Shown: positions 1 to 64,000 of the stretch, in pieces | Layout: the number at the start of each line of letters is the position of its first letter | Numbering within the stretch: the first letter of the stretch is position 1 | NCBI GenBank assembly: GCA_027486675.1 | Contig: JAIXOQ010000005.1 | Coordinates: 310,001-374,000, forward strand | Length of the DNA stretch: 64,000 bases | Direction of reading: 5' to 3' | Source: Pseudomonadota bacterium | GTDB lineage: Bacteria > Bdellovibrionota > UBA1018 > CAIMNF01 | Position numbers and translations under genes: made by a program | The notes under the pieces: model-generated | The model's input: the letters and a program-made list of their open reading frames with translations, nothing else | Told to the model about the DNA's origin: nothing | The model's database searches: none

Positions 1-253
1 GACGATTCTTATCACTCAAATAAGAATCAGGTCGCGCTAAAGCGGTCTCCATATTTGTTGGAGCTGTGACAATACGCTTAGACCTAGCCTCAAGTTCCTC
101 TTCCGTGGGTGATTCAAAGACTTCGACAGGGATGTTTTCAAAAACACGGGATAGCTTTCCAAGCGGTGAACGAAGCAGGAGGAAAAAGAAAAAGGCGAGC
201 GCGAGATGAATCGCAACTGACCAACTCCAATTTTCTCTCAGCTCTGTCGTCAC
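1..253 (-). CDS. TonB-like membrane-anchored protein, N-terminal part (cut by window edge)
   Basis: A reading frame on the minus strand opens with GTG at 253 and stays open to the window edge, so only about 84 residues are visible. After a short polar N-terminus (TTELRENWSWS) comes one hydrophobic segment (residues about 12-28, rich in Phe and Leu), then a charged Glu-rich stretch. A single anchor followed by a charged linker is typical of TonB/AgmX-type energy transducers, but the diagnostic C-terminal domain lies outside the window. It starts 19 bases after the penicillin-binding protein stop, so it is probably co-transcribed with that gene. An overlapping ATG at 264 is in another frame and stops after four codons. 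Confidence 0.55.
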   Translation of the reverse strand, partial: MTTELRENWSWSVAIHLALAFFFFLLLRSPLGKLSRVFENIPVEVFESPTEEELEARSKRIVTAPTNMETALARPDSYLSDKNR

Positions 254-272
254 GGGTGAGTCATGCTCCCTC

Positions 273-2855
273 TTACTGCTCCTTCAAAAATTCATCTTCG
301 GCGGCGGCCGCTCCTTCAGGTTGATCATTTCCAGGATTTGCCCCCTGACCCTCTTTGGACTGCCCGATTTGAATTGGTTTTTGCAATGCGCCAGGCTCCG
401 TTCCCGCTACAAAAGCCTCCATCACCGCACTCGCGCCAGAGGACTTCTTTCCGGTCTTTGGGTCAATCGACACCAGGGCGACCCCTTCAGGGATAGGGAA
501 TTCTTCGGATGGGTTGTCTTTCAACATCGAGCGCATGTAACGGATCCAAATGGGAAGAGCGATATTAGCGCCGGTTTCACCCCGTTCCAAATTGCGTTGA
601 TCATCAAAACCAACCCACACTCCAGTGACATAGCGTGGACTATAACCAACAAACCACGCGTCATGAGAATCCTGAGTCGTCCCTGTTTTTCCGGCCAAAG
701 ACCCGCCTAAAGAAGTGGCGCGCCTTGCCGTTCCGAACTCGACCACCTCTTTCATGAGGTGAGTCATGACGTATGCAACGCGCGGATCAAGTCGCAACTG
801 AGGATCTGTCGGCGCATAAGTACCCGAAGAGTGAGAGCTCGCAGTGGGTGGCGTAGCTGTTGGCTGGACTGCATTCCCTGCATTGGCTACGTCGCTTGCG
901 CTAGTTGGAATCCCAGCTTTTGCAAAGGTCTCAAGTACGTTGCCGTCTCTTCCAGATATCTTTTCGTACAAGATGGGAGTGAATTGTTGTCCTAAGAGCG
1001 GAAATGTAGTGAATGCGTGAACCACCTCATCGAGTGAGGCATTTGAAGAACCTAAGGCAATGGAGAGATCCTTCGCAAACGTCCCCGTAAATCCGACCCT
1101 TTGAGCGAAAGAGATAATATTCGGAACTTTGACTTCCTGTACGATTTTGATCGTTGGGATGTTTCTTGAAGCGATGAGCGCTTGACGCAGAAGAGTGTCG
1201 CCATTAAATTTTTCGTCGTAATTTTCAGGCTTCCAAGTCGTGAGATCTTCGTTTTGATAGACAACAGGGGAGTCTACAATCACTGTCGCAGGCGTAAGCC
1301 CACGTTCGATTGCCGCAGCAAAGATGAAGGGCTTAAAGGTGGAGCCCATCTGGCGCTTGGCTTGAGTGACACGATTAAATTCAGAAATAGAAAAGTCGTA
1401 GCTGCCAACCATGGCAAGAATTTGTCCGGTTTTTGTGTCCACTGAATAGAGGGCACCTTGAACCTGAGGAATCTGAGTCAAGCGCCCTGTGAATATTCCT
1501 GGCTTAGTGCCGGGTTGAACCCGTACGTAAACCAGATCCCCGGCCTTAAGGACATCCGACACCTTTTTCACCATGAACTTCGGATCCGCCTCTGGGTGTG
1601 CCCAGGTCAGCCCAGTGACAGGAATCTCAACGGTAAGTGGCCCGACCTGAGCAATCGCTTTTTCTTTGGTGTCATCCACCTCTAGAACAAGCGCTTCAAA
1701 CTTTCGTTGCGCTAAGGCTTTCTGATAGTTGGGGTCATATTCCTTTAATGCAGACTCAACATCTAATACGCCGCTTGGCTTTAGATTTCTGTAGGGGAGG
1801 GCTACATCTAAGAACTTCTTCTTCAGCTCTTCTTTCTTTGCTTCCCACTCTTCCTGTTTGATCTGAGCGATCGGGCCGCGATATCCGCGCTTCTGATCGA
1901 CTTCTTCAAGTCCCTCTTGTAACGCATTTGCTGCATATTCGAATGACTTCTTCGCACCTGGGACGACGACGTTCATGCCATCTTCGTAAACGGCTTTTTC
2001 TCCGTACTTTTGGACCAAATACCGCCGGATTTGCTCGATGAAGTGTGGAGCTATTCCTTCTTCGTGATCGGGGCGGGAATAGATTTTAATCACCTGATTC
2101 ACAGCAGCTTCCCGTTGCTCGGTCGTGATATGTCCTAACTCTTGCATTCTGCGAAGCACGTACTGTTGTCGCTCTTTCGCTTTTTCAGGGTTGAGCAGGG
2201 GAGAGAATTTCCCGGGTGCTGTTGGTAGCCCAGCAATCAGAGCCATCTCTGCGATGGTGAGGGCCTTCAGCTCTTTGCGAAAATAAGTCTGGGCGGCTGC
2301 AGCAACTCCGTAAGACCCACTGCCGAGGTAAATTTGATTGAGATAAAGATAGAGAATTTCTTCTTTGGAAAGATTCTCCTCAAGCTTAAGAGCCAACTGC
2401 AATTCACGAATTTTTCGGATGATGTTTCGATCCGGTGACAGATAGAGGGATTTTGCTATTTGCTGGGTAATGGTACTTCCACCCTGCACAACATGCCCTG
2501 CCTTAAAGTTTGCGAAAGCCGCTCGTAAGATGGCTAAGTAATTCACACCCGAGTGCGTAAAGAACTGGGAGTCCTCAGCTGAGATGAACGCATCTACTAA
2601 TTTCTTTGGGATTTCATTGTACGAAACGACATAGCGTCGCTCTTTAAAAAATTGAGCGATGACTTCCCGTTTTCCCTGATCAATTGATACGACTTGGGTG
2701 ACGCCAAGAGGGCGGTAGTCTTCGACCTTCTGAATGTCCGGTACTTCGGAGGCGCGAATGGCGGCCACGGCAATCAACGCAACAAAGACCCCAGCACCTA
2801 GAATGAGTAGAAAAATCCTAATTTTACGCTGCTTCAACAAGGGGATGAGGGCCAC
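273..2855 (-). CDS. mrcA: Class A penicillin-binding protein (PBP1A type)
   Basis: Bifunctional peptidoglycan synthase of 860 residues, acting in the periplasm. It has an N-terminal membrane anchor (about 12-33) and a GT51 glycosyltransferase domain with the catalytic EDSQFF..H motif near residue 94 and the GGSTITQQ motif. An OB-like insert follows, then a transpeptidase domain with the SxxK serine (STFKP, about residue 502), an SRN motif and KTGTT. The length is normal for PBP1A. The start is GTG. The C-terminal tail is Gly/Ala/Glu-rich and probably disordered. It lies 38 bases downstream of tlyA in a minus-strand run with xseB. All catalytic motifs are intact, so it should be active. Confidence 0.95.
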   Translation of the reverse strand: MALIPLLKQRKIRIFLLILGAGVFVALIAVAAIRASEVPDIQKVEDYRPLGVTQVVSIDQGKREVIAQFFKERRYVVSYNEIPKKLVDAFISAEDSQFFTHSGVNYLAILRAAFANFKAGHVVQGGSTITQQIAKSLYLSPDRNIIRKIRELQLALKLEENLSKEEILYLYLNQIYLGSGSYGVAAAAQTYFRKELKALTIAEMALIAGLPTAPGKFSPLLNPEKAKERQQYVLRRMQELGHITTEQREAAVNQVIKIYSRPDHEEGIAPHFIEQIRRYLVQKYGEKAVYEDGMNVVVPGAKKSFEYAANALQEGLEEVDQKRGYRGPIAQIKQEEWEAKKEELKKKFLDVALPYRNLKPSGVLDVESALKEYDPNYQKALAQRKFEALVLEVDDTKEKAIAQVGPLTVEIPVTGLTWAHPEADPKFMVKKVSDVLKAGDLVYVRVQPGTKPGIFTGRLTQIPQVQGALYSVDTKTGQILAMVGSYDFSISEFNRVTQAKRQMGSTFKPFIFAAAIERGLTPATVIVDSPVVYQNEDLTTWKPENYDEKFNGDTLLRQALIASRNIPTIKIVQEVKVPNIISFAQRVGFTGTFAKDLSIALGSSNASLDEVVHAFTTFPLLGQQFTPILYEKISGRDGNVLETFAKAGIPTSASDVANAGNAVQPTATPPTASSHSSGTYAPTDPQLRLDPRVAYVMTHLMKEVVEFGTARRATSLGGSLAGKTGTTQDSHDAWFVGYSPRYVTGVWVGFDDQRNLERGETGANIALPIWIRYMRSMLKDNPSEEFPIPEGVALVSIDPKTGKKSSGASAVMEAFVAGTEPGALQKPIQIGQSKEGQGANPGNDQPEGAAAAEDEFLKEQ

Positions 2856-2893
2856 GATTTATTGTAACCAAGTGCGATTTAAAAATGCAGGAT

Positions 2894-3634
2894 TTAGCGC
2901 CCGTTTTGCCAAAGAATCAGGTACTCCTGATTGCCTTTTGATCCAAGCAGGGCTGAAGGAGTAACCCCTAGAGCGACAAGGCCTTGGCTCTGCATCTCTG
3001 AGATCAGGGCCTCCATGTTTTTCTCTGATAAGCGCACATCCTTCACGATCCCTTTTTTTAAATTCACGGCCCCGACCTCAAACTGGGGCTTAAACAAAGA
3101 GATGCAGTGCCCACCCTCGGGCATAAGCTTATGGACCAGGGGCAGAACCTGACGAAGAGATATGAAAGAGACATCGATCGTAACCAACCGTAAAGCTTCG
3201 CCAAAGTCACTCGGCATCAAATTTTTTACATGAGTGTTTTCTCTCAAAATGATTCTCGGATCACTGCGCAAGCTAAAATCGAGCTGTTGGGTGCCCACAT
3301 CAACGGCATAAACCTTTGTTGCACCGCGTTCCAAAAGCACTTGTGTGAATCCACCGGTCGAAGAGCCAACATCTAAGCAAGTCAAACCAATGGGGTTAAA
3401 GCTAAAATGATCCAAGGCGTGAAGTAATTTATGCGCAGACCGGGAGACATAATGATCCGGTACATTTCGTAAGCGAATGACATCATCGTCATCAATCGCC
3501 ATTCCAGCTTTTGTTGCGGGGCTATCATTGACCAAAACATGGCCCGCGATGATGAAGGCTTGAGCCTTTTCTCGGGAAGTGAGGAGACCGCGGGACACAA
3601 GCTCGGTGTCTAATCTGCGTCGCTTTTCAGTCAT
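2894..3634 (-). CDS. tlyA: TlyA-family rRNA 2'-O-methyltransferase
   Basis: 246 residues with an N-terminal S4 RNA-binding domain (about 1-65: RLDTELVSRGL, then KAQAFIIAGHVLVND) and a Rossmann methyltransferase domain of FtsJ type (LDVGSSTGGFTQVLLERGA, about 85-105; the acidic residue of the second strand follows in VYAVDVG). Members of this family methylate 16S and/or 23S rRNA on the ribose and were first named hemolysin A. The ATG overlaps the xseB stop by four bases (ATGA), so the two are translationally coupled, an arrangement common for xseB-tlyA in many bacteria. Confidence 0.92.
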   Translation of the reverse strand: MTEKRRRLDTELVSRGLLTSREKAQAFIIAGHVLVNDSPATKAGMAIDDDDVIRLRNVPDHYVSRSAHKLLHALDHFSFNPIGLTCLDVGSSTGGFTQVLLERGATKVYAVDVGTQQLDFSLRSDPRIILRENTHVKNLMPSDFGEALRLVTIDVSFISLRQVLPLVHKLMPEGGHCISLFKPQFEVGAVNLKKGIVKDVRLSEKNMEALISEMQSQGLVALGVTPSALLGSKGNQEYLILWQNGR

Positions 3635-3861
3635 CCTTCAGTGATGGGTTTGGTTTCGATACCCTCAGCAGTAGCCTTCAGTAGAACAGAAACCTTTTGT
3701 TCCGCTTGCCCTAAAAGTTCTTGGCACTGCTTCACTAAAGCTACCCCTTTTTGGAAAGAGTCGAGCGACGCCTCCAAGGATAACGTGCCCGACTCAAGGC
3801 CGCGCACAAGGGTGTCTAAACGAGTGAGGATTTCTTCAAAATTCTGTGATTGTTCCGCCAT
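3631..3861 (-). CDS. xseB: Exodeoxyribonuclease VII small subunit
   Basis: A 76-residue, mostly helical protein with the family signature FEEILTRLDTLVRGLESGTLSLE and a long second helix (SFQKGVALVKQCQELL). It is the small subunit that oligomerises on XseA to form the single-strand-specific exonuclease VII. No xseA is visible nearby. The length is normal. Its stop overlaps the tlyA start, and it begins 21 bases after the stop of the large unknown gene upstream. Confidence 0.92.
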   Translation of the reverse strand: MAEQSQNFEEILTRLDTLVRGLESGTLSLEASLDSFQKGVALVKQCQELLGQAEQKVSVLLKATAEGIETKPITEG

Positions 3862-3882
3862 AAATTCGCAGTCTTAGGAATA

Positions 3883-6186
3883 TCAGAAGGTCGGTGGCGC
3901 AACAACGTGGATTACAAGCGGAGAAATCGGGAGCAGTCGGCTCTGCAACAAGACCCCGTCTTCCCGAACCACGCTTGTGATCGCCAAGCCCCCAGGAACG
4001 CGGGTCCCTAAGAAGCGCGGCGCATCACCCTCAAGCGGAACAGAAACTCCAAGTTTTCCGTCGTGTCCGATGGAAAAGGTCGTTGGATCGACGGGGGTCT
4101 CTCTTTCCAGAGGCTGAACCTTGGCGAAAGAATACCTGCGGTACCCATCCAAACGATCTTTTGAAACAGCGCCTAACACCCAACCCGAATCCGGCCTAAA
4201 ATCTGCTCCTTGACTGATCCAGCCCTGAAGCTGTTCATCCGACGGCATGTAGACCGCGCTTATGCCCGACTTCGCAGCCACTTCAAAGCGATACGTTGGT
4301 CCCCATCGGTCCTTCTGTTTTGAACGCACATCGAGATAGAGCGGGTAGCCCGGAACGATCGGCACACCCGAGAGGCTCGCAACCCCTTGGGAATTCGTAA
4401 GTGTAGAAATCGCATCAAACATTGCGTGTCGCACGGGAACGCTTTGAATTTCGGCCGCTTGCGATCCCAGTTTTTGGACCTGAATCTTTAAGTCAATTTT
4501 CTCGATTTTCGAGGCATCTAAGAACGTAATGCTGTCTTGGAGCACGGGCGCAAACAGGGGCACCGTTGCTTCACCCGACTTTTCGATCAGGAGCACGTTC
4601 GCTCCTGGCGCAATGTTTACTGCCGAAAAGTATCGGCTGCCTCGGTAAGTGAACGTATCTGTGTCCTCGGCCTTACCGCTCACTTTCACTTTATAGCCAT
4701 CCGGCAGGAGGCCAACTATGTGTCCCGTGCCTGCAACGAGGCGGCTACCGACCTTCAGCGCCAACATGGCGATCGAGTTCGAGTCCATCAGGAGAATCGC
4801 TTGCTCTTTCACATTGCCCGAGAAAAGAGTCGGCATCAGTCCTTCGGGACGAATACGAATCCAACCCGCACTTCCACTGTAGGTCTTGGCGATCCACTCC
4901 GGCGCTACGCAAGGATGACTATCCAAAGTATCTGGGTTCGCGCTGAGCTTGAATTTGTGAGTAGTCAGCCCGCAGTAGTTCTGGGAATCAGCGGGTGTTT
5001 CCATCGAAGCGGCCGCATCTGCAGATACATCCTGAATGCGAGCTAGAGCTGCATCTATATTTGCAGGGGTGACTGAAGCAACGGCACTCTTGGAAGTTGC
5101 AGCGATCACTGCATTTTGGGTAGTCGTAGTTCTGACGCTTTGAATAGTCTGTGGGGATGCAGTTGAAGCCACGACTACTGGCAAAGCGGCTACTGGTTCT
5201 GCCTTAGGAATGATCTTTGCGATTGAAATTGGTGTTACATCGATGATCTGTGCCGCTTCCGCTGGGTAAACTTTCGGAGCAGGAAGGACCTCAGAGGCGA
5301 CGGAACGATCTTCTTCCCGCGCGACAAACTCTTCAATAGCAACGATCCGCTCCGGTGTCGGATTAGAAATCGCCTCTGAAGCTAGGGCGAGGGCAAATTC
5401 CTCTTTGTTGAAGGGAACAGATTCCTCGCTTGGTTCCTCTTTGACTTCTTCTACTGCTAACACTTTTGCAGAAACAGGCTCTGGCTTCACTTCCGGCAGT
5501 GGCAGAACTCTCTCCATCGGGATCTGAGCGCTTGAAAGCACCACTGGAGGTGGATACTCGTCAATTTTTGCACGGATACTCAAGGGCTTAGACTCTAAAA
5601 TCTGTGGGAGCGGCTGGCTCTCAAGAACGACTGCCTTTGCTGGTTCAGCCTCCCGAGCAGGGATGCTGACTGCTGCATACATAGGTTCTTCAGGAGACCT
5701 GCGTTTCTGTACGGCTGCAATCGCAACAAGGAAATCTGATCGAATCTTTGCGGCAACCTGAGGGAGCGGCACAAGAATCTTTGGTTTGGATATTGGGGAT
5801 TCGACTATTACAGGATCGGCTATCTTGGGCACAGGGATAGAGCGGCGGGCAATGACAGGTCGGCTTGCGGGGATCTTTGTTGCGCGCGGGAGGGTGAGTA
5901 CACGCACTTCGGGGACAGTAATTGCCAGGGATTCCAGATCTTTTGCATCTGTCTCATCAAAAGAAAAATCAAAGGAGCTACGAGTGAGCCATGTGGGCTC
6001 AAGTCTGAGCTCCTGCGTTGGCACAAAATCTTTCACGGTAGGGAAACGTGGTGCGCGCGCAATAAAATCTTTTTGCCCGAGCATGAATCCAAAGACGAGG
6101 GAAGAAAATCCGAGCGCACCAACGCTCGCGACCTTCCATGCATACTGCGCGGTGATTCCATTCACTGCGTGATTCATAACCCTCAT
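3883..6186 (-). CDS. Large membrane-anchored protein of unknown function
   Basis: 767 residues, family not recognised. One transmembrane segment (about 18-38, SVGALGFSSLVFGFMLG) is followed by about 370 residues of low-complexity linker rich in Pro, Val, Ala and Glu (about 45-415). A folded C-terminal part follows (about 420-767) that starts with NYCGL and is rich in beta-prone sequence. Its short Pro/Gly turns suggest stacked beta-sandwich or carbohydrate-binding-like domains, which is only an inference. The topology (short cytoplasmic tail, long spacer, terminal domain) suits a protein that spans the periplasm. The ATG at 6186 (MRVMNHAVN) was chosen; the ATG three codons later is an alternative. 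It is the first gene of the run into xseB and tlyA. Confidence 0.8.
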   Translation of the reverse strand: MRVMNHAVNGITAQYAWKVASVGALGFSSLVFGFMLGQKDFIARAPRFPTVKDFVPTQELRLEPTWLTRSSFDFSFDETDAKDLESLAITVPEVRVLTLPRATKIPASRPVIARRSIPVPKIADPVIVESPISKPKILVPLPQVAAKIRSDFLVAIAAVQKRRSPEEPMYAAVSIPAREAEPAKAVVLESQPLPQILESKPLSIRAKIDEYPPPVVLSSAQIPMERVLPLPEVKPEPVSAKVLAVEEVKEEPSEESVPFNKEEFALALASEAISNPTPERIVAIEEFVAREEDRSVASEVLPAPKVYPAEAAQIIDVTPISIAKIIPKAEPVAALPVVVASTASPQTIQSVRTTTTQNAVIAATSKSAVASVTPANIDAALARIQDVSADAAASMETPADSQNYCGLTTHKFKLSANPDTLDSHPCVAPEWIAKTYSGSAGWIRIRPEGLMPTLFSGNVKEQAILLMDSNSIAMLALKVGSRLVAGTGHIVGLLPDGYKVKVSGKAEDTDTFTYRGSRYFSAVNIAPGANVLLIEKSGEATVPLFAPVLQDSITFLDASKIEKIDLKIQVQKLGSQAAEIQSVPVRHAMFDAISTLTNSQGVASLSGVPIVPGYPLYLDVRSKQKDRWGPTYRFEVAAKSGISAVYMPSDEQLQGWISQGADFRPDSGWVLGAVSKDRLDGYRRYSFAKVQPLERETPVDPTTFSIGHDGKLGVSVPLEGDAPRFLGTRVPGGLAITSVVREDGVLLQSRLLPISPLVIHVVAPPTF

Positions 6187-6209
6187 CCATAAGGATCGAC
6201 TATCCAGTG

Positions 6210-6233
6210 AAAAAAGCCTAGTTTCCTAGGGCT
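6210..6233 (-). terminator. Rho-independent terminator of the ATP synthase operon
   Basis: Read on the minus strand, an AGCC(C)TAG / CTAGGCT stem with one bulged C closes a GAAA loop and is followed by six T. It lies just after atpC and before the next minus-strand gene. Confidence 0.75.
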
Positions 6234-6254
6234 GCGAATGTTTCCGGGTCAGCG

Positions 6255-8104
<1,850 letters not shown>

Positions 8105-8959
8105 TTAAGCTGTTTTCTGCGACTCACTACCCGAAATGATCTCGAGTAGTTCTTTTGTAATTGCTGCCTGACGTTGCTTGTTGAACTGCAACGTGAGTTT
8201 TCGAATCATGTCTCCCGCGTTCTTGGTCGCGTTTTCCATGGCACTCATTCGTGCGCCATGTTCAGAGGCTTGGGCGTCTAAGAGACCCCGATAAACCTGG
8301 GCCACCAAATACTGCCCACGCAAAGCCTCGTACAAGTCTTTACGGGACGGGACAAATTTTACGTTGTCTGAAGAACGTGCGACGTCTGCATCTTCTTTCG
8401 CGATTGGCAGCACACCTTGGGTCTGTACCACTTGGGACATCACGTTGATGAACTGGTTGAAGATGATAACCACTCGATCACATCGGCCTTCAGTGAATGC
8501 TGAATAAAGTGTGCTTGCGATCTGGGAGGCGTTCTTGACTGCAACACGTTTCCCAAATTCTTCCCGCAGGAGGATTTCGCCTTCTACGCGTGAACGCAAA
8601 AGGTCTGCGGCTTTCTTTCCGACATAGGCCCAAATGACCTTACGGCCCAATGCAGCCTCTGATGCGGCAAACTTCTGTGCAGCTTTTACCACACCAGAGT
8701 TGTAACCACCGCAAAGCCCACGATCTGAACTGATCACAAGCGCCAGCGTCGTTTGTGCAGCGTTCGCTGCAGCAACATCATCGCCAGACGAAACCAGCGC
8801 CATCGTGGCGGCGATCTCTCTTGCGTAGGGGCGTTGATTGAGAATCGCATCTTGTGCACGGCGAAGTTTCGCAGCTGACACAAGCTTCATTGCTTTTGTC
8901 GTCTGCTGGGTGTTCTTCACCGAGCCGATGCGTTTCTTGAGGTCCTTAATGCTCGCCAC
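8105..8959 (-). CDS. atpG: ATP synthase F1 gamma subunit
   Basis: 284 residues, normal for gamma, the rotating central shaft. The N-terminal helix (SIKDLKKRIGSVKNTQQTTKAM) and the C-terminal signature (MSAMENATKNAGDMIRKLT, near 237) are both present, and a Rossmann-like middle part contains SDRGLCGGYNSG. One base separates it from the atpA stop. Confidence 0.97.
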   Translation of the reverse strand: MASIKDLKKRIGSVKNTQQTTKAMKLVSAAKLRRAQDAILNQRPYAREIAATMALVSSGDDVAAANAAQTTLALVISSDRGLCGGYNSGVVKAAQKFAASEAALGRKVIWAYVGKKAADLLRSRVEGEILLREEFGKRVAVKNASQIASTLYSAFTEGRCDRVVIIFNQFINVMSQVVQTQGVLPIAKEDADVARSSDNVKFVPSRKDLYEALRGQYLVAQVYRGLLDAQASEHGARMSAMENATKNAGDMIRKLTLQFNKQRQAAITKELLEIISGSESQKTA

Positions 8960-8960
8960 G

Positions 8961-10466
8961 TTATGCGAACTCCTTGTTGAACTCCACCAAAGCGGCCTTC
9001 AGTTTTTCTTTCGTTGCATCGTCGATCGCTTTTTTGGTTGCGATCTCTTGTGTGATCGCTGGGTGTTTTGCCTTCAAGAATGCAAAGAGCTGATCTTCGT
9101 AGTTTTTGATTTTGTTGGAAGGAATGTTGTCCAAGTAACCATTCACACCCGCAAAGATGGAGATGACTTGGTTTTCAACCGACATTGGGCTGTATTGGCC
9201 CTGTTTCAGAAGTTCAACGAGACGGGAACCACGAGCCAACTGACGCTGAGTCGCTGTATCCAAGTCGGAACCGAACTGAGCAAATGCCGCTTTTTCGCGG
9301 TATTGAGCGAGATCCAAACGCAATGTTCCGGCGACTTGTTTCATCGCCTTCACCTGTGCAGAACCGCCGACCCGTGAAACAGAGAGACCAACGTTCACGG
9401 CTGGACGCACGCCAGAGTAGAACAAGTCTGCTTCCAAGTAGATCTGACCATCGGTGATGGAGATCACGTTGGTAGGAATGTAACCCGACACGTCACCAGC
9501 TTGTGTTTCTACGATAGGAAGAGCGGTCAAAGAACCAGCTCCCATTTTGTCGCTGAGTTTTGCTGCGCGCTCAAGCAAACGGGAGTGAAGGTAGAACACG
9601 TCCCCTGGGTAAGCTTCGCGTCCTGGAGGACGACGCAGCAACAAGGACAATTGGCGATAAGCCTGCGCTTGTTTTGTCAGGTCATCGTAAACGATGAGCG
9701 CATGGCGCTTGGTATCGCGGAAGTACTCACCCATGGTTACGCCTGTGTAAGGAGCAAGGAACTGCAGCGGAGCTTGCTCCGAAGCGGTTGCCGCGACAAC
9801 GATGGTGTATTCCATCGCGCCGCTTCGCTTCAAGCGATCGATCACTTGAGCAACGGTGGATTGCTTCTGTCCGATCGCTACGTAGATACAGACAACATCT
9901 TTGCCCTTTTGGTTGATGATGGTGTCGATCGCGATTGCAGTCTTACCGGTTTGACGGTCGCCGATGATCAATTCCCGCTGACCACGTCCGATTGGAATCA
10001 TGGCGTCGATCGCTTTGATCCCAGTTTGCAGAGGCTCATGAACGCTCTTACGTTCGATGATGCCCGGAGCCTTAGTTTCAACTTTGCGATAATTCTTTGC
10101 TTTGATTTCGCCCAAACCGTCGATCGGTTGGCCAAGTGCGTTCACAACGCGGCCCAATAGCTCTTCACCCACTGGGACCTGAACGATTTTGCCCGTACGC
10201 TTCACTGTGCTGCCTTCACGGATCAGGGTTTCATCACCCAAGATCGTGGCGCCAACAGACATTTCTTCTAAGTTGAGAACCATGCCGTTCACACCGTTAC
10301 CGAAGTCAATCAGCTCGCCGGCCATAACATTTTCAAGGCCGTAGATCTTTGCAACACCGTCACCGACGGCAAGCACTGTTCCTGTTTCGGAGATGTCTAA
10401 CCGTTGATCTAGGTTGGCTAGCTGGGCTTTCAGTAGTTCTGCGATTTCTGTTGTTTGCATGCTCAT
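8961..10466 (-). CDS. atpA: ATP synthase F1 alpha subunit
   Basis: 501 residues with the regulatory-site P-loop [10 protein letters not shown] (about 169-178), the conserved early [10 protein letters not shown] strand and the C-terminal [13 protein letters not shown] signature. Alpha alternates with beta and binds nucleotide without turnover. The first residues are [12 protein letters not shown]; an in-frame ATG at codon 3 is an alternative. It lies 25 bases downstream of atpH, with AGGAGC ahead of the ATG as ribosome-binding site. Confidence 0.98.
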
Positions 10467-10491
10467 AATTTTTGCTCCTTAACGCAATTTT

Positions 10492-11046
10492 CTAAATTTG
10501 GGATACGAGTTGTTCACGCGCGCGAGCGAGTTTTCCACGCACACTGCCGTCGATTGTTTTGCCTTCAACACTCACGCGAAGTCCGGCGATCAAAGAAGGG
10601 ACTACACGTTCTTTTAAAACAACACGCTTACCGAGGCGGGTTTGCAGCGTCTTCGCGAGCTCTAAGATTTCTTCCTTTGCAAGCGGGGCAGGGGTTTCCA
10701 CCTGGCCCAACAAAGCGCCGCCCTGACGCGCGCTGAGATCCCGCGCGGCTTCAACAACTTCTGCAAGGATCGACATTCTTCTTCGGCGAATTAAAATCTT
10801 AAAAAAGCGATCGACCAAAGCATCGAGCTGATAAGTCTTAGTCAAACTTGCGATCACTTTATCCTGTTCGCCTACGGTGAGGGTTGGGTTTGCGAACAGC
10901 CGCTTCAGAACTGAGTTTGCTTTTGTCGCTTCAATAACGCGGTCCATCTGCGTCAATGCCGCGTCCAGCGAAAGCGCCCCATTCTGGCCATTCGCTACGT
11001 CGACAAGAACTTCTGCGTAAACTTTGCCGGCACTGCTGAGGCTCAT
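10492..11046 (-). CDS. atpH: ATP synthase delta subunit
   Basis: 184 residues. An N-terminal six-helix domain (SAGKVYAEVLVDVANGQ) is followed by the C-terminal signature VPSLIAGLRVSVEGKTIDGSVRGKL, which fits the family pattern. Delta links the top of F1 to the peripheral b/b' stalk. Its ATG overlaps the atpF stop by four bases, so the two are coupled. Confidence 0.95.
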   Translation of the reverse strand: MSLSSAGKVYAEVLVDVANGQNGALSLDAALTQMDRVIEATKANSVLKRLFANPTLTVGEQDKVIASLTKTYQLDALVDRFFKILIRRRRMSILAEVVEAARDLSARQGGALLGQVETPAPLAKEEILELAKTLQTRLGKRVVLKERVVPSLIAGLRVSVEGKTIDGSVRGKLARAREQLVSQI

Positions 11047-11537
11047 AAGGAAACTCCTGCCATTTCTTGAATCACTTTTTTCTTAATCGACGCGCGCGTT
11101 CCATCATTCATCGAGCGAAGGATTCGTTGCTCTGCAAGGTTCAGGACATTCTCTGCAACATCACGCTTCAGTTCACCTTCGATAGCAATCGTAAGCGCAC
11201 GAAGATTTTGCGTGTGCTCTTCGCGAACCATGCGAGCCAATTGCTCTGACTGGTGCTTTGCAGCAGCAAGGTCTTCTTGCAGGCGTTTAGTCCAGTCGGA
11301 AAAAATCTTCGCGCGATCAGCTTCAAGAGAGGTGAACTTCTGATCGAGATCACGTTTCTTTGCTTGGATCTCTTCTTGCGCTCTTTTGGAGGCGAGCAAG
11401 GTTTCAGAGATTGAGCTTCTTCGGCCAGCTAGAAAGCCTTCAATTCCGCCGCCGAACTTCCGGTAGATGAAACCAAAGAGAATCGTGACGTGAACAATAG
11501 ACAGATAGAATGTGAAATCTGGAGTCAGTGTGGACAT
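11043..11537 (-). CDS. atpF: ATP synthase F0 b subunit
   Basis: 164 residues: one N-terminal membrane helix (about 4-22), then a long charged coiled coil typical of b. The region after the membrane (FGGGIEGFLAGRRSSISETL) matches the family. Together with the gene directly upstream it forms a b/b' pair, as in alphaproteobacteria, cyanobacteria and Bdellovibrionota. Six bases separate it from b'. Confidence 0.92.
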   Translation of the reverse strand: MSTLTPDFTFYLSIVHVTILFGFIYRKFGGGIEGFLAGRRSSISETLLASKRAQEEIQAKKRDLDQKFTSLEADRAKIFSDWTKRLQEDLAAAKHQSEQLARMVREEHTQNLRALTIAIEGELKRDVAENVLNLAEQRILRSMNDGTRASIKKKVIQEMAGVSL

Positions 11538-11543
11538 AGAGTT

Positions 11544-11990
11544 CTACTTGCCCCCGATCATGCGGTCTGCAAGGTCAGCAGAAAGAACTTCAATCTGTGC
11601 GTTTAAATCCTGCTGAGCTTTTGCTTTTTCGGCAGCAAGCTTCGTCGACAAGGATTGATACTCACGCTTCAATTCGTCACGCAGAGCGGATAGCGCCTTC
11701 TCTTGTTCTGCTTGTGCGAGGCGTGCAGATTCTTGGTATTTTTTTGCACCTTCTGCGCGCGCTCCATGGAGCTCTTTGTTGTACTGCTCTAACTTTTCTT
11801 CGATCTCTTTTAAGCGATCAGATGAAACAGTGATGTTCTTCGCAGCAGCACGGCGCGCGAGAAGCAAACGCTGAAACGGCTGAATGAACAGAAGTTCTGA
11901 GATTAGAAAAAAAGCAACAAAGGTACCCAAGATCCAATAAAAAGTTGGATCCAGTCCAAGCTGCAATGCGATTTTACTGAGCTCTGCCAA
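11544..11990 (-). CDS. atpF': ATP synthase F0 b' subunit
   Basis: 148 residues, the same architecture as its neighbour: a membrane helix (about 18-36, YWILGTFVAFFLISELLF) followed by a coiled coil (SDRLKEIEEKLEQYNKELHGARAEG). The two differ in sequence, so this is the divergent b' partner rather than a recent copy. It is the first ATP synthase gene in the operon, 76 bases after the bactofilin gene. The a and c subunit genes (atpB, atpE) are not in this window. Confidence 0.88.
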   Translation of the reverse strand: MAELSKIALQLGLDPTFYWILGTFVAFFLISELLFIQPFQRLLLARRAAAKNITVSSDRLKEIEEKLEQYNKELHGARAEGAKKYQESARLAQAEQEKALSALRDELKREYQSLSTKLAAEKAKAQQDLNAQIEVLSADLADRMIGGK

Positions 11991-12066
11991 GGAGTTCTCC
12001 TAGAGTGCGTTACGTGAAAACAAAGTGTTCCGGTAGCACTTGGATACACCAAAAGCGCGCGCTAGA

Positions 12067-12435
12067 TCAAGGCTTTAGGGCTTCAGTGACCATAGTATTG
12101 CTTCCTTCGAAGACAACACCTTCTTCAACCAGGAGACTTGGCGTGGCCATCTCGCCTCTAAACACTGCTGGTTTATGGATCTCAACACGGGTGTGGGCAC
12201 GGACCTGGCCCTCAACTTCGCCGTAAATCACGACAACCCCGGCCTCGATCTCGCCTCGGACCCGCCCCGTGGCGCCAACGACTAAAATGTCGGGAGTTTG
12301 AACCTTCCCGATCACGGTTCCATGAATGTGGACGGTCCCCGAGTAGGTGAGGATGCCTTCGAATCGGACGCTCGACTCAATGACGCCGGTTACATCATCA
12401 CTGACAATAGGATTTGCGAATGCTCCGGTACTCAT
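12067..12435 (-). CDS. Bactofilin
   Basis: 122 residues made almost entirely of short repeating beta strands (SSVRFEGILTYSGTVHIHGTVIGKV, then GRVRGEIEAGVVVIYGEVEGQVRAH), the hallmark of the bactofilin (DUF583) beta-helix. Bactofilins polymerise into cytoskeletal filaments and in several bacteria scaffold ParAB or cell-wall enzymes. The ATG overlaps the parB stop by four bases, so it is translated with parAB, which supports a role in positioning the chromosome origin (inference). Confidence 0.92.
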   Translation of the reverse strand: MSTGAFANPIVSDDVTGVIESSVRFEGILTYSGTVHIHGTVIGKVQTPDILVVGATGRVRGEIEAGVVVIYGEVEGQVRAHTRVEIHKPAVFRGEMATPSLLVEEGVVFEGSNTMVTEALKP

Positions 12436-13382
12436 GCGCCGAGGAGTTGATCCAAGATGCGTTTGAGTTCGTCCTTGGAACCAAAATGAAGTTCCACGGA
12501 GTTTGGATTGATCTTCACTCGAGTCATAAATCGCTTCGCGAGCTCTCTCTCCGCGGATGCGTATTCAGTGCTAAGTGGTTTTGAAGCAGCTTCTTTTCCA
12601 GTTGCCACTTCTTTTGGAGCCTTCAGCTTTTGAGCAAAACCTTCGGCCTGACGGACGCTCATGCCTAAGTTCACAATCTGAACGCACGCTTTTTCCCGCG
12701 CTTCAGCGTCTTCGATCGCAAGCAGAGCTTTTGCATGGCCCAAGCTTAGATCTTTCTTGCGAATTCGAGCCAAAATTGGCTCTGAAAGCTTCAAAATTCT
12801 AAGCGTATTTGAAACGGTCGCACGGTCTTTTCCCATGCGTTTTGCCAACTCCTCTTGGGACAATCCAAATTCTTCAGCCAAACGGAAGTAGGCGAGCGCC
12901 TCATCCACGCAGTTGAGGTCTTCGCGCTGAATGTTTTCTAAGATGGCGAGCTCGAGTGATTCTTTGTCGGTGCTTTTTCGCATCACGACCGGAACCATTT
13001 TTACGCCTGCAGCTTTGCATGCGCGAAGGCGTCTTTCGCCGGCAATCAGTTCGTAACCGCGATCCGTTCGGCGCACGATAAGTGGCTGAATGAGGCCATT
13101 TTCGCGGATGGATTGCGTCAGTTCTTCCAGCGCTTTGTCATCAAAATCTTTGCGGGGTTGATATTCATTTGGCCGAATATCATCCACCGGCAAAAGCGAG
13201 ATCCCAAGCTGCCGCTCAGCAGGTCGCTGCACAGCAACGGGTTGCCCGGCAGATTCTGCTCCGGCGGGAACCGAAGCTGAATTTTGCTGCTGGGGCGCAT
13301 TCACCGCGCCAGAAAGAAGTGAGCCTAAGCCCTTTCCTAGCACGCTTTTTTGGGGGGGATGTGTTGGGGTCGATGAACTCAT
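12432..13382 (-). CDS. parB: Chromosome partitioning protein ParB
   Basis: 316 residues: a flexible N-terminus with a KSVLGKGLGSLL motif (the ParA-activating peptide), a ParB/Srx nuclease-like domain with GERRLRACKAAG (CTP-binding motif, about 115-126), a helix-turn-helix (LSQEELAKRMGKDRATVSNTLR) that reads parS, and a C-terminal dimerisation part. Two perfect parS palindromes lie about 1.1 kb away inside rsmG. The gene overlaps both parA (4 bases) and bactofilin (4 bases). Confidence 0.97.
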   Translation of the reverse strand: MSSSTPTHPPQKSVLGKGLGSLLSGAVNAPQQQNSASVPAGAESAGQPVAVQRPAERQLGISLLPVDDIRPNEYQPRKDFDDKALEELTQSIRENGLIQPLIVRRTDRGYELIAGERRLRACKAAGVKMVPVVMRKSTDKESLELAILENIQREDLNCVDEALAYFRLAEEFGLSQEELAKRMGKDRATVSNTLRILKLSEPILARIRKKDLSLGHAKALLAIEDAEAREKACVQIVNLGMSVRQAEGFAQKLKAPKEVATGKEAASKPLSTEYASAERELAKRFMTRVKINPNSVELHFGSKDELKRILDQLLGA

Positions 13383-14200
13383 AAACTCACCTCTTGTACT
13401 CCAGAAGCGCTAGCTTTTGCCAGATTTGCGGCTTGCTGCTTGGTCAGCAATTCGCGGGTTAAATCCAAATATGCGGCGCATCCCTTCGAATTCATATCGT
13501 AGAGAAGGATGGGCTTACCGAAGGAGGTGCACTCGCTGAGTTTGATATTGCGTGGAATGACGGTTTTGAAGACGTCGTTGGGGAAGTGGCTTCGCACTTC
13601 TTTTTCCACTTCGTGACTCAGCTTGAGCTGAGAGTTAAACATCGTGAGCATAATCCCTTCGAGCTGAAGGCCGGGATTGAGACTTTGGCGAATGAGGCCG
13701 ATCGTCGTGAGCAATTGGGACAAACCTTCGAGTGCGAAGTATTCCGCCTGAAGGGGAACCAACACGCTGTCGGCCGCAGTGAGAGCATTGATCGTGAGCA
13801 GCCCAAGAGTCGGAGGGCAGTCGATCAAAATGTAGTCATACATAGAGCGCACTTCGGCGATCAGAGACTTCAGCTTCATCTCGCGGGCGAAGGCAGACAC
13901 CAGCTCGATTTCCGCACCCGCAAGGTGGGAATTTGAAGGCGCAAGATCCAAGTGATCTAAGTCCGTCTTACGAATGACCGAGGCAAGAGTCGCCTCTCCG
14001 CACAGGGCTGAATAAACATTGGGGAAGTCTTGTTCTAAAGAGGGAGGAGTCCCTAATGAGGAGGATGCATTTCCCTGGGGATCGAAATCGATCACCAAGG
14101 TGCGTTGATCCGCCATGGCTAGGGAGGCTGCAATGTTGACTACACTAGTAGTCTTTCCAACGCCGCCCTTTTGATTCACTACTGCTATGACACGTCCCAT
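13379..14200 (-). CDS. parA: Chromosome partitioning ATPase ParA (Soj)
   Basis: 273 residues with the deviant Walker A motif KGGVGKTT near residue 11, a switch I region (DFDPQGNAS) and Walker B YILIDCPPTLGLL. It is a small chromosomal ParA without an N-terminal DNA-binding domain. It drives origin segregation with ParB and is the first gene of the long minus-strand run into the ATP synthase operon. About 160 bases containing a terminator hairpin separate it from rsmG, so it probably has its own promoter there. Confidence 0.97.
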   Translation of the reverse strand: MGRVIAVVNQKGGVGKTTSVVNIAASLAMADQRTLVIDFDPQGNASSSLGTPPSLEQDFPNVYSALCGEATLASVIRKTDLDHLDLAPSNSHLAGAEIELVSAFAREMKLKSLIAEVRSMYDYILIDCPPTLGLLTINALTAADSVLVPLQAEYFALEGLSQLLTTIGLIRQSLNPGLQLEGIMLTMFNSQLKLSHEVEKEVRSHFPNDVFKTVIPRNIKLSECTSFGKPILLYDMNSKGCAAYLDLTRELLTKQQAANLAKASASGVQEVSL

Positions 14201-14218
14201 GACGCCTCCCTTAAACGA

Positions 14219-14245
14219 AAAGGGGCTTTTTTATTAAGCCCCTTT
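14219..14245 (-). terminator. Terminator hairpin after rsmG
   Basis: A ten-base perfect stem (AAAGGGGCTT / AAGCCCCTTT, arms 14219-14228 and 14236-14245) with a 7-base loop is followed on the minus strand by TTCGTTT. It would end the mnmG-rsmG transcript before parA. Confidence 0.6.
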
Positions 14246-14359
14246 GTTCTCGAGTCACCTTTGTGTGTGGTTGAGGTGGGAACAACTTTTGGTGATTCAC
14301 GGCCACCTGTTCACAGACTACCCATACCGTTTAAGGTATTCAAGAATTATTTTAAGTAT

Positions 14360-14995
14360 TCATCGCCTGATTAGTCGAATGAGTAGGCGGCAATTGCCCA
14401 GTGAGGAATAGTCCTTGACTTCGGCGATCGTCAGGTGTTTGGCGTCGGGCGTTGCTTGGAATTCTGACCACTCAGCCTCCCAACCCTTGCTTTTGAACAA
14501 CACAAGACTGTTCCACGTGGAACACTTGCGAGTCCAGCCCCAGATCTTTCCCACTTTACCGAGCGCGCGCGCAACAATAGTTGTTGCAGGAATGCTCTGC
14601 AGGATTCGCTCAATGCGGGCATGTTCGATCTTCACGCTTTGTTCCACGTGGAACAATTTCACCCCGGCAGTGAGGTGTTCTGCTTTGCGAAGCTCGCTTT
14701 CGATGAGTGTCCAGCGCTGCTTTGGCCTAAGTGCCGCTGCAAGCAGTCCCGGCACGCCGCACCCAGAGCCCAGGTCCACGCAGTGGCCCGATAACCAGCC
14801 GGACTCCAGCAAAGCCTGAGTGTCCGCGAAGTGGCTATTCGCAAAATCTGCGGGCGAGCTCATGCGCGTGAGGTTTTGGATCTTGTTCTGCTGATTGAGC
14901 CAATCCCCAAAGGAAGCGGCAATATCTAGGTCCCCAGCAGGACTCCCGGGGCAGGCCGCCTCGAGTGCAAGGCGATACTCATTTTGTGATGTCAT
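14360..14995 (-). CDS. rsmG: 16S rRNA G527 N7-methyltransferase RsmG (GidB)
   Basis: 211 residues with the RsmG signature around the SAM site ([19 protein letters not shown], about 71-89), preceded by [19 protein letters not shown]. It methylates N7 of G527 in 16S rRNA. The coding sequence contains two parS palindromes, so part of the protein sequence is set by a DNA-binding requirement: each parS reads as a CSTWN- or LFHVEQ-like stretch. The start overlaps the mnmG stop by 17 bases. Confidence 0.93.
14509..14524. promoter_or_regulatory. parS site 1
   Basis: A perfect 16-bp palindrome TGTTCCACGTGGAACA, matching the well-known parS consensus (TGTTNCACGTGNAACA). It lies inside rsmG, about 1.1 kb from parB. 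Confidence 0.9.
14640..14655. promoter_or_regulatory. parS site 2
   Basis: An identical 16-bp palindrome TGTTCCACGTGGAACA, 131 bases from site 1 and also inside rsmG. Two perfect copies in one gene next to parAB make ParB loading the likely function. Confidence 0.9.
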
Positions 14996-16880
14996 TTTGT
15001 GCGCCGCTAGCCTTTCCCGATCGAATATAAATCATCAAATTAGCCACGGCCGCAGGAGTAACACCGGGAGTCCGTGCTGCTTGGCCTAGGTTCTCAGGGC
15101 GGGTTAGGCCTAGGCGTCCCTTAATTTCGTTAGACAACCCAGGAATCGCTTTGTAGTCCATATCTACTGGAATCCTTACAGACTCGGACTTTCGGACCCC
15201 GGCTAGTAGCTCCATGTCCTTTTCTATGTAACCCGCGTATTTAATCTCGGTCTCAACGATCTCATCCACAAGGGGCGGGAAGAGAGGGAGAGCGGGGTCA
15301 AGCTCCCGCAGACGATCCACTGTGATCTCCGGCCGCCGCAGGAGAGCGGAATAGGAGGTCTTGTCCTTAATTGGGGTGAGCCCTCGATGGGCAAGGCGCT
15401 CGGCCCATTCTGCATTCGGCACCAAGTACGCTTGATCCAAAGAGTTACGAAGGAGGTCAAGGTCCGCGACCTTTGCGGCAAACTCTGCGGCCTCTGCATC
15501 ACTGAGCAATCCCAGATCCCGCGCAACAGGGGTCAGCCGCAAGTCTGCATTGTCTTCACGCAGTAAAAGCCGGTATTCCGCACGCGACGTGAACATTCGG
15601 TAGGGCTCATCTGACCCGGTCAAAACAAGGTCATCAATCATGACACCGATGTACCCCTGATCCCGCCGAATAATGCATTCGGGCTTGCCCTGGACTTTGA
15701 GTGCCGCATTGATCCCAGCGACAATCCCTTGACCGGCCGCCTCTTCATATCCAGATGTACCGTTCACCTGGCCTGCAAAATAAAGCCCAGAAACATCCTT
15801 ACATTCCAGGGTCAGGCGCAGCTGCCGAGAATCGAGGGCATCGTATTCAACGGCATATCCATGACGCAAAAACTGCGCATTTTCTAGAGCTGGGATCGTG
15901 CGAATGAACTCTTCCTGAACTTCCGATGGAAGCGAAGTGGAGACACCATTCACGTAAACTTCAGGAACGTCGAGTCCCTCGGGTTCAAGAAAAACCTGAT
16001 GCCGATCCTTATCAAAAAAACGCTTCACCTTGTCTTCGATGGAAGGACAGTAACGGGGACCGAGGCCCGAGATCGCTCCGCTGTACATGGGGGATCTATG
16101 GAGGTTGCGCTCAATGATCGAGTGGGTCTCTGCATTGGTAAACGTCAAAAAGCAGCTGATTTGCGGCATGCGCGGAAAAGGACTGCTTTGGGACCAAACG
16201 CTAAACGGCCTAGGATTTTCATCCCCAGGCTGAGGGGTTGCTTTAGACCAATCAATGGAGTCGCGATGCAAACGGGGAGGGGTTCCTGTTTTCAGGCGCC
16301 GCAGCCTTAGGCCTAATGTTTCTATGTCGGCACTCAGTCCCGTTGCGGCCGCTTCACCGACTCGGCCGCCTTCTTCTTGAACCTCGCCTCTATGCATGAC
16401 TGCCCGTAAAAAGGTCCCTGAAGTCACAATAACCGAGCGGGACCTGACTTCTGACCCGTCTTTAAGCCTGAGGCCAGCGCAAACCTGGCCCCCAGCTTCT
16501 AGGATCAGCCCGTGGGCCTCACCTGAGATAAAAGAGATATTGCCCAATGTTTTCAGGTACTTATAGGCCTCAGCCGCATAAGTCAACTTATCACATTGAA
16601 CGCGAGTGGAACGCACTGCAGGGCCCTTTGAAGCGTTTAGGACCCGAAACTGGATGCCAGCCCTATCCGTCAGGCGAGCCATGGCACCCCCTAAGGCATC
16701 GATTTCTTTCACGATTTGGCTTTTGGCCAGGCCCCCAATCGCAGGATTGCAGGACATAAAGCCGGTCCGAGACGGGTCCAAAGTCACTATACCGACTCTG
16801 GCACCCAAGCGCGCGGCAGCACTTGCGGCCTCAATGCCCGCATGTCCTGCCCCAACAACTAAAACATCATAGATATCCAT
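14979..16880 (-). CDS. mnmG: tRNA uridine 5-carboxymethylaminomethyl modification enzyme MnmG (GidA)
   Basis: 633 residues, normal length. N-terminal FAD-binding Rossmann motif [19 protein letters not shown] (about 7-25), then [23 protein letters not shown] and the C-terminal GidA signature [20 protein letters not shown] with [16 protein letters not shown]. With MnmE it modifies U34 of certain tRNAs. mnmE lies 22 kb away here (38868-40295), whereas in many relatives the two are close. rsmG follows with a 17-base overlap. Confidence 0.97.
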
Positions 16881-16974
16881 AGGTTACAGCGCCACTGAGA
16901 CGCTGCGCTACGATACCATTGTTGACTCAAAGACTTCAACTTATTCGAGGTCGAATCTATTCAGCGAAAGGATC

Positions 16975-17340
16975 CTATTCCGCTGGCACCGCTTTAGGTA
17001 CGGCGACCTTCGTCGAATCCATAGGCTCGATCTTACCCTTCTCTAACCTCAAACTATTGCGGCCGGGCTCGCCAGGCTCCGCCACGACCTTGAACCGCGA
17101 ATCCGCCATTCTCTCCGCAGCTTTTTGGGTATGACCAGCCTTCACTAGGGCTGCGATAAAGGCTGCCCTCTCTTTTGCAGTAATTTTCTCTTTTGGTTTG
17201 CCTGAAAGATCGATCCTTTCATCCGCGGGCTTTTTCACTTGAGTCGGCTGTGCCGAGTGAGTTCCCTTTCTCACCTCTTGTGCGAACGCGTGAAAACTTT
17301 CCCATACGAGCCACTGAAAAATGAAAAATTGAATCATCAT
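16975..17340 (-). CDS. Small exported protein of unknown function
   Basis: 121 residues, not recognised. A hydrophobic N-terminus (MMIQFFIFQWLVWESFHAFA) could be a signal peptide, with cleavage after AFA. The mature part is charged and largely helical: KITAKERAAFIAALVKAGHTQKAAERMADSRF looks like a two-helix unit. The last 40 residues are Pro/Glu/Lys-rich. The codon pattern and the absence of a better frame on the other strand support it, but no family supports it. It stands alone, 94 bases from mnmG. Confidence 0.5.
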   Translation of the reverse strand: MMIQFFIFQWLVWESFHAFAQEVRKGTHSAQPTQVKKPADERIDLSGKPKEKITAKERAAFIAALVKAGHTQKAAERMADSRFKVVAEPGEPGRNSLRLEKGKIEPMDSTKVAVPKAVPAE

Positions 17341-17644
17341 GAAAAGAATCTCCGTATCTCAGGTTAAGGCGAAGGGCAGGAAATGGTCAAAAGAGGGAGA
17401 GCGCCAAATTCTTTGCTCGGGTGCCTCGCGATATTCGTGTTCTCGCTCTCAATGACGGACGGAACATTGCTTCACAGAGGGTGGCCGCCAAAGCAGGCTT
17501 TAAACGTTACACGCCTGCAACTCATACCGATCGGAGTTATCTCTGGGAATTAGAAGCAAGAAGGATCTAGGTCACGGCTCAGGTTCAAAAGTTCTGCCCG
17601 GTGAGCTGTTGTGGATCAATTCTCCGCACACCCGCAGCCCTGCC
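17341..17644 (+). other. Intergenic stretch with a possible decayed small ORF
   Basis: No intact gene. On the plus strand an ATG at 17339 opens a frame (MKRISVSQVKAKGRKWSKEGE) that stops after 38 codons. The neighbouring frame then reads protein-like sequence without a start up to a TAG at about 17570 (KFFARVPRDIRVLALNDG, later SYLWELEARRI). A single frameshift near 17400 would join them into a protein of about 75 residues. This may be a frameshifted pseudogene or chance. Confidence 0.3.
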
Positions 17645-17751
17645 AAAATCTCCATAGTTCAGGGGGAAAAAAATATCCCCATCACGAACCCTTACGATTG
17701 GTGGGTGAGCTGATGGGGAGTATTTTTTTCCCCCTGAACTATGGAGATTTT
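17645..17751. repeat. Near-perfect 40-bp inverted repeat next to tRNA-Gly
   Basis: Arms 17645-17684 and 17711-17751 are complementary apart from one extra base, with a 26-base middle. Each arm contains CCATAGTTCAGGGGG followed by seven A. The right arm ends at the base before the encoded CCA of tRNA-Gly. It could be a strong 3' hairpin of the tRNA transcript, a small non-autonomous element, or the scar of an integration at the tRNA 3' end. There is no transposase or integrase nearby. Confidence 0.85.
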
Positions 17752-17828
17752 TGGAGCGGGCGAAGGGGCTCGAACCCTCGACCTCGAGCTTGGGAAGCTC
17801 GCGCTCTAGCCAACTGAGCTACACCCGC
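17752..17828 (-). tRNA. tRNA-Gly (anticodon CCC)
   Basis: 77 bases including an encoded CCA. Acceptor stem GCGGGTG / CGCCCGC, a D arm containing TAGCTCAGTTGGCTAGAGC, an anticodon stem CGAGC / GCTCG around the loop TTCCCAA (anticodon CCC), a T arm with GGTTCGAGCC, and discriminator T before CCA. All stems pair, with one G-U in the acceptor. Confidence 0.95.
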
Positions 17829-17836
17829 CAAAAAAA

Positions 17837-18250
17837 CTAATCGCGCCGAGGCGCATCCCGATCAATCACATCCACGATCTCTTGCAGCGAAGTTCCAGGT
17901 GTAAACACCATATGAACTCCAGCCTTCTTGAGTCCTTCAAAATCTTCTTCGGGAATAATTCCGCCCACCAAAAAGAGAGTGTCCTTCATCCCGGCATCGC
18001 GAACACCCGCGATTACTTCAGGCACTAGGGCATTGTGGGCGCCCGACAGAACACTTAACCCAACGACATGCACATCTTCCTGAATGGCCGCGTTCACGAT
18101 CATTTCAGGGGTTTGGTGTAAGCCAGTATAAACAACCTCAAACCCAGCGTCCCTTAACGCGCGCGCAATCACTTTTGCACCGCGATCGTGACCATCTAGG
18201 CCCGGCTTTGCGATCAAGACACGAGTGTTATTGCGTTGTTTATTTTCCAT
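17837..18250 (-). CDS. B12-binding small subunit of an acyl-CoA mutase
   Basis: 137 residues from the ATG at 18250 ([20 protein letters not shown]); an ATG at 18295 would add 15 unconserved residues. It is the stand-alone cobalamin-binding domain: the base-off motif DGHDRG (D-x-H-x-x-G, His binds cobalt) sits near residue 20, followed by GLSVLSGAH and [10 protein letters not shown]. It would pair with the catalytic subunit at 25247-26968 to form methylmalonyl-CoA mutase or a close relative. Such split mutases are known in archaea and some bacteria; here the two genes are 7 kb apart. Confidence 0.88.
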
Positions 18251-18333
18251 AGAATCAGCTGAGCCGAATGCCCCCAAATGTAATGAGAAATGCACCGCAA
18301 AACAAGGGGATAAGGCGCAGAGGAGCTCACCAA

Positions 18334-18370
18334 TAAAAAATGGCCAGGGGGATTGCCCACCTGGCCATTT
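18334..18370 (-). terminator. Rho-independent terminator after the exported-protein gene
   Basis: An 11-bp perfect stem (AAATGGCCAGG / CCTGGCCATTT, arms 18338-18348 and 18360-18370), followed on the minus strand by a run of six T. It closes the gene that ends at 18396 and so ends the accessory minus-strand run from 24148. Confidence 0.8.
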
Positions 18371-18395
18371 CCATAATCCAAACTAGAACTGCAAT

Positions 18396-19208
18396 TTAAG
18401 CGCGATGCACTACGTAAAGGGCACTTTCCACACGCCGCAGTTGCTTAAGAACTTTGGCTTTGCATTCAGCGTCCTGACCACAGGACTTCTTCATGGCCTC
18501 CAGGTCCTTCACAATCGCGCGAGAGAACTGCACTGGATCTGATGAACTGGCCACCAGGGACTGACCAGTCGTGTTTTGCAGGCTTTTAACAAAAGCTGGC
18601 TTCAGATGGTTCACAAAAATATCCACCTGATCGTCACTCAAGACTGCAGAGGATTTAAGAACCTCCGCATCCACTTCAAACTTTCCGGTTTGCATCGCGA
18701 CAAGCAGATGATTCCGAAGCGCGTATTTTTGCTGAACACTCAGATCAAATGCAGTAGCTAGCAACTGCGAACGGACATCTGCAGCCTTATCAAGTTGACC
18801 AAGTTTTTCAATTTTGCCCATTTTTCCAGTCTGTGCCCCGTAAATGAATAAAAGTGCTGTTGGAATCGCAACCAACGCTCCCCCAACCCAACGCAGCCAT
18901 TTTTTTTCCTGATGGACACCCATCAGAAATAGAACAGAACCCGCGACCAAAGAAGCTCCGCTTCCAATCGCGACAGCTGAATCAATCCGATTCCACGAGG
19001 CCATCTCGGACGCTACTTCTCCGCGAACCGGTGCAGGATCGACCTGAGGATTCATCGGCGCTACCGAAGCGACGTACCCTTTCAAATAAGCACTAGTCGC
19101 AACATTCACCAAATCGTTGAGTGCTGCACTCACGGGGGGAGCAACAGTTTGAGCCAACACCATTTGAGGAAGAACCAAAGCCACCAATAGAACCTTCAAG
19201 CATTTCAT
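18396..19208 (-). CDS. Exported protein, divergent member of a four-gene local family
   Basis: 270 residues, function unknown. Signal peptide (LKVLLVALVLPQMVLA, cleavage near Q20), an extracytoplasmic N-terminal part, two hydrophobic segments (about 75-97 and 105-125), then a helical C-terminal domain. The segment YALRNHLLVAMQTGKFEVDAE...SSAVLSDDQVDIF aligns with RTLRDTFIAEFSRRGNVELNAA...KSAVLTEAQIIIF of the gene at 21170. The overall layout is also shared: signal peptide, two hydrophobic segments, helical domain. It is therefore a distant paralogue of the three tandem genes at 21170-24148. A terminator follows. Confidence 0.75.
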   Translation of the reverse strand: MKCLKVLLVALVLPQMVLAQTVAPPVSAALNDLVNVATSAYLKGYVASVAPMNPQVDPAPVRGEVASEMASWNRIDSAVAIGSGASLVAGSVLFLMGVHQEKKWLRWVGGALVAIPTALLFIYGAQTGKMGKIEKLGQLDKAADVRSQLLATAFDLSVQQKYALRNHLLVAMQTGKFEVDAEVLKSSAVLSDDQVDIFVNHLKPAFVKSLQNTTGQSLVASSSDPVQFSRAIVKDLEAMKKSCGQDAECKAKVLKQLRRVESALYVVHRA

Positions 19209-19235
19209 CTTATAATCTCCAAGAAGTAATACTGA

Positions 19236-21077
19236 TTATCTTTTTGTAGGCGGATTAGCAAGCCCCGGATAGCTAAAAGATTTCTCGGCCTCAACCAAAT
19301 CAGCCGATGGGGCGCCAAAATACTCCGCTTCAACTTCCATCAAGTAGGTGACCTGGTACCAAGCCTTCACCCACAGAGAAAGGGACTTCCGGTCATCCTG
19401 CAGATCTGCGAGCGGAGCGTACTTCAAAGCATCGATTTTTGCCCTGAGTTCGGCCCGCGCGGCCTCCCGGAGCACCGGATCATCGCCAGCCTGCTCCCAT
19501 TTGCTTTGAAACAGCCCAAGCTCCAAGTCTTCTTTCGTGTCCTGAATAACCTCTTCCCGCCATTTTGGAAAAATCTCCGCAGCGACAGGGGAGACCGGTC
19601 CACGATCCACCGGAGTCTCCCAGTCATGACGCACGAATGCGTCATCAGCGATCTGAAAAATCACTGTCTTAAGAAAAACTCTATTCAGCAAAAGATCATC
19701 CCAGGCAACTCCTACCCAAGTCTTTTCGGGGGAAGGGTCCAACCGAAATACTCGGTTCGCCGTGTGATTCCACTGTGCAGAAAATGCATACCACTGCGAA
19801 GAAAGCTGGGGCGAGCGCGCCAACACAGAATTAGGTGTGGCAACACCGTAGTCTTCGAGCAGCTCCGCTACAAATCCCGAACGTCCGATGACTTCGTACC
19901 GCTCGGGATATTCGCGCATGGACATTAAAGAGAGCCTTTTCTTGAGTTCGCCTACGCGATCCTTGCCAATCCGAACCTCAAGCCCGTGAACAGGACTGAC
20001 CGAAACAGCACCTACACCCATTGCATATTGATAGGCAGATACCGCATGCATTTGATTTGGGAGAAATGAATAGACATCTCCTTCGATGCGAATCGACATC
20101 GTAGGGTTGGGCAGACCCTGGCTCAAAATCTGAATTGAGCTGGAATCGGGCATATATTCATCGCTTAAAAAACGCTCGGTAGAAACAGCGAGTTCGCCTA
20201 CGGAAGTTTCCATTTGGGCGAGCACCACCGTCGAAACCAAGATGGTCCAGCGCAGCGCTCGGAAGGCTCCTGCGATTCCGCGCATCGTCATGGGCACAAC
20301 TTTTGGCACATTTTGCAGGTAAGTTTGGCGAGATCTGAATTCTGCAAGGGCGCCGGGGGTTTTTGAAAGAACCGCAATTTCCGATTCACTCAGGACCATT
20401 CCTGGATCTTTTTCTAGCCGCTTGAAGATATCGCGATGGGTATAAAGCCAAGCATCGGGAAACGCGAGCGGTGAGACGTGACTCACCATCTGCACTGAAC
20501 CCATTCCTAAAGAACCCAGCGTTCTTAAATACCGATTCTGAATTCTTGCCGCATGGGAAACTTCACCGTGAGTCTTGAAGAGCTGCATCGCGACGCTCAG
20601 ATAGAAAGCCACCGCTCGGCCTGTGTCGCGAACTCTTAGCAATCTTTGCAAAGCGCGAGTCGCTTTTGGGTGTTGCGCAAGCCAGGCCAGATCATTCGCC
20701 GTGAGCTGTGACAAACCTCGTGTCTGAACGGCCTGCAGTGTCTCTGATTTCGACAGCAATTTTCTTACGACACCAAACCAGACTCTCTTTTGCGTTGGGT
20801 CCAGGGCCCGATCCAACTCTGCTAACTCGGCCTGTGCAGCAGCTAAGGTCTCTGGGTTAGATACTTCCTTTTTCAGAGCCGCAAAAAAATCAATTCTGGC
20901 CTGCTTGGTCTTTCCCGCAATAGCCAGGTTGTACTGCTCACCCGCACCGATGAGATCGCAAATCGGGCTTGCCCGGACCAGGGCAGGGGACAAAAGGCCC
21001 AAAAAAAGGGCGATCAGGGCATAGGATTTCAGCCGAAACACGGGGCTATTGGTCTCACGCTTCGGATTATTTAGCAA
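19236..21077 (-). CDS. Large exported protein of unknown function
   Basis: 613 residues, not recognised. The N-terminus has a basic region and hydrophobic core (LKSYALIALFLGLLSPALVRAS), a signal peptide with cleavage near SP/ICDL. The mature part is mainly helical to about residue 290 (including AELAELDRALDPTQKRVWFGVVRKLL), with a hydrophobic stretch about 272-290 that may be a membrane helix, then a mixed C-terminal half rich in Trp and acidic residues. It sits 27 bases upstream of the exported-protein gene at 18396 and downstream of the three tandem paralogues, so it is probably part of that transcription unit. Confidence 0.7.
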   Translation of the reverse strand: MLNNPKRETNSPVFRLKSYALIALFLGLLSPALVRASPICDLIGAGEQYNLAIAGKTKQARIDFFAALKKEVSNPETLAAAQAELAELDRALDPTQKRVWFGVVRKLLSKSETLQAVQTRGLSQLTANDLAWLAQHPKATRALQRLLRVRDTGRAVAFYLSVAMQLFKTHGEVSHAARIQNRYLRTLGSLGMGSVQMVSHVSPLAFPDAWLYTHRDIFKRLEKDPGMVLSESEIAVLSKTPGALAEFRSRQTYLQNVPKVVPMTMRGIAGAFRALRWTILVSTVVLAQMETSVGELAVSTERFLSDEYMPDSSSIQILSQGLPNPTMSIRIEGDVYSFLPNQMHAVSAYQYAMGVGAVSVSPVHGLEVRIGKDRVGELKKRLSLMSMREYPERYEVIGRSGFVAELLEDYGVATPNSVLARSPQLSSQWYAFSAQWNHTANRVFRLDPSPEKTWVGVAWDDLLLNRVFLKTVIFQIADDAFVRHDWETPVDRGPVSPVAAEIFPKWREEVIQDTKEDLELGLFQSKWEQAGDDPVLREAARAELRAKIDALKYAPLADLQDDRKSLSLWVKAWYQVTYLMEVEAEYFGAPSADLVEAEKSFSYPGLANPPTKR

Positions 21078-21169
21078 AGTGATTTGATCGGGTTATGGGC
21101 CTAAGTGGTATTCAGTTTGCTGAGCTTAAAACGAAAAGAGTAAAAATCGCGCCGAAGGGTACAACGGGC

Positions 21170-22165
21170 TTACTGGAAATCAGAAACCAGAGCTAGGCGG
21201 AGGTTCAACCCCTTGATTACGGCGTCGATCTCATTCGACCAAGCCACATGCTTTGCTTGAAGTTGCGAAACAGTCATACCTCCCGGTGTCTTTGTAGGTA
21301 GTCCGGTTAGAGTTGCAAGCATATCGATGCGTGCCCCTAACTCATCCCTAAGACCCTGAAGGTGCGAAATGGCGTCGATCGTAAGATTCTTTGCACTCAT
21401 TTCGGGAACTAAAAGCGCCTGTGTGAGTGAAGCACTCGTGTCCTTCTGGAACTTCTCAAAAATTATAATCTGTGCTTCAGTCAGCACCGCACTCTTTCGT
21501 AGCACAGCCGCGTTTAGCTCAACGTTTCCCCGGCGGCTAAATTCGGCTATGAAGGTATCCCGCAATGTACGTTGACCCTCTTTGCTGATTCGGAAAAGGG
21601 CTTCAATTAATCTGGTGCGTGAATCAGCAAGGTCATCTTGAAGAGATTGGATCCGAAGGATTGATCGAGCCCAATTTAGCTGGGAAACAGCTGAGTCGGC
21701 ATCACGGTCCAATATGATGGTGGGAAATGAGATCAGACCCCAAAAAATTCCAAGTACCCCAATCCACTGGAACCCCCGAGCAACACTCCACCCACCCTTA
21801 CCGACAGTCATGTACTTAGTCAGCAAGACGGGTGCCAAAGATGCGACGGTGAATACAGCTGTTCCGATGATAGCTACAGCCGCACTCGCTTCATAGAAGG
21901 CTGCTTTCGTAGTTCGCTGCGCAGGAGTTAAGAATGAGTTCGCAAGCGACTCAGCATCCCACTCATACCCAGGATCCATCGCAAAGGATTCTCCCAAGGT
22001 CAGCATCTCTTGCTGAATCGCATAGCCACGCAACTCCGCACGAGCGGCGCGATTGAGGAGTTGTACATCTGCATCCGTGATGGCGACATTGGGCTTCACA
22101 GCCACCTGACCTAAAGCAAGTTGGGGCAAGACGAGGGACAACAGTAGAATTCGGGGGAAAAACAT
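21170..22165 (-). CDS. Exported protein, tandem paralogue 3
   Basis: 331 residues, function unknown. Signal peptide (LLLSLVLPQLALG, cleavage near Q20), then a segment conserved among the three copies (LLNRAARAELRGYAIQQEM, DPGYEWDAESLA). Two hydrophobic segments (about 88-115 and 130-150) come next, then a helical domain (RTLRDTFIAEF, VLRKSAVLTEAQIIIFEKFQ) ending in a predicted coiled coil. It starts three bases after the stop of the upstream copy (TAA ATT ATG), so translation is coupled. Membrane helices in the middle make an inner-membrane-anchored periplasmic protein likely. Confidence 0.78.
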   Translation of the reverse strand: MFFPRILLLSLVLPQLALGQVAVKPNVAITDADVQLLNRAARAELRGYAIQQEMLTLGESFAMDPGYEWDAESLANSFLTPAQRTTKAAFYEASAAVAIIGTAVFTVASLAPVLLTKYMTVGKGGWSVARGFQWIGVLGIFWGLISFPTIILDRDADSAVSQLNWARSILRIQSLQDDLADSRTRLIEALFRISKEGQRTLRDTFIAEFSRRGNVELNAAVLRKSAVLTEAQIIIFEKFQKDTSASLTQALLVPEMSAKNLTIDAISHLQGLRDELGARIDMLATLTGLPTKTPGGMTVSQLQAKHVAWSNEIDAVIKGLNLRLALVSDFQ

Positions 22166-22168
22166 AAT

Positions 22169-23158
22169 TTATTTCTGTGCCTCAACCGCAGCTAGGCCGG
22201 ACTTTAGACGGATGATCAGATCTGCCAGTTCAGTCGACCACTTCACATGGGTTTGATAAAGCTCATTCATGGTTAGGTCACCAGGGGTTTTGCGTGGCAG
22301 ATTCAGAAGGCTTTTAAGCGAAAGCTTACGATGTTCCACTTCCTTATTGAGCTTCTTTAGATAAGAAATTCCATCTCTCGCAAGAGTGTTTCCGCTCACC
22401 TCTTGAGTGAGATCCCCATTATGTATGGATGCAGTCGTGTCACTTTGGAATTTCTCAAAGACTGTTAGCTGTAAATCCGAAAGAACACACTCTCCCTTTA
22501 CGGCTGCCTTCCGTAGCAATTCGGAATTGAGTGCAAAGTTTCCACGATGAAGCTCGCTGATGATGGTGTCTCTTAGAACGCGGATCTTCTCCTTCGAAAG
22601 ACTAAACAACGCACCAACTAGCGAAACACGGTAGTCGGCCAGGTCATCTTGCAGAGCATTGTTCACTACGGCCACTTTAAGGGACTCCAAAGATGAAAGT
22701 ACGTTCCTCGTATCCTTTTCGGTGAGTGACGGAAGAAACTCGGGCCAAAATATGCCGGCACCCAAAAGGGCAATACCAACCATCCCGAAGACCGATCCAA
22801 TAGCATAAAGACCGTTTTGTCCGCGAAGGCTCCAAATAGCACATTTGATAATGGAAACACCCACCCCGACCGACCCTACGCCTAAGGCAAAAATACCGTA
22901 TCGAAACTCCCTTACGTTGGCTCGCTGCTGTTCGGTGAGCTTAACTTTCGTAAGGGATTTTGCATCCCATTCATAACCAGGGTCTTTTGCAAAAGCCTCA
23001 CCTAAACTCTGCATCTCTTGTTCGATCGCATAGCCACGCAACTGAGCAAGTGCGGCACGATTTAAAAGCTCATTTTTTGTCACTGGCTTCACAGCCACCT
23101 GGCCTAAAGCAAGCTGCGGCAAGACCAAGGACAACACTAAAATTCGGCGGAAAAACAT
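22169..23158 (-). CDS. Exported protein, tandem paralogue 2
   Basis: 329 residues, function unknown, clearly homologous to its neighbours at 21170 and 23162. It shares a near-identical signal peptide (FFRRILVLSLVLPQLALG), the LLNRAALAQLRGYAIEQEM and DPGYEWDAKSL segments, two hydrophobic segments and the helical C-terminal domain (RVLRDTIISELHRGNF). An insertion near KAAVKGECVL introduces a cysteine that the other copies lack. Three bases separate it from each neighbour. Confidence 0.78.
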   Translation of the reverse strand: MFFRRILVLSLVLPQLALGQVAVKPVTKNELLNRAALAQLRGYAIEQEMQSLGEAFAKDPGYEWDAKSLTKVKLTEQQRANVREFRYGIFALGVGSVGVGVSIIKCAIWSLRGQNGLYAIGSVFGMVGIALLGAGIFWPEFLPSLTEKDTRNVLSSLESLKVAVVNNALQDDLADYRVSLVGALFSLSKEKIRVLRDTIISELHRGNFALNSELLRKAAVKGECVLSDLQLTVFEKFQSDTTASIHNGDLTQEVSGNTLARDGISYLKKLNKEVEHRKLSLKSLLNLPRKTPGDLTMNELYQTHVKWSTELADLIIRLKSGLAAVEAQK

Positions 23159-23161
23159 AAT

Positions 23162-24148
23162 TTACTTTTCCGCTGCAACCGCAGCTAGCGCGGCGTTTAG
23201 CTTTGCAATCGAAACACCAATCTCTTGAGACCAACCCAAGTGCCGCTGATAAACCTCGGCAGCCAGGATGCTGCCGGACTCTTCCTTCGGGGGCAGGATT
23301 CGGACGTCCTGCAGCATTTCTATCCTCTTATCCAGCTGCTCCTTTAGCGCTTCAAGATGCAGAATTGCGTTGGATGCAACATCCAGAGGCTGTAGCTCCA
23401 CGCCCTGTGAAATACTTCCTACAGAGGCGGTAGTGTCTTTCTGAAACTTCTCAAAAATGGAGACCTGACTTGGGGTTAGGCCAGAATTTTTTAGAAGCGC
23501 GCCATCGATCGTATAGTTTCCATGATAGTGCCGCAGAACTAACGAGTCTCGAAGGTTGCGTTTCTGAGGGCTACTCAGAGGAAAAAGAGAATGAATAAAC
23601 GAAACACGACAGTCAGCAAGATCATTTTGCAGAGCGTTTCCTAGGACAAAATCCTTAAAGGAGTTGAGCGCCTTTTCACGTTCTTCGTCTGCGCTCCTAA
23701 CAACCAATGGACTACCAAGAGAATGAGTGACGATGGCGGCAACAAGGCCAACCCCTGCAAAACCTAGCACCCACCACTTATAGTGCGAGTAGGCCACAAG
23801 CGCCTTAACGTCCCCGAGGGCTAGATAGCCAAAGACACCAACAACAAATGCAATCCCGCTTACAACAGGGACGATATTGCTCGCTTGCGCTTTAACCTTT
23901 TGACCACTAGACAACCTGGAAAAGGCCAGTGACCTCGCATCCCACTGATACCCAGGATCCTTAGCAAATTCTTCACCTAGAGTCTGCATCTCTTGTTGAA
24001 TCGCATAGCCACGCAACTCCGCTCGAGCTGCGCGATTGAGTAACTGCGCCTCAGCAGCCGTGTTGGAAGCACTGGGCTTCACAACCACCTGACCTAAAGC
24101 AAGTTGGGGCAAGATTATCGATAACACTAAAATTCGGCGGAAAAACAT
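23162..24148 (-). CDS. Exported protein, tandem paralogue 1
   Basis: 328 residues from the ATG at 24148 (MFFRRILVLSIIL), chosen because this start aligns with the other two copies and begins the signal peptide; an upstream ATG at 24202 would put 18 unrelated residues in front. It shares the family layout (LLNRAARAELRGYAIQQEM, DPGYQWDARSLA, two hydrophobic segments, helical end domain). It is the first gene of the tandem set. About 120 bases separate it from the divergent plus-strand gene at 24273, so the promoter of the run should lie there. Confidence 0.78.
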   Translation of the reverse strand: MFFRRILVLSIILPQLALGQVVVKPSASNTAAEAQLLNRAARAELRGYAIQQEMQTLGEEFAKDPGYQWDARSLAFSRLSSGQKVKAQASNIVPVVSGIAFVVGVFGYLALGDVKALVAYSHYKWWVLGFAGVGLVAAIVTHSLGSPLVVRSADEEREKALNSFKDFVLGNALQNDLADCRVSFIHSLFPLSSPQKRNLRDSLVLRHYHGNYTIDGALLKNSGLTPSQVSIFEKFQKDTTASVGSISQGVELQPLDVASNAILHLEALKEQLDKRIEMLQDVRILPPKEESGSILAAEVYQRHLGWSQEIGVSIAKLNAALAAVAAEK

Positions 24149-24272
24149 AGTGCTTTGATTAACACCGTTCCCCCAAGACCTCAAGTAGCGAAACCTTATC
24201 AAGCACCTCTATGAAACCTGTTGTGATAATCATCATAGCGTTAGTGGCCCCCAGAGGTTAAAAAGTCCGACT

Positions 24273-25250
24273 GTGGTTTTCTTTCTCCTGACACTGCTTT
24301 TTACTTCAACCGCTTTCCCCGAACCTCTGGGGCAAGCCGACTGTGATGAGATCGTTTCAAAGGTCCGATCAGAACAATTCACTGCCAAGGAGAATCAAGT
24401 GATCACCAGGGGCCTTAAAGGTTATACCCGCCTCTTGGGTCAAGCCTTTGTGCAAATCGTGAGACAGGGAAAGGAGGACCCAGGATTTAGCTGGATGGAA
24501 GCCGGTCCAGGCGCCGGGATCGCCGGGCTGCATTCTGTTTTCTTTGACCCAGAGGCTTCGATCGCACGTTTCCTTCGCCCTACCTCCGCCGAGACTCTAG
24601 AAAAACGCCTTTTGCCGAAAAACGCTAGGATCAGAAATCTTACTTTTGTCGGCGTCGAAAACATCCTCTATGAGCTCACGCTGCATCCTAACTTTGATGA
24701 AATCTGGACTGAGAAAAATCTAATGGAGACCAAGCTCACTCGTGGCGATAAATGGCTCAGAAAAAAACTCATAATCGCCCGCATTGCAGCATCCCACCCT
24801 GATGTGATTATTCGAAACCTTCATGGAATGCCTATACTGGAAAGGCCATTATCAGATTTCGAGGAGTACGACTTCATCACCGATGTACTTGGCCCTTTTC
24901 CCTACTCAGAAAGAAAACTAGAAACTCTATACCTCTATTGGAAAACTCTAAAACCCGGTGGGACCGCACTCGTACTCAGCCCCGGAGACAAAGGAACAGT
25001 GAATTTCACCTGCGAGGGACCTCGCGCGAACGCATGGCAGATCAACGAATGGATCAAGCGACTCCATCTGCCAGACCTCACCGCATCTACAGAGGATCAA
25101 ATCATCACGATCACAAAAACTAAAAACGGCAAGACTCATCCTGAGCTTGAACAACTGATCCAAGAGACCTTGTGGATTCCGCAGGAAACAAAGATGACCT
25201 ACCCACCCACATTCTCCTACCGCACGAGCCTTCCGCCCCCGCCGCGCTAG
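24273..25250 (+). CDS. Exported protein with a class I methyltransferase-like domain
   Basis: 325 residues from GTG at 24273. The first 18 residues form a short hydrophobic signal-like segment (VFFLLTLLFTSTAFPEPLG) without the usual basic residues. The body resembles a SAM-dependent methyltransferase: a motif I-like WMEAGPGAGIAGL near residue 75, a later acidic strand (EYDFITDVLG) and a post-motif hairpin (WKTLKPGGTALVLSPG, about 228-243). An exported SAM enzyme would be unusual because SAM is cytoplasmic, so the protein may be injected elsewhere, may be cytoplasmic with a mis-set start, or may be non-catalytic. A 16-codon frame just upstream (ATG at 24211, MKPVVIIIIALVAPRG) could be the lost start after a frameshift. 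It overlaps the convergent mutase stop by four bases. Confidence 0.6.
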   Translation: MVFFLLTLLFTSTAFPEPLGQADCDEIVSKVRSEQFTAKENQVITRGLKGYTRLLGQAFVQIVRQGKEDPGFSWMEAGPGAGIAGLHSVFFDPEASIARFLRPTSAETLEKRLLPKNARIRNLTFVGVENILYELTLHPNFDEIWTEKNLMETKLTRGDKWLRKKLIIARIAASHPDVIIRNLHGMPILERPLSDFEEYDFITDVLGPFPYSERKLETLYLYWKTLKPGGTALVLSPGDKGTVNFTCEGPRANAWQINEWIKRLHLPDLTASTEDQIITITKTKNGKTHPELEQLIQETLWIPQETKMTYPPTFSYRTSLPPPPR

Positions 25251-26968
25251 AACGTCCCCGTTTCCCGATACTCACCGTACACCGCTTTCAGCGCATCACA
25301 GACTTCCTGAAGCGTTGCGTATGCCGCAACACATTCCATCATCGTCGGCATCAGGTTCACGCCAGAATTTGCGTCTACCTGAAGCTTTGTGATCAATCGA
25401 GTAACCTCAGCGCCATTCCTTTTTGCCTTAAGCGCCGCTAACTTTTCGCATTGGCGTTTCTCCACACTGCGATCGATGTAGAGCGTATTGACCGCACGTT
25501 TCTCTTCCTTCACCTGATACTTATTCACGCCGACCATGATTTTTTCTTTGGATTCAAGCAGCTTCTGAAAGTGGTACGCGCTGTTTGCGATTTCAGCTTG
25601 CGGGAACCCGTTCTCAACAGCTGCAATCATCCCGCCCATTTCATCAATTTTACGGATGTATTCTAACGCGCCAGCTTCGATTTCATTCGTAAGCTTTTCC
25701 ACCAAATACGACCCGCCGAGCGGATCTGCAAAGTTCGCGACTCCACTCTCTTCCGCAATGATCTGCTGCGTCCGAAGTGCAATCAACACAGATTCATCGG
25801 TCGGCAAAGCAAGAGTTTCGTCCATGCTGTTGGTATGCAGGGAATTCACGCCGCCTAACACGCCGGCTAAAGCCTGGATCGCAACCCGTACCACGTTATT
25901 CACCGGCTGCTGCGCAGTCAAACTGACACCTGCAGTTTGTGCGTGGGTACGAAGCATCCAGGATTTTGGATTCTTCGCGCCGTATTTGTCGCGCATCAAG
26001 CGAGCCCAGATCCTCCGGGCAGCGCGGAATTTCGCGATCTCTTCAAAGAAGTCGTTGTGCACATCAAAGAAGAAACTGAGGCGTGGCGCGAATTCATCCA
26101 CTGGAAGCCCGCGCTTTACCGACTCTTCTACGTAAGCCAGGCCATCTGCCAACGTGAATGCTAACTCTTGTATAGCAGTCGCCCCGGCTTCACGGATGTG
26201 ATAGCCCGACACGCTCACGGTGTTCCAATTTGGATAATGTTTGGTTCCGTACTCAATGGTATCGATCACAAGTTTCACGGCCGGGCGAATGGGGAAGAGC
26301 CACTCTTTTTGGGCGATATATTCTTTTAAAATATCGTTTTGCAAAGTGCCGCGAACTTTCTCTTTAGGAACGCCCCGCTTTTCAGCAACTGCGTAATACA
26401 TCGCAAGAAGCACAATCGCAGGACCATTGATGGTCATCGAGGTCGTCACGTCGCCCAACGGAATGCCTGCAAACAATTCCTCCATGTCCTCTATGGAGGA
26501 AATATTCACGCCACACTTGCCAACTTCACCTTTTGATTTTGGACTATCAGCATCAAAGCCCATCAGTGTTGGCATATCAAACGCAGTGGATAGTCCTGTT
26601 TGACCCTGTTCCAGCAATAACTTGAAACGCTTGTTCGTTTCAGCGGGGGAGGCGAATCCAGCGAACTGCCGCATTGTCCATAACTTCCCGCGGTACATGT
26701 TGTGTTGAACGCCGCGAGTGTAGGGGAATTCTCCGGGCAGCCCTAAATCCCGGGCATAATCAAAGCCGATTGCGTCGAGTTCTTCCGGAGTGCTCAAAAG
26801 AGGCACATCCATATCGCTGAGGGTAGTGAAACGAACATTGCGAGGCGGGACTTTCGATTCGATGGCTACGCGACGTTTTTCCCAATCTTTACGCATCTGC
26901 TGCAGATTCATAGAAGCATCCATAGGCCGAATTATGCCTGAAGGGGACAACGCCTGGATATCCCCCAA
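25247..26968 (-). CDS. mcmA1: Catalytic subunit of a B12-dependent acyl-CoA mutase (methylmalonyl-CoA mutase type)
   Basis: 573 residues containing only the catalytic TIM-barrel domain; the B12-binding domain is the separate gene at 17837. Conserved segments include YTRGVQHNMYRGKLWTMRQFAGF, TGLSTAFDMPTLMGFD, GDVTTSMTINGPA, TLQNDILKEYIAQ, NTVSVSGYHIREAGATA and FADPLGGSYLVE. These place it with methylmalonyl-/isobutyryl-CoA mutases; the residues that separate the two substrates cannot be judged safely by eye. The N-terminus has ATG at 26968 or 26923 (MDASMNLQQ), and the second gives the usual length. It would link propionyl- or branched-acyl-CoA breakdown to succinyl-CoA and so relates to the acyl-CoA genes at 36-39 kb. 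Confidence 0.92.
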   Translation of the reverse strand: MGDIQALSPSGIIRPMDASMNLQQMRKDWEKRRVAIESKVPPRNVRFTTLSDMDVPLLSTPEELDAIGFDYARDLGLPGEFPYTRGVQHNMYRGKLWTMRQFAGFASPAETNKRFKLLLEQGQTGLSTAFDMPTLMGFDADSPKSKGEVGKCGVNISSIEDMEELFAGIPLGDVTTSMTINGPAIVLLAMYYAVAEKRGVPKEKVRGTLQNDILKEYIAQKEWLFPIRPAVKLVIDTIEYGTKHYPNWNTVSVSGYHIREAGATAIQELAFTLADGLAYVEESVKRGLPVDEFAPRLSFFFDVHNDFFEEIAKFRAARRIWARLMRDKYGAKNPKSWMLRTHAQTAGVSLTAQQPVNNVVRVAIQALAGVLGGVNSLHTNSMDETLALPTDESVLIALRTQQIIAEESGVANFADPLGGSYLVEKLTNEIEAGALEYIRKIDEMGGMIAAVENGFPQAEIANSAYHFQKLLESKEKIMVGVNKYQVKEEKRAVNTLYIDRSVEKRQCEKLAALKAKRNGAEVTRLITKLQVDANSGVNLMPTMMECVAAYATLQEVCDALKAVYGEYRETGTF

Positions 26969-27062
26969 AAAGGGACTAACGTGTTTCGTTTAGCCCTTGG
27001 GCCAATTGTAGCCGGGACCCTTCTTGATAAGTTTGGTCTGTTAAGTTATCGTTCAGGCCATC

Positions 27063-27935
27063 GTGTTCAAACTGAGCCCTCTCATCGGCATACCCATCCT
27101 CGTTGCCACCATTCTCCCGACAAGTGTTGCCTTGTCCGCTGCCCTCCCACCGGAGGTGCAGGCCTTGTATGGAAAGATCACGTGCAAGTCGACTGTTGAG
27201 AAATCTTTTTACGCCGACGAAGGGTACCAGAATGCGCTCAAGTACTGGCTGTTTACCAGGGGTGAAACCGCGGATACGCGCACCCATTCTATGGCACAGC
27301 CTTTTATTCTTGCGGTGTTGGAAACCTTCTACAATCGCGCCTTCAAGCTGAGAGGTCTAAAGGCAAAAGAGCTCGCGGATGATCTACTTCGGGCAAGCTC
27401 ACAAGGGAGCCTAACGCTGACCCTTAAGGACCTGCTTCGATACAGAGAAGAACTTGCGGTTCTTTCCAACGAGGATTTAAAGAATGTTCCCGCCTTTGGA
27501 TTTGAGCCCATCCTTCCGGTTCAAGCAGGCCCACTTTATGGGCTCCTTCCGTGGGACCTCTTATCAGCACAAGATGTCCTAAATGTTAGTGATGAAACGC
27601 CTGATTTCAAACAGACCCTGGACCGCTATTTTTTAAACCGACACTGGTTCGAAACCACTCGTAACTACTTCAAAGAAGAGCCCATTCAGAATCTCTTCAA
27701 TCAGATCTACTTTGACTACACCACTCGATTCCCCGCTGGTATCTCTCAGGTCTCGTTCCAGGAACACCTGGGGTCACTCCAATTCGCTGGAAGAGATGAC
27801 TCTGTTTTCCTACGGCTGACTGACCCGAGTGACCTAGGAAACCCGACGCGCGCAAATCTCACTATGATGGACTTCAGGAAGCACGTGATAAAATTCCTAG
27901 GGATCTATGAAGCTTCGCTGCAAACACTGCCTTGA
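27063..27935 (+). CDS. Exported protein, member of a two-gene local family (short form)
   Basis: 290 residues from GTG, function unknown. Signal peptide (LIGIPILVATILPTSVALSAA). The mature N-terminus ALYGKITCKS...SFYADEGYQNALKYWLFTRG aligns with HLFSAISCPS...NFYPDEDYQRQLLHWIWTEG of the gene at 33582. The C-terminal ends are also related (DFRKHVIKFLGIYEASLQTLP against EFLQGFKIIRSVYNKALISLP). The single cysteine after I-T/S is conserved in both. Mainly helical. It is divergent from the mutase gene and followed by the kinase gene 61 bases on. Confidence 0.72.
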   Translation: MFKLSPLIGIPILVATILPTSVALSAALPPEVQALYGKITCKSTVEKSFYADEGYQNALKYWLFTRGETADTRTHSMAQPFILAVLETFYNRAFKLRGLKAKELADDLLRASSQGSLTLTLKDLLRYREELAVLSNEDLKNVPAFGFEPILPVQAGPLYGLLPWDLLSAQDVLNVSDETPDFKQTLDRYFLNRHWFETTRNYFKEEPIQNLFNQIYFDYTTRFPAGISQVSFQEHLGSLQFAGRDDSVFLRLTDPSDLGNPTRANLTMMDFRKHVIKFLGIYEASLQTLP

Positions 27936-27996
27936 TCCGTGTAAGAGTTAGCAAAACCTAAACGCTAAACAACGACCTTAGTAAATTGATTTAAAA

Positions 27997-29688
27997 ATGG
28001 GCTCGATTCCGTTACGTTCTCAACGGATGTTACAAGCAGTATTCAAAACATTTACGGCGATGCGTGAACTCAAAGACCCGATCAAGTGGGTGAGTCCTTT
28101 AAGTTGGCTGATCGTTCTCTTCACAAGCTTTGGAACTTTGTTTGCGTTCTTTAGGCCAACAGTCTGGGAGTTTCTGGCTACCTTTATCGTCGATGCGTTG
28201 GCAGGAGTTGCAAACTCGTTCATCGAGCCCATTCTCTTTCGAAAGATCTATCCCCAATATGCTCAGATTGTTCCAAGCTTAGATCGAAAATCCTTTGAAT
28301 CCCTGACCCCGACAGCTCTGCGAAAGAGCTTATCGGCATTTTCGAATTTCCCGTTTCACAGAGCCAAGTTCGGCTACCTCGCCTCATTCATTAAAGTCCT
28401 TCCGGGGACCGTTGTGATTGTCTTCTTTTGGACCCATCCAGATCGATCCAATGCCGTACAGTTCTTTCAAGTCATGGCGCTCGCAGCTGTATACCTCTCG
28501 TATTTTGCGGCGGCTATCTACTTTGAGAATCACATTCTTTTGTCCAAGTTCGTCCGGGAAAACTGGGACCTCTTTCGCGCAGCATCTCGATCTGAAGGTA
28601 CCCAGACTTGGGACCCACGCTTCAGCAGACTTGAACTGACCGCGCTCAGCGTTTGTTTGATCTTCACACTCTTTTTGCAGTGGATGATCGCTCCAAGACA
28701 AAGTTACTTCACAACCAATGCTGCGAATCTGATTATTGGAAGCTTAGGCGTCATTTTGGTAGCCGCGATCTACTCCATGTCGCGGGCATATATGGATTCA
28801 CGCCTGAACGCCCTCATTGACACAATGAGGGGTACCGATAACGGAGAATCCTTCCCACAGATCCCTGAAGACACTCTTTGGCAACTGAAGGCACTTGAGT
28901 CCACCTACAACGACCTAGGATCAAGACTCAAACGGCAACAGAAGGAACTGCGCAGAGCTGTCTTTAATGAATCCGAACGGGCTCGAATGATGAGTGTAGG
29001 GGAACGCACAGCACTCATGGTTCATGATTTAGCTTCACCGCTCAACGCCGCCCTTTACTGCATTGAAGAGGCAAGTGGGGAACACAATGAAGGATCAAAA
29101 GCGGAATACAACAATCAAGTGAAGGCAAACATCCGTCGTGCATTAGAGCTTGTGACCAACGTACGGCAACGCCTGAAAGCATCGGATCAGCGCACAGGAT
29201 TTGATTCCGATCTGGGAAGATCAACAGCAATCGCGATCAAGTACCTTCGCAATGAATTTCCAGCGACACTCACATCGCGGACCTCATTTGTGATCGACCC
29301 ACTTGTAACGCAACTCAGAGTCAACATCCCTGAAGTTGAGTTGATTCAGGTTCTTGAAAATCTAGGGAGCAATGCGCTCAAAGACTTTTCAGCCAACCCT
29401 ATCGAAGCTCCTCGGATTTCGATTGATCTGGTCTACGCTGATGAGAATGCAGCACTGCTAACATTCAGTGACAACGGCAGCGGATTAAGTATGGATCAAT
29501 TCAAGGAAATCATAGATACAGACCAGGCCTCTTATGGATTTGGGCTCCGCTTGTGTTATCGACTTCTACTTGCCTATGGCGGGAACTTAGAACTAGCCCC
29601 GCAAGCGGCTGGCCTCGGGACAAAACTTATGATCACCCTAAAACAATCGAGGACAAATGCACCCTACCAAGAAGTTATTAGTCCTTGA
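27997..29688 (+). CDS. Membrane sensor histidine kinase
   Basis: 563 residues. The N-terminal half carries about six membrane helices (roughly 33-50, 55-75, 125-145, 150-170, 215-235, 245-262) without a recognised sensor domain, then a short linker and coiled coil. The phospho-acceptor H-box is VHDLASPLNA with His343. An N-box (LENLGSNALKDFS) and the G-box DNGSGLS follow, then YGFGLRL. All elements needed for ATP-dependent autophosphorylation are visible. The last 32 bases overlap the response regulator at 29657, so the pair is translated together. No target gene is identified. Confidence 0.88.
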   Translation: MGSIPLRSQRMLQAVFKTFTAMRELKDPIKWVSPLSWLIVLFTSFGTLFAFFRPTVWEFLATFIVDALAGVANSFIEPILFRKIYPQYAQIVPSLDRKSFESLTPTALRKSLSAFSNFPFHRAKFGYLASFIKVLPGTVVIVFFWTHPDRSNAVQFFQVMALAAVYLSYFAAAIYFENHILLSKFVRENWDLFRAASRSEGTQTWDPRFSRLELTALSVCLIFTLFLQWMIAPRQSYFTTNAANLIIGSLGVILVAAIYSMSRAYMDSRLNALIDTMRGTDNGESFPQIPEDTLWQLKALESTYNDLGSRLKRQQKELRRAVFNESERARMMSVGERTALMVHDLASPLNAALYCIEEASGEHNEGSKAEYNNQVKANIRRALELVTNVRQRLKASDQRTGFDSDLGRSTAIAIKYLRNEFPATLTSRTSFVIDPLVTQLRVNIPEVELIQVLENLGSNALKDFSANPIEAPRISIDLVYADENAALLTFSDNGSGLSMDQFKEIIDTDQASYGFGLRLCYRLLLAYGGNLELAPQAAGLGTKLMITLKQSRTNAPYQEVISP

Positions 29689-30340
29689 AGATGATCCTGG
29701 ATCACAGTTTGTCTACAAGGATGCTCTATCCATTCGCGCCGAAGTTTTCGTCGTAGCGACACTTGCGGAGTTGAAGGCGATCATCCAAAAGCCGTCGAAG
29801 ACTTTTGACCTCTTAATAGCAGATCTAATGGTACCGGATGGGAATTTCCTCCGATGGATAGGTGCCATGCGCGAGACCAAGTTACGTCTCCCACCATTCA
29901 TCGTCGTTTCTTCGGCAGATGATCTCGATATCCTAAGGCAGTGTTACGGCTATGGCGCGATCGATTACCTCACAAAGCCCTTTAGAAAGAATGAGCTCAT
30001 CATCAAAGTTGAAAGAGCGATCGAATCTACACACATACCCACCCTTCCGGAAGGACTCTTTGCGCAAAATGCCTTGGCGATCCCAACCGCAAAAGGCGAC
30101 GTCGCACTCACGCTAAAAGAGTCGGCAGCTTTCCTATCCCTTTCTCGGGCTGGTGCCTCAGGCGTCTATCGGAAGGATTTACAAAAAAGTCTTTGGGATG
30201 ATGAGGTCGTCTCCGAAAAAGCACTCGACGTTCATATCCACAATCTCCGCAAAAAACTGGAACATTCTGACTATAGAATTGCACTGACGAAAGAGGGAAG
30301 GTACCGCCTGACAAGTGCAAAAGATCAACAGATCGGATGA
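29657..30340 (+). CDS. Response regulator, OmpR-like with winged-helix output
   Basis: 227 residues. The receiver domain has the acidic pair EDD near residue 12, the phospho-acceptor Asp56 (LLIADLMVPDG), a conserved Ser (VVSSADD) and Lys (DYLTKPF). The C-terminal domain (about 140-220) fits the Trans_reg_C winged helix, with VVSEKALDVHIHNLRKKLE as recognition region and a KEGRYRLT end. It is the partner of the kinase at 27997. The gene is convergent with the YcaO gene and the ends overlap by 16 bases, so the two transcripts could influence one another. Confidence 0.9.
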   Translation: MHPTKKLLVLEDDPGSQFVYKDALSIRAEVFVVATLAELKAIIQKPSKTFDLLIADLMVPDGNFLRWIGAMRETKLRLPPFIVVSSADDLDILRQCYGYGAIDYLTKPFRKNELIIKVERAIESTHIPTLPEGLFAQNALAIPTAKGDVALTLKESAAFLSLSRAGASGVYRKDLQKSLWDDEVVSEKALDVHIHNLRKKLEHSDYRIALTKEGRYRLTSAKDQQIG

Positions 30341-31215
30341 GGAATTCCCTCAAAGCTGTAATCATTGCCAAACTTCAGAGGCAGTAACCCTGGGTGCTCG
30401 GCTTTCACCACAATGCCAGAATCGGCATGTGGGACAGAGAGCACTTCATAATTTGCATCCGCCAATTGTAAGGCTTGCGTCTCCGCTTTAGTTTTAAATA
30501 TTTTCTGCCTGCCGCGGATCAGCCAACGCATCAGATGCTTGTGACTTCCTGGATAAAGATAGTACTCCTGATGAAAGTCTGGGGTGGAAGAGACCTCTGG
30601 CAATCCATTTGGGATATCCTGTCCCCAAAGAAATGCAAGCCGCTGTTCCGCTTCAGCAATTGCCTTACCGTTGGCTTCCTGCTGCGACGCACGGGCACAG
30701 CCAAATCCATAAAAAATAGGGATGCCTTCAACACGGGGAAAGCCACACGCGAATGACACCGAATACCCTGGAACCGATGATTCAATGCGAGCAACCACAA
30801 GGCGGTAGTGTTCCTCCCACAGTGCCGGATCTTTAAAAGAAACAACCCAATCTCCGATCGCCTTGTAATCAAATCGAAGGGCTGCATCTCCGGACCAGGA
30901 TCGAAGTAGCGCATCTCTTTCGATCAGTTCCATAAGTGCCGATTCTTCTGCACGAGGAACGTCATCGTGAAAGGCTACTCCGTTTGAGCGACTCATACCC
31001 GGGAGACTTGGCTTAGGCTGAGCAACGATCGTCATCCGCTCTAACATTTCATATTTCGCCAAGACCGTAGGATCCCTGAAGCGCGACGCAGAACTCCCGT
31101 GGGCTGCGCCAAGTACAGGATGCGTTGCTTCATAGGCGCAAAGAGAAAAGGTCTCGCCTAAGATCTCTTCTTTCTCAAACAGCGCTAACTGAAGGCTCCA
31201 ATCCGTGCCCGTCAT
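30325..31215 (-). CDS. YcaO-domain protein, probable peptide backbone-modifying enzyme
   Basis: 296 residues from the ATG at 31215, which overlaps the upstream stop as ATGA; an ATG at 31227 would add four residues. The sequence carries the YcaO pattern: an ExxE pair in AKYEMLERM, then SRSNGVAFHDDVPRAEESA, the second helix ALMELIERDALLRSW with two Glu, and a C-terminal NDYSFEGIPHPIC that matches the usual family ending near HPxP. YcaO enzymes use ATP to activate backbone amides and make azolines, thioamides or amidines in ribosomal peptides. No TfuA, E1-like or dehydrogenase partner is present. Last gene of the operon at 30325-32611. It is short for the family but appears to hold the whole core. 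Confidence 0.82.
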   Translation of the reverse strand: MTGTDWSLQLALFEKEEILGETFSLCAYEATHPVLGAAHGSSASRFRDPTVLAKYEMLERMTIVAQPKPSLPGMSRSNGVAFHDDVPRAEESALMELIERDALLRSWSGDAALRFDYKAIGDWVVSFKDPALWEEHYRLVVARIESSVPGYSVSFACGFPRVEGIPIFYGFGCARASQQEANGKAIAEAEQRLAFLWGQDIPNGLPEVSSTPDFHQEYYLYPGSHKHLMRWLIRGRQKIFKTKAETQALQLADANYEVLSVPHADSGIVVKAEHPGLLPLKFGNDYSFEGIPHPIC

Positions 31216-31868
31216 TCGCGAGCACATTCTTCGAAGAATGCTGAGAGCAAAATCGAAGACTGCTGCACGACGCTATTGAAACGGTCCCGTACAGCTGGGT
31301 CCTGAAATCGACTTTCGATCAGTTCAAAGTTTTCTTCCGCATGGCCCACATCTAAAACAACATGATTCGATAAAGCGCTGATCTTGCTCTTGTCTAATCC
31401 GTTTTCCGACGTGCATTCAAGAAACCTGGGCCCTAAGTAGGTGGTCATGTATTCAGCAAACGAAACATAACCCAGATAATAGAATGGATCGAGATCTGCT
31501 AAATAATGACCAAAGTCACATATGAACTGTGCGGATTCGGGTTGAACTTTGGGCATAGACCCTTTCTCTGGGGCAGAGACAAATTTTAGGTCGTCGCGGG
31601 CCCACTGATCATGCCCTAGCTCTTCGTCTCTTTTTGCACTAAAGAACCGAGCGAGCTCCTCATCCCCGTTTGCGCTCGCCTTATCCGCAGCAAGAGAGAG
31701 ATTTCTATAAGAAGCCTTAAACAACATCTCCAGTCCAGAAAGGTACTTTCGGAGACTGCTGGGTGGAAGCTTAGAAGTCCTTGCGACTTCAAAGAAGGGG
31801 TTCTTCTTCCACATCTCTTCAGACAACTCTTCAATTCGTAACTTCACACTCACATTGGCTTCAGCCAT
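31212..31868 (-). CDS. Heme-oxygenase-like diiron enzyme (HDO family)
   Basis: 218 residues, all-helical. The metal-binding pattern of heme-oxygenase-like diiron oxidases is complete: Glu83 and His86 (EELGH), Glu139 (SFAEYM), and the H-x3-D-x2-H motif His169, Asp173, His176 (NHVVLDVGH). Family relatives include UndA, BesC, SznF and the chlamydial CADD, which oxidise or fragment amino acids and fatty acids with O2. PqqC/TenA proteins share the fold but lack this metal set. The ATG has an AGGGAG site and follows a hairpin 60 bases after the ten-residue ORF. The stop overlaps the YcaO start. Context suggests it oxidises the small peptide. Confidence 0.8.
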   Translation of the reverse strand: MAEANVSVKLRIEELSEEMWKKNPFFEVARTSKLPPSSLRKYLSGLEMLFKASYRNLSLAADKASANGDEELARFFSAKRDEELGHDQWARDDLKFVSAPEKGSMPKVQPESAQFICDFGHYLADLDPFYYLGYVSFAEYMTTYLGPRFLECTSENGLDKSKISALSNHVVLDVGHAEENFELIESRFQDPAVRDRFNSVVQQSSILLSAFFEECARE

Positions 31869-31893
31869 AATTTACTCCCTAAAATTTTATGGT

Positions 31894-31920
31894 GTGGGTG
31901 CGTTGTTGGTCCGCACCCAC
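31894..31920 (-). promoter_or_regulatory. Intercistronic hairpin between mini-ORF and diiron-enzyme gene
   Basis: A 9-bp perfect stem (GTGGGTGCG / CGCACCCAC, arms 31912-31920 and 31894-31902) with a 9-base loop. It starts nine bases after the mini-ORF stop. No long T run follows, so it looks more like an attenuator or mRNA-stability element than a full terminator. Confidence 0.75.
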
Positions 31921-31928
31921 CTGAACAA

Positions 31929-31961
31929 TTACATGCTGGCGTGTGCGTATTTCTTTCTCAT
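31929..31961 (-). CDS. Ten-residue ORF, candidate precursor peptide
   Basis: ATG AGA AAG AAA TAC GCA CAC GCC AGC ATG TAA encodes MRKKYAHASM. The evidence for translation is strong: a perfect AAGGAGG site 7 bases upstream and an ATGA overlap with the stop of the GNAT gene. It sits between genes for a GNAT acyltransferase, a diiron enzyme and a YcaO protein, so a ribosomally made, modified peptide is the favoured reading. There is no Cys or Thr; the modifiable residues are Tyr5, His7, Ser9, the Lys side chains and the two Met. It is longer than the MccA heptapeptide of microcin C and far shorter than most precursors. A regulatory leader peptide is the main alternative. Confidence 0.65.
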   Translation of the reverse strand: MRKKYAHASM

Positions 31962-32611
31962 GTGGATTCCTCCTTTCCGAACTTTCCGTGACAAAACTGT
32001 TGGTCAAAAATTCTTCGTGACGTGCCATCAAGCAGCAGGGTGAATTGAGTCATCGCGCCCCAACGTTCAGTGAGGTTGACACCGGTGATTCGAAACCCAA
32101 GACGATTGAGGACATGCACATGGCCAAAGTTACTCGCCGCGACATCGCCGGTAATGCGGGATACGCCGACCTTGCGAAGAACCGTAATCAAACCGGAAAG
32201 GAAGGCGGAATAGATCCCTAAACCCTGATAACGGGGAAGGATGGAGCAATTGCGGAAGTAATAGCTCGACCAATCGACGGTGTTGCCAGCAAAGATACCC
32301 ACAAGACGATCTGCTGAGAAAAACCCATAAAAGTCTCCACACAGCGCATAAAACCTCGCCTTGCGTTCTACAGGTTCAAACGCCAAAAAAGGTGAGGCGA
32401 CTGCGCCAAGTTGGTAGATCTCTGCGGCATGCATGGTGTAAAAATCAAAAGCTTCCGTGGCGCCAATCACTCTCAGTTCAATATTGTGGGGTAGGTCAAT
32501 GGAGCTGAGATCGGCAGCGGATAGACCAAATGCCGCTTCAGTGAGCGGGGAGAACTGGCCAGAAGACGGATGTTTTTCCAGGTTGATCGCTTCCAACGTC
32601 TTTAAGTTCAC
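31958..32611 (-). CDS. GNAT-family N-acyltransferase
   Basis: 217 residues from GTG at 32611. The C-terminal half is a GNAT fold: the acyl-CoA pyrophosphate loop PRYQGLGIYSAFL (Q-x-x-G-x-G type, about 130-142), a preceding beta strand (SSYYFRNCSIL) and the late NRLGFRITGV element. The N-terminal 90 residues are not recognised. It would acetylate or acylate an amine, possibly the N-terminus or a Lys of the peptide encoded directly downstream (inference). The final codons also hold the ribosome-binding site of the mini-ORF. First gene of the operon and divergent from the protease-like gene at 32723. Confidence 0.8.
   Translation of the reverse strand: MNLKTLEAINLEKHPSSGQFSPLTEAAFGLSAADLSSIDLPHNIELRVIGATEAFDFYTMHAAEIYQLGAVASPFLAFEPVERKARFYALCGDFYGFFSADRLVGIFAGNTVDWSSYYFRNCSILPRYQGLGIYSAFLSGLITVLRKVGVSRITGDVAASNFGHVHVLNRLGFRITGVNLTERWGAMTQFTLLLDGTSRRIFDQQFCHGKFGKEEST
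31969..31975 (-). promoter_or_regulatory. Perfect ribosome-binding site of the mini-ORF
   Basis: AAGGAGG, fully complementary to the 16S rRNA 3' end, 7 bases before the ATG of the ten-residue ORF. It is stronger than the sites of the surrounding genes, which implies a high peptide-to-enzyme ratio. Confidence 0.8.
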
Positions 32612-32722
32612 GCTGTTTCGTTGGATTCATCAATTTAAGTTGTTGTGGTCCAGTGGTTAGGTTTTGTTAACCCGTACAACGACCTTTTCGTGCCCAGATT
32701 CATGGACCAAACTCTGGCCCAT

Positions 32723-33478
32723 ATGCGAATCGCAATGACCTTGGTCTGTGCCGCTCTTTCTGCAGTCTCTTTCTCTATTGCCAATGCCGCTCCAAAGTAC
32801 GGCCCAAAGGTTCAGCCGCTTTCGGCTGGAACCAACGCCAAATATTTTAGGAACAACGATGCGCCCGACTATTGGGCACTCAGTCCCTACTATCTTCCAC
32901 AAGAAACCCCGCGCGGATGTTCGGCAGGAAACCTGGCCATGCTGCTGAACACGGTTCGGGGCGCAAAAAGTCTTCAGTCGGACGAAGAGCTGATCACTTA
33001 CAAATCCTTCGTGGAAAACTATACCGATCCTGCTTACAAAGCGGCAGTCAGCGGGGCGACGAGAACCCCGGGGGAAAATTTTTCTAACAAAAATATGACG
33101 CGCCTTTTTGCGGAGGCAGCAAAGAAACTTAAAAAGGGAATCGCACCGACCCAAGTCGAGTTCTTTCAAGTCGATCAAAACAACGTTGAAAAAAGTAGAG
33201 CTGCTTTCTTAAAAGCACTCAGAGAAAACGAAAAATCAGCAGACGATTTTATCTTCTTTAGCTTTGTTCAAGGACAAGTCACCGGTGACCCCGAAGGCGG
33301 TGCACACGTGGCGACCGTTGCTGCATACGATGAAAAGCCCGGCCTCGTTCTGGTGCTCGACCCAGATCGCCAGTGGTACGAGCCTTACTGGGTTTCAGCG
33401 AACGACCTCTTTGAATCCATCCGTGATCCAAAGTCAGACAGCCGCAAAGAAGCGGGCTGGATCTACTTTAAGAAGTAG
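32723..33478 (+). CDS. Exported phytochelatin-synthase-like cysteine peptidase
   Basis: 251 residues from the ATG at 32723 (MRIAMTLVCAALSAVSFSIANAA), chosen because it starts a clean signal peptide; starts at 32645 or 32702 would bury it. The mature part resembles peptidase family C83: a catalytic Cys in QETPRGCSAGNLAMLLN, a His in GGAHVATVAAYD and an Asp in LVLDPDRQWYEPYWVS, in the right order and spacing. Bacterial members usually remove glycine from glutathione or act as proteases. It is divergent from the GNAT gene, so it may share a control region with the peptide operon. A periplasmic peptidase could trim or clear a peptide, but that is speculation. Confidence 0.65.
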   Translation: MRIAMTLVCAALSAVSFSIANAAPKYGPKVQPLSAGTNAKYFRNNDAPDYWALSPYYLPQETPRGCSAGNLAMLLNTVRGAKSLQSDEELITYKSFVENYTDPAYKAAVSGATRTPGENFSNKNMTRLFAEAAKKLKKGIAPTQVEFFQVDQNNVEKSRAAFLKALRENEKSADDFIFFSFVQGQVTGDPEGGAHVATVAAYDEKPGLVLVLDPDRQWYEPYWVSANDLFESIRDPKSDSRKEAGWIYFKK

Positions 33479-33581
33479 TGCACCAAGCCTTAAGACGGAC
33501 CCATGACCCTACACTTTCGCGGGATCTTTCAATCAGCCCCATTGCTTGCTAGAGCGACGTCTGCTCGATTACAAAAGTAGG

Positions 33582-34766
33582 ATGTTTTTAGCGCTGATTA
33601 TTGCGTTTCAGGCGCTTGCCCATTTCGGAATCGAAGTCCCGAAACATGTGTCTCACTTGTTCAGCGCGATCTCCTGTCCTTCTATCGCAACCGGCAATTT
33701 TTATCCCGACGAAGATTATCAAAGGCAACTTCTCCATTGGATCTGGACCGAGGGACACACCGTAGAAATTGAAGCTGCGAATGCGCTCTTGGTTCCGACC
33801 TTGGAGCACATCCTCCGAGACACACAGGCGCTGATGAATAACCCTCCATTTCTATCGACGGCTGAGGAAGAGTTTGCAGACTTGACTAGAAATCAAGGCA
33901 ACACTTCCACCTCGCTGCGTTGGGGCTTATCGCTGAAACAGATCTCGCTAGCGTACGAACGATCCTTGACCATTCACTACTCCTCGGCAATGGAGTTGGA
34001 GCGAGAAGTAAAACAAGAATTACAACTTCCCACCGCAATTACATTTGAGAAGATCAATCATTACTCCTCGAAGCTTGCCAACTTAGGTCGTTTCTCCCTA
34101 TTTGAAGAATCACTCTTGCGAGAGCTGAATCCAGACGACCCTCAGCCTAACCCAATGATCCAACCACGCACTGCATCGGGGTGGACACCGCTCAGCGTGA
34201 GAACCATGAACTCACTTGCTTACCTATTGCCTGTTGGGGAAATTGCGTCCGGACTAAGTAACCCAGATGGGAATTTCAAAACGCCCGTAAAGAATCTAAA
34301 TCATGATAGAATTCATGGCTATCTTTTGCAAAGAAGCCTAGAACGACTTCACCAAGCGCGTTGGCTACTCACTGCCGCAAAACGACGGGACTTAGATATC
34401 AATAATGCGTCGCCCTTAAAACTGGCTTTGATTGCGCGAATGTTTGATTTGTTTTGGTACGAACTTGCGCACCAACGTTTAGAGAATCCAGTGGACAAAA
34501 AACTACTTGAGGTTTGTTTCTTCTACTACTGGCATGAAGTGGCAAAGGTCAATTTAGGATTTAAGATTTTTCTAAATAAACTGAACTCCAAGAAGTTTTC
34601 GTTTCGCGATTATCTCATGGACCGGATGCGCAATTCTTTAGATCTGGGTGATGAAACAACCGTGCAAATGTCTGATCAAGAATTTCTTCAAGGATTCAAA
34701 ATAATCAGGAGTGTTTATAACAAGGCTTTGATTTCACTGCCGCCTACACCTGATTGGTTAAAATAG
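33582..34766 (+). CDS. Exported protein, member of a two-gene local family (long form)
   Basis: 394 residues from the ATG at 33582 (MFLALIIAFQALAHFG), which begins the signal peptide; a TTG at 33546 is a weaker start. Function unknown. The N-terminal AISCPS...NFYPDEDYQRQLLHWIWTEG segment and the C-terminal end are homologous to the gene at 27063, with about 100 extra residues in the middle. Mostly helical, with conserved Cys, Tyr and Trp. It lies about 100 bases downstream of the C83-like gene in the same direction and is convergent with the ATPase gene at 34779. Confidence 0.72.
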   Translation: MFLALIIAFQALAHFGIEVPKHVSHLFSAISCPSIATGNFYPDEDYQRQLLHWIWTEGHTVEIEAANALLVPTLEHILRDTQALMNNPPFLSTAEEEFADLTRNQGNTSTSLRWGLSLKQISLAYERSLTIHYSSAMELEREVKQELQLPTAITFEKINHYSSKLANLGRFSLFEESLLRELNPDDPQPNPMIQPRTASGWTPLSVRTMNSLAYLLPVGEIASGLSNPDGNFKTPVKNLNHDRIHGYLLQRSLERLHQARWLLTAAKRRDLDINNASPLKLALIARMFDLFWYELAHQRLENPVDKKLLEVCFFYYWHEVAKVNLGFKIFLNKLNSKKFSFRDYLMDRMRNSLDLGDETTVQMSDQEFLQGFKIIRSVYNKALISLPPTPDWLK

Positions 34767-34778
34767 AACTCAAAAAAA

Positions 34779-35951
34779 TCACGAAGTACCACGTCCATCT
34801 CCAAATAACTGCTTAAGTCCAATCTCCCAAGGTAGGCATTTCACGACCCCCACTTTTTGAGCGTGCGGATCACATGAGAGAACAATCGGCGGAAGAAGAT
34901 TCTTTGTGGTCTTATACCAATGGTTGATCCGTTCGACTTTTGTGGAGTCTAACGAAGTTGAGGACTTGATTTCGATAGGCTGGTGTTTTCCCCCTTTGCT
35001 TAGAACCAAATCAAACTCAAAGTCATTCGACGTCCCAAAATAGGAAAGCTGAAAGAATTTCTTGGAGTAGAAGTTCAAGCGCACGATTTCCTGAATCAGA
35101 AAAGATTCAAACTGTTCCCCATAAACTGAAGTTCGTGGGCTTACGATTTGATCGAGGCTTCCTTCCAATGCTTTTTTTACACCACAGTCAAAAACATAAA
35201 ACTTAGGCGACAGCTTCTGGCTCTTACGAATAGATTCATGAAATGCAGGAAGATAAAACCCGAGCAGTGTGTCCTCGATGATCTGAAAATAGGTTTGCAC
35301 TGTCTTCGTATCCACGCCAATCTCGCGCGCAATTTTGCTGAAGTTCAGAACCTTACCGGACATTTGGCCCAGAATGGGCAAGAACGCCCGAAAAGGATCG
35401 AGGCGCCGCACCAACTGTTCCGCGCGTACCTCTTCCGCAAGGTAAGTCAGGACATAGGAATGAAGATACTCCACCCGGTCAGAGGAATTCAGCTCATGGA
35501 TTTTCGGTAAGGTACCGTAATGCAAGGCATCGGCGAGGGAGAACTTTTCTCCAAGCTCTCCATGAGTGAGGGGAAATAGATTCTGCACGAATGCACGGCC
35601 CGCCAGAAGATTCGCCGCGCCTCGCTTGAGCTTCCTTGCGCTCGACCCAGTAAGCACAAATTTGGCACGCTTCAGTTCGATGAGTCGGTGCACAACATTG
35701 AGGAGCCGCGGTACCTTCTGAACCTCATCAATCACTACCCAGTCTGGCTTCTTCTTCCTCTGAAGAAATTCTAGCTCAAGGCGCTTCGGCTCTCGCGCAT
35801 AGTAGTCTTCGACTTCGGGATCCAGAAGGTCAAGGACCCAGGGGTTCTCCATCGGAAACTGCTCACGGATGAAGGTCGATTTGCCCGTACCCCGGGCGCC
35901 AAACAAAAAGAAACTCTGCGTGCGGGACGGTGAAAGGAGCCTATGGAACAT
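34779..35951 (-). CDS. ATPase with C-terminal nuclease-like domain (AAA_14/DUF4143 family), copy 1
   Basis: 390 residues. P-loop GARGTGKST near residue 19, Walker B WVVIDEVQKVP (about 72-82) and sensor LTGSSARKLKRG. The DUF4143 part follows, ending in a PD-(D/E)XK-like core (FEFDLVLSKGGKHQPIEIKSS, with D and E-x-K in place). The family is widespread in accessory DNA and its role is unsettled. The window holds two more intact copies (44065, 58648) and one decayed (45309), all divergent from one another. The ATG lies inside an 11-bp inverted repeat, which suggests autoregulation. Confidence 0.88.
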   Translation of the reverse strand: MFHRLLSPSRTQSFFLFGARGTGKSTFIREQFPMENPWVLDLLDPEVEDYYAREPKRLELEFLQRKKKPDWVVIDEVQKVPRLLNVVHRLIELKRAKFVLTGSSARKLKRGAANLLAGRAFVQNLFPLTHGELGEKFSLADALHYGTLPKIHELNSSDRVEYLHSYVLTYLAEEVRAEQLVRRLDPFRAFLPILGQMSGKVLNFSKIAREIGVDTKTVQTYFQIIEDTLLGFYLPAFHESIRKSQKLSPKFYVFDCGVKKALEGSLDQIVSPRTSVYGEQFESFLIQEIVRLNFYSKKFFQLSYFGTSNDFEFDLVLSKGGKHQPIEIKSSTSLDSTKVERINHWYKTTKNLLPPIVLSCDPHAQKVGVVKCLPWEIGLKQLFGDGRGTS

Positions 35952-35983
35952 ACTCCATATTTTAATGGTGTTTATGGAGTATG
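35949..35983. promoter_or_regulatory. Inverted repeat over the start of ATPase copy 1
   Basis: Perfect 11-bp arms CATACTCCATA (35949-35959) and TATGGAGTATG (35973-35983), centres 24 bases apart. The inner arm includes the start codon and its GGAG ribosome-binding site, so a bound protein would block both transcription and translation. Confidence 0.7.
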
Positions 35984-36071
35984 GTCAACGGCACATTTGC
36001 GCCATAAAGCGGGCGCAACGCGGTCAACTCTAACAAAACTCGCTCTTACCTGCGGACCTGATGCGATTCAG

Positions 36072-37232
36072 CTAGGACTTCCGTAACTCTTCCGCAGCAA
36101 TCACCAATCGCTGGATCTCGGACGTGCCTTCGTAGATCTCGGTGATCTTCGCATCCCTGAAATTTCGCTCGACGACGTATTCCTTGGTGTACCCATACCC
36201 CCCGTGGACTTGAATCGCCTTAGTCGCGATCCACATCGCAGATTCCGACGCGGATAATTTCGCCATCGCCGCATCTTGAGAATACTTCACCCCAGCTTGC
36301 TTCTTCACCGCCGCATGCCAAGTCAACAATCGAGCGGCCTGCAAGCGTGTCGTCATGTCTGCAAGGTGGAACTGAATCGCCTGGAGCTTTGAAATCGGTG
36401 CTCCGAATTGTTCGCGCTCAGTTGCAAATTGTTTGGAGGCCTCAAGCGCACATCGCGCGATACCTAAAGCCTGGGCTGCAATCCCAATGCGACCACCATC
36501 CAAAGTGGACATTGCGACCTTAAATCCGTCGCCTTCTTTGCCTAGCAAACACTCGTCGGGAACAAACATGTCCTCGAAGAACAACGCAGCCGTTGACGAA
36601 GCTGTGATTCCCAGCTTGTCTTCAAGCTTAGAAACGATGTACCCCTTGATCTTCGTATCGACTACAAAAGCACAAATGCCTTTGTGTTTTAACGCAGGAT
36701 CAATGGTCGCAAACAGGATGCAAGTGTCTGCCTCTTTGCCGTTTGTGATCCAATTTTTTGATCCATTGATTTTATATCCACCCGGAACTTTTACTGCACG
36801 GCACTGAAGGCCGGCCGGATCTGATCCGTGCCCTGGCTCCGACAACGCAAAACAGCCTAATTTCTGGCCCTGGGCAAGCGGCTTAAGCCATTTCTCTTTT
36901 TGCGCGTCATTTCCATATTCAGAAATGGGCCAACACACCAAAGAATTATTCACAGACATGATGACGCCTGAAGACGCACACGCGGCTGACACCTCTTCCA
37001 TCGCCATGGCGTAGGTCGCGACATCTAAGCCTGCGCCTCCCCACTTTTCGTCCACCATCATGCCCATCATTCCCATCTCGGCAAGCTTGCTCACGATTGC
37101 GGTAGGAAACTCACCCGTCTCATCGTGGTGCTTTGCGCGAGGAGCGATTTCAGCAACACACAGTTGATGGATGGACTCCATCAGGGATTTTTTCTCTTCG
37201 TCAACCATCGGCCAATAACGTTCGGTTTGCAT
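36072..37232 (-). CDS. Acyl-CoA dehydrogenase (short-chain type)
   Basis: 386 residues with the family signatures: ALSEPGHGSDPAGL, GSKNWITNGKEAD, and the catalytic Glu in EIYEGTSEIQRLVIA near residue 370. It also has QVHGGYGYTKEY for FAD and electron transfer. It oxidises short- or medium-chain acyl-CoA to the enoyl-CoA. With the enoyl-CoA hydratase and 3-hydroxyacyl-CoA dehydrogenase upstream it supplies three beta-oxidation steps; no thiolase is in the window. It is the last gene of a tight minus-strand run that starts at rpmH. Confidence 0.95.
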   Translation of the reverse strand: MQTERYWPMVDEEKKSLMESIHQLCVAEIAPRAKHHDETGEFPTAIVSKLAEMGMMGMMVDEKWGGAGLDVATYAMAMEEVSAACASSGVIMSVNNSLVCWPISEYGNDAQKEKWLKPLAQGQKLGCFALSEPGHGSDPAGLQCRAVKVPGGYKINGSKNWITNGKEADTCILFATIDPALKHKGICAFVVDTKIKGYIVSKLEDKLGITASSTAALFFEDMFVPDECLLGKEGDGFKVAMSTLDGGRIGIAAQALGIARCALEASKQFATEREQFGAPISKLQAIQFHLADMTTRLQAARLLTWHAAVKKQAGVKYSQDAAMAKLSASESAMWIATKAIQVHGGYGYTKEYVVERNFRDAKITEIYEGTSEIQRLVIAAEELRKS

Positions 37233-37237
37233 AAATC

Positions 37238-38020
37238 TTAGGTCCTTTCAAACTCTGGTTTCCGCTTTTCCATAAAAGCGATCATGCCTTCTTGGGCGTC
37301 TTTGGTATCAAACAGTGCTCCAAAGTGCAGAGCCTCCGCATCCACTTTGGAATGCAGCCCACCTGGCTCTGAAAACTCCTGGATCAAAGCTTTCGCTTCC
37401 ATGATCGCCGTCATCGATAGGCCTGCAATCTGCGACGCCAGTTTGCTCACTTCATCAAAAAATGATACCTGCGGATACACCTGGCGCACGAGGCCCATCA
37501 CTCGAGCTTCCTCTGCGTTAAACTTTGCACCCGTGAAGATCAGCTCTTTCGCACGCGATACGCCGAGCAACTTCTGGAGCCTCAGCATCCCTCCAAACCC
37601 TGGCATCAGGCCAAGGCTCACTTCGGGAAGCCCAAAAATAGCCTTTTCACTGGCCAAGATAAAATCACATGCGATGGCCATCTCTGTTCCGCCACCTAAG
37701 GCAAAACCATGAACTGCAGCAATAGTCGGTTTCGGCATCGACTCAAGGAGTGTTGCCACTGAATGGCCTAATCTTGAAAAGTCCGACGCCTCTGGCCGCT
37801 TGAGGGAGCTCATTTCTTTGATGTCAGCGCCAGCGATAAAAGCTTTTTCTCCTGCACCCCTGAGCACCACTACGCGAACAGCTGGATCACGCGCCAAACG
37901 ATGCAGTGCCAAATAAAGTTCATTCAACACCGACGCGTTTAACGCATTCAGCGCTTCGGGACGATTGATCTCCACCCAGGTGACTCCGCTGCCACCGTCA
38001 CGCACTAAAACTTCAGACAT
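37238..38020 (-). CDS. Enoyl-CoA hydratase (crotonase family)
   Basis: 260 residues from the ATG at 38020 (MSEVLVRDGGSGVTWVEINRPEALNALN), which has an AAAGGA site; a frame upstream (ATG at 38071) lies inside the preceding gene and is unlikely. The oxyanion loops are present: FIAGADIKEM (about 65) and VHGFALGGGTEMAIACD (about 105), with catalytic Glu positions as in hydratases (GTEMA and PEVSLGL). It would hydrate enoyl-CoA. It overlaps the upstream dehydrogenase by eight bases and lies five bases from the acyl-CoA dehydrogenase. Confidence 0.93.
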   Translation of the reverse strand: MSEVLVRDGGSGVTWVEINRPEALNALNASVLNELYLALHRLARDPAVRVVVLRGAGEKAFIAGADIKEMSSLKRPEASDFSRLGHSVATLLESMPKPTIAAVHGFALGGGTEMAIACDFILASEKAIFGLPEVSLGLMPGFGGMLRLQKLLGVSRAKELIFTGAKFNAEEARVMGLVRQVYPQVSFFDEVSKLASQIAGLSMTAIMEAKALIQEFSEPGGLHSKVDAEALHFGALFDTKDAQEGMIAFMEKRKPEFERT

Positions 38021-38861
38021 AGGAATAAAATCCTTTTCCGGACTTTTTACCCAGCCATCCCGCTGCAACATACTGTTTCAAAAGAGGGCAGGGGCGGTAC
38101 TTCGAATCCCCTAGTCCTTGATGCAAAACTTCCATGATCGCAAGACACGTATCTAAGCCGATAAAATCAGCAAGCGTCAGCGGACCCATGGGCTGATTCG
38201 TCCCAAGCTTCATTGCGGTATCGATGTCTTCCACCGATGCGATGCCTTCGTACAAAGCAAAAACGGCTTCATTGATCATCGGCATCAAGATGCGATTGAC
38301 TGCAAAGCCAGGCATGTCGCGTGCGGCAACAAAGGTCTTGCCCATTTTTTCAGCAGTAGACCGAACAAACTCCCAAGTTCTATCTGAAGTCTGAATCGCG
38401 CGGATTCCCTCGACGAGCTTCATTACAGGGACTGGATTCATAAAATGCATTCCAGCAAAACGATCGGGGCGTCGGGTAACGGCAGCTAACTCAGTAATAC
38501 TGATCGAGCTCGTATTGGAAGCAAACACGGTTGACTCACCACAAACGCGATCCAGTTCACGGAAGATTTGTTTCTTGAGATCAATATTTTCTGACGCGGC
38601 TTCCACAACTAGGGCGCAGTCCTTCAGTTCCGCGAATCCCGAAACCGGCGTCATGCGGCTCATCACTGCGTCCGCATCTGCTGCGGCCATTTTTTGTTTT
38701 TCAACTAACTTACGCAGTTGGGCAGAGATCTTTTCAACGCCCTTGCGAGCGGATTCCAAATTCACATCCGCAAGACGCACCGAAAAACCCGTCTGCGCTG
38801 CTAACTGAGCAATTCCTTGCCCCATCTGACCTGCACCAATCACACCGAACTCAAAACTCAT
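38013..38861 (-). CDS. hbd: 3-hydroxybutyryl-CoA dehydrogenase
   Basis: 282 residues: NAD-binding GAGQMGQGIAQLAAQTG at the N-terminus, SNTSSISITELA, the catalytic His and partners in GMHFMNPVPVMKLVEGI, and a C-terminal dimerisation domain (DFIGLDTCLAIMEVLH). It oxidises 3-hydroxyacyl-CoA to the ketoacyl-CoA. The length is normal. It lies six bases after mnmE, so the three acyl-CoA genes are probably read from the rpmH-mnmE transcript. Confidence 0.94.
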   Translation of the reverse strand: MSFEFGVIGAGQMGQGIAQLAAQTGFSVRLADVNLESARKGVEKISAQLRKLVEKQKMAAADADAVMSRMTPVSGFAELKDCALVVEAASENIDLKKQIFRELDRVCGESTVFASNTSSISITELAAVTRRPDRFAGMHFMNPVPVMKLVEGIRAIQTSDRTWEFVRSTAEKMGKTFVAARDMPGFAVNRILMPMINEAVFALYEGIASVEDIDTAMKLGTNQPMGPLTLADFIGLDTCLAIMEVLHQGLGDSKYRPCPLLKQYVAAGWLGKKSGKGFYSYV

Positions 38862-38867
38862 ACGCTC

Positions 38868-40295
38868 CTACTTTCCGATACAGAACTGCGAAAAAATCCG
38901 CGCCAATACGTCGTCTGCCACTTCAAAACCAAGTAATGGTGCAAGTTTCGCACGAGCGTGCCTCATTCCGGCGGCAAAAAGCACTGCGTCGTCCGTCTGT
39001 AAGGCCGTGAAAAGCTCCTTCTGCGCCTCAATCACTGCCTGTAGGTGTTCTTCCTTGGTCAAAACTACTTCTTGAGGAGTCCTCGCCACAAGGCTGCGCC
39101 CTAAACGCATTAATTCTTTGGCTAAATCTGCGATACCTCCCAGGGTCACAGACGACACTTGCACCCATGTCGACACCGAAGGAAAAGCATCCTTAAGCGA
39201 AGCCAGATCCACCAAAGACAAATCCTCTTTGGTAACGACACCTAACAGAGGCTTACTCCCAAGCCTTGCTGTACTTAAAATTTCCTGCACCCGCGCTACA
39301 TTGGGTTGTTCAGCATCAATGACAAGAAGCACAAGATCCGCATCACGGGCCGCCGCATTCGATCGCTCAACACCAAGTTTTTCAATTTGATCTAAAGAAC
39401 TGCGCACCCCAGCCGTATCCGCCAGTTTAAAAGTAAGTGCGCCAGAAGCATCCCGAAGATTGAGTTTTTCCCGCAAGACATCCCGCGTTGTCCCAGCAAT
39501 GGATGAAACAATGGCGCGATCCTCGCCCAAAAGGGCATTAAATAGGCTCGATTTCCCTGCATTCGGCAAACCAAACAAAGCGAGCGTGATGCCGTCCATC
39601 ATTCGGCGTCCACGATCAAAACTCCCTTGCAGGCGCTCTAACTTCTCCTGGACGACTTTCACACGCGACTTAAGTGCGGGCAAGCCCACGGACTCGACAT
39701 CTTGATCCGCGAAATCAATCGCAAGTTCCGACAAAGTTACAGCCTGCATCAGAGTCTGATCGAGTTCTTCAATCAAGCGATGCTCGGACCCCGACAATTT
39801 TTCTAAAGCAACTTCAAGCGCCGATTCGTTCGTCGCAGCAATCACTTCACCGATTGCTTCGGCTTGCGTCAGTTTTAATTTTCCGTTCTTGACAGCGCGA
39901 AACGAAAACTCGCCCCGCTGCGCAAGCCGCGCACCGTCCCCTAGAATCCCCTGAATCACGTTTTCTGCAATGATGGGACTGCCATGCAAAGTCAGCTCGG
40001 CCGTGTCTTCGCCCGTAAAAGAAGCGTTCCCAAGATACCGAATTAAAATGGCATCATCGATCTTTCGGCCTTGATGCGTCAGTGTCACGCGATGGGCAAC
40101 ACGTGCTGAGGCAGTCCGCTCCTGATCCGCTAAAGACAACAATGCATTCACCGCTCGATGCGCGTCGCTTCCTGAGACACGCACAATCGCAAGCGCACCC
40201 CCAGGCGGGGTGCTTAAAGCGACAATGGTGCGTTCAGAGAAGTATCCTGACGCGTCAAATGCTGGTGACCGCAGATGCGGCGCCTGAGAGACCAT
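38868..40295 (-). CDS. mnmE: tRNA modification GTPase MnmE (TrmE)
   Basis: 475 residues: N-terminal folate-binding domain, a G domain with GLPNAGKSSLFNALLG (P-loop, about 226), TTRD and DTAG, a switch region, and the C-terminal CIGK that ends the family. With MnmG it modifies wobble uridine in tRNA. The Met start lies inside the yidC 3' end, a 41-base overlap; a start further in would remove the first residues but not the conserved TIVALSTPPGG. No jag gene is present between mnmE and yidC. Confidence 0.97.
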   Translation of the reverse strand: MVSQAPHLRSPAFDASGYFSERTIVALSTPPGGALAIVRVSGSDAHRAVNALLSLADQERTASARVAHRVTLTHQGRKIDDAILIRYLGNASFTGEDTAELTLHGSPIIAENVIQGILGDGARLAQRGEFSFRAVKNGKLKLTQAEAIGEVIAATNESALEVALEKLSGSEHRLIEELDQTLMQAVTLSELAIDFADQDVESVGLPALKSRVKVVQEKLERLQGSFDRGRRMMDGITLALFGLPNAGKSSLFNALLGEDRAIVSSIAGTTRDVLREKLNLRDASGALTFKLADTAGVRSSLDQIEKLGVERSNAAARDADLVLLVIDAEQPNVARVQEILSTARLGSKPLLGVVTKEDLSLVDLASLKDAFPSVSTWVQVSSVTLGGIADLAKELMRLGRSLVARTPQEVVLTKEEHLQAVIEAQKELFTALQTDDAVLFAAGMRHARAKLAPLLGFEVADDVLARIFSQFCIGK

Positions 40296-41655
40296 ATTTT
40301 TTATTGAGATAGTACTGTTGCCCGATTGAGAAAATCGTATTGACGATCATGTACACACAAAGCCCCGATGGCGTCGTGATCATGAAAATCCCAAAAACAA
40401 GCGGCAGAAACTGCATGACCTTTTGTTGCGTCGCATCCATCGCAGCCGACGGAGGCGTGAGCTTCTGCTGCAGGAACATCAACCCCGCTAAAATGACAGG
40501 CGTGATATAAAAACGATCCTGTGCAGACAGGTCAGTCAGCCATCCAAAGAACGGCGCACGGTAAAGTTCAACAGCAGTGTAAAGCACCGAATAGAGCGCA
40601 AAAAACACAGGCATCTGTACCAGCAGGGGTAAACAACCCGATAGCGGGTTGTATTTGTTCTTCTGCATGAACGCCATCATTTCGCGGTTATAAGCCTCTT
40701 TGTTTCCTTTGTGTTTCTCTTTCAGCGCATTGAGCTTCGGCTGAATCTCAGCCATTTTCCTCATGCCTTTGACGCCCTTCACAACCAGAGGAAACAGAAT
40801 GATCTTCACGATGATGGTTAGAATTACGATCGCAAAACCATAGTTACCCACGAATTTGAATAAAAACTTAAGCAACCAGAGCAGGGGATAGGCCACAAAA
40901 GTGAACCAACCCAAGTCAACCGACGTATCCAAAGTTGGATCAATCGCGCGCAGACGCTCAAGCTCTTTGGGCACAAAAGCCACGCGGAACGAAAGATTGA
41001 GCTCTCCGTTCTTCACTGGATATTCCAGAGACATCTGTCCCTGATTCTGTCCCGTCGCTTGGGCCAAAAGCCGGGTCGGCGCTTCAGCGGGCAAAACAAA
41101 CAGACCAAAATAATGAGACTGCGCGCCGATCCACTTGACCGGTCCGGGCACATCTTCAGATTTCGGTTCACTCGCCTCATAATCCGAAAGAAGTCTTCGC
41201 TGAATCTCTTGATTGGAAAAATAAGCGAGCTGCCGATCGCGGGTTTCTTTGTCGTCGGCCACATTCTTTGAAACCAAACTGAGATAAGCTTTTTCAGGCG
41301 CGTTCTTAGCAAACTTCACGTTCAGTTGCACCGTGACAAAATCATCTCCAGGAATCGAGCGGCGCTCAATCTTGACGCGCTCATCGGAATACACCCACTC
41401 GATCGCGCTGCCTTCCGTCTTTAAGGAGGTTGCCTTCTTTTGGTTTAAGTCCGTGAAGTCAGAACCAGAGAAGGTCAGCAACAACGAAGAGCTAAAATTG
41501 GTAGCGGCCAACAAGGAGATATCTTTGTGCTCATGCAGAAACCATGAATCCACCCAAAATGGGCTTTCAGAGACCTGAAATTGAGCACCCTTTAAGTTCA
41601 ATGTTTCGGCACCGTAGGCAGACATCAAAAATAATACAAAACTCAGCACGTTCAT
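40255..41655 (-). CDS. yidC: Membrane protein insertase YidC
   Basis: 466 residues. A signal-like N-terminal segment ([15 protein letters not shown]) is followed by a periplasmic beta domain (about 20-245). The conserved insertase core has about five membrane helices (about 265-445), including [30 protein letters not shown]. The lumenal domain is somewhat shorter than in E. coli. The gene overlaps yidD by four bases and mnmE by 41. Confidence 0.95.
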
Positions 41656-41903
41656 TCTCCTTTAGGCCGGTCCCGTGAAGGAACCGGATCAAATCCACCG
41701 CGAAAGAGCGGGTTACAACGCAAGATCCGAAAGAGCGCCAGCGCCCCTCCGAACACGATTCCTCGCTCCGTCACCGCTTGTTCCGCATATTCAGAACAAG
41801 TCGGATGAAAGCGACACGACGCCCCAGGCCCAGCAAGGGCATGAAGCAGAGGCGAAATAAAACGCCGATAGAGGTTAAAGATTATGGCGAGGATGGCTTT
41901 CAT
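41652..41903 (-). CDS. yidD: Membrane protein insertion factor YidD
   Basis: 83 residues with the family hallmark [15 protein letters not shown] and the later [13 protein letters not shown], with a short amphipathic or membrane segment at the N-terminus. YidD supports YidC-dependent insertion. It overlaps rnpA by 29 bases and yidC by four, the classic rpmH-rnpA-yidD-yidC order. Confidence 0.93.
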
Positions 41904-42228
41904 CTTCCCAGAAACGGTCCAATACCGAGCGCACGCGTTCAGGTAGAGTGTAATGCCACTCGACCGGTTTCGACACCACGACGTTGTAATCCAATGCAGG
42001 TAGAGAGGAATGTTTCAGGCGGAAGCTTTCGCGAATTTGCCTGCGCAGCAAATTCCGCTTCACTGAGCCAATGCGCAATTTAACGGTGATGCCGAGACGC
42101 GCTTGGCCTTTGTCGTTTGGTTTAAAGAAAACAACACAACAACGCAGAGATTTTTTCTTCGCGTCGCCAAAAAGGCGCACGTAGTCCGAACGAGTTCGGA
42201 GACGAGCCGCTTTGGGGAATGAATTCAA
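41875..42228 (-). CDS. rnpA: Ribonuclease P protein component
   Basis: 117 residues, basic, with the RNR-like signature ([19 protein letters not shown]) and a central [15 protein letters not shown] strand region. It binds RNase P RNA and helps 5' processing of tRNA precursors. It starts six bases after rpmH. Confidence 0.93.
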
Positions 42229-42234
42229 AGGGGA

Positions 42235-42384
42235 TTACTTCGCTGCAACAGAGACGACAAGACGCTTGCGGCCCTTGGCACGACGGCGCTTGAGGACTTT
42301 CTGTCCGTTTGCTGTGCTCATGCGAGCGCGAAATCCGTGAGTCTTTTTGCGCTTTGTGCGCGATGGTTGGTATGTGCGTTTCAT
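42235..42384 (-). CDS. rpmH: 50S ribosomal protein L34
   Basis: 49 residues: [20 protein letters not shown], then [18 protein letters not shown]. The length and the MKRTYQPS...HGFR signature are those of L34. It is the first gene of the minus-strand run and divergent from dnaA across 96 bases. Confidence 0.96.
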
Positions 42385-42416
42385 AATAAATCTTTTCCTT
42401 TGGGGGAGTTCGAAGA

Positions 42417-42467
42417 AGCTATCGAATTTTACCGGGCGTTGTCAACATAAGCCCTGCATGCTAAATG
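42417..42467. promoter_or_regulatory. Divergent promoter region between rpmH and dnaA
   Basis: Toward dnaA: TTGTCA (42439-42444), 17 bases, TAAATG (42462-42467). Toward rpmH: TTGACA on the minus strand (42445-42440), 17 bases, ATAGCT. The -35 elements overlap on opposite strands. The rpmH -10 is weak. No clear DnaA box was found here. Confidence 0.35.
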
Positions 42468-42480
42468 ACTACACTCGCCC

Positions 42481-43920
42481 ATGATTAATGAAGAGCAATG
42501 GAAAACCGCATACGAAGACTTACTGCATCAGGGCTCAAATGATGCAAATGACGCGGGTTTTTGGCTCAGATCGGTGCGATTTTCCAACTCGCATCAACGA
42601 GATGGGTTCACAGAAGTTTCCCTGGCCACCCCAAACGCATCCTACGCAAATTATCTAGATAAAACACACCGTTCCCTCGTGGAAGAGACCCTAGAACGGG
42701 TCACGGGTGTGCGGTGCAAAGTCACTTTTGAGGCAAACTCAGACGGGGCAAGTATCAATAAACTTTTGAATCTGAGCCCCCTTTCCCCCCCGACGGTTTT
42801 TAACATTGGCAGGGTAGAGGTGCCAGAACCTGCGCCGTTTCCAAGGGCCAACACCACACCCACGGCCCAGTCGCAATCACAGGCCGCGCCGTTTAGCATT
42901 CCAGTCCGGGACAACGTGGATCCGAACCTCACTTTTTCCCGCTACATCGTCGGTCCATCCAACCAATACGCGCATGCGTCGGCCTATGGGGCGGCGCAAA
43001 AACCGGGGCATCAGTTTAATCCGCTCTTTATTTATGGGCCACCCGCTGTGGGAAAAACGCATTTACTGCACGCGATTGCAAATCAAGTGCGATCAAAGAA
43101 TCCCAATGCTCGTATTTGTTTAACGTCCGCTGAAAAGTTCGTGAATGAATTCATCACGCACGTGCAGCACAAAAGTATCGATCTCTTTCGGCAGCGTTAC
43201 CGAAACAAAGTAGATCTGCTGTTGATCGATGACGTGCAGTTTATTTTAGGAAAAGACCGCTCGGAAGAGGAGTTTTTCCATACTTTCAATGCGCTTCACG
43301 AAGACAAAAAAATGATCGTGCTGACGTCAGATAAAGCGCCAAAAGAAATCGATCAGTTAGAAGAGCGTCTGCGCACTCGGTTTGAAATGGGCATGGTCGT
43401 TGATATTCGTGCGCCGGAAATTGAGACTAGGATCGCTATTTTGCGTGCGAAAGCCGAAGACGATGACATTTATTTGCCCGATGAAGTGGCGCTTTTCTTA
43501 GGTAAACACGTGCGGGACACCGTGCGGAACCTGCACGGAGTTTTAGTGCAGCTTCAGCAACATGCTTCCCTTACGGGATCTGAGATCTCTTTAGATTTAG
43601 CGAAGCAGCTGATTCATGATCAGGTGCCTGAAGAGGGCGAAGATTTCACCACAGAGATGATCATGAATGCGGTGTGTGCTCATTATAAGCTGAAGGCAAA
43701 GGAGATCCGCGGCACATCGAAGGCGCGTATGTATGCGCAGCCTCGGCAAATTGCGATGTACATGATGCGGCAGTACACGTCTCTAGGAGTGCGGGAAATT
43801 GCATCGTTCTTTCAGAAGGACCACAGCACGGTTGTGCATTCGTGCAAGAAGATCGAGCTCGATATCGATTCAGACCCGGAACTGAAGACTGCTGTCGAAG
43901 CGATTAAGATGCAGCTGTAG
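42481..43920 (+). CDS. dnaA: Chromosomal replication initiator DnaA
   Basis: 479 residues with an N-terminal domain I, a linker, the AAA+ core (Walker A GPPAVGKTHLL about 188, Walker B LLIDDVQF about 256, sensor LTSDKAP) and the C-terminal DNA-binding signature FQKDHSTVVHSCKKIE. The length is normal. It is divergent from rpmH, the usual arrangement next to a bacterial origin. A cluster of TTATCCACA boxes could not be found by eye in the flanks. Confidence 0.98.
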   Translation: MINEEQWKTAYEDLLHQGSNDANDAGFWLRSVRFSNSHQRDGFTEVSLATPNASYANYLDKTHRSLVEETLERVTGVRCKVTFEANSDGASINKLLNLSPLSPPTVFNIGRVEVPEPAPFPRANTTPTAQSQSQAAPFSIPVRDNVDPNLTFSRYIVGPSNQYAHASAYGAAQKPGHQFNPLFIYGPPAVGKTHLLHAIANQVRSKNPNARICLTSAEKFVNEFITHVQHKSIDLFRQRYRNKVDLLLIDDVQFILGKDRSEEEFFHTFNALHEDKKMIVLTSDKAPKEIDQLEERLRTRFEMGMVVDIRAPEIETRIAILRAKAEDDDIYLPDEVALFLGKHVRDTVRNLHGVLVQLQQHASLTGSEISLDLAKQLIHDQVPEEGEDFTTEMIMNAVCAHYKLKAKEIRGTSKARMYAQPRQIAMYMMRQYTSLGVREIASFFQKDHSTVVHSCKKIELDIDSDPELKTAVEAIKMQL

Positions 43921-44006
43921 CTGCGGGCCCCGGGTGGGTGCCAGAAGCGAACGGACTGCCTTTGTTTTGACCCAATTCCCCTTTCATTTCAGCACCTTAT
44001 ATTTTT

Positions 44007-44044
44007 ACTAGGTTCACCTAGTGTTTTTACTAGATCGACCTAGC
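44007..44044. repeat. Palindrome pair downstream of ATPase copy 2
   Basis: Two 16-bp palindromes, ACTAGGTTCACCTAGT (44007-44022) and ACTAGATCGACCTAGC (44029-44044), starts 22 bases apart and each preceded by a T run. The same arrangement recurs at 45221-45258, so the ATPase gene is flanked by imperfect direct repeats of about 45 bases. Confidence 0.85.
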
Positions 44045-44064
44045 AAAAGTATGGCCTCGCCTGA

Positions 44065-45216
44065 TCAAGCCTTTTCCAAAAACGAAACGGGGTCGGTCTC
44101 AAACTCCCCATAGTTATCCGAATCTATGAGGACGGGTTCCGCAGAAGGGTAGCTCTTCTTAAATTTCTCAAGACCAACGAAGTCCCGCTTCCGGCCGGAC
44201 TTCACTTCAATCGCCCAAAGCCTACGACCTCTTTTGACGACATAATCCACCTCAAAATTATTCTCCCGCCAGTAATAAAGATCGAGCCCTGTACGTACCA
44301 ATTGCGTGCCCACTAACAACTCAAAAACTCGGCCATAAGTCTCAGGTTTGTATTCCTCAAGAACCGTTTGAAAGAAAATTGCGGGCGCGAGGGGTAAAAA
44401 CTTCGGCGATGAGGATCGAACACGCACGGCACTGCCAGAATATTTTTCGAGGGCTCGGATCAGATACGCGCCCTCCAGAAGCTGAACATAATGTTTGACC
44501 AGGTCTGTATTGCCACGCTCTTGCAGTTGCCCCAGAAGTTTTGTGTAGCTGAGCTCCTGGGCGGGATAACTACAGATGATCTCAAAAGCCTGCTTAAAAA
44601 GACTCGGCGAACGGATGCGCCGATTCACTAAAATATCCTTTTCAATAATGGCCTCTAAAATGGAATGCCGAATATATTCGGACCATTCTTGCGGTCGACC
44701 AATCAAAGGATATGTACCAGGATAGCCACCGAACTTTAGATATTCAGGAAAACTCAAACCATAACCACGCTTGGATTCACCATAATTCCAGTGGTGCGCA
44801 CGAATCAGCTGATAGCGGCCCGCTAGACTTTCCGTTAGCCCCTGGTGGATATCCAGAGAACTTGAACCGAGCAGAACACACTGAACGCGCCATTTCTTGG
44901 CGCGCTTGTCTTCATCCCAAAGTGATTTGATGGCTTCAGCCCAGTTTTCAATCTTCTGAATCTCGTCAATGACGAGCAGTTTCTTTTCCTGGCGTGCGAT
45001 CAGCCACTGTTCCTTAATCCAAGCGGTGGTCGCATTAAACACCTTGTCCGCACTTTGGTAGAGGAAGGGACTGGACTGATGCGCCTCTAGGTAATTCAAC
45101 ACACTTGTGGTCTTACCCACTTGCCTTGGACCTAAGATGACTTGAAGCCAACCGGATTCCGCCAAAAGATTTGCCTCTAAAGCGTTAATAAAGGGCAGTC
45201 GGATCAGCTTCCTCAT
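44065..45216 (-). CDS. ATPase with C-terminal nuclease-like domain (AAA_14/DUF4143 family), copy 2
   Basis: 383 residues. P-loop GPRQVGKTTSVL near residue 30, Walker B LLVIDEIQKIENW, a sensor VLLGSSSLDI, the DUF4143 middle part and a C-terminal PD-(D/E)XK-like core (NFEVDYVVKRGRRLWAIEVKSG). All catalytic motifs are kept. It is divergent in sequence from copies 1 and 3, more so than expected of a recent duplication. The ATG is five bases from a pair of 16-bp palindromes and there is no clear ribosome-binding site, so the mRNA may be leaderless and controlled there. A matching pair lies after the stop. Confidence 0.88.
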   Translation of the reverse strand: MRKLIRLPFINALEANLLAESGWLQVILGPRQVGKTTSVLNYLEAHQSSPFLYQSADKVFNATTAWIKEQWLIARQEKKLLVIDEIQKIENWAEAIKSLWDEDKRAKKWRVQCVLLGSSSLDIHQGLTESLAGRYQLIRAHHWNYGESKRGYGLSFPEYLKFGGYPGTYPLIGRPQEWSEYIRHSILEAIIEKDILVNRRIRSPSLFKQAFEIICSYPAQELSYTKLLGQLQERGNTDLVKHYVQLLEGAYLIRALEKYSGSAVRVRSSSPKFLPLAPAIFFQTVLEEYKPETYGRVFELLVGTQLVRTGLDLYYWRENNFEVDYVVKRGRRLWAIEVKSGRKRDFVGLEKFKKSYPSAEPVLIDSDNYGEFETDPVSFLEKA

Positions 45217-45220
45217 ATTT

Positions 45221-45258
45221 ACTAGGTTAGTCTAGTATTTTTACTAGGTCAACCTAGT
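45221..45258. repeat. Palindrome pair upstream of ATPase copy 2
   Basis: ACTAGGTTAGTCTAGT (45221-45236) and ACTAGGTCAACCTAGT (45243-45258), starts 22 bases apart as in the downstream pair. Two full helical turns put both on one face of DNA, typical of a dimeric repressor bound in tandem. The pair sits directly before the ATG at 45216. Confidence 0.85.
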
Positions 45259-45308
45259 AAAATCTAAGCGACTTTGGCTGGCCGCGCTCGGGCTGGTGGC
45301 AGTGTGAA

Positions 45309-46124
45309 AATAGGTACGACAGGGCTATCCAGCTACCAAAAACCAGCTTTTTCCTCTTTGGCCCTCGCGGAGTCGGGAGATTGGGTTTGGATTGATGAAA
45401 TTCAAAGAATTCCAGAACTCCTCAACGAGGTGCACTACGGGATTGAGAAGCTCAAACTTAAGTTTGCGCTCTCTGGATCAAGCGCCAGAAAACTTCGTAA
45501 AGCAGGAACGCTTCCCCTGATTTATTCAGCACCCAGTAAAAAGCAGCAGCTTCAGGCCTATGTACACTCTTATCTTAGGGAAGAAGTGCAGGCCGAGGGT
45601 TTAGTGCGGGATCTGCCAGCTTTTGCTCAATTCTTAAAGGTCGCGTCCCTCCTTCATGGCTGTGAACTCAGCATGTCTTCGGTTGCCCGCGATGTTGGTG
45701 TGAAGCGTCCAACGGTAGAAAACTACTTTTCAATTCTGGAATAGTGCGAGCACTCAGAGAAGACTGGGGAGACGTACAGGACCAAGAGAAGGGACCGCTC
45801 TTTGAGGGGCTAGTTTTTACGCTACTTCGTTCTTATCAAAGCTATCGCGATGGATTTGACGAGCTCTACTACTGGGCGACGCCGACCTCAGAGGTAGATT
45901 TTATCCTAAAAGGCGACTTGGGTTTTTGTGCGATTGAAGCAAAATCGGGCGCAAAATTGCGCAGGGAAGATCTCTCCGGCCTACGCGCAATCTCAGACTT
46001 AAAAAAATTAAGGAAACGAATCCTGGTCTACCCAAGTGCTACACGCCAGGTCACAGACGAGGGCGTCCATATATATGGTTTTATCGAGTTCGCTCACGCA
46101 CTGTTTGCAGGGAAGATTCTGTAA
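45309..46124 (+). pseudogene. Decayed ATPase/DUF4143 gene
   Basis: Parts of the same family remain in different frames. A P-loop region SFFLFGPRGVG lies at about 45345-45377 in one frame. It jumps directly to Walker B WVWIDEIQRIPELL and the sensor ALSGSSARKLRKAG in another, which implies deletion of about 60-70 codons. A second gap follows the sensor. The frame ends at TAG 45742-45744 after FSILE, and the nuclease-like core (EVDFILKGDLGFCAIEAKSG) continues from 45744 in a third frame. At least three lesions exclude function. It lies back to back with copy 2. Confidence 0.8.
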
Positions 46125-46140
46125 TCGCTGCGAGGCAAAA

Positions 46141-49100
46141 CTACCTCACCGCATCTATGACTTTTCGAAGTGTGGCTTCTGCACTTGGGCATTTGCCGGA
46201 TTTCAACATGCGGCGCGCGAAGGATTTTGGGACGTGATTGGGACTTGACCAGAGTACCCATTGTAAGTCTCCCGCGCGCTTCTCTACGTCCTCGGGCTTA
46301 AGTCCTCGGATTAAGACCCCACGGACACGACCAACTTCAGGATCATCAAGATTGGAAAAAAGATTTACGCGCGGTGCGTACATGCGCAAGATCTGATCCC
46401 GATTCTTGAGAAGCTCCTTTTGGGATAGGGAATTGAGGACCTTCTCCATTTTGCGGGTCGAAATAGATGCCGTTTCCGACATTCGATCCATTGCGTCTAG
46501 CCTAAGTTTAGCTGGAGTTCGGTCAATATCGGGTGATTGCAGAATAACCGCATCATATTTGCCTGGGAACACCCGTTCGGATTCAACCAGAAAGTCGACC
46601 GTGTCCTGGTCGAGCTTAAAATTGGGATTCACATCATTTGTATATAGACCCAAGCCTCGCTTGTACGCATTTAGTTTTTCTCCCGCGGTGAAGGATGAGT
46701 AGGACTTGTAGTCCTCTAAGTGCGCTAAAACAATCTCATCACGAAGCTCAGGGTACTTGTGGCCGATGGATCGCACGTAGCCCAAAAGCTTTGGAAACAA
46801 TGGGGACCGCTCCCCGTAGGATACTAGGTCTTTGTTTAACTCGACTGCGGGCGTTCGCAGAAATTCACTGATATAATCATTATCGAGCCCCGCAAGATCT
46901 GCAATACTGAGCCGGGATGGAAATCCAAACTTTCCAGTTTCTTCGCGCCCCACAATTTCTAAAAACTCAGCAAAGGAATCCGACAGTCGATGTGGAGGGC
47001 CCATGCGGCGATAGAACTCTTTCTTCGCTGATAGGCTTGCGCCACGAAATAGTTCTCCTGCAAGCATTTGTCTTTCCGCAGAATTGGCGCGGGGCCAATG
47101 AAACCCTATGCTGGCATTCTCCAAGACCAAGTCTCGAATTTTAGCAAGTCTCGCGTCTGGCAAGGTTTGCAAGAGATCAATCCAGGATGCGGTCCTTTTC
47201 GACCACAATGGGTCAGCCACTGAGCTGAGTAGCTGATTACTAATTCTACTGCCGATCTGCTCAAACACCTCTTGCGCTAACTTAGGGGACTTGGAGTCCA
47301 TAAGCCCAAAAAGAAAATCGTCGCTGAGTTCACCTTTTTGAATGCTGTGAAGGAGCAAGCTCCCATGAAACATCGGCGGTTTCGAGGCTACAAACTTAAA
47401 AAATGCCTCGTGGCCGGCAATCTTATCTTTCATGGATAAGAAAGTGCGGGCTCTTGCAAGCATCACCTCGGACCAAGCGTGGATCCCGGCCTCTGACAAT
47501 GCTTCTTTCGCCAGGGACTTCTGATTAAGGAACACTTCAAAGTACTCATCCGTTTTTGCTGACTTTACGGCTTCGTCCCAGCCGGCATTGTTCTTGTCGC
47601 TCAAGATCGCAAGCGTGAGCTCACGTTGAATGTGGTGAGACTCAAACTCATAAAGTCTTGTTATCAACTCATTCAGATAGTCTTTGATCTTCTGATTTTT
47701 GGAAAGAAGGCGGAGTCGGTCAGCAGTTAGACCCGTCATCCCATCCTGTAGGTACCTAATGGAATTCATGCCTGGGGGTGCTGTCCCCAACTTATGGATC
47801 ATCTCTTCCGAGAGATACGGTAGCCCAAGGTTTTTCCTCGCCCTCACGGCCTCTTCACCGGAACCGATCAATAGTTCGAGAGAACCCAAGGGATCGGTCA
47901 AGATCCTCTGCTTCATCACTTTGTGAAATACGTGGTCTTCATTCGAAGCGACATAGACGCGCGCCGGCGCCTCAGCGATCAATTCTGCATAAAGATCTAC
48001 GGCCCCTGGATCCTTGATGTTCATTCTAAAAATTTCTTCTTCGTTTTGTGCTGCTAAATACTCTAAATATTTCCGGGCCTGAGGTGTCACGGCAACTTCG
48101 GCGGATAACAAGAGTTCAAATAGTCGCCCGCCACCGCGGTTACCCGCCCTTTTTGCAAAACGCAGAACCTCAGCCACCTCAGGCGCAGTCGGCAAATGCT
48201 TTGCCGTGGTGGGCTCGTAGCGACTCACTTTAAGAGTTACGTGGTCTTTGGGTTGTGGTGATGGCAGCAGAAGACCCCGATTATTCTTATCCATGTGATC
48301 GTAGTCGGTTAAGGCACTTGAGTTATAATCAGATTCGGCGCCCTCTATGACAGACCTAATCTCCGGGTCACGGTACTGTATCTTTACACGCTTTCCACCC
48401 TCCTCATGCAAACGCGTCATAAATTCTTGTGGTGCTGCGTGATTCATAAGGCTAACGATTCGATGCCTCTCGGGCACAATTACACCTTCAACCTTTAGCT
48501 CAGCTGCAGCAGCCTGAATGCCACGCACGGCTAGAAATACCTCACTCGAATCAAGTTTTGGTCCCGCGATTGTGATCGCATAAAAATATGGCTTTCCATT
48601 CGCGATCACACGAGTTCCGGAAAGGTACCCTTTCGCATGCCCGTCAGCATCTAAGATGAAGAAGATCTTTTCATGGGGATCATTCGGAAATGGGAATGAG
48701 TACCGGGTTGCGCAATCGTCACCAACACAACTACGAAAAATTCCTTGGCTTGGCGGCACTTCCTTCAGCGTGATTTTACCGTCGAGTGTTTCTTCGACAT
48801 TTATGAGCTTGCGAAAACTTCTAGTGTACTCATGCGCGTTCAGTAAAAGATCAGACTTTTCAGCCTTCTTTAGCTTTAGGACGGCACCTACGGTCGTCAG
48901 ACCCTCAGCCTTGTCCAAAACTAAGCCAAACTCAGTTTCAGAAAGTTCATTAAAAACTGTCTCGCCAAGTTTCATATCTGACTTCGTCAGCGGCATTCCG
49001 GTAAGGTCGTGCTCACCATTTCCTTTGAAAAAGTAACTCGTCAAGATATTGCGCGACAGCTTCTGATCAAGAATCGGCCTCCTGATCACGGCCTCACGGT

Positions 49101-49506
49101 AGAACTCGATGGCTTCTTCCGCTGAAACACCTTCCTGCAAACCAAAACTTTTCGCACGGAAGGACGCTGACATATTTTTTGGAAGGATCCTCTTCAATTC
49201 CTCAAGCCGCTCTTCAAATTTCAGATTTTTTAACCGTTCCCGGTCTTCCTTTGGAACATCAGCCATCAGCGCCGCCATGATCGCGACAGGGTTTTTTTGA
49301 TTTCGTTCGGCGATAAGTTTCTTTCTGAACACCTCCAAACTCATGCCTTGGGGCAGGTCGTTCAGAGATTCACGAAGGTCATCTTTCCAAGAATCGATAC
49401 TTTTGGGGTCTAATTTTTGAGTGACTACTGTCTCGCCTGTTCCACCAGTAACAGTTAAGTTTAGCCATCCGGGGGTTCGATCAAGGGCACCTTTCATACG
49501 TGGCAT
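46141..49506 (-). CDS. Giant protein of unknown function, downstream part of a TAG-split frame
   Basis: 1121 residues from the ATG at 49506 (MPRMKGALDRTPGWLNLTVTGG). It has no signal peptide and no good ribosome-binding site. The frame is open upstream of this ATG as far as a TAG at 49534-49536, which is the stop of the small signal-peptide ORF in the same frame. Domain content: helical part to about 230, then a compact region with a conserved-looking FRSCVGDDCATRYSFPFPN and ADGHAKGYLSGT (about 265-330). About 700 residues of helical repeats follow, ending in KSGKCPSAEATLRKVIDAVR. No family recognised. A related 3' fragment lies at 51323. Confidence 0.7.
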   Translation of the reverse strand: MPRMKGALDRTPGWLNLTVTGGTGETVVTQKLDPKSIDSWKDDLRESLNDLPQGMSLEVFRKKLIAERNQKNPVAIMAALMADVPKEDRERLKNLKFEERLEELKRILPKNMSASFRAKSFGLQEGVSAEEAIEFYREAVIRRPILDQKLSRNILTSYFFKGNGEHDLTGMPLTKSDMKLGETVFNELSETEFGLVLDKAEGLTTVGAVLKLKKAEKSDLLLNAHEYTRSFRKLINVEETLDGKITLKEVPPSQGIFRSCVGDDCATRYSFPFPNDPHEKIFFILDADGHAKGYLSGTRVIANGKPYFYAITIAGPKLDSSEVFLAVRGIQAAAAELKVEGVIVPERHRIVSLMNHAAPQEFMTRLHEEGGKRVKIQYRDPEIRSVIEGAESDYNSSALTDYDHMDKNNRGLLLPSPQPKDHVTLKVSRYEPTTAKHLPTAPEVAEVLRFAKRAGNRGGGRLFELLLSAEVAVTPQARKYLEYLAAQNEEEIFRMNIKDPGAVDLYAELIAEAPARVYVASNEDHVFHKVMKQRILTDPLGSLELLIGSGEEAVRARKNLGLPYLSEEMIHKLGTAPPGMNSIRYLQDGMTGLTADRLRLLSKNQKIKDYLNELITRLYEFESHHIQRELTLAILSDKNNAGWDEAVKSAKTDEYFEVFLNQKSLAKEALSEAGIHAWSEVMLARARTFLSMKDKIAGHEAFFKFVASKPPMFHGSLLLHSIQKGELSDDFLFGLMDSKSPKLAQEVFEQIGSRISNQLLSSVADPLWSKRTASWIDLLQTLPDARLAKIRDLVLENASIGFHWPRANSAERQMLAGELFRGASLSAKKEFYRRMGPPHRLSDSFAEFLEIVGREETGKFGFPSRLSIADLAGLDNDYISEFLRTPAVELNKDLVSYGERSPLFPKLLGYVRSIGHKYPELRDEIVLAHLEDYKSYSSFTAGEKLNAYKRGLGLYTNDVNPNFKLDQDTVDFLVESERVFPGKYDAVILQSPDIDRTPAKLRLDAMDRMSETASISTRKMEKVLNSLSQKELLKNRDQILRMYAPRVNLFSNLDDPEVGRVRGVLIRGLKPEDVEKRAGDLQWVLWSSPNHVPKSFARRMLKSGKCPSAEATLRKVIDAVR

Positions 49507-49533
49507 TTCATGCAGTACTTTTGTGAGGCGATC

Positions 49534-49869
49534 CTAGTCATCTAAGAGCTGAAAGAGATCTACCTGGTATGTGATCGCATCCCGGAGAAGCCCCGGGAGG
49601 CTTTGCTGCATCTGAAAAATAAACCGCAACTTATCCGCGGTGGTTTCAAGCGCTGGAGGAGCATACTTTGGAGGAATCACCGTTGATTCTACAAGAGGCA
49701 GCGGGGGCTTGGGACCTGCCTTGTGCGCTTTCTTGGGTTTCGGGCCTTCCTTTAAAAGCAACGGCGCCTTGGGACCTGGAGGAAGCAGCTTTTGTTTGGA
49801 TTCCCCAATGGCGTGGGCCCCATTCTCCATCCCTAAGAAAATCAAAAGTATGAACGCCCACTTTGACAT
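49534..49869 (-). CDS. Signal peptide and Pro/Lys-rich segment, upstream part of the TAG-split frame
   Basis: 111 residues: a signal peptide (KWAFILLIFLGMENGAHA), a Pro/Lys/Gly-rich spacer (KLLPPGPKAPLLLKEGPKP, then HKAGPKPPLPLVE), and a helix LRFIFQMQQSLPGLLRDAITYQVDLFQLLDD that ends at TAG. The next nine codons (DRLTKVLHE) continue without a stop into the 1121-residue ORF. A stop-free fusion would give an exported protein of about 1240 residues, the size class of the other giant exported proteins here. Recent nonsense mutation, programmed readthrough or a sequencing error are the options. Confidence 0.65.
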   Translation of the reverse strand: MSKWAFILLIFLGMENGAHAIGESKQKLLPPGPKAPLLLKEGPKPKKAHKAGPKPPLPLVESTVIPPKYAPPALETTADKLRFIFQMQQSLPGLLRDAITYQVDLFQLLDD

Positions 49870-49912
49870 CGACCTTATCTTTTCGGCGCTAGGTAGACTT
49901 AGTTAAGGTGCG

Positions 49913-50503
49913 TCAGGTTTTTGGCAATCGCGGCAGCACTAGCTTCTGGATGCTCTGAGGTAGTTCGCGAATAAGGCTGCGCATCGCTCTCTCATCGATA
50001 ACGTCGAGATCAATCTCGGGTAACCTCGAAAACCGCCGTCCCTTGCGTGTCGATAGATACACCGCATCAAGCCACGCCTTTTCGGGAGTCGCAATATTCC
50101 ATGGAAGCTTGCCTGGATGCACCCTGACTCCGTCACGCATCGCTTCAGGTTTCAGCTGAAAGAACTCAAACTCGCCAATCGGCGTCTTAAGCTTTCTTCC
50201 TCTTCCGGTTGTCGCAACTTGAATAGATCGCGGAATTTGCGAAATCACGCCGCCTAAATGGAGTGCGGATAAGAAGGACACATACCCATGTTCATTCTTA
50301 AGTAAGTACGGCACCGCGCCGTAGGGCGAAAAACTCTGGTGATGAACATTCGACCACACCCCGCGAGTCACACAAGCAATACCGCCGTCGTGCGCTAACT
50401 TTTTTAGTGTTCGGGATGCCGAATCAACACCCACATCCATTTCTGCAGCGAAGGCTCGCGTAGTGAAAAAAACATTATTAGAGATATATTGAAATAAGGT
50501 CAT
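49913..50503 (-). CDS. abiEi: AbiEi-type antitoxin (type IV toxin-antitoxin)
   Basis: 196 residues from the ATG at 50503 (MTLFQYISNNVFFTTRAFAAEM), which overlaps the toxin stop as ATGA; an ATG at 50530 is possible but lies inside the toxin gene. The N-terminal winged helix (FFTTRAFAAEMDVGVDSASRTLKKLAHDGGIACVTRGVW) and the C-terminal AbiEi-like domain (IGEFEFFQLKPEA, ATPEKAWLDAVYLSTRKG) fit the family. AbiEi binds DNA and represses its own operon. Here it is encoded after the toxin, the reverse of classical abiE order. Confidence 0.85.
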   Translation of the reverse strand: MTLFQYISNNVFFTTRAFAAEMDVGVDSASRTLKKLAHDGGIACVTRGVWSNVHHQSFSPYGAVPYLLKNEHGYVSFLSALHLGGVISQIPRSIQVATTGRGRKLKTPIGEFEFFQLKPEAMRDGVRVHPGKLPWNIATPEKAWLDAVYLSTRKGRRFSRLPEIDLDVIDERAMRSLIRELPQSIQKLVLPRLPKT

Positions 50504-51285
50504 AACAGCAGACCCTTGACCGTCTTGCAAATATCTACCCAGGCCTGCCGGCTGCCCTCGGCCTTTCGAATAGGGGGCTCCAAGTACTCAACGACTTGAC
50601 CCTTGTAGGCATCAAAATCGAGGGAATCTAAGGCGGCGATTGCCTTACTACGCTGCGCATCTGTAGCAAGTTTTTGGAATGCATCCCGCGTGACGTGACC
50701 GCCTAGATATAGCGTGAACAGATCGTATACATCCCTGGCTTGAACTTCAGTTCGATTGCCGAGCGCCACTACCTTCTGAACACCTGCAGCCAACCCCGAG
50801 TAGTGCTGACAGAAAAAGGAAAGGATGCGGTAGGGTTCTACAACCTTGGGGCCGACCAACTCGCGCAGAACAGCCTTCGAATCCACTTCAGTGCGCCTTG
50901 AAAACTCCACCCTGGTGGGCAGCTCAAGGCCTGCAGTAGTCACCAGACGTACACGGAATCGCTGGGTAGTCGCGGTCTGCTTCGCCTTGGATGGATCATT
51001 GATGAGTAGCTCATCAATTCCATAAACCCTTAAAGCGCGCAGGAATGAAGCATCGTTTAAAATCTTGTAGCCATTTTTTTTTAAAGTGCTTACGCCCCCT
51101 CCAAGCACATCGATATCCATATCTTCAGAATAGCGTTGGCTCAGGAAATAGAATCTCAGGTTCACTCCGCCCTTAAGGACGTAAAGCTTTGGATCCGAGA
51201 TCTTAAGCAGTCGATCTAAAAAGAGTAGATGAAAAATCTCCCTGTGCTGCTGACCTGTCAACTGACTCATTTTTTTATTATGCAT
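50500..51285 (-). CDS. abiEii: AbiEii-type nucleotidyltransferase toxin
   Basis: 261 residues with the nucleotidyltransferase fold motifs of the AbiEii family: YVLKGGVNLRFYF (about 35-47), the R-x-S-x-D-x-D active site RYSEDMDID (about 51-59), and the C-terminal NRTEVQARDVYDLF. The toxin transfers nucleotides to cellular RNA and is neutralised by AbiEi; the family is tied to phage defence by abortive infection. The ATG at 51285 was chosen, with M6 as an alternative. The pair sits between a giant exported-protein gene and a 3' fragment of a related gene. Confidence 0.87.
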   Translation of the reverse strand: MHNKKMSQLTGQQHREIFHLLFLDRLLKISDPKLYVLKGGVNLRFYFLSQRYSEDMDIDVLGGGVSTLKKNGYKILNDASFLRALRVYGIDELLINDPSKAKQTATTQRFRVRLVTTAGLELPTRVEFSRRTEVDSKAVLRELVGPKVVEPYRILSFFCQHYSGLAAGVQKVVALGNRTEVQARDVYDLFTLYLGGHVTRDAFQKLATDAQRSKAIAALDSLDFDAYKGQVVEYLEPPIRKAEGSRQAWVDICKTVKGLLL

Positions 51286-51322
51286 CTAAAATGACATTTA
51301 TGTCAATTCGGGCGCATAACAC

Positions 51323-51400
51323 CTACCTCACTGCATCAACAACCTTCCGAAGCATTGCATCAGCACTGGGGCATTTGCCGGATTTCAGCGGACGGCTAGC
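51323..51400 (-). pseudogene. 3' fragment of a paralogue of the giant gene at 46141
   Basis: Reads LKSGKCPSADAMLRKVVDAVR followed by TAG, against LKSGKCPSAEATLRKVIDAVR at the end of the 46141 gene. The DNA is about three quarters identical over some 66 bases and then stops matching. It lies just before the AbiEii start, so a related gene once ended here and was removed or replaced. Confidence 0.8.
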
Positions 51401-51508
51401 TACGAGGAGCAGACTCTATGCCCTCCTTGGCAATCCTTTGACATACCCTCGTCATCCCGCATTTCGCAATCTAGCCTATATAAAGAGGTCATTGAACTTC
51501 GGAGGCAT

Positions 51509-53371
51509 ATGGCAACGCGTTTTAGAGTCACCTTCCTTTCTCTTTTGCTGACAGTGTCCCAGGTTGCGATTGCTAAGACGCCGAAGCTGGAACCCGACGC
51601 TCGTCTTTGGTTAACGCTCGTCACCGAGTTGGTGCATCAAGAGGAGAAATCGAACCTGAGACCGATGGATGCATGGGAAGAGAGTTGGCAAACAGGCGCG
51701 TCGGGCGCGCTACAAAGCACACTTTTTGAATTCTTTGCAACCGCACATGCGGCGGCCGTGACTCACTCCTGCATGATCGCAGGGTGGGAGGGAATCAAAG
51801 CGGGCGGGAGCTGCAAGAGCCCTGTATCCCTAGAATTTCAGGCTGCATCCGCGACCTGCCACGCGCCTGCATTCGTATGCAATCCTCAAATCTTCGGTGC
51901 AAACGTTTGCGCAGATACTTCCACTTCCAGATGGACAAAAAGTTGCGCAGAACAAGTGCTGACCGCAGCAGGGGTAGACCAAAATATTTTAACTAACCCT
52001 AAGGGACCTGATTCTATCTCTCTCCAGGATGCACTAAAATTGAGTGTGCACCTAGCTCAGTCTTCCGTAGATCCGAATAACGCAAGAGCGTTAATCCAAT
52101 CGATTTGTTCAGCGAGCGGGAACAGCAAGCAAGATTCCTATGACTGCAAAGCGATGAACCGAATCATCAGCGCATTTTACAAAAAAACGAAGGAAGGCTG
52201 TGCCGATTGCGTCATGGAGTCAGCCGACGCAGGACCCACGGAGCAACCGGTTACGACGCTCGCTAAAAGCATGCAGACCTTACAAGAGAAGATTGCAGCA
52301 AAGCAAGCTACTGTTTTGAACGAAGCGCTCCAGAAAATGCCTTGTGACGAATACGTTTTTAGTCTCACTTCAAGCCAGGTCATGACCAAGGACACCACAT
52401 TCCAAGGTTTTCAGCAGCTCAATGAAACCATTAAAAAATCTGCAGTCACCAGTGCAGACAACAGCGGTTCCCAGTATGACTTGTTTAGTAAAGCCATTGG
52501 TGTGTGTGAAATGGACAAAACAAGAGTTCGAGTCACAAAGCTTGCGCCATTGTCCGACGACCTACTCAAGAAATACCACGCATCCAGCTGCGGCGTCCTT
52601 AAGCCCTTTAATCTTTCAGAGCTCAATAAAGGAATCGACACAAAGTGCCCTGGATACAGAGATGAAGTGCATCGACTATTTTTTAAAATGAGTGCGGGAC
52701 AAAAACTGAAGCCTCTTGAAGAGACATTTTTGCAAAGACATGCCGATGCACTGGCCGATAAGAACCCTGGCTTCTTTGACCCTGTGGACTGTCTGCTTGC
52801 AGGAATTAGCACCTGCACGGAAGGAGGCCCCCGAGCAGTCGTGCGGTCTTCTTTTACACAATTGGGCGATACAGTGCTTAAGTATCTTGGCGGTTTTGTA
52901 GGTGGAAGAATTGTACTCAGTAAACTAGCTTCAGCACTTCCGAAGCTCCTGACCCGTTGGGCCGCCCCTCAGTACACTGTACTCAATCCGCGTATGCTTG
53001 GAGCAGGTGCGCGTGTCGGATCAGCACAAGCTGTTAAATCCACACTCGGCTCTACGTTCATGAGGCGCTTGTCATTCATCTTTAATCCGCTTCATAACAA
53101 TGCGCAAGCGATGAAATCAGTGCAGTTCTTAAAAGACGCCAATATTTTTTTGCAGGCAGGAGCAAAGAATCAAGCCCTCATCGCTCTGAAGTCAGCTGCG
53201 GGGGCTGGCGGAAAATTCATAGCTCCTGCACTACTGCGCTCTTACGCTTTAACCACTGTGGGCACCCAAGCCTATGACTTACTCCGTATTTCGGCTGCTG
53301 CCGACGAATCCGGGGAATCTGCAAAGCGCCTGGCTGATGTCCAAGCGAATTTGGACAAGATTGAAAAATAG
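51509..53371 (+). CDS. Large Cys-rich exported protein of unknown function
   Basis: 620 residues. Signal peptide (FRVTFLSLLLTVSQVAIA). The mature part to about 260 has many cysteines in pairs (CKSP...CHAPAFVCNPQ, CADTS...CAE, GCADC), which suggests disulfide bonds and periplasmic or extracellular location. After a hinge comes a helical middle, then a C-terminal half with glycine-rich hydrophobic stretches (LGGFVGGRIVLSKLASAL, about 450-465; AAGAGGKFIAPALL) that could be amphipathic or membrane-inserted. No family recognised. It has a GGAGG site close to the ATG at 51509. First of four genes in one direction, with ten bases to the next. Confidence 0.75.
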   Translation: MATRFRVTFLSLLLTVSQVAIAKTPKLEPDARLWLTLVTELVHQEEKSNLRPMDAWEESWQTGASGALQSTLFEFFATAHAAAVTHSCMIAGWEGIKAGGSCKSPVSLEFQAASATCHAPAFVCNPQIFGANVCADTSTSRWTKSCAEQVLTAAGVDQNILTNPKGPDSISLQDALKLSVHLAQSSVDPNNARALIQSICSASGNSKQDSYDCKAMNRIISAFYKKTKEGCADCVMESADAGPTEQPVTTLAKSMQTLQEKIAAKQATVLNEALQKMPCDEYVFSLTSSQVMTKDTTFQGFQQLNETIKKSAVTSADNSGSQYDLFSKAIGVCEMDKTRVRVTKLAPLSDDLLKKYHASSCGVLKPFNLSELNKGIDTKCPGYRDEVHRLFFKMSAGQKLKPLEETFLQRHADALADKNPGFFDPVDCLLAGISTCTEGGPRAVVRSSFTQLGDTVLKYLGGFVGGRIVLSKLASALPKLLTRWAAPQYTVLNPRMLGAGARVGSAQAVKSTLGSTFMRRLSFIFNPLHNNAQAMKSVQFLKDANIFLQAGAKNQALIALKSAAGAGGKFIAPALLRSYALTTVGTQAYDLLRISAAADESGESAKRLADVQANLDKIEK

Positions 53372-53380
53372 GAGCCACAG

Positions 53381-56170
53381 ATGCTTAACCGAGTCGGTAA
53401 AACCAAGCTTTCTTTTGTAACTTGCATCCTATTGATGCCGTTTCTTCATGCATCGCAAGCAAACGCAAAGCCGAAAGTGCCGTGTAACACGATCGAGGCT
53501 GCTGCGGCAGCGCTATCGGCACCCAGCACAAAGAATCAGGTTGGGACCCTAGATGCGAAAGCGATCGAGACAGAAATTGCAAAGCTGAATAGCCTCTCAA
53601 CGCCCGAGCGCAAAGGGGCCCTCGATAAACTGCTGAATGAGTCATCTACAGATCCAAAGGTTCAAATGGCATTGGTCGGACGGCTTGGGGATTCGGATCC
53701 TGCAATTCAAAGCATCGCGAGCAAAGAACTGATTCGGATTCAACCCAAAGACCCGGAAGTTCTGGATGCGATTTATGAAAAGCTGAACAGTAAATACCCG
53801 TCTGACCGCACGCTTGCTGCAGAAACTATCGCTCAGATCGATCCAGTTAATCCCAGCAAGCAGGAGATCTGGGCCAAACTGAGAAAAGACCCGATCAAAA
53901 AAACTCGAGAAGTTGCACAAGAACAATGGAGTCTTATTGAGAAAGATAAGCCCGTTCTCTCTTTTGAAGTAAAAAAGGCATCAGAAGAGAAACTTAAAAA
54001 GCTGAAAAGCCTCTCAAAGAAAGAGCGATTGGAGACGCTAAACGATCTGCTAGAAGAGGCTCCTGATGACCCAGCCTTTCATTTGGCCTTGGTCGGACGG
54101 CTTGCGGATCCGGAACCGGCCATTCAAAGTATCGCCAGCAAAGAACTGATTCGGATTCAACCTAAAGACCCAGAAATTCTGGATCCGATCTATGAGAAGT
54201 TGAACAGTAAATATCCTTCTGACCGCGGGGCCGCTGCGGAGACTCTTGCGCAAATCGATCCAGGTAATCCAAACAGGCGGGAAATCTGGACCAAACTAAG
54301 CAAAGACTCAAACAAAAAGAATCAGAAAGTTGCACAAGAACAATTGAGTCTTATTGAGAAGAACAAGCCCGTTGTCTCAGTTGAGATCAAAAAGGCATCA
54401 GAAGAGAAACTTAAAAACCTGAAAAGTCTCTCGACGAAAGAACGTAAGGAAGCCTTAAATGAACTGTTAGATGAGGCCCCTGATGATCCAGCCTTTCATT
54501 TGGCTCTGGTCGGACGGCTTGCAGACCCGGACCCTGCGATTCAGAGTATCGCCAGCAAAGAACTGATCCGGCTTCAACCTAAAGACCCAGAAATTCTGGA
54601 TCCGATCTATGAAAAGCTGAACAGTACGTACCCGTCTAACCGCGCTGTTGCTGCAGAAACTCTGGCTCAAATCGACCCAGGTAATCCCAACAGGCAGGAA
54701 ATCTGGACCAAACTGAGAAATGACCCAAACAAAAAAACTCGAGAAGTTGCGCAACAACAACTCCGTCTACTCGGCGTAAGCGTACAAATCCCGGCTCCCG
54801 TCGTGGCCAAGCCACGAACAACTGAAGAGATCCTTGCAGATTCAGGAGTCGATCAAAAGTTGATCCAGGATCTATCCAGTCCCCTGCCCGCGAAGCGAGC
54901 CAATGCTGTGTCGCAAATCGCTAGGACTAGACCTGGGGAAGCCGCTCTTGAACCGGTATGGGTGCGTCTCCTTGAGTCTACCGAAACGAGCATCACGAAT
55001 CATGCACTCGATCAACTGAAGCAGATCGGGAAAATAAGTACCGAGAGTCAGATCCAAGCTGCTAAATATCTTTACAGCGAAGCTTCTAAAACAAGATCCA
55101 GAACTTTTGCTCTCTTAACAGCACTTAAGCCGCCCGCGGATCAACGGGTTTTAGATGCAGTCCTTGATGCCCCGGATTCGTTCCGCAACAATGAAACCAC
55201 AACTGAACTGGCAAAGATGGTCCATCGGTACCTGAGCGGGGAAGCAGCAGACATCAAGATCACTAAACCTGTAAAAAAGGACCCACTCCAGAAATCAGAT
55301 CTCAAAATTTCAAACGAATATGCAAAGAAGAGACCAGGAGATCCAGAACTCGAAGGCTACTGGGTGGATCAATTAAAAAATCCGTCTCCTGCCGTCAAGA
55401 AGACTTCTTTTGAACAACTGATCCTGATTCGCCCCAAGGGAAAAGAGAGTCAGATTAAGATTGTCGACGCACTGCAGCCAGAAAATGCTGACCAGGTATC
55501 GGCATTACTTCGGCTGCTTTCGCCCAAGGACCCATTTGTCATCGCAGCAATCCTTAAAAAAATTGAATTAAAATCTGCCGCTTCTGAACCTGTGGTGGTT
55601 GCTGCCATCAAGCTGCTGGATGACATCGATGCAAACATTCGGGTGGTTCGGCCCGCATTACTCAAGGCGCTCCGGGACAAAAGGAGTGCCGTTTCTAAAG
55701 CTGCCAAACAGACTCTTTTTAGTATGAATCCCAATGACCCGGAAGGTCTGAGGTTCGTACGGGAGGAGGAATCCAGAATCTTAAAGCTCCAAAAACCGAA
55801 TGGATTCTCAGCCGCTCCGGCGATAAATCCCCTCAAAAGCGAAAGCGGTTGGGAGCGAACAAGGGGTGCCGAGGTTCTCGCACAGAAACGGCCGGGTGAT
55901 CCTAAGCTTCTTGAAGACTGGTCGGGCCTTGTGGATGATCCAGAACCTAAGGTTCGCCTTATCGCAATCAGCCAAATTTTCGCTATTGGTCACGCCGAAG
56001 CTGCAACCCAGCGAACCATCGCCGCCATGTGGAAACTGGGCGACCACACGCAGTTCAGCCATTTTGCCTCAAAGCTATTTAGAAAAATGAAGACCCTAGA
56101 TCCTGAAGCAATGGAAATCCTAAGAGCAAAAGGATTTCAGCTGGTACCCAGCGGGGTGGAAGCAAAGTGA
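53381..56170 (+). CDS. Exported HEAT-like repeat protein
   Basis: 929 residues. Signal peptide (LSFVTCILLMPFLHASQANA), then three near-identical 139-residue units (about residues 69-465; each contains ALVGRLADPxPAIQSIASKELIRIQPKDPE and YPSxRxAAAETLAQIDPGNP). Less regular helical pairs follow with the same logic (DPAVKK..., RPGDPELEGYW, KRPGDPKLLEDW). The pattern of paired helices with regular Asp-Pro breaks is that of HEAT/Armadillo-like scaffolds, used for protein binding. The next gene starts within its stop (ATGA). It would act outside the cytoplasm, probably as a binding platform for the neighbouring exported proteins (inference). Confidence 0.82.
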   Translation: MLNRVGKTKLSFVTCILLMPFLHASQANAKPKVPCNTIEAAAAALSAPSTKNQVGTLDAKAIETEIAKLNSLSTPERKGALDKLLNESSTDPKVQMALVGRLGDSDPAIQSIASKELIRIQPKDPEVLDAIYEKLNSKYPSDRTLAAETIAQIDPVNPSKQEIWAKLRKDPIKKTREVAQEQWSLIEKDKPVLSFEVKKASEEKLKKLKSLSKKERLETLNDLLEEAPDDPAFHLALVGRLADPEPAIQSIASKELIRIQPKDPEILDPIYEKLNSKYPSDRGAAAETLAQIDPGNPNRREIWTKLSKDSNKKNQKVAQEQLSLIEKNKPVVSVEIKKASEEKLKNLKSLSTKERKEALNELLDEAPDDPAFHLALVGRLADPDPAIQSIASKELIRLQPKDPEILDPIYEKLNSTYPSNRAVAAETLAQIDPGNPNRQEIWTKLRNDPNKKTREVAQQQLRLLGVSVQIPAPVVAKPRTTEEILADSGVDQKLIQDLSSPLPAKRANAVSQIARTRPGEAALEPVWVRLLESTETSITNHALDQLKQIGKISTESQIQAAKYLYSEASKTRSRTFALLTALKPPADQRVLDAVLDAPDSFRNNETTTELAKMVHRYLSGEAADIKITKPVKKDPLQKSDLKISNEYAKKRPGDPELEGYWVDQLKNPSPAVKKTSFEQLILIRPKGKESQIKIVDALQPENADQVSALLRLLSPKDPFVIAAILKKIELKSAASEPVVVAAIKLLDDIDANIRVVRPALLKALRDKRSAVSKAAKQTLFSMNPNDPEGLRFVREEESRILKLQKPNGFSAAPAINPLKSESGWERTRGAEVLAQKRPGDPKLLEDWSGLVDDPEPKVRLIAISQIFAIGHAEAATQRTIAAMWKLGDHTQFSHFASKLFRKMKTLDPEAMEILRAKGFQLVPSGVEAK
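53585..54769 (+). repeat. Three tandem 417-base coding repeats
   Basis: Anchor sequences recur at exactly 417-base spacing (53709, 54126, 54543), and long blocks differ by only a few bases. The third unit is cut short near 54769. The similarity at DNA level indicates recent duplication or continuing recombination between units. Confidence 0.92.
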
Positions 56171-56829
56171 TGGGACAAAACGCCAGTACTACAACATCAC
56201 CGGCACTTTCTGCCTCTATTCCCTGGTCTACAGAAACATCATCCTATCCTTGGAGGGCTCACGCCTTGGCACGACTACTCTTATTTGCATTTTTGCTGCC
56301 CCTTTCAACTATTGCGCATGCAACCGACTTGGAAACTTTTGTCGCCAAGCGCCAGGGATTTAAGTTTGAAAAACCTCAGGGATGGCTTGAGGCGAATAAC
56401 TATTGGGGGAGCGAATTTATTGTCCTCAGCCCAATCCGCGAATCGAAGCTCAGAAGCTCGATACAGATCAATGGACTTCAGATGACTGCGAAGGAACTGA
56501 AGTTAGATGAAAAGCCGGATCTGAAACAATTCTTAGAACACGACGAAAAGTGGGCTGAAAAGAACGGCGCTGAAATCATCAGTTACCAAAAGGTAGAGAA
56601 GATTGATCTCAAGAACGACCGTTACGCACAGAAGACGGGCGCAAGATACGAGATTTACGGCAAGGTTTACCGCGAAACCAATTACTTCGTGGCCTGCAAG
56701 GACCGGGATCAGCAGGTTTATCACTTGACCGTAAAAATTCCTGAAGAGAACTACGCACAAGACCGAGATATCGGAGACACAGCGATTGACTCCTTTAGCT
56801 GTGATGCATCAACGGAGCCAAAACGATGA
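56167..56829 (+). CDS. Exported protein with PsbP-like fold (tentative)
   Basis: 220 residues. About 35 polar residues (Ser/Thr-rich) come before the hydrophobic signal segment ALARLLLFAFLLPLSTIAHA, which is odd; the true start may be an internal codon, or the ATG may be kept by the overlap with the upstream stop (ATGA). The mature part (TDLETFVAKRQGFKFEKPQGWLEA...EFIVLSPI, later QQVYHLTVKIPEE and DSFSCD) resembles PsbP/DUF1795-type alpha-beta domains by pattern only. Third gene of the exported-protein operon. Confidence 0.6.
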   Translation: MMGQNASTTTSPALSASIPWSTETSSYPWRAHALARLLLFAFLLPLSTIAHATDLETFVAKRQGFKFEKPQGWLEANNYWGSEFIVLSPIRESKLRSSIQINGLQMTAKELKLDEKPDLKQFLEHDEKWAEKNGAEIISYQKVEKIDLKNDRYAQKTGARYEIYGKVYRETNYFVACKDRDQQVYHLTVKIPEENYAQDRDIGDTAIDSFSCDASTEPKR

Positions 56830-58646
56830 AAACCCCAAACTATCTCAAAGCGCTATTTATCGGCACCCTAATTTCCTCTCTTATTGCAGGGCCCCAATTT
56901 TCATTAAATGCTTATGCAGCTCCCGCGAAGGATTCGCCCGATTCTTATGTGGATGCAGTGGAAAAGAATTTTAAGGAAATGGAGGCTGAAGCAAATGCTT
57001 TAGGCTGCCTCAATCCGGACGGATCTCCAAAAAACCTAGATGTGCTTCCCATCGGTAGCAAGAATGCCACTTCATGCAACCAGCTCTTTAAAGAAGGGGC
57101 CACCAAAGCGGCTAAGGTCGTTCCGGTTCTGAACACCCTGCAAAACCCGGAAGCAATCGCATCGGGAGAATGTTCAGGGGACTGTGCAGCAGCAGAGCCC
57201 GCAGAGCCTGAATCTGTAATTCCAATCACTGAATATGACCCAACCAAGGCCGTCTGTTCAAAGTCCACGATGGAGACAAACAAGAAAAAGGATTGTTCCC
57301 GGGACATGGCTTGTGCGGGAATCGGGGCAACGATCAATATCGGCACCGCAGGTCTAGGTGGCGGTATTTTTAACAAAGTTACGGAAGGTCTCGGCGTCTG
57401 CTCCAAGGAATCCAGTGCCGCAAGTAGTGGTGCCATGAAGGCTTTAGGCGAAGGTGCGTGGGAAGCGATCAAAGGAATGGTCCTAGGTATGGGCCCTTTA
57501 GTAAAGCAAGGCGTGAAGTGGGTTGGAAAACAAATTGAAACAGGCGCAAGAAAAGCTTGGAACTGGTTCGCCGACCTGACGCCAATCACACATAGCTTAC
57601 GGATCAATGCAGCAAAAGCCGCAACCTCAACTGACGCTGAAATCGCTGCAGCACAGGATGGAAAAGGGGGGTTCTCCTGGGGAGCATTTAAGGATGCACT
57701 TGTGCAGTCATTTACGTCACTGCCTGGCATTCTTTCATTTGCACTTTCTACAGCTACCGGCGCGGACGTGAATTTAAATCAGGTCTTAAGCCGCGACCTT
57801 TGCTTAAGCTGCATGGCAGATTTTTCTAAGAAAGTAGAAGCGATTGGATCTTGGCTTCCAGGAATATTGGTAACGGTCGCGATGACGATCTTAACTTTGG
57901 GAGCAGGTTATGCACTCCTAAGTGGTGCCAAACTCCTTGCTAAACTTGGCGGGCCAATCACGAAAGCAGTCACCAAGGGGCTAGCCAAAGCAGGAACAAA
58001 TCCTGCGGCCGTAAAAGCATCCCTCTCCAAGGGCGCGAAGTCACTGGCAAAGAAATCTGGAGCAACAAGAGTGGCCTCTGGAGTGGTCGCTGCCGGCGTC
58101 GCGTTGAGTAAAGAAGGACGAAAGAAAGTTGCGGAGATTCTGAAGAATAAGTTCGTGCAAAATCTGCTCGACAAAAAAGGAATCGCAGCCAACCACATGA
58201 AGCAGCTCTTAGGAACTGAAGCCGGGAAAAAATCGATTCAACTTGTAAAAGGAGCCGGGAATACCACGAAGCAAGTTCTCAAGCGCTCGCTTTATCAGGG
58301 ATGGATCGATGATGTAACTGATCCTTTGATCTCAAAGATGTTTACGCGCGGTGCACGGGGCGCATCATCGGCTGCGCGCGCAACTCGCGTCAGTCCCAGT
58401 GGTAGCGCAGCAGACCCAACCTTCCGCGCTCGGGTCGAAACACAAACTCCTGGTGCATCCTCAGGTAGCGCGCGCGGATATCCCGATGAACCCGCTGTGC
58501 GTGTCGAGCGTCAGACCGTGCCAACCACCGATCAGCTCTACAATGGCCTCAATACTGCAGGGCTCAAGGTTGAACAAAAAGACGGAAAAATCTTCGTCAA
58601 ACAAGCAGACTGCGAAGAAGGTTGCCTAGTCGAGCTTGCAAATTAG
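56826..58646 (+). CDS. Large exported protein with hydrophobic middle region, unknown function
   Basis: 606 residues. Signal peptide (ALFIGTLISSLIAGPQFSLNAYA). The N-terminal part has several cysteines (LGCLNPDG, SGECSGDCA, VCSKST, DCSRDMACAG). A Gly/Ala-rich hydrophobic region follows (about 165-185), and a clear membrane-helix candidate at about 345-370 (LPGILVTVAMTILTLGAGYALL). After it comes a Lys/Ala-rich basic segment (about 380-480), then an Arg/Ser/Pro-rich tail ending in CEEGCLVEL. The basic, glycine-rich layout recalls pore-forming or DNA/membrane-binding effectors, without proof. ATGA overlap with the previous gene. Confidence 0.72.
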   Translation: MKTPNYLKALFIGTLISSLIAGPQFSLNAYAAPAKDSPDSYVDAVEKNFKEMEAEANALGCLNPDGSPKNLDVLPIGSKNATSCNQLFKEGATKAAKVVPVLNTLQNPEAIASGECSGDCAAAEPAEPESVIPITEYDPTKAVCSKSTMETNKKKDCSRDMACAGIGATINIGTAGLGGGIFNKVTEGLGVCSKESSAASSGAMKALGEGAWEAIKGMVLGMGPLVKQGVKWVGKQIETGARKAWNWFADLTPITHSLRINAAKAATSTDAEIAAAQDGKGGFSWGAFKDALVQSFTSLPGILSFALSTATGADVNLNQVLSRDLCLSCMADFSKKVEAIGSWLPGILVTVAMTILTLGAGYALLSGAKLLAKLGGPITKAVTKGLAKAGTNPAAVKASLSKGAKSLAKKSGATRVASGVVAAGVALSKEGRKKVAEILKNKFVQNLLDKKGIAANHMKQLLGTEAGKKSIQLVKGAGNTTKQVLKRSLYQGWIDDVTDPLISKMFTRGARGASSAARATRVSPSGSAADPTFRARVETQTPGASSGSARGYPDEPAVRVERQTVPTTDQLYNGLNTAGLKVEQKDGKIFVKQADCEEGCLVELAN

Positions 58647-58647
58647 C

Positions 58648-59862
58648 TCAGGGTAACTTTGCCAAGAAGTCTACTGCGCTGAGCATCGCTCGAGTCTCGG
58701 TTAACTTTCTATAGATCCCGTCTTGAAAAACCACTTGGACAAAAGGGCAATTCATTCGGCCAGTCAATTTTTCAATCGCCTTCTGATCGACATGGGTATC
58801 AGACATCTTTGCTTCAATCGCTAGCCAGGGCTGTTTATCCCGAACAATGAGGAAATCGATCTCTTGTTTTTCTTTGTTTCGGAGGTAGAACAGTTGAAAG
58901 TTTCCTTCTCCCGTATCTGTCCAAAAATGACAGGCTTTCTGCAGATGCACCGCTAACATGTTTTCGAATTGAACTCCTTTGTTCTCACATTCAGTCCAAT
59001 CATAGAGATAAATCTTCGGCTCCTTCTTGAGCGTACGCACGACTGATTTTGTCCAAGGGCGAAGCTCAAAAAAGTAGAATAGTTCCTGCAAATAACTCAG
59101 CCACCTCACTACCGTGTTGTGACTCACTTCTAAATCCTCCCTCAAGCTTTGAACGCTAAGCGGATTTCCAATTTTTGTCGGCAACAAGGAGACAAGAACT
59201 TCAACCTGGCTCAGTTCCGGTAATCTGCTCAGGTCCCGGAGGTCCTCGCGCACGATCTTCTCAACTCGGCTTCTCCGCCAGATATTTAGAATTTTGGCGT
59301 CCCCTGAAAAATAGGGCTCAGGAAACCCGCTGAGGTTAAGCAGACTCTTTAAGGGGCTTGAATTTAAATCCACCTTCGGTTCTTTAAAAAGACCCTTCAT
59401 CCAAGATTCAGGGTCGGCGGGTTCATCTCCTAAAAGTTCACCATAAGAAAGTGGGTGAAGCCTGAAGTTGAGGTAACGCCCCATCAAGGAGTCACTCCCT
59501 TTCTTAAACACATTTAACTTCGCACTCCCGGTAACAAGAATCTGAAGGTCCTCGCCCAGGTGATCATAAACACCCTTCAGTTTCTGCTTCCACCCCTTAC
59601 CCTTATGAATTTCATCGAGGACGACCAATCGTTTTTCATTCCGTCGGGCGAAATCAAATCGATCCTTCAGACTGTTGGGTGACTTCGTCCATAACCTTCG
59701 AAACTCTGTTTCATCCCAGTTCAAGTATTCGAACTGGTCTACAAGAGGGGCGAGCTGCTTTGCAAAGGTGGTTTTCCCGACCTGTCTTGGCCCACTGACA
59801 AATGCCATCTTATTTCTCTTCAGCGCTAACCGGACGACTGCATCTAAGAGATACCTGTGCAT
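58648..59862 (-). CDS. ATPase with C-terminal nuclease-like domain (AAA_14/DUF4143 family), copy 3
   Basis: 404 residues. P-loop SGPRQVGKTTFAK near residue 26, Walker B LVVLDEIHKGKGW, the sensor LVTGSAKLNVF, a helix-turn-helix-like stretch (SVQSLREDLEVSHNTVVRWLSYL) in the DUF4143 part, and a PD-(D/E)XK-like core (EIDFLIVRDKQPWLAIEAKMS). All motifs are intact. The stop is one base from the stop of the exported-protein operon (convergent). Iterated repeats precede the start. Confidence 0.88.
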   Translation of the reverse strand: MHRYLLDAVVRLALKRNKMAFVSGPRQVGKTTFAKQLAPLVDQFEYLNWDETEFRRLWTKSPNSLKDRFDFARRNEKRLVVLDEIHKGKGWKQKLKGVYDHLGEDLQILVTGSAKLNVFKKGSDSLMGRYLNFRLHPLSYGELLGDEPADPESWMKGLFKEPKVDLNSSPLKSLLNLSGFPEPYFSGDAKILNIWRRSRVEKIVREDLRDLSRLPELSQVEVLVSLLPTKIGNPLSVQSLREDLEVSHNTVVRWLSYLQELFYFFELRPWTKSVVRTLKKEPKIYLYDWTECENKGVQFENMLAVHLQKACHFWTDTGEGNFQLFYLRNKEKQEIDFLIVRDKQPWLAIEAKMSDTHVDQKAIEKLTGRMNCPFVQVVFQDGIYRKLTETRAMLSAVDFLAKLP

Positions 59863-59864
59863 AT

Positions 59865-59928
59865 GACCATTTTACCGCATGACGGGAATTTGGTCACGAC
59901 TATTTTCGCGACTGGCGGGAATTTGGTC
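59865..59928. repeat. Iterated motif upstream of ATPase copy 3
   Basis: GACGGGAATTTGGTC (59881-59895) and GGCGGGAATTTGGTC (59914-59928) are direct copies 33 bases apart, about three helical turns. GACCATTTTACCGC (59865-59878) is an imperfect inverted copy next to the ATG at 59862. Likely operator of the ATPase gene. Confidence 0.75.
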
Positions 59929-60023
59929 GGAGGGGCTTAGCCACAAAGCCACCATGAGCAATAAAAGGCCTCTTTATAGCTCAAATATTCGCCATTCATG
60001 AGCTATAGCCCTCAAAGTCTCAT

Positions 60024-63000
60024 CTACCTGCCCTGAACCACACTTAAAATCGCGCTCAGGTCACACTTCTTCCGGACCTTGTTGAGTTTGTCTTTCACTG
60101 TGTGCACCACAGCGTCGACGCTATCGCTGGTCGTAAAAGTGTGTGAGGCCAATGCCTGATGCAGGTCTTTCTTAGGTAATCCTATTTCGGGAGCCGTGTA
60201 TCCGTTTAGCTTCGTGAGGCTCGATAACGCGGCCTGGGTGTTCGCTTTGAGCGCGACTTTCAACTCCGGATTCGCTTTTTGTAAGTGACCCTCAATCAGT
60301 TCCCTGAGCTGAAAGACGCGTTCATGAGGAGTTGCAGCCGACTGGAATCCCTTGTTCTGAATCGCGTCGAGCATCGCAGGCCGAATATTTACCTTGGGAT
60401 CTGACAAGTCGAGCATGCTTCGTAATCCATCTTCCAGCCGATCTAATTCGGGTGCACTGAACTTGGGACTCTGGGTGTAAATTTTCTTTGAGAGTAACCC
60501 CACGGTTTGCTTTAAAGCCTTTCGTTCGCCTTCAGGCAAGGTGCGAAGCTGCGCGTAATCGATTCTTACTAAAGATTGCTTCTTTTCATCAAAGAGCCAG
60601 TTCCCCGTATGCCCATCAGGATCAAAAGTTCCATGATCAAACAGCGCAGTCATTTCCTTCTGGATGATGGCCTTTGCGATCTTCTGACGCTGTTTCACAT
60701 CCTTGATGTCGGGCAGCTTCGTGGCATCGGTAAAGTCATACACCGAAATTTTAGTGTGCTGATCTTTGGGCGAAAGCGCATCCAACAGATCATCATTCGG
60801 CTTTGCAACGTTCACCGAGTACCCCTTTGACCTGCCTTCGTACGCAAGCTTAGCTTTTTCGTAAACCAGACTTTCAGTGCGTTGATCGAGTTCAGATCCG
60901 CCGTTCCGCAGGGTCAACATCACGGCCTGATTGGATTCTTCAAGGACTCTTGCGATCTTATGGCCCAAAGGGTCTTTGCCGTTTCGTAAGTGTTTAGCGA
61001 CTAAATCCCAGTTTTCAGATTCATTCGCGGCCAAACCGCCAACATCTGGCTTCTGAACCCGGATAAAGACCCTTCTTTGTTTACCAGTTTTAGGGTCCGT
61101 AACATAAGCCTCAACACCGTAATTGATCGAACCGGATCCCGCTAATTTCCCAAGTCGAATATCCTGTCCGGGCATGAGCTCGGCTAAACGCTCGTGAATC
61201 TGACGTCGGGTGGGCTTTGCCGCCTCATCAAATACGCCGTCCAGTTCCTTCTGAAGCTCTGGCGTAAGTAGCCCGCATGAAGCTAAGAATTGTCCTGCCT
61301 TTACACCAAATGGACCCATAGCTTCCAAGACAGATTTCAACGAAGCTCGACCGGCTCCCGCATCACCGTCCGCCATCTTCGACATCACATAACTTAAAAC
61401 TGTGCTTCTTTCGCCGGACCGGATGACGCCCAGGTAAGTTTCAAACAACATCCGGAATCCACGATCCTTATACGAATCCCCTAAAATAGTTTGAAATAAC
61501 AACTCACGGGCATCCTTATCTAAGAGGATGCCGTTTTGTCGCTCTTGCATAAACTGCAGCAGCATCCCTGTGCGTTGTGGAACGGAAGCGTCCCGGAATC
61601 GCTGCACCATGTGTGGCATTGCCTCGGATTCAGGAACGCCGAATTGTTTCGAATATTTTTTTCGAAAATCTATCTCACCTTTATCGATTCCAAACTCGTT
61701 CGGATCCCGTTTGCCTACCAACATTTGAAGCAACATGGATTGGCGGTAAGGCATCGTCTTTGCAGTAATCAAGGCAGGGGTTTCTAAAAGAAATGCCTCT
61801 TTTGGAAGATTCGCTGCGTCGAACTTACTTCTGAGTTTCGCCAGACGATCGGATTCCGCCCGCGTGCTTTGCAAACGACTTTCAACTTCATCCAAAATCG
61901 CCTCTTTCACCGACGAATCCTTTGGGAACTGCCGAGTGATGAATTTTGCAATATCATCGACATACTGCCTGACTTGATTCGACTCGAATGGAACCTTCGG
62001 CGGGTCCCACTTAAACTTCTGATCCAACTGAAACAGCGCAAGTGCCTTCTTAGTCTCCGCAAACGCCAGATGCTCGATCCAATTCGGGGGTGAGAGCATG
62101 TTACGAACCTTCGAGTCCTTTGCAGCAAGCGGCAATAACACACGAATCAACTCATCTGCCTTATTTTGTAAAGCAGAGTCCCCTGAAAGAACGCTAGAGG
62201 TGATCAGCTGAAGCAAACGAACCCGTTGATTGAGCTTGAGGTGTGCGGCCTGGTTGTTTTTTATGAGATCGCTAACTCTGTCCTGATTTTTTGATTTTAA
62301 GAGGCTTTTGATCAACGAAAAATCATCTTCTGACAACTGATCAGGACGCGCGAAGTAGTCCTCAAGGTGCATTATTTTTATCGGATCGGCACTCGTCCCA
62401 GTGCGCGCCTCTAATATCGCAACCACATCAGAAACGGAATGTAGCCTCCGGAGATCGGTTCCGGAAAGAAAGGACACTCCTTTGACACTATTTGACTCTT
62501 GGAATCGACCTTCAAGCTCAATTAAGGTCGCAGCACTGTTCGGAGCATTCGTAGCGAAAACCTGATTCTTAATTCTTTCGATCTCATGATTGATCTTTTG
62601 AACCACGGATGGGACGGCGTTCTGTGAAAACCCAAGACCACCTGTGAACCATTTCTGATGCCTGATGAACTGCCGAAGCTCTTTTTCACTGAGAGGCTGC
62701 CCTTTGTTGTACAAAAAATCAGCCGTGCTGAGCGGACCATGCGCGTATTCAATGAAGGCCGATTTCGTGCTGCCATCGTAGAACCTATGATGATGCTGTA
62801 TTCCGGGTTCCCCGAAGAGTTTAAAGACTCGATCCAGGGGCCCCTCAGATGCAGCACGGTCAAGCAGGTCAAGCAGCGAACCCCGTTTGTTCGATAAGGA
62901 AAAATGATCAATCTTAGTCCGATTCTCTACCCCATCATCAATCAAAAACAGATGCTCAGCGAGTTCTACCTGTGCCTTCTTCAGATGAAGCCGACCCAGA

Positions 63001-64000
63001 TGCTTTCTAAAGTCCTCTAAATACTGCTTGCGAACGATGCCGCCCTCGGACCAGGTGTCTTGAAATGCCCAGCGACTATTGTCTTGCCCGTCAAAGCGGG
63101 TATCAAAGCGTTTTTGAAAGTCACGCGTCTTTCTTATTTGATCATCTAAAGTAATGGCTTTGGTTTTGTCGACTTCCACTGATGGATCGGTCTTAGAAGC
63201 AAGCTTTTTTCTGAGCTCTTTAGTTCTTGAATATGCAGAACCGTATCGGGAACCCCCATGTGCTTTGAGCCTTTGCGCAGCAATACTGTAGCCTGGGGAA
63301 AGCTGAACGATCGCCTCCTGCGCCGCCTTTCTTAAATCTGCAGCATCAGATTCATGCAGAAGATCAAAGGTATGTTCATCTGGCTTAAGAATTTTTCGAT
63401 GCCCTCTTTCAGTCTCCCATTCTTCCCATGCCCTATGCGCGCTGATGTCTCTTAGTAAGTCAGACTTCACCAATTTTGCGAATTCGCCTAAAAGCCGTGG
63501 TTCTAATCCCTGAAACTTTCCCCTCAGATGTTTTGTAAGATCAATGAGTCGAAAAGCTTCAAGGGAATCTTTCGTCTGAATTTTTTTTAGTAGTTTATAA
63601 AACTCATGCTCGATTTGTTTTGGAAGCGCGGATTCTTGAAAGAGTGTTCCATCAGCTTTGAAACCATCATAGGGAAGTGGATTGAAGATTGAGGCTTTTC
63701 TTTCGGATAACCAATCTTGCTGTACTTGAACCCAATCTCCATCAGCACTTTCTTTGTTGTACCGATAATTATAAACCATGTCATACACCGCATCCTCAGC
63801 AACCTTCCTTGAGAACGGCTCAAACAGGTCGAAAACATACTTTTGATGCTTCGCGTGTGCCCCCCGCACTTCGGGAAGATCAATCAATGTGAAATCATCC
63901 CTATTCAAACGTTTCTTTAAGTCACTTTTATCGAACCGGCTAAGGTCCTGACGGCGATAGGCCTTCAATCCCTCAAGTTTCTTGATTTTCTCCTGAATTT
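60024..64000 (-). CDS. Giant protein with divergent ABC1/UbiB-type kinase domain (5' end outside window)
   Basis: At least 1324 residues; the frame is still open at the window edge (IQEKIKKLEGLKAYRRQD), so a TTG at 63968 is not the real start. The first 850 visible residues are helical and unrecognised. Residues about 860-1200 (visible numbering) match the ABC1/AarF/UbiB kinase family: GPFGVKAGQFLASCGLLTPELQ (K-x-G-Q motif), RRVFIRVQKP (nucleotide-binding Lys) and FDPDGHTGNWLF...LVRIDYAQ in place of the usual HADPHPGN...LIDFG. The catalytic Asp-Asn pair is kept and the Asp of DFG is kept as IDY. The family is tied to ubiquinone synthesis and lipid-soluble substrates, but such a giant form is not typical. 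Export cannot be judged without the N-terminus. Confidence 0.8.
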   Translation of the reverse strand, partial: IQEKIKKLEGLKAYRRQDLSRFDKSDLKKRLNRDDFTLIDLPEVRGAHAKHQKYVFDLFEPFSRKVAEDAVYDMVYNYRYNKESADGDWVQVQQDWLSERKASIFNPLPYDGFKADGTLFQESALPKQIEHEFYKLLKKIQTKDSLEAFRLIDLTKHLRGKFQGLEPRLLGEFAKLVKSDLLRDISAHRAWEEWETERGHRKILKPDEHTFDLLHESDAADLRKAAQEAIVQLSPGYSIAAQRLKAHGGSRYGSAYSRTKELRKKLASKTDPSVEVDKTKAITLDDQIRKTRDFQKRFDTRFDGQDNSRWAFQDTWSEGGIVRKQYLEDFRKHLGRLHLKKAQVELAEHLFLIDDGVENRTKIDHFSLSNKRGSLLDLLDRAASEGPLDRVFKLFGEPGIQHHHRFYDGSTKSAFIEYAHGPLSTADFLYNKGQPLSEKELRQFIRHQKWFTGGLGFSQNAVPSVVQKINHEIERIKNQVFATNAPNSAATLIELEGRFQESNSVKGVSFLSGTDLRRLHSVSDVVAILEARTGTSADPIKIMHLEDYFARPDQLSEDDFSLIKSLLKSKNQDRVSDLIKNNQAAHLKLNQRVRLLQLITSSVLSGDSALQNKADELIRVLLPLAAKDSKVRNMLSPPNWIEHLAFAETKKALALFQLDQKFKWDPPKVPFESNQVRQYVDDIAKFITRQFPKDSSVKEAILDEVESRLQSTRAESDRLAKLRSKFDAANLPKEAFLLETPALITAKTMPYRQSMLLQMLVGKRDPNEFGIDKGEIDFRKKYSKQFGVPESEAMPHMVQRFRDASVPQRTGMLLQFMQERQNGILLDKDARELLFQTILGDSYKDRGFRMLFETYLGVIRSGERSTVLSYVMSKMADGDAGAGRASLKSVLEAMGPFGVKAGQFLASCGLLTPELQKELDGVFDEAAKPTRRQIHERLAELMPGQDIRLGKLAGSGSINYGVEAYVTDPKTGKQRRVFIRVQKPDVGGLAANESENWDLVAKHLRNGKDPLGHKIARVLEESNQAVMLTLRNGGSELDQRTESLVYEKAKLAYEGRSKGYSVNVAKPNDDLLDALSPKDQHTKISVYDFTDATKLPDIKDVKQRQKIAKAIIQKEMTALFDHGTFDPDGHTGNWLFDEKKQSLVRIDYAQLRTLPEGERKALKQTVGLLSKKIYTQSPKFSAPELDRLEDGLRSMLDLSDPKVNIRPAMLDAIQNKGFQSAATPHERVFQLRELIEGHLQKANPELKVALKANTQAALSSLTKLNGYTAPEIGLPKKDLHQALASHTFTTSDSVDAVVHTVKDKLNKVRKKCDLSAILSVVQGR

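Follow-up and report, generated by a model that had tools for sequence, protein, structure and literature searches.

Several described systems share features with the locus analyzed here. In the thiovarsolin pathway (varAYTO), a YcaO protein (VarY) and a heme-oxygenase-like protein (VarO) act on a ribosomal peptide, and VarO is needed for a dehydrogenation. The products are small and N-acetylated, and the acetylation has been attributed to an unlinked host enzyme (PMC6511847). Microcin C (mccA-mccB) has a very short precursor of conserved length, a strong Shine-Dalgarno site, and a terminator hairpin between the precursor and enzyme genes (PMC6495379). Streptamidine and other RiPPs made with standalone YcaO proteins combine a YcaO that is not fused to other domains with a small unannotated precursor (PMC8442711). 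The YcaO proteins of linear azol(in)e peptides and the cyanobactin heterocyclases (TruD, LynD) are the closest to ours by profile similarity, and share with it the ATP-binding residues and a Ser, Cys or Thr at the expected site. These three amino acids are the residues acted on by YcaO cyclodehydratases.

The locus also differs from each of these systems. Thiovarsolins need TfuA and a long repeat precursor, whereas we found no TfuA in 12 genomes and a precursor of 9-10 amino acids; a GNAT gene in the operon and a linked kinase or regulator are found only here (PMC6511847). In microcin C, the ThiF-type adenylyltransferase MccB acts on the C-terminus and precursor sequences are not conserved (PMC6495379), in contrast to the YcaO, the HDO or radical-SAM enzyme, the GNAT and the conserved C-terminal motif of the present loci. 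The streptamidine-type systems have precursors of 31-89 residues without regions rich in Ser, Thr or Cys, and an E1-like partner and hydrolase (PMC8442711). Unlike TruD and LynD, our loci have no long leader, no FMN dehydrogenase, and no fused or separate E1-like/RRE domain that we could see. A sequence-only reading of this DNA knew of no described pathway with a heme-oxygenase-like diiron protein (HDO), a YcaO and a GNAT. We found none for the three together, but the pair of YcaO and heme-oxygenase-like protein is known from VarY/VarO (PMC6511847); only thiovarsolin-type precedents were found in the literature covered, which included subscription papers to a limited extent.

Results

Organization of the locus

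The window is a 64,000-nucleotide stretch of DNA from a genome of the predatory-bacteria type, in which a gene for a ten-amino-acid peptide adjoins probable modifying enzymes. All of the parts that had been noted on one strand were recovered, in the minus-strand order GNAT, mini-ORF, stem-loop, HDO, YcaO. The system reaches past the interval 30325-32611, with a two-component kinase/regulator pair that converges on YcaO. The features are as follows.

31958..32611, minus strand: GNAT acyltransferase of 217 aa with a GTG start codon; leads the operon, its stop overlapping the mini-ORF start (ATGA)
31969..31975, minus strand: Shine-Dalgarno site AAGGAGG, 7 bases 5' of the mini-ORF ATG
31929..31961, minus strand: mini-ORF MRKKYAHASM, the proposed precursor peptide, sequence ATGAGAAAGAAATACGCACACGCCAGCATGTAA
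about 31894..31920, minus strand: stem-loop in the mini-ORF/HDO spacer, arms GGTGGGTGCG...CGCACCCACACC
31212..31868, minus strand: HDO, heme-oxygenase-like diiron protein, identified by family alignment, PDB profile match and AlphaFold fold
30325..31227, minus strand: YcaO, short and standalone, 300 aa (PF02624, 2e-10)
29657..30340, plus strand: OmpR/PhoB-type response regulator (PF00072 and PF00486), tail-to-tail with YcaO with a 16-base overlap
27997..29688, plus strand: membrane histidine kinase (PF02518, 1e-10), with about 5 predicted transmembrane segments in its first 260 residues (hydropathy)

The Shine-Dalgarno site and the ATGA overlap with the GNAT stop are both present where they had been reported. 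The reported ATGA junction between HDO and YcaO is actually a 16-base overlap (31212-31227).

Conservation of the mini-ORF

We found the mini-ORF at the same place in 23 independent loci from Bdellovibrio-like bacteria and Myxococcota, most of them in MAGs. The enzymes of these loci are distant from one another (mostly 23-36% identity), and there were no same-genus pairs among the loci. The sequence-only reading had proposed looking for conservation of the ORF and its ribosome-binding site, and both persist, with synonymous differences, in every relative with available upstream DNA. A strong, G-rich ribosome-binding site precedes every mini-ORF, and synonymous codons vary freely, with Ser drawn from both codon boxes and Ala from all four codons. 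The ATGA overlap with the GNAT stop is found in six loci; most have no overlap, and gaps extend up to 127 bases.

The mini-ORF is 9-10 codons long in every locus, and all 23 peptides have the motif M-[basic]2-3-[F/Y]-[A/G]-x-x-[S/C/T]-x-stop. The penultimate residue is Ser, Cys or Thr in 23/23, although nine of these peptides came from patterns requiring S/C/T and tell us no more than that exceptions are absent from the loci. Among the 14 of them found without a filter at that position, it is one of these residues in 14/14 (about 1e-11 for a background of 0.16). Position -6 is aromatic in all, more commonly Phe (17/23) than Tyr. Tyr5, His7 and the C-terminal Met had been suggested as sites of modification, but neither His7 nor Met10 is conserved and position 5 varies between Phe and Tyr; the fixed positions are F/Y5, A6 and S/C/T9.

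A degenerate pattern of Shine-Dalgarno site plus mini-ORF matched 6 of the 57 genomes searched in the class, each time in a GNAT/YcaO locus, and a reversed control pattern had no matches across the same 57 genomes. The scan with its control, together with the synonymous codon variation, rules out a chance short ORF. Judged by these sequence comparisons, the mini-ORF MRKKYAHASM is real.

The 60-nt spacer between mini-ORF and HDO folds at -18.8 kcal/mol (z -2.9). There is a stem-loop 3' of most of the 16 mini-ORFs folded, with none in locus L036, and the hairpins of L005 and L083 are terminator-like with a T run. No Rfam family matched the stem-loop, and a known RNA element was rejected on this basis.

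Identity of the enzymes

The YcaO assignment holds against the profile HMM, with the window protein passing the Pfam cut-off of PF02624 and 12/12 family members matching. Ten ATP-site residues are invariant (E60, E63, R64, S81, G83, E100, E103, R104, E192 and Q195), and the C-terminus is HP[IVF]x. The profile for thiazole/oxazole-forming enzymes, TIGR03604, matches 12/12 of the YcaO proteins below its curated cut-off (36.8 bits vs 219 for the window protein), and the nearest PDB sequences are TruD, MusD and LynD. The YcaO resembles azoline-forming enzymes by sequence profile and standalone YcaO proteins by the fold of the predicted model. TfuA (PF07812) was absent from 12 whole genomes, including that of the window, in a search that detected its control, and TfuA-dependent thioamidation was therefore rejected. 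No gene family beyond those named here is conserved in the locus flanks, and among the linked genes we saw neither an E1-like or RRE partner nor a dedicated protease or conserved exporter; an MccB-type adenylyltransferase is likewise not conserved in the loci.

The window HDO scores below the gathering threshold of PF14518 (15.0 bits vs 28.9; E 0.022). The same profile matches 10/14 members of the HDO family at E<=0.01 (best 8e-10), and the orthologue in L003 passes with 39.2 bits. A profile search of the PDB finds 3dde at 4e-17, and the AlphaFold model (pLDDT 92) matches heme-oxygenase-like structures (TM 0.82), the closest folds being 3dde, CADD, UndA and BesC. Six invariant columns, E83, H86, E139, H169, D173 and H176, are the metal ligands (ExxH, E, HxxxDxxH). 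The assignment as an HDO and the H-x3-D-x2-H metal set noted before are thus borne out by ligands, fold and family profile matches. HDO paralogues without a YcaO (L040-L043, L052-L054, L071, L072) were excluded as further family members because the mini-ORF is absent from them.

The GNAT is above the Pfam cut-offs of PF00583 and PF13420, and alignment shows orthologues in most loci. In L102 it is replaced by a GNAT of an unrelated subfamily (PF13302), and the G129 locus is without one. YcaO is on another contig in G373 and G632.

Loci without HDO

A gene for a B12-dependent radical-SAM enzyme lies next to GNAT in all five HDO-less loci that have sufficient flank, and in none of the HDO loci. 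It is divergent and outside the operon. In G632, neither HDO nor the radical-SAM gene adjoins the peptide. From this pattern, HDO is optional and is probably replaced by the B12 radical-SAM enzyme in HDO-less loci; the YcaO tree lacks the resolution and support needed to count swaps between the two. The optional HDO and its probable replacement lay beyond the view of the earlier reading, which had the sequence window alone. There is a precedent for two such enzyme types at one step: the diiron, O2-using AcsF and the B12 radical-SAM BchE serve the same step in different organisms, which is proven for the chlorophyll E ring (PMC13142503), whereas the parallel drawn here comes from gene presence per locus.

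Linked kinases and regulators

A kinase or regulator (histidine kinase plus response regulator, or hybrid kinase) is linked to the peptide gene in nearly all loci. In Bdellovibrionota loci the response regulator is convergent at YcaO, and orthologues of the histidine kinase occupy the corresponding position in relatives. The two-component pair is replaced in Myxococcota by a giant Ser/Thr-kinase-AAA-GAF-histidine-kinase hybrid. The earlier reading had missed these genes. A signal role for the peptide product is plausible.

Discussion

The sequence-only reading had taken the mini-ORF to encode the precursor of a candidate RiPP pathway, and the 23 conserved mini-ORFs linked to GNAT, HDO, YcaO or kinase support it. 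Taking conservation, architecture, families, the HDO/radical-SAM pattern and kinase linkage as read from sequence, we think it quite likely that the operon directs the synthesis of an ultrashort RiPP belonging to a new family, the peptide being modified by YcaO, by HDO or a radical-SAM enzyme, and by GNAT. Weighing against this are the missing GNAT of G129, the lack of both HDO and radical-SAM genes beside the peptide in G632, the YcaO genes on another contig in G373 and G632, the location of the radical-SAM gene outside the operon, and the failure to see an E1-like or RRE partner, a dedicated protease or a conserved exporter in the flanks.

In this pathway, as we infer it at every chemical step and in its function, fMRKKYAHASM would be made ribosomally, with the N-terminal Met and basic residues as a minimal recognition part and the C-terminal hexapeptide [FY]-[A/G]-x-x-[SCT]-x as the core. 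The standalone YcaO, with ATP, would cyclize the penultimate Ser, Cys or Thr onto the preceding carbonyl to give an azoline. HDO would use O2 and its diiron centre to oxidize the peptide, most economically from azoline to azole or by another dehydrogenation, as VarO does, or alternatively at the conserved F/Y-A pair; in HDO-less loci the B12 radical-SAM enzyme would take over this oxidation. GNAT may acylate a lysine or the freed N-terminus. The hairpin 3' of the mini-ORF would raise the ratio of precursor to enzymes, as in microcin C, and the adjacent kinase/regulator would read the product or control its synthesis.

The mini-ORF could instead be a regulatory leader, whose translation or stalling sets hairpin termination of the downstream gene while the peptide is discarded. 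Its small size, strong Shine-Dalgarno site and invariant position after GNAT would fit, as would the hairpin that follows, terminator-like in two loci. However, the peptide is constant while the gene 3' of it differs by locus, and because that gene can be HDO, YcaO or a kinase, an attenuator or leader peptide of HDO is disfavored. What is conserved, S/C/T at -2 and F/Y-A at -6/-5, is not a codon run of one amino acid, and the one thing that unites Ser, Cys and Thr is that YcaO enzymes act on them. In addition, L036 retains the peptide without the hairpin, and the HDO paralogues without YcaO carry no such ORF. We regard a leader as quite improbable. Even more doubtful, and in our view very improbable, is that GNAT, HDO and YcaO act on another substrate, either a protein (e.g. 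a ribosomal one) or a free amino acid, and that the mini-ORF serves only for translational coupling between genes. Proteins can be substrates of standalone YcaO enzymes, as with archaeal McrA, and the six loci in which the mini-ORF start overlaps the GNAT stop (ATGA) are compatible with coupling. But coupling needs no conserved amino-acid sequence, and most mini-ORFs are separated from the GNAT stop.

A further possibility keeps the peptide as a modified precursor but has a small molecule or redox cofactor cut out of its F/Y-A or Ser region; the peptide would then be a scaffold, and the kinase pair would only control synthesis. PqqA is such a scaffold peptide for PQQ, the synthesis of which uses the fold family of HDO, and CADD, among the closest HDO structures, oxidizes a tyrosine. 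The invariant aromatic residue at -6 and the lack of a dedicated exporter in the flanks are in keeping with this. On the other hand, Phe is commoner than Tyr, the C-terminal half is under its own constraint (S/C/T at -2), and a membrane kinase with several predicted transmembrane segments better fits a diffusible ligand. We consider a scaffold unlikely, with the qualification that it is a sub-case of the precursor reading and that its probability overlaps with that of our preferred explanation.

That preferred explanation, a pathway for ultrashort RiPPs, can be extended to a signal. The deca- or nonapeptide would be heterocyclized at its penultimate residue, oxidized by either an aerobic diiron or an anaerobic B12 radical-SAM enzyme, the two being interchangeable, and acylated by GNAT. 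It would act as a diffusible signal, sensed in Bdellovibrionota by a dedicated histidine kinase in the membrane and in Myxococcota by a giant cytosolic hybrid kinase, and predatory bacteria would thereby have a cell-cell signal of a new class. Taken as one joint claim, this is tentative and somewhat doubtful.

If the pathway is as proposed, it would define a RiPP family with precursors among the shortest known, too short for ordinary gene callers and apparently unnoticed in two phyla. The C-terminal rule [FY][AG]xx[SCT]x-stop beside GNAT could be used as a search tool. Three questions would become testable: how a YcaO recognizes a substrate of only ten residues that lacks a normal-sized leader, whether the same peptide reaction is carried out by a diiron oxidase in some loci and a B12 radical-SAM enzyme in others, and whether a modified short peptide serves as a signal to the linked kinase in Bdellovibrio-like bacteria and myxobacteria. 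The recurrence of the mini-gene, enzymes and kinase points to a family of modified peptides of very small size that has so far gone undescribed and may serve as chemical signals.

Conservation of the ten-codon ORF

The genes of the operon in the window are as follows:

32611-31958, minus strand: GNAT, above the Pfam cut-off
31961-31929, minus strand: mini-ORF of ten codons (MRKKYAHASM); its start and the GNAT stop overlap in ATGA, and AAGGAGG lies 7 bases before it
Between mini-ORF and HDO, minus strand: stem-loop
31868-31212, minus strand: HDO, a heme-oxygenase-like protein
31227-30325, minus strand: YcaO, above the Pfam cut-off

A phytochelatin-synthase-like protein (PF05023, 5.7e-18) is encoded divergently from GNAT (32645-33478, plus strand). 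It is probably not part of the system, because the other loci tested yielded no homologue.

The sequence-only reading had proposed the mini-ORF as a RiPP precursor. We compared it with loci (L numbers) from searches of related genomes (G numbers), most of them MAGs. The enzymes of these loci mostly share 23-36% identity with those of the window. All short ORFs in the gap upstream of HDO were read without a sequence filter, giving MRKKYAHASM (the window's own), MKKKFAQISF (L002), MKKKFAQHCL (L003), MKKKYAKICT (L004), MKKKFAQLSF (L005), MKKRFAQSCI (L017), MKKFATMTF (L030), MKKRFALNCL (L033), VKKKFAHMSF (L036), VKKRFALITH (L038), MRRKFALYSF (L049), MMKKFAQYCI (L050) and MKKYGFVTV (L051); MKIKFAAICF was read from the sequence of L102. 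The penultimate residue was S, C or T in all 14 unfiltered peptides, against a background of 0.16 (approximately 1e-11). Pattern searches added MKKFATGTF, VKKFARTSL, MRKKFALACY, MKKQFALICF, MKKKFALLSF, MKKRYALVTW, MKKRYATLSF, MKKRYATISF and MKKKFAHITA. The patterns required S, C or T at the penultimate position, and these nine are not evidence for that preference; their only point is that the peptide is never missing where the upstream DNA of the locus is intact.

When the 23 peptides were aligned from the stop codon, position -6 was F or Y in every one, position -5 was A in 22 and G in one, and position -2 was S (9), C (8) or T (6). The reading frame had the lowest amino-acid entropy. Alanine was encoded by all four codons and serine by both codon boxes, lysine and arginine varied freely, and all three stop codons were used. 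Three mini-ORFs (L036, L038, L085) start with GTG. A degenerate Shine-Dalgarno plus mini-ORF pattern, run over 57 genomes of the class, matched only in GNAT/YcaO loci and uncovered a new locus (G050) through the peptide alone; the reversed control pattern gave 0 matches in the same genomes.

Gene order and the hairpin

HDO directly follows the peptide in most loci, YcaO does so in G049, G050, G116, G118, G119 and G121, and a kinase in G632. The order in G666 is YcaO-GNAT-peptide-HDO, and YcaO is on a separate contig in G373 and G632. GNAT precedes the peptide in all loci with upstream DNA except G129; in G049 it is of a different Pfam type (PF13302), and in L002 it appears interrupted. At the C-terminus, just ahead of the mini-ORF, many GNATs carry the motif F-x-x-Q-[FYL]-C (absent from those of L004 and L005 in the orthologue alignment); it may have a function or reflect a constraint on the codons of the overlap.

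Most mini-ORFs are followed by a stem-loop, some with a terminator-like T run; L036 (7690-8030) was the only case among those examined with no evident hairpin 3' of the mini-ORF. The stem-loop is reminiscent of microcin C, with its terminator between mccA and mccB and a precursor of likewise constrained length (PMC6495379).

HDO and its candidate substitute

The window HDO falls below the PF14518 cut-off, but relatives match that family. A profile search finds 3dde at 4e-17, and the AlphaFold model (pLDDT 92) matches the folds of 3dde, CADD, UndA and BesC. The metal-site residues (ExxH, E, HxxxDxxH) do not vary across 14 sequences, and aligned UndA likewise has the ExxH and HxxxDxxH pattern. 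No mini-ORF was found beside HDO homologues without YcaO. L026 (1447-2834, plus strand) carries another HDO (PF14518) whose stop overlaps a GNAT with weak likeness to the N-acyl amino acid synthase FeeM. The two may form a second HDO-acyltransferase pair, one that lacks both YcaO and a mini-ORF.

In G049, G050, G118, G119 and G121, GNAT is adjoined by a divergent gene for a B12-binding radical-SAM protein of approximately 510-570 aa. Coordinates of the five genes, in order of locus number:

L083, 6204-7925
L115, 5207-6784
L116, 8627-10156
L117, 2851-4473
L119, 4934-6541

These five proteins are 27-47% identical to one another. Every HDO-less locus in which peptide and YcaO adjoin and the flank is long enough carried the gene, and no HDO locus did, making it a candidate O2-independent substitute for HDO; no further family in the flanks both recurred in several loci and belonged with the system. 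The pattern parallels AcsF, a diiron enzyme using O2, and BchE, a B12 radical-SAM enzyme taking oxygen from water (PMC13142503). Peptides of the two groups showed no visible difference, and the YcaO tree did not resolve the number of swaps. Near the G119 locus lies another B12 radical-SAM protein (L119, 10949-12385, plus strand), only distantly related to this family; its best NCBIfam match is BchE, below cut-off.

Proposed chemistry

The nearest solved sequences to YcaO are TruD, MusD and LynD; in fold, it comes closest to standalone archaeal YcaOs, McbD and E. coli YcaO. Every member matches TIGR03604 with a score under the cut-off of that model. Because S, C and T are the residues cyclised by TruD/LynD/TIGR03604-type enzymes, the first step would most likely be azoline formation by YcaO at position 9. 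GNAT would probably acylate a lysine or the N-terminus. TfuA was absent from 12 genomes, and therefore the thioamide route of the thiovarsolins is not expected.

RiPPs, YcaO and HDO enzymes are already known; in the part of the literature covered, we found no joint description of this precursor size, gene set, enzyme swap and kinase linkage.

Linked signalling genes

Genes for a membrane histidine kinase, mostly with 4-5 hydrophobic segments, and for an OmpR-type regulator converge tail-to-tail on YcaO in the Bdellovibrionota-type loci. In the Myxococcota loci L030, L032 and L036 the pathway is followed by a Pkinase-AAA_16-GAF-HisKA-HATPase-REC protein of approximately 1750-1840 aa; the Pkinase (Ser/Thr kinase) domain is not detectable in the L038 copy, and homologues occur in L033, L084, L085 and L127.

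Giant Ser/Thr kinase-AAA-GAF-histidine kinase-receiver proteins:

L036, 9788-15172
L030, 3766-9048
L032, 1772-7294
L038, 8970-14231

G129 was the only locus with neither the kinase and regulator genes nor the giant protein, and its contig stops approximately 110 bases past YcaO. The only signalling-type gene in G666 encodes an OmpR-type DNA-binding protein. The linkage to kinases and regulators suggests that the product is a signal or is tightly regulated.
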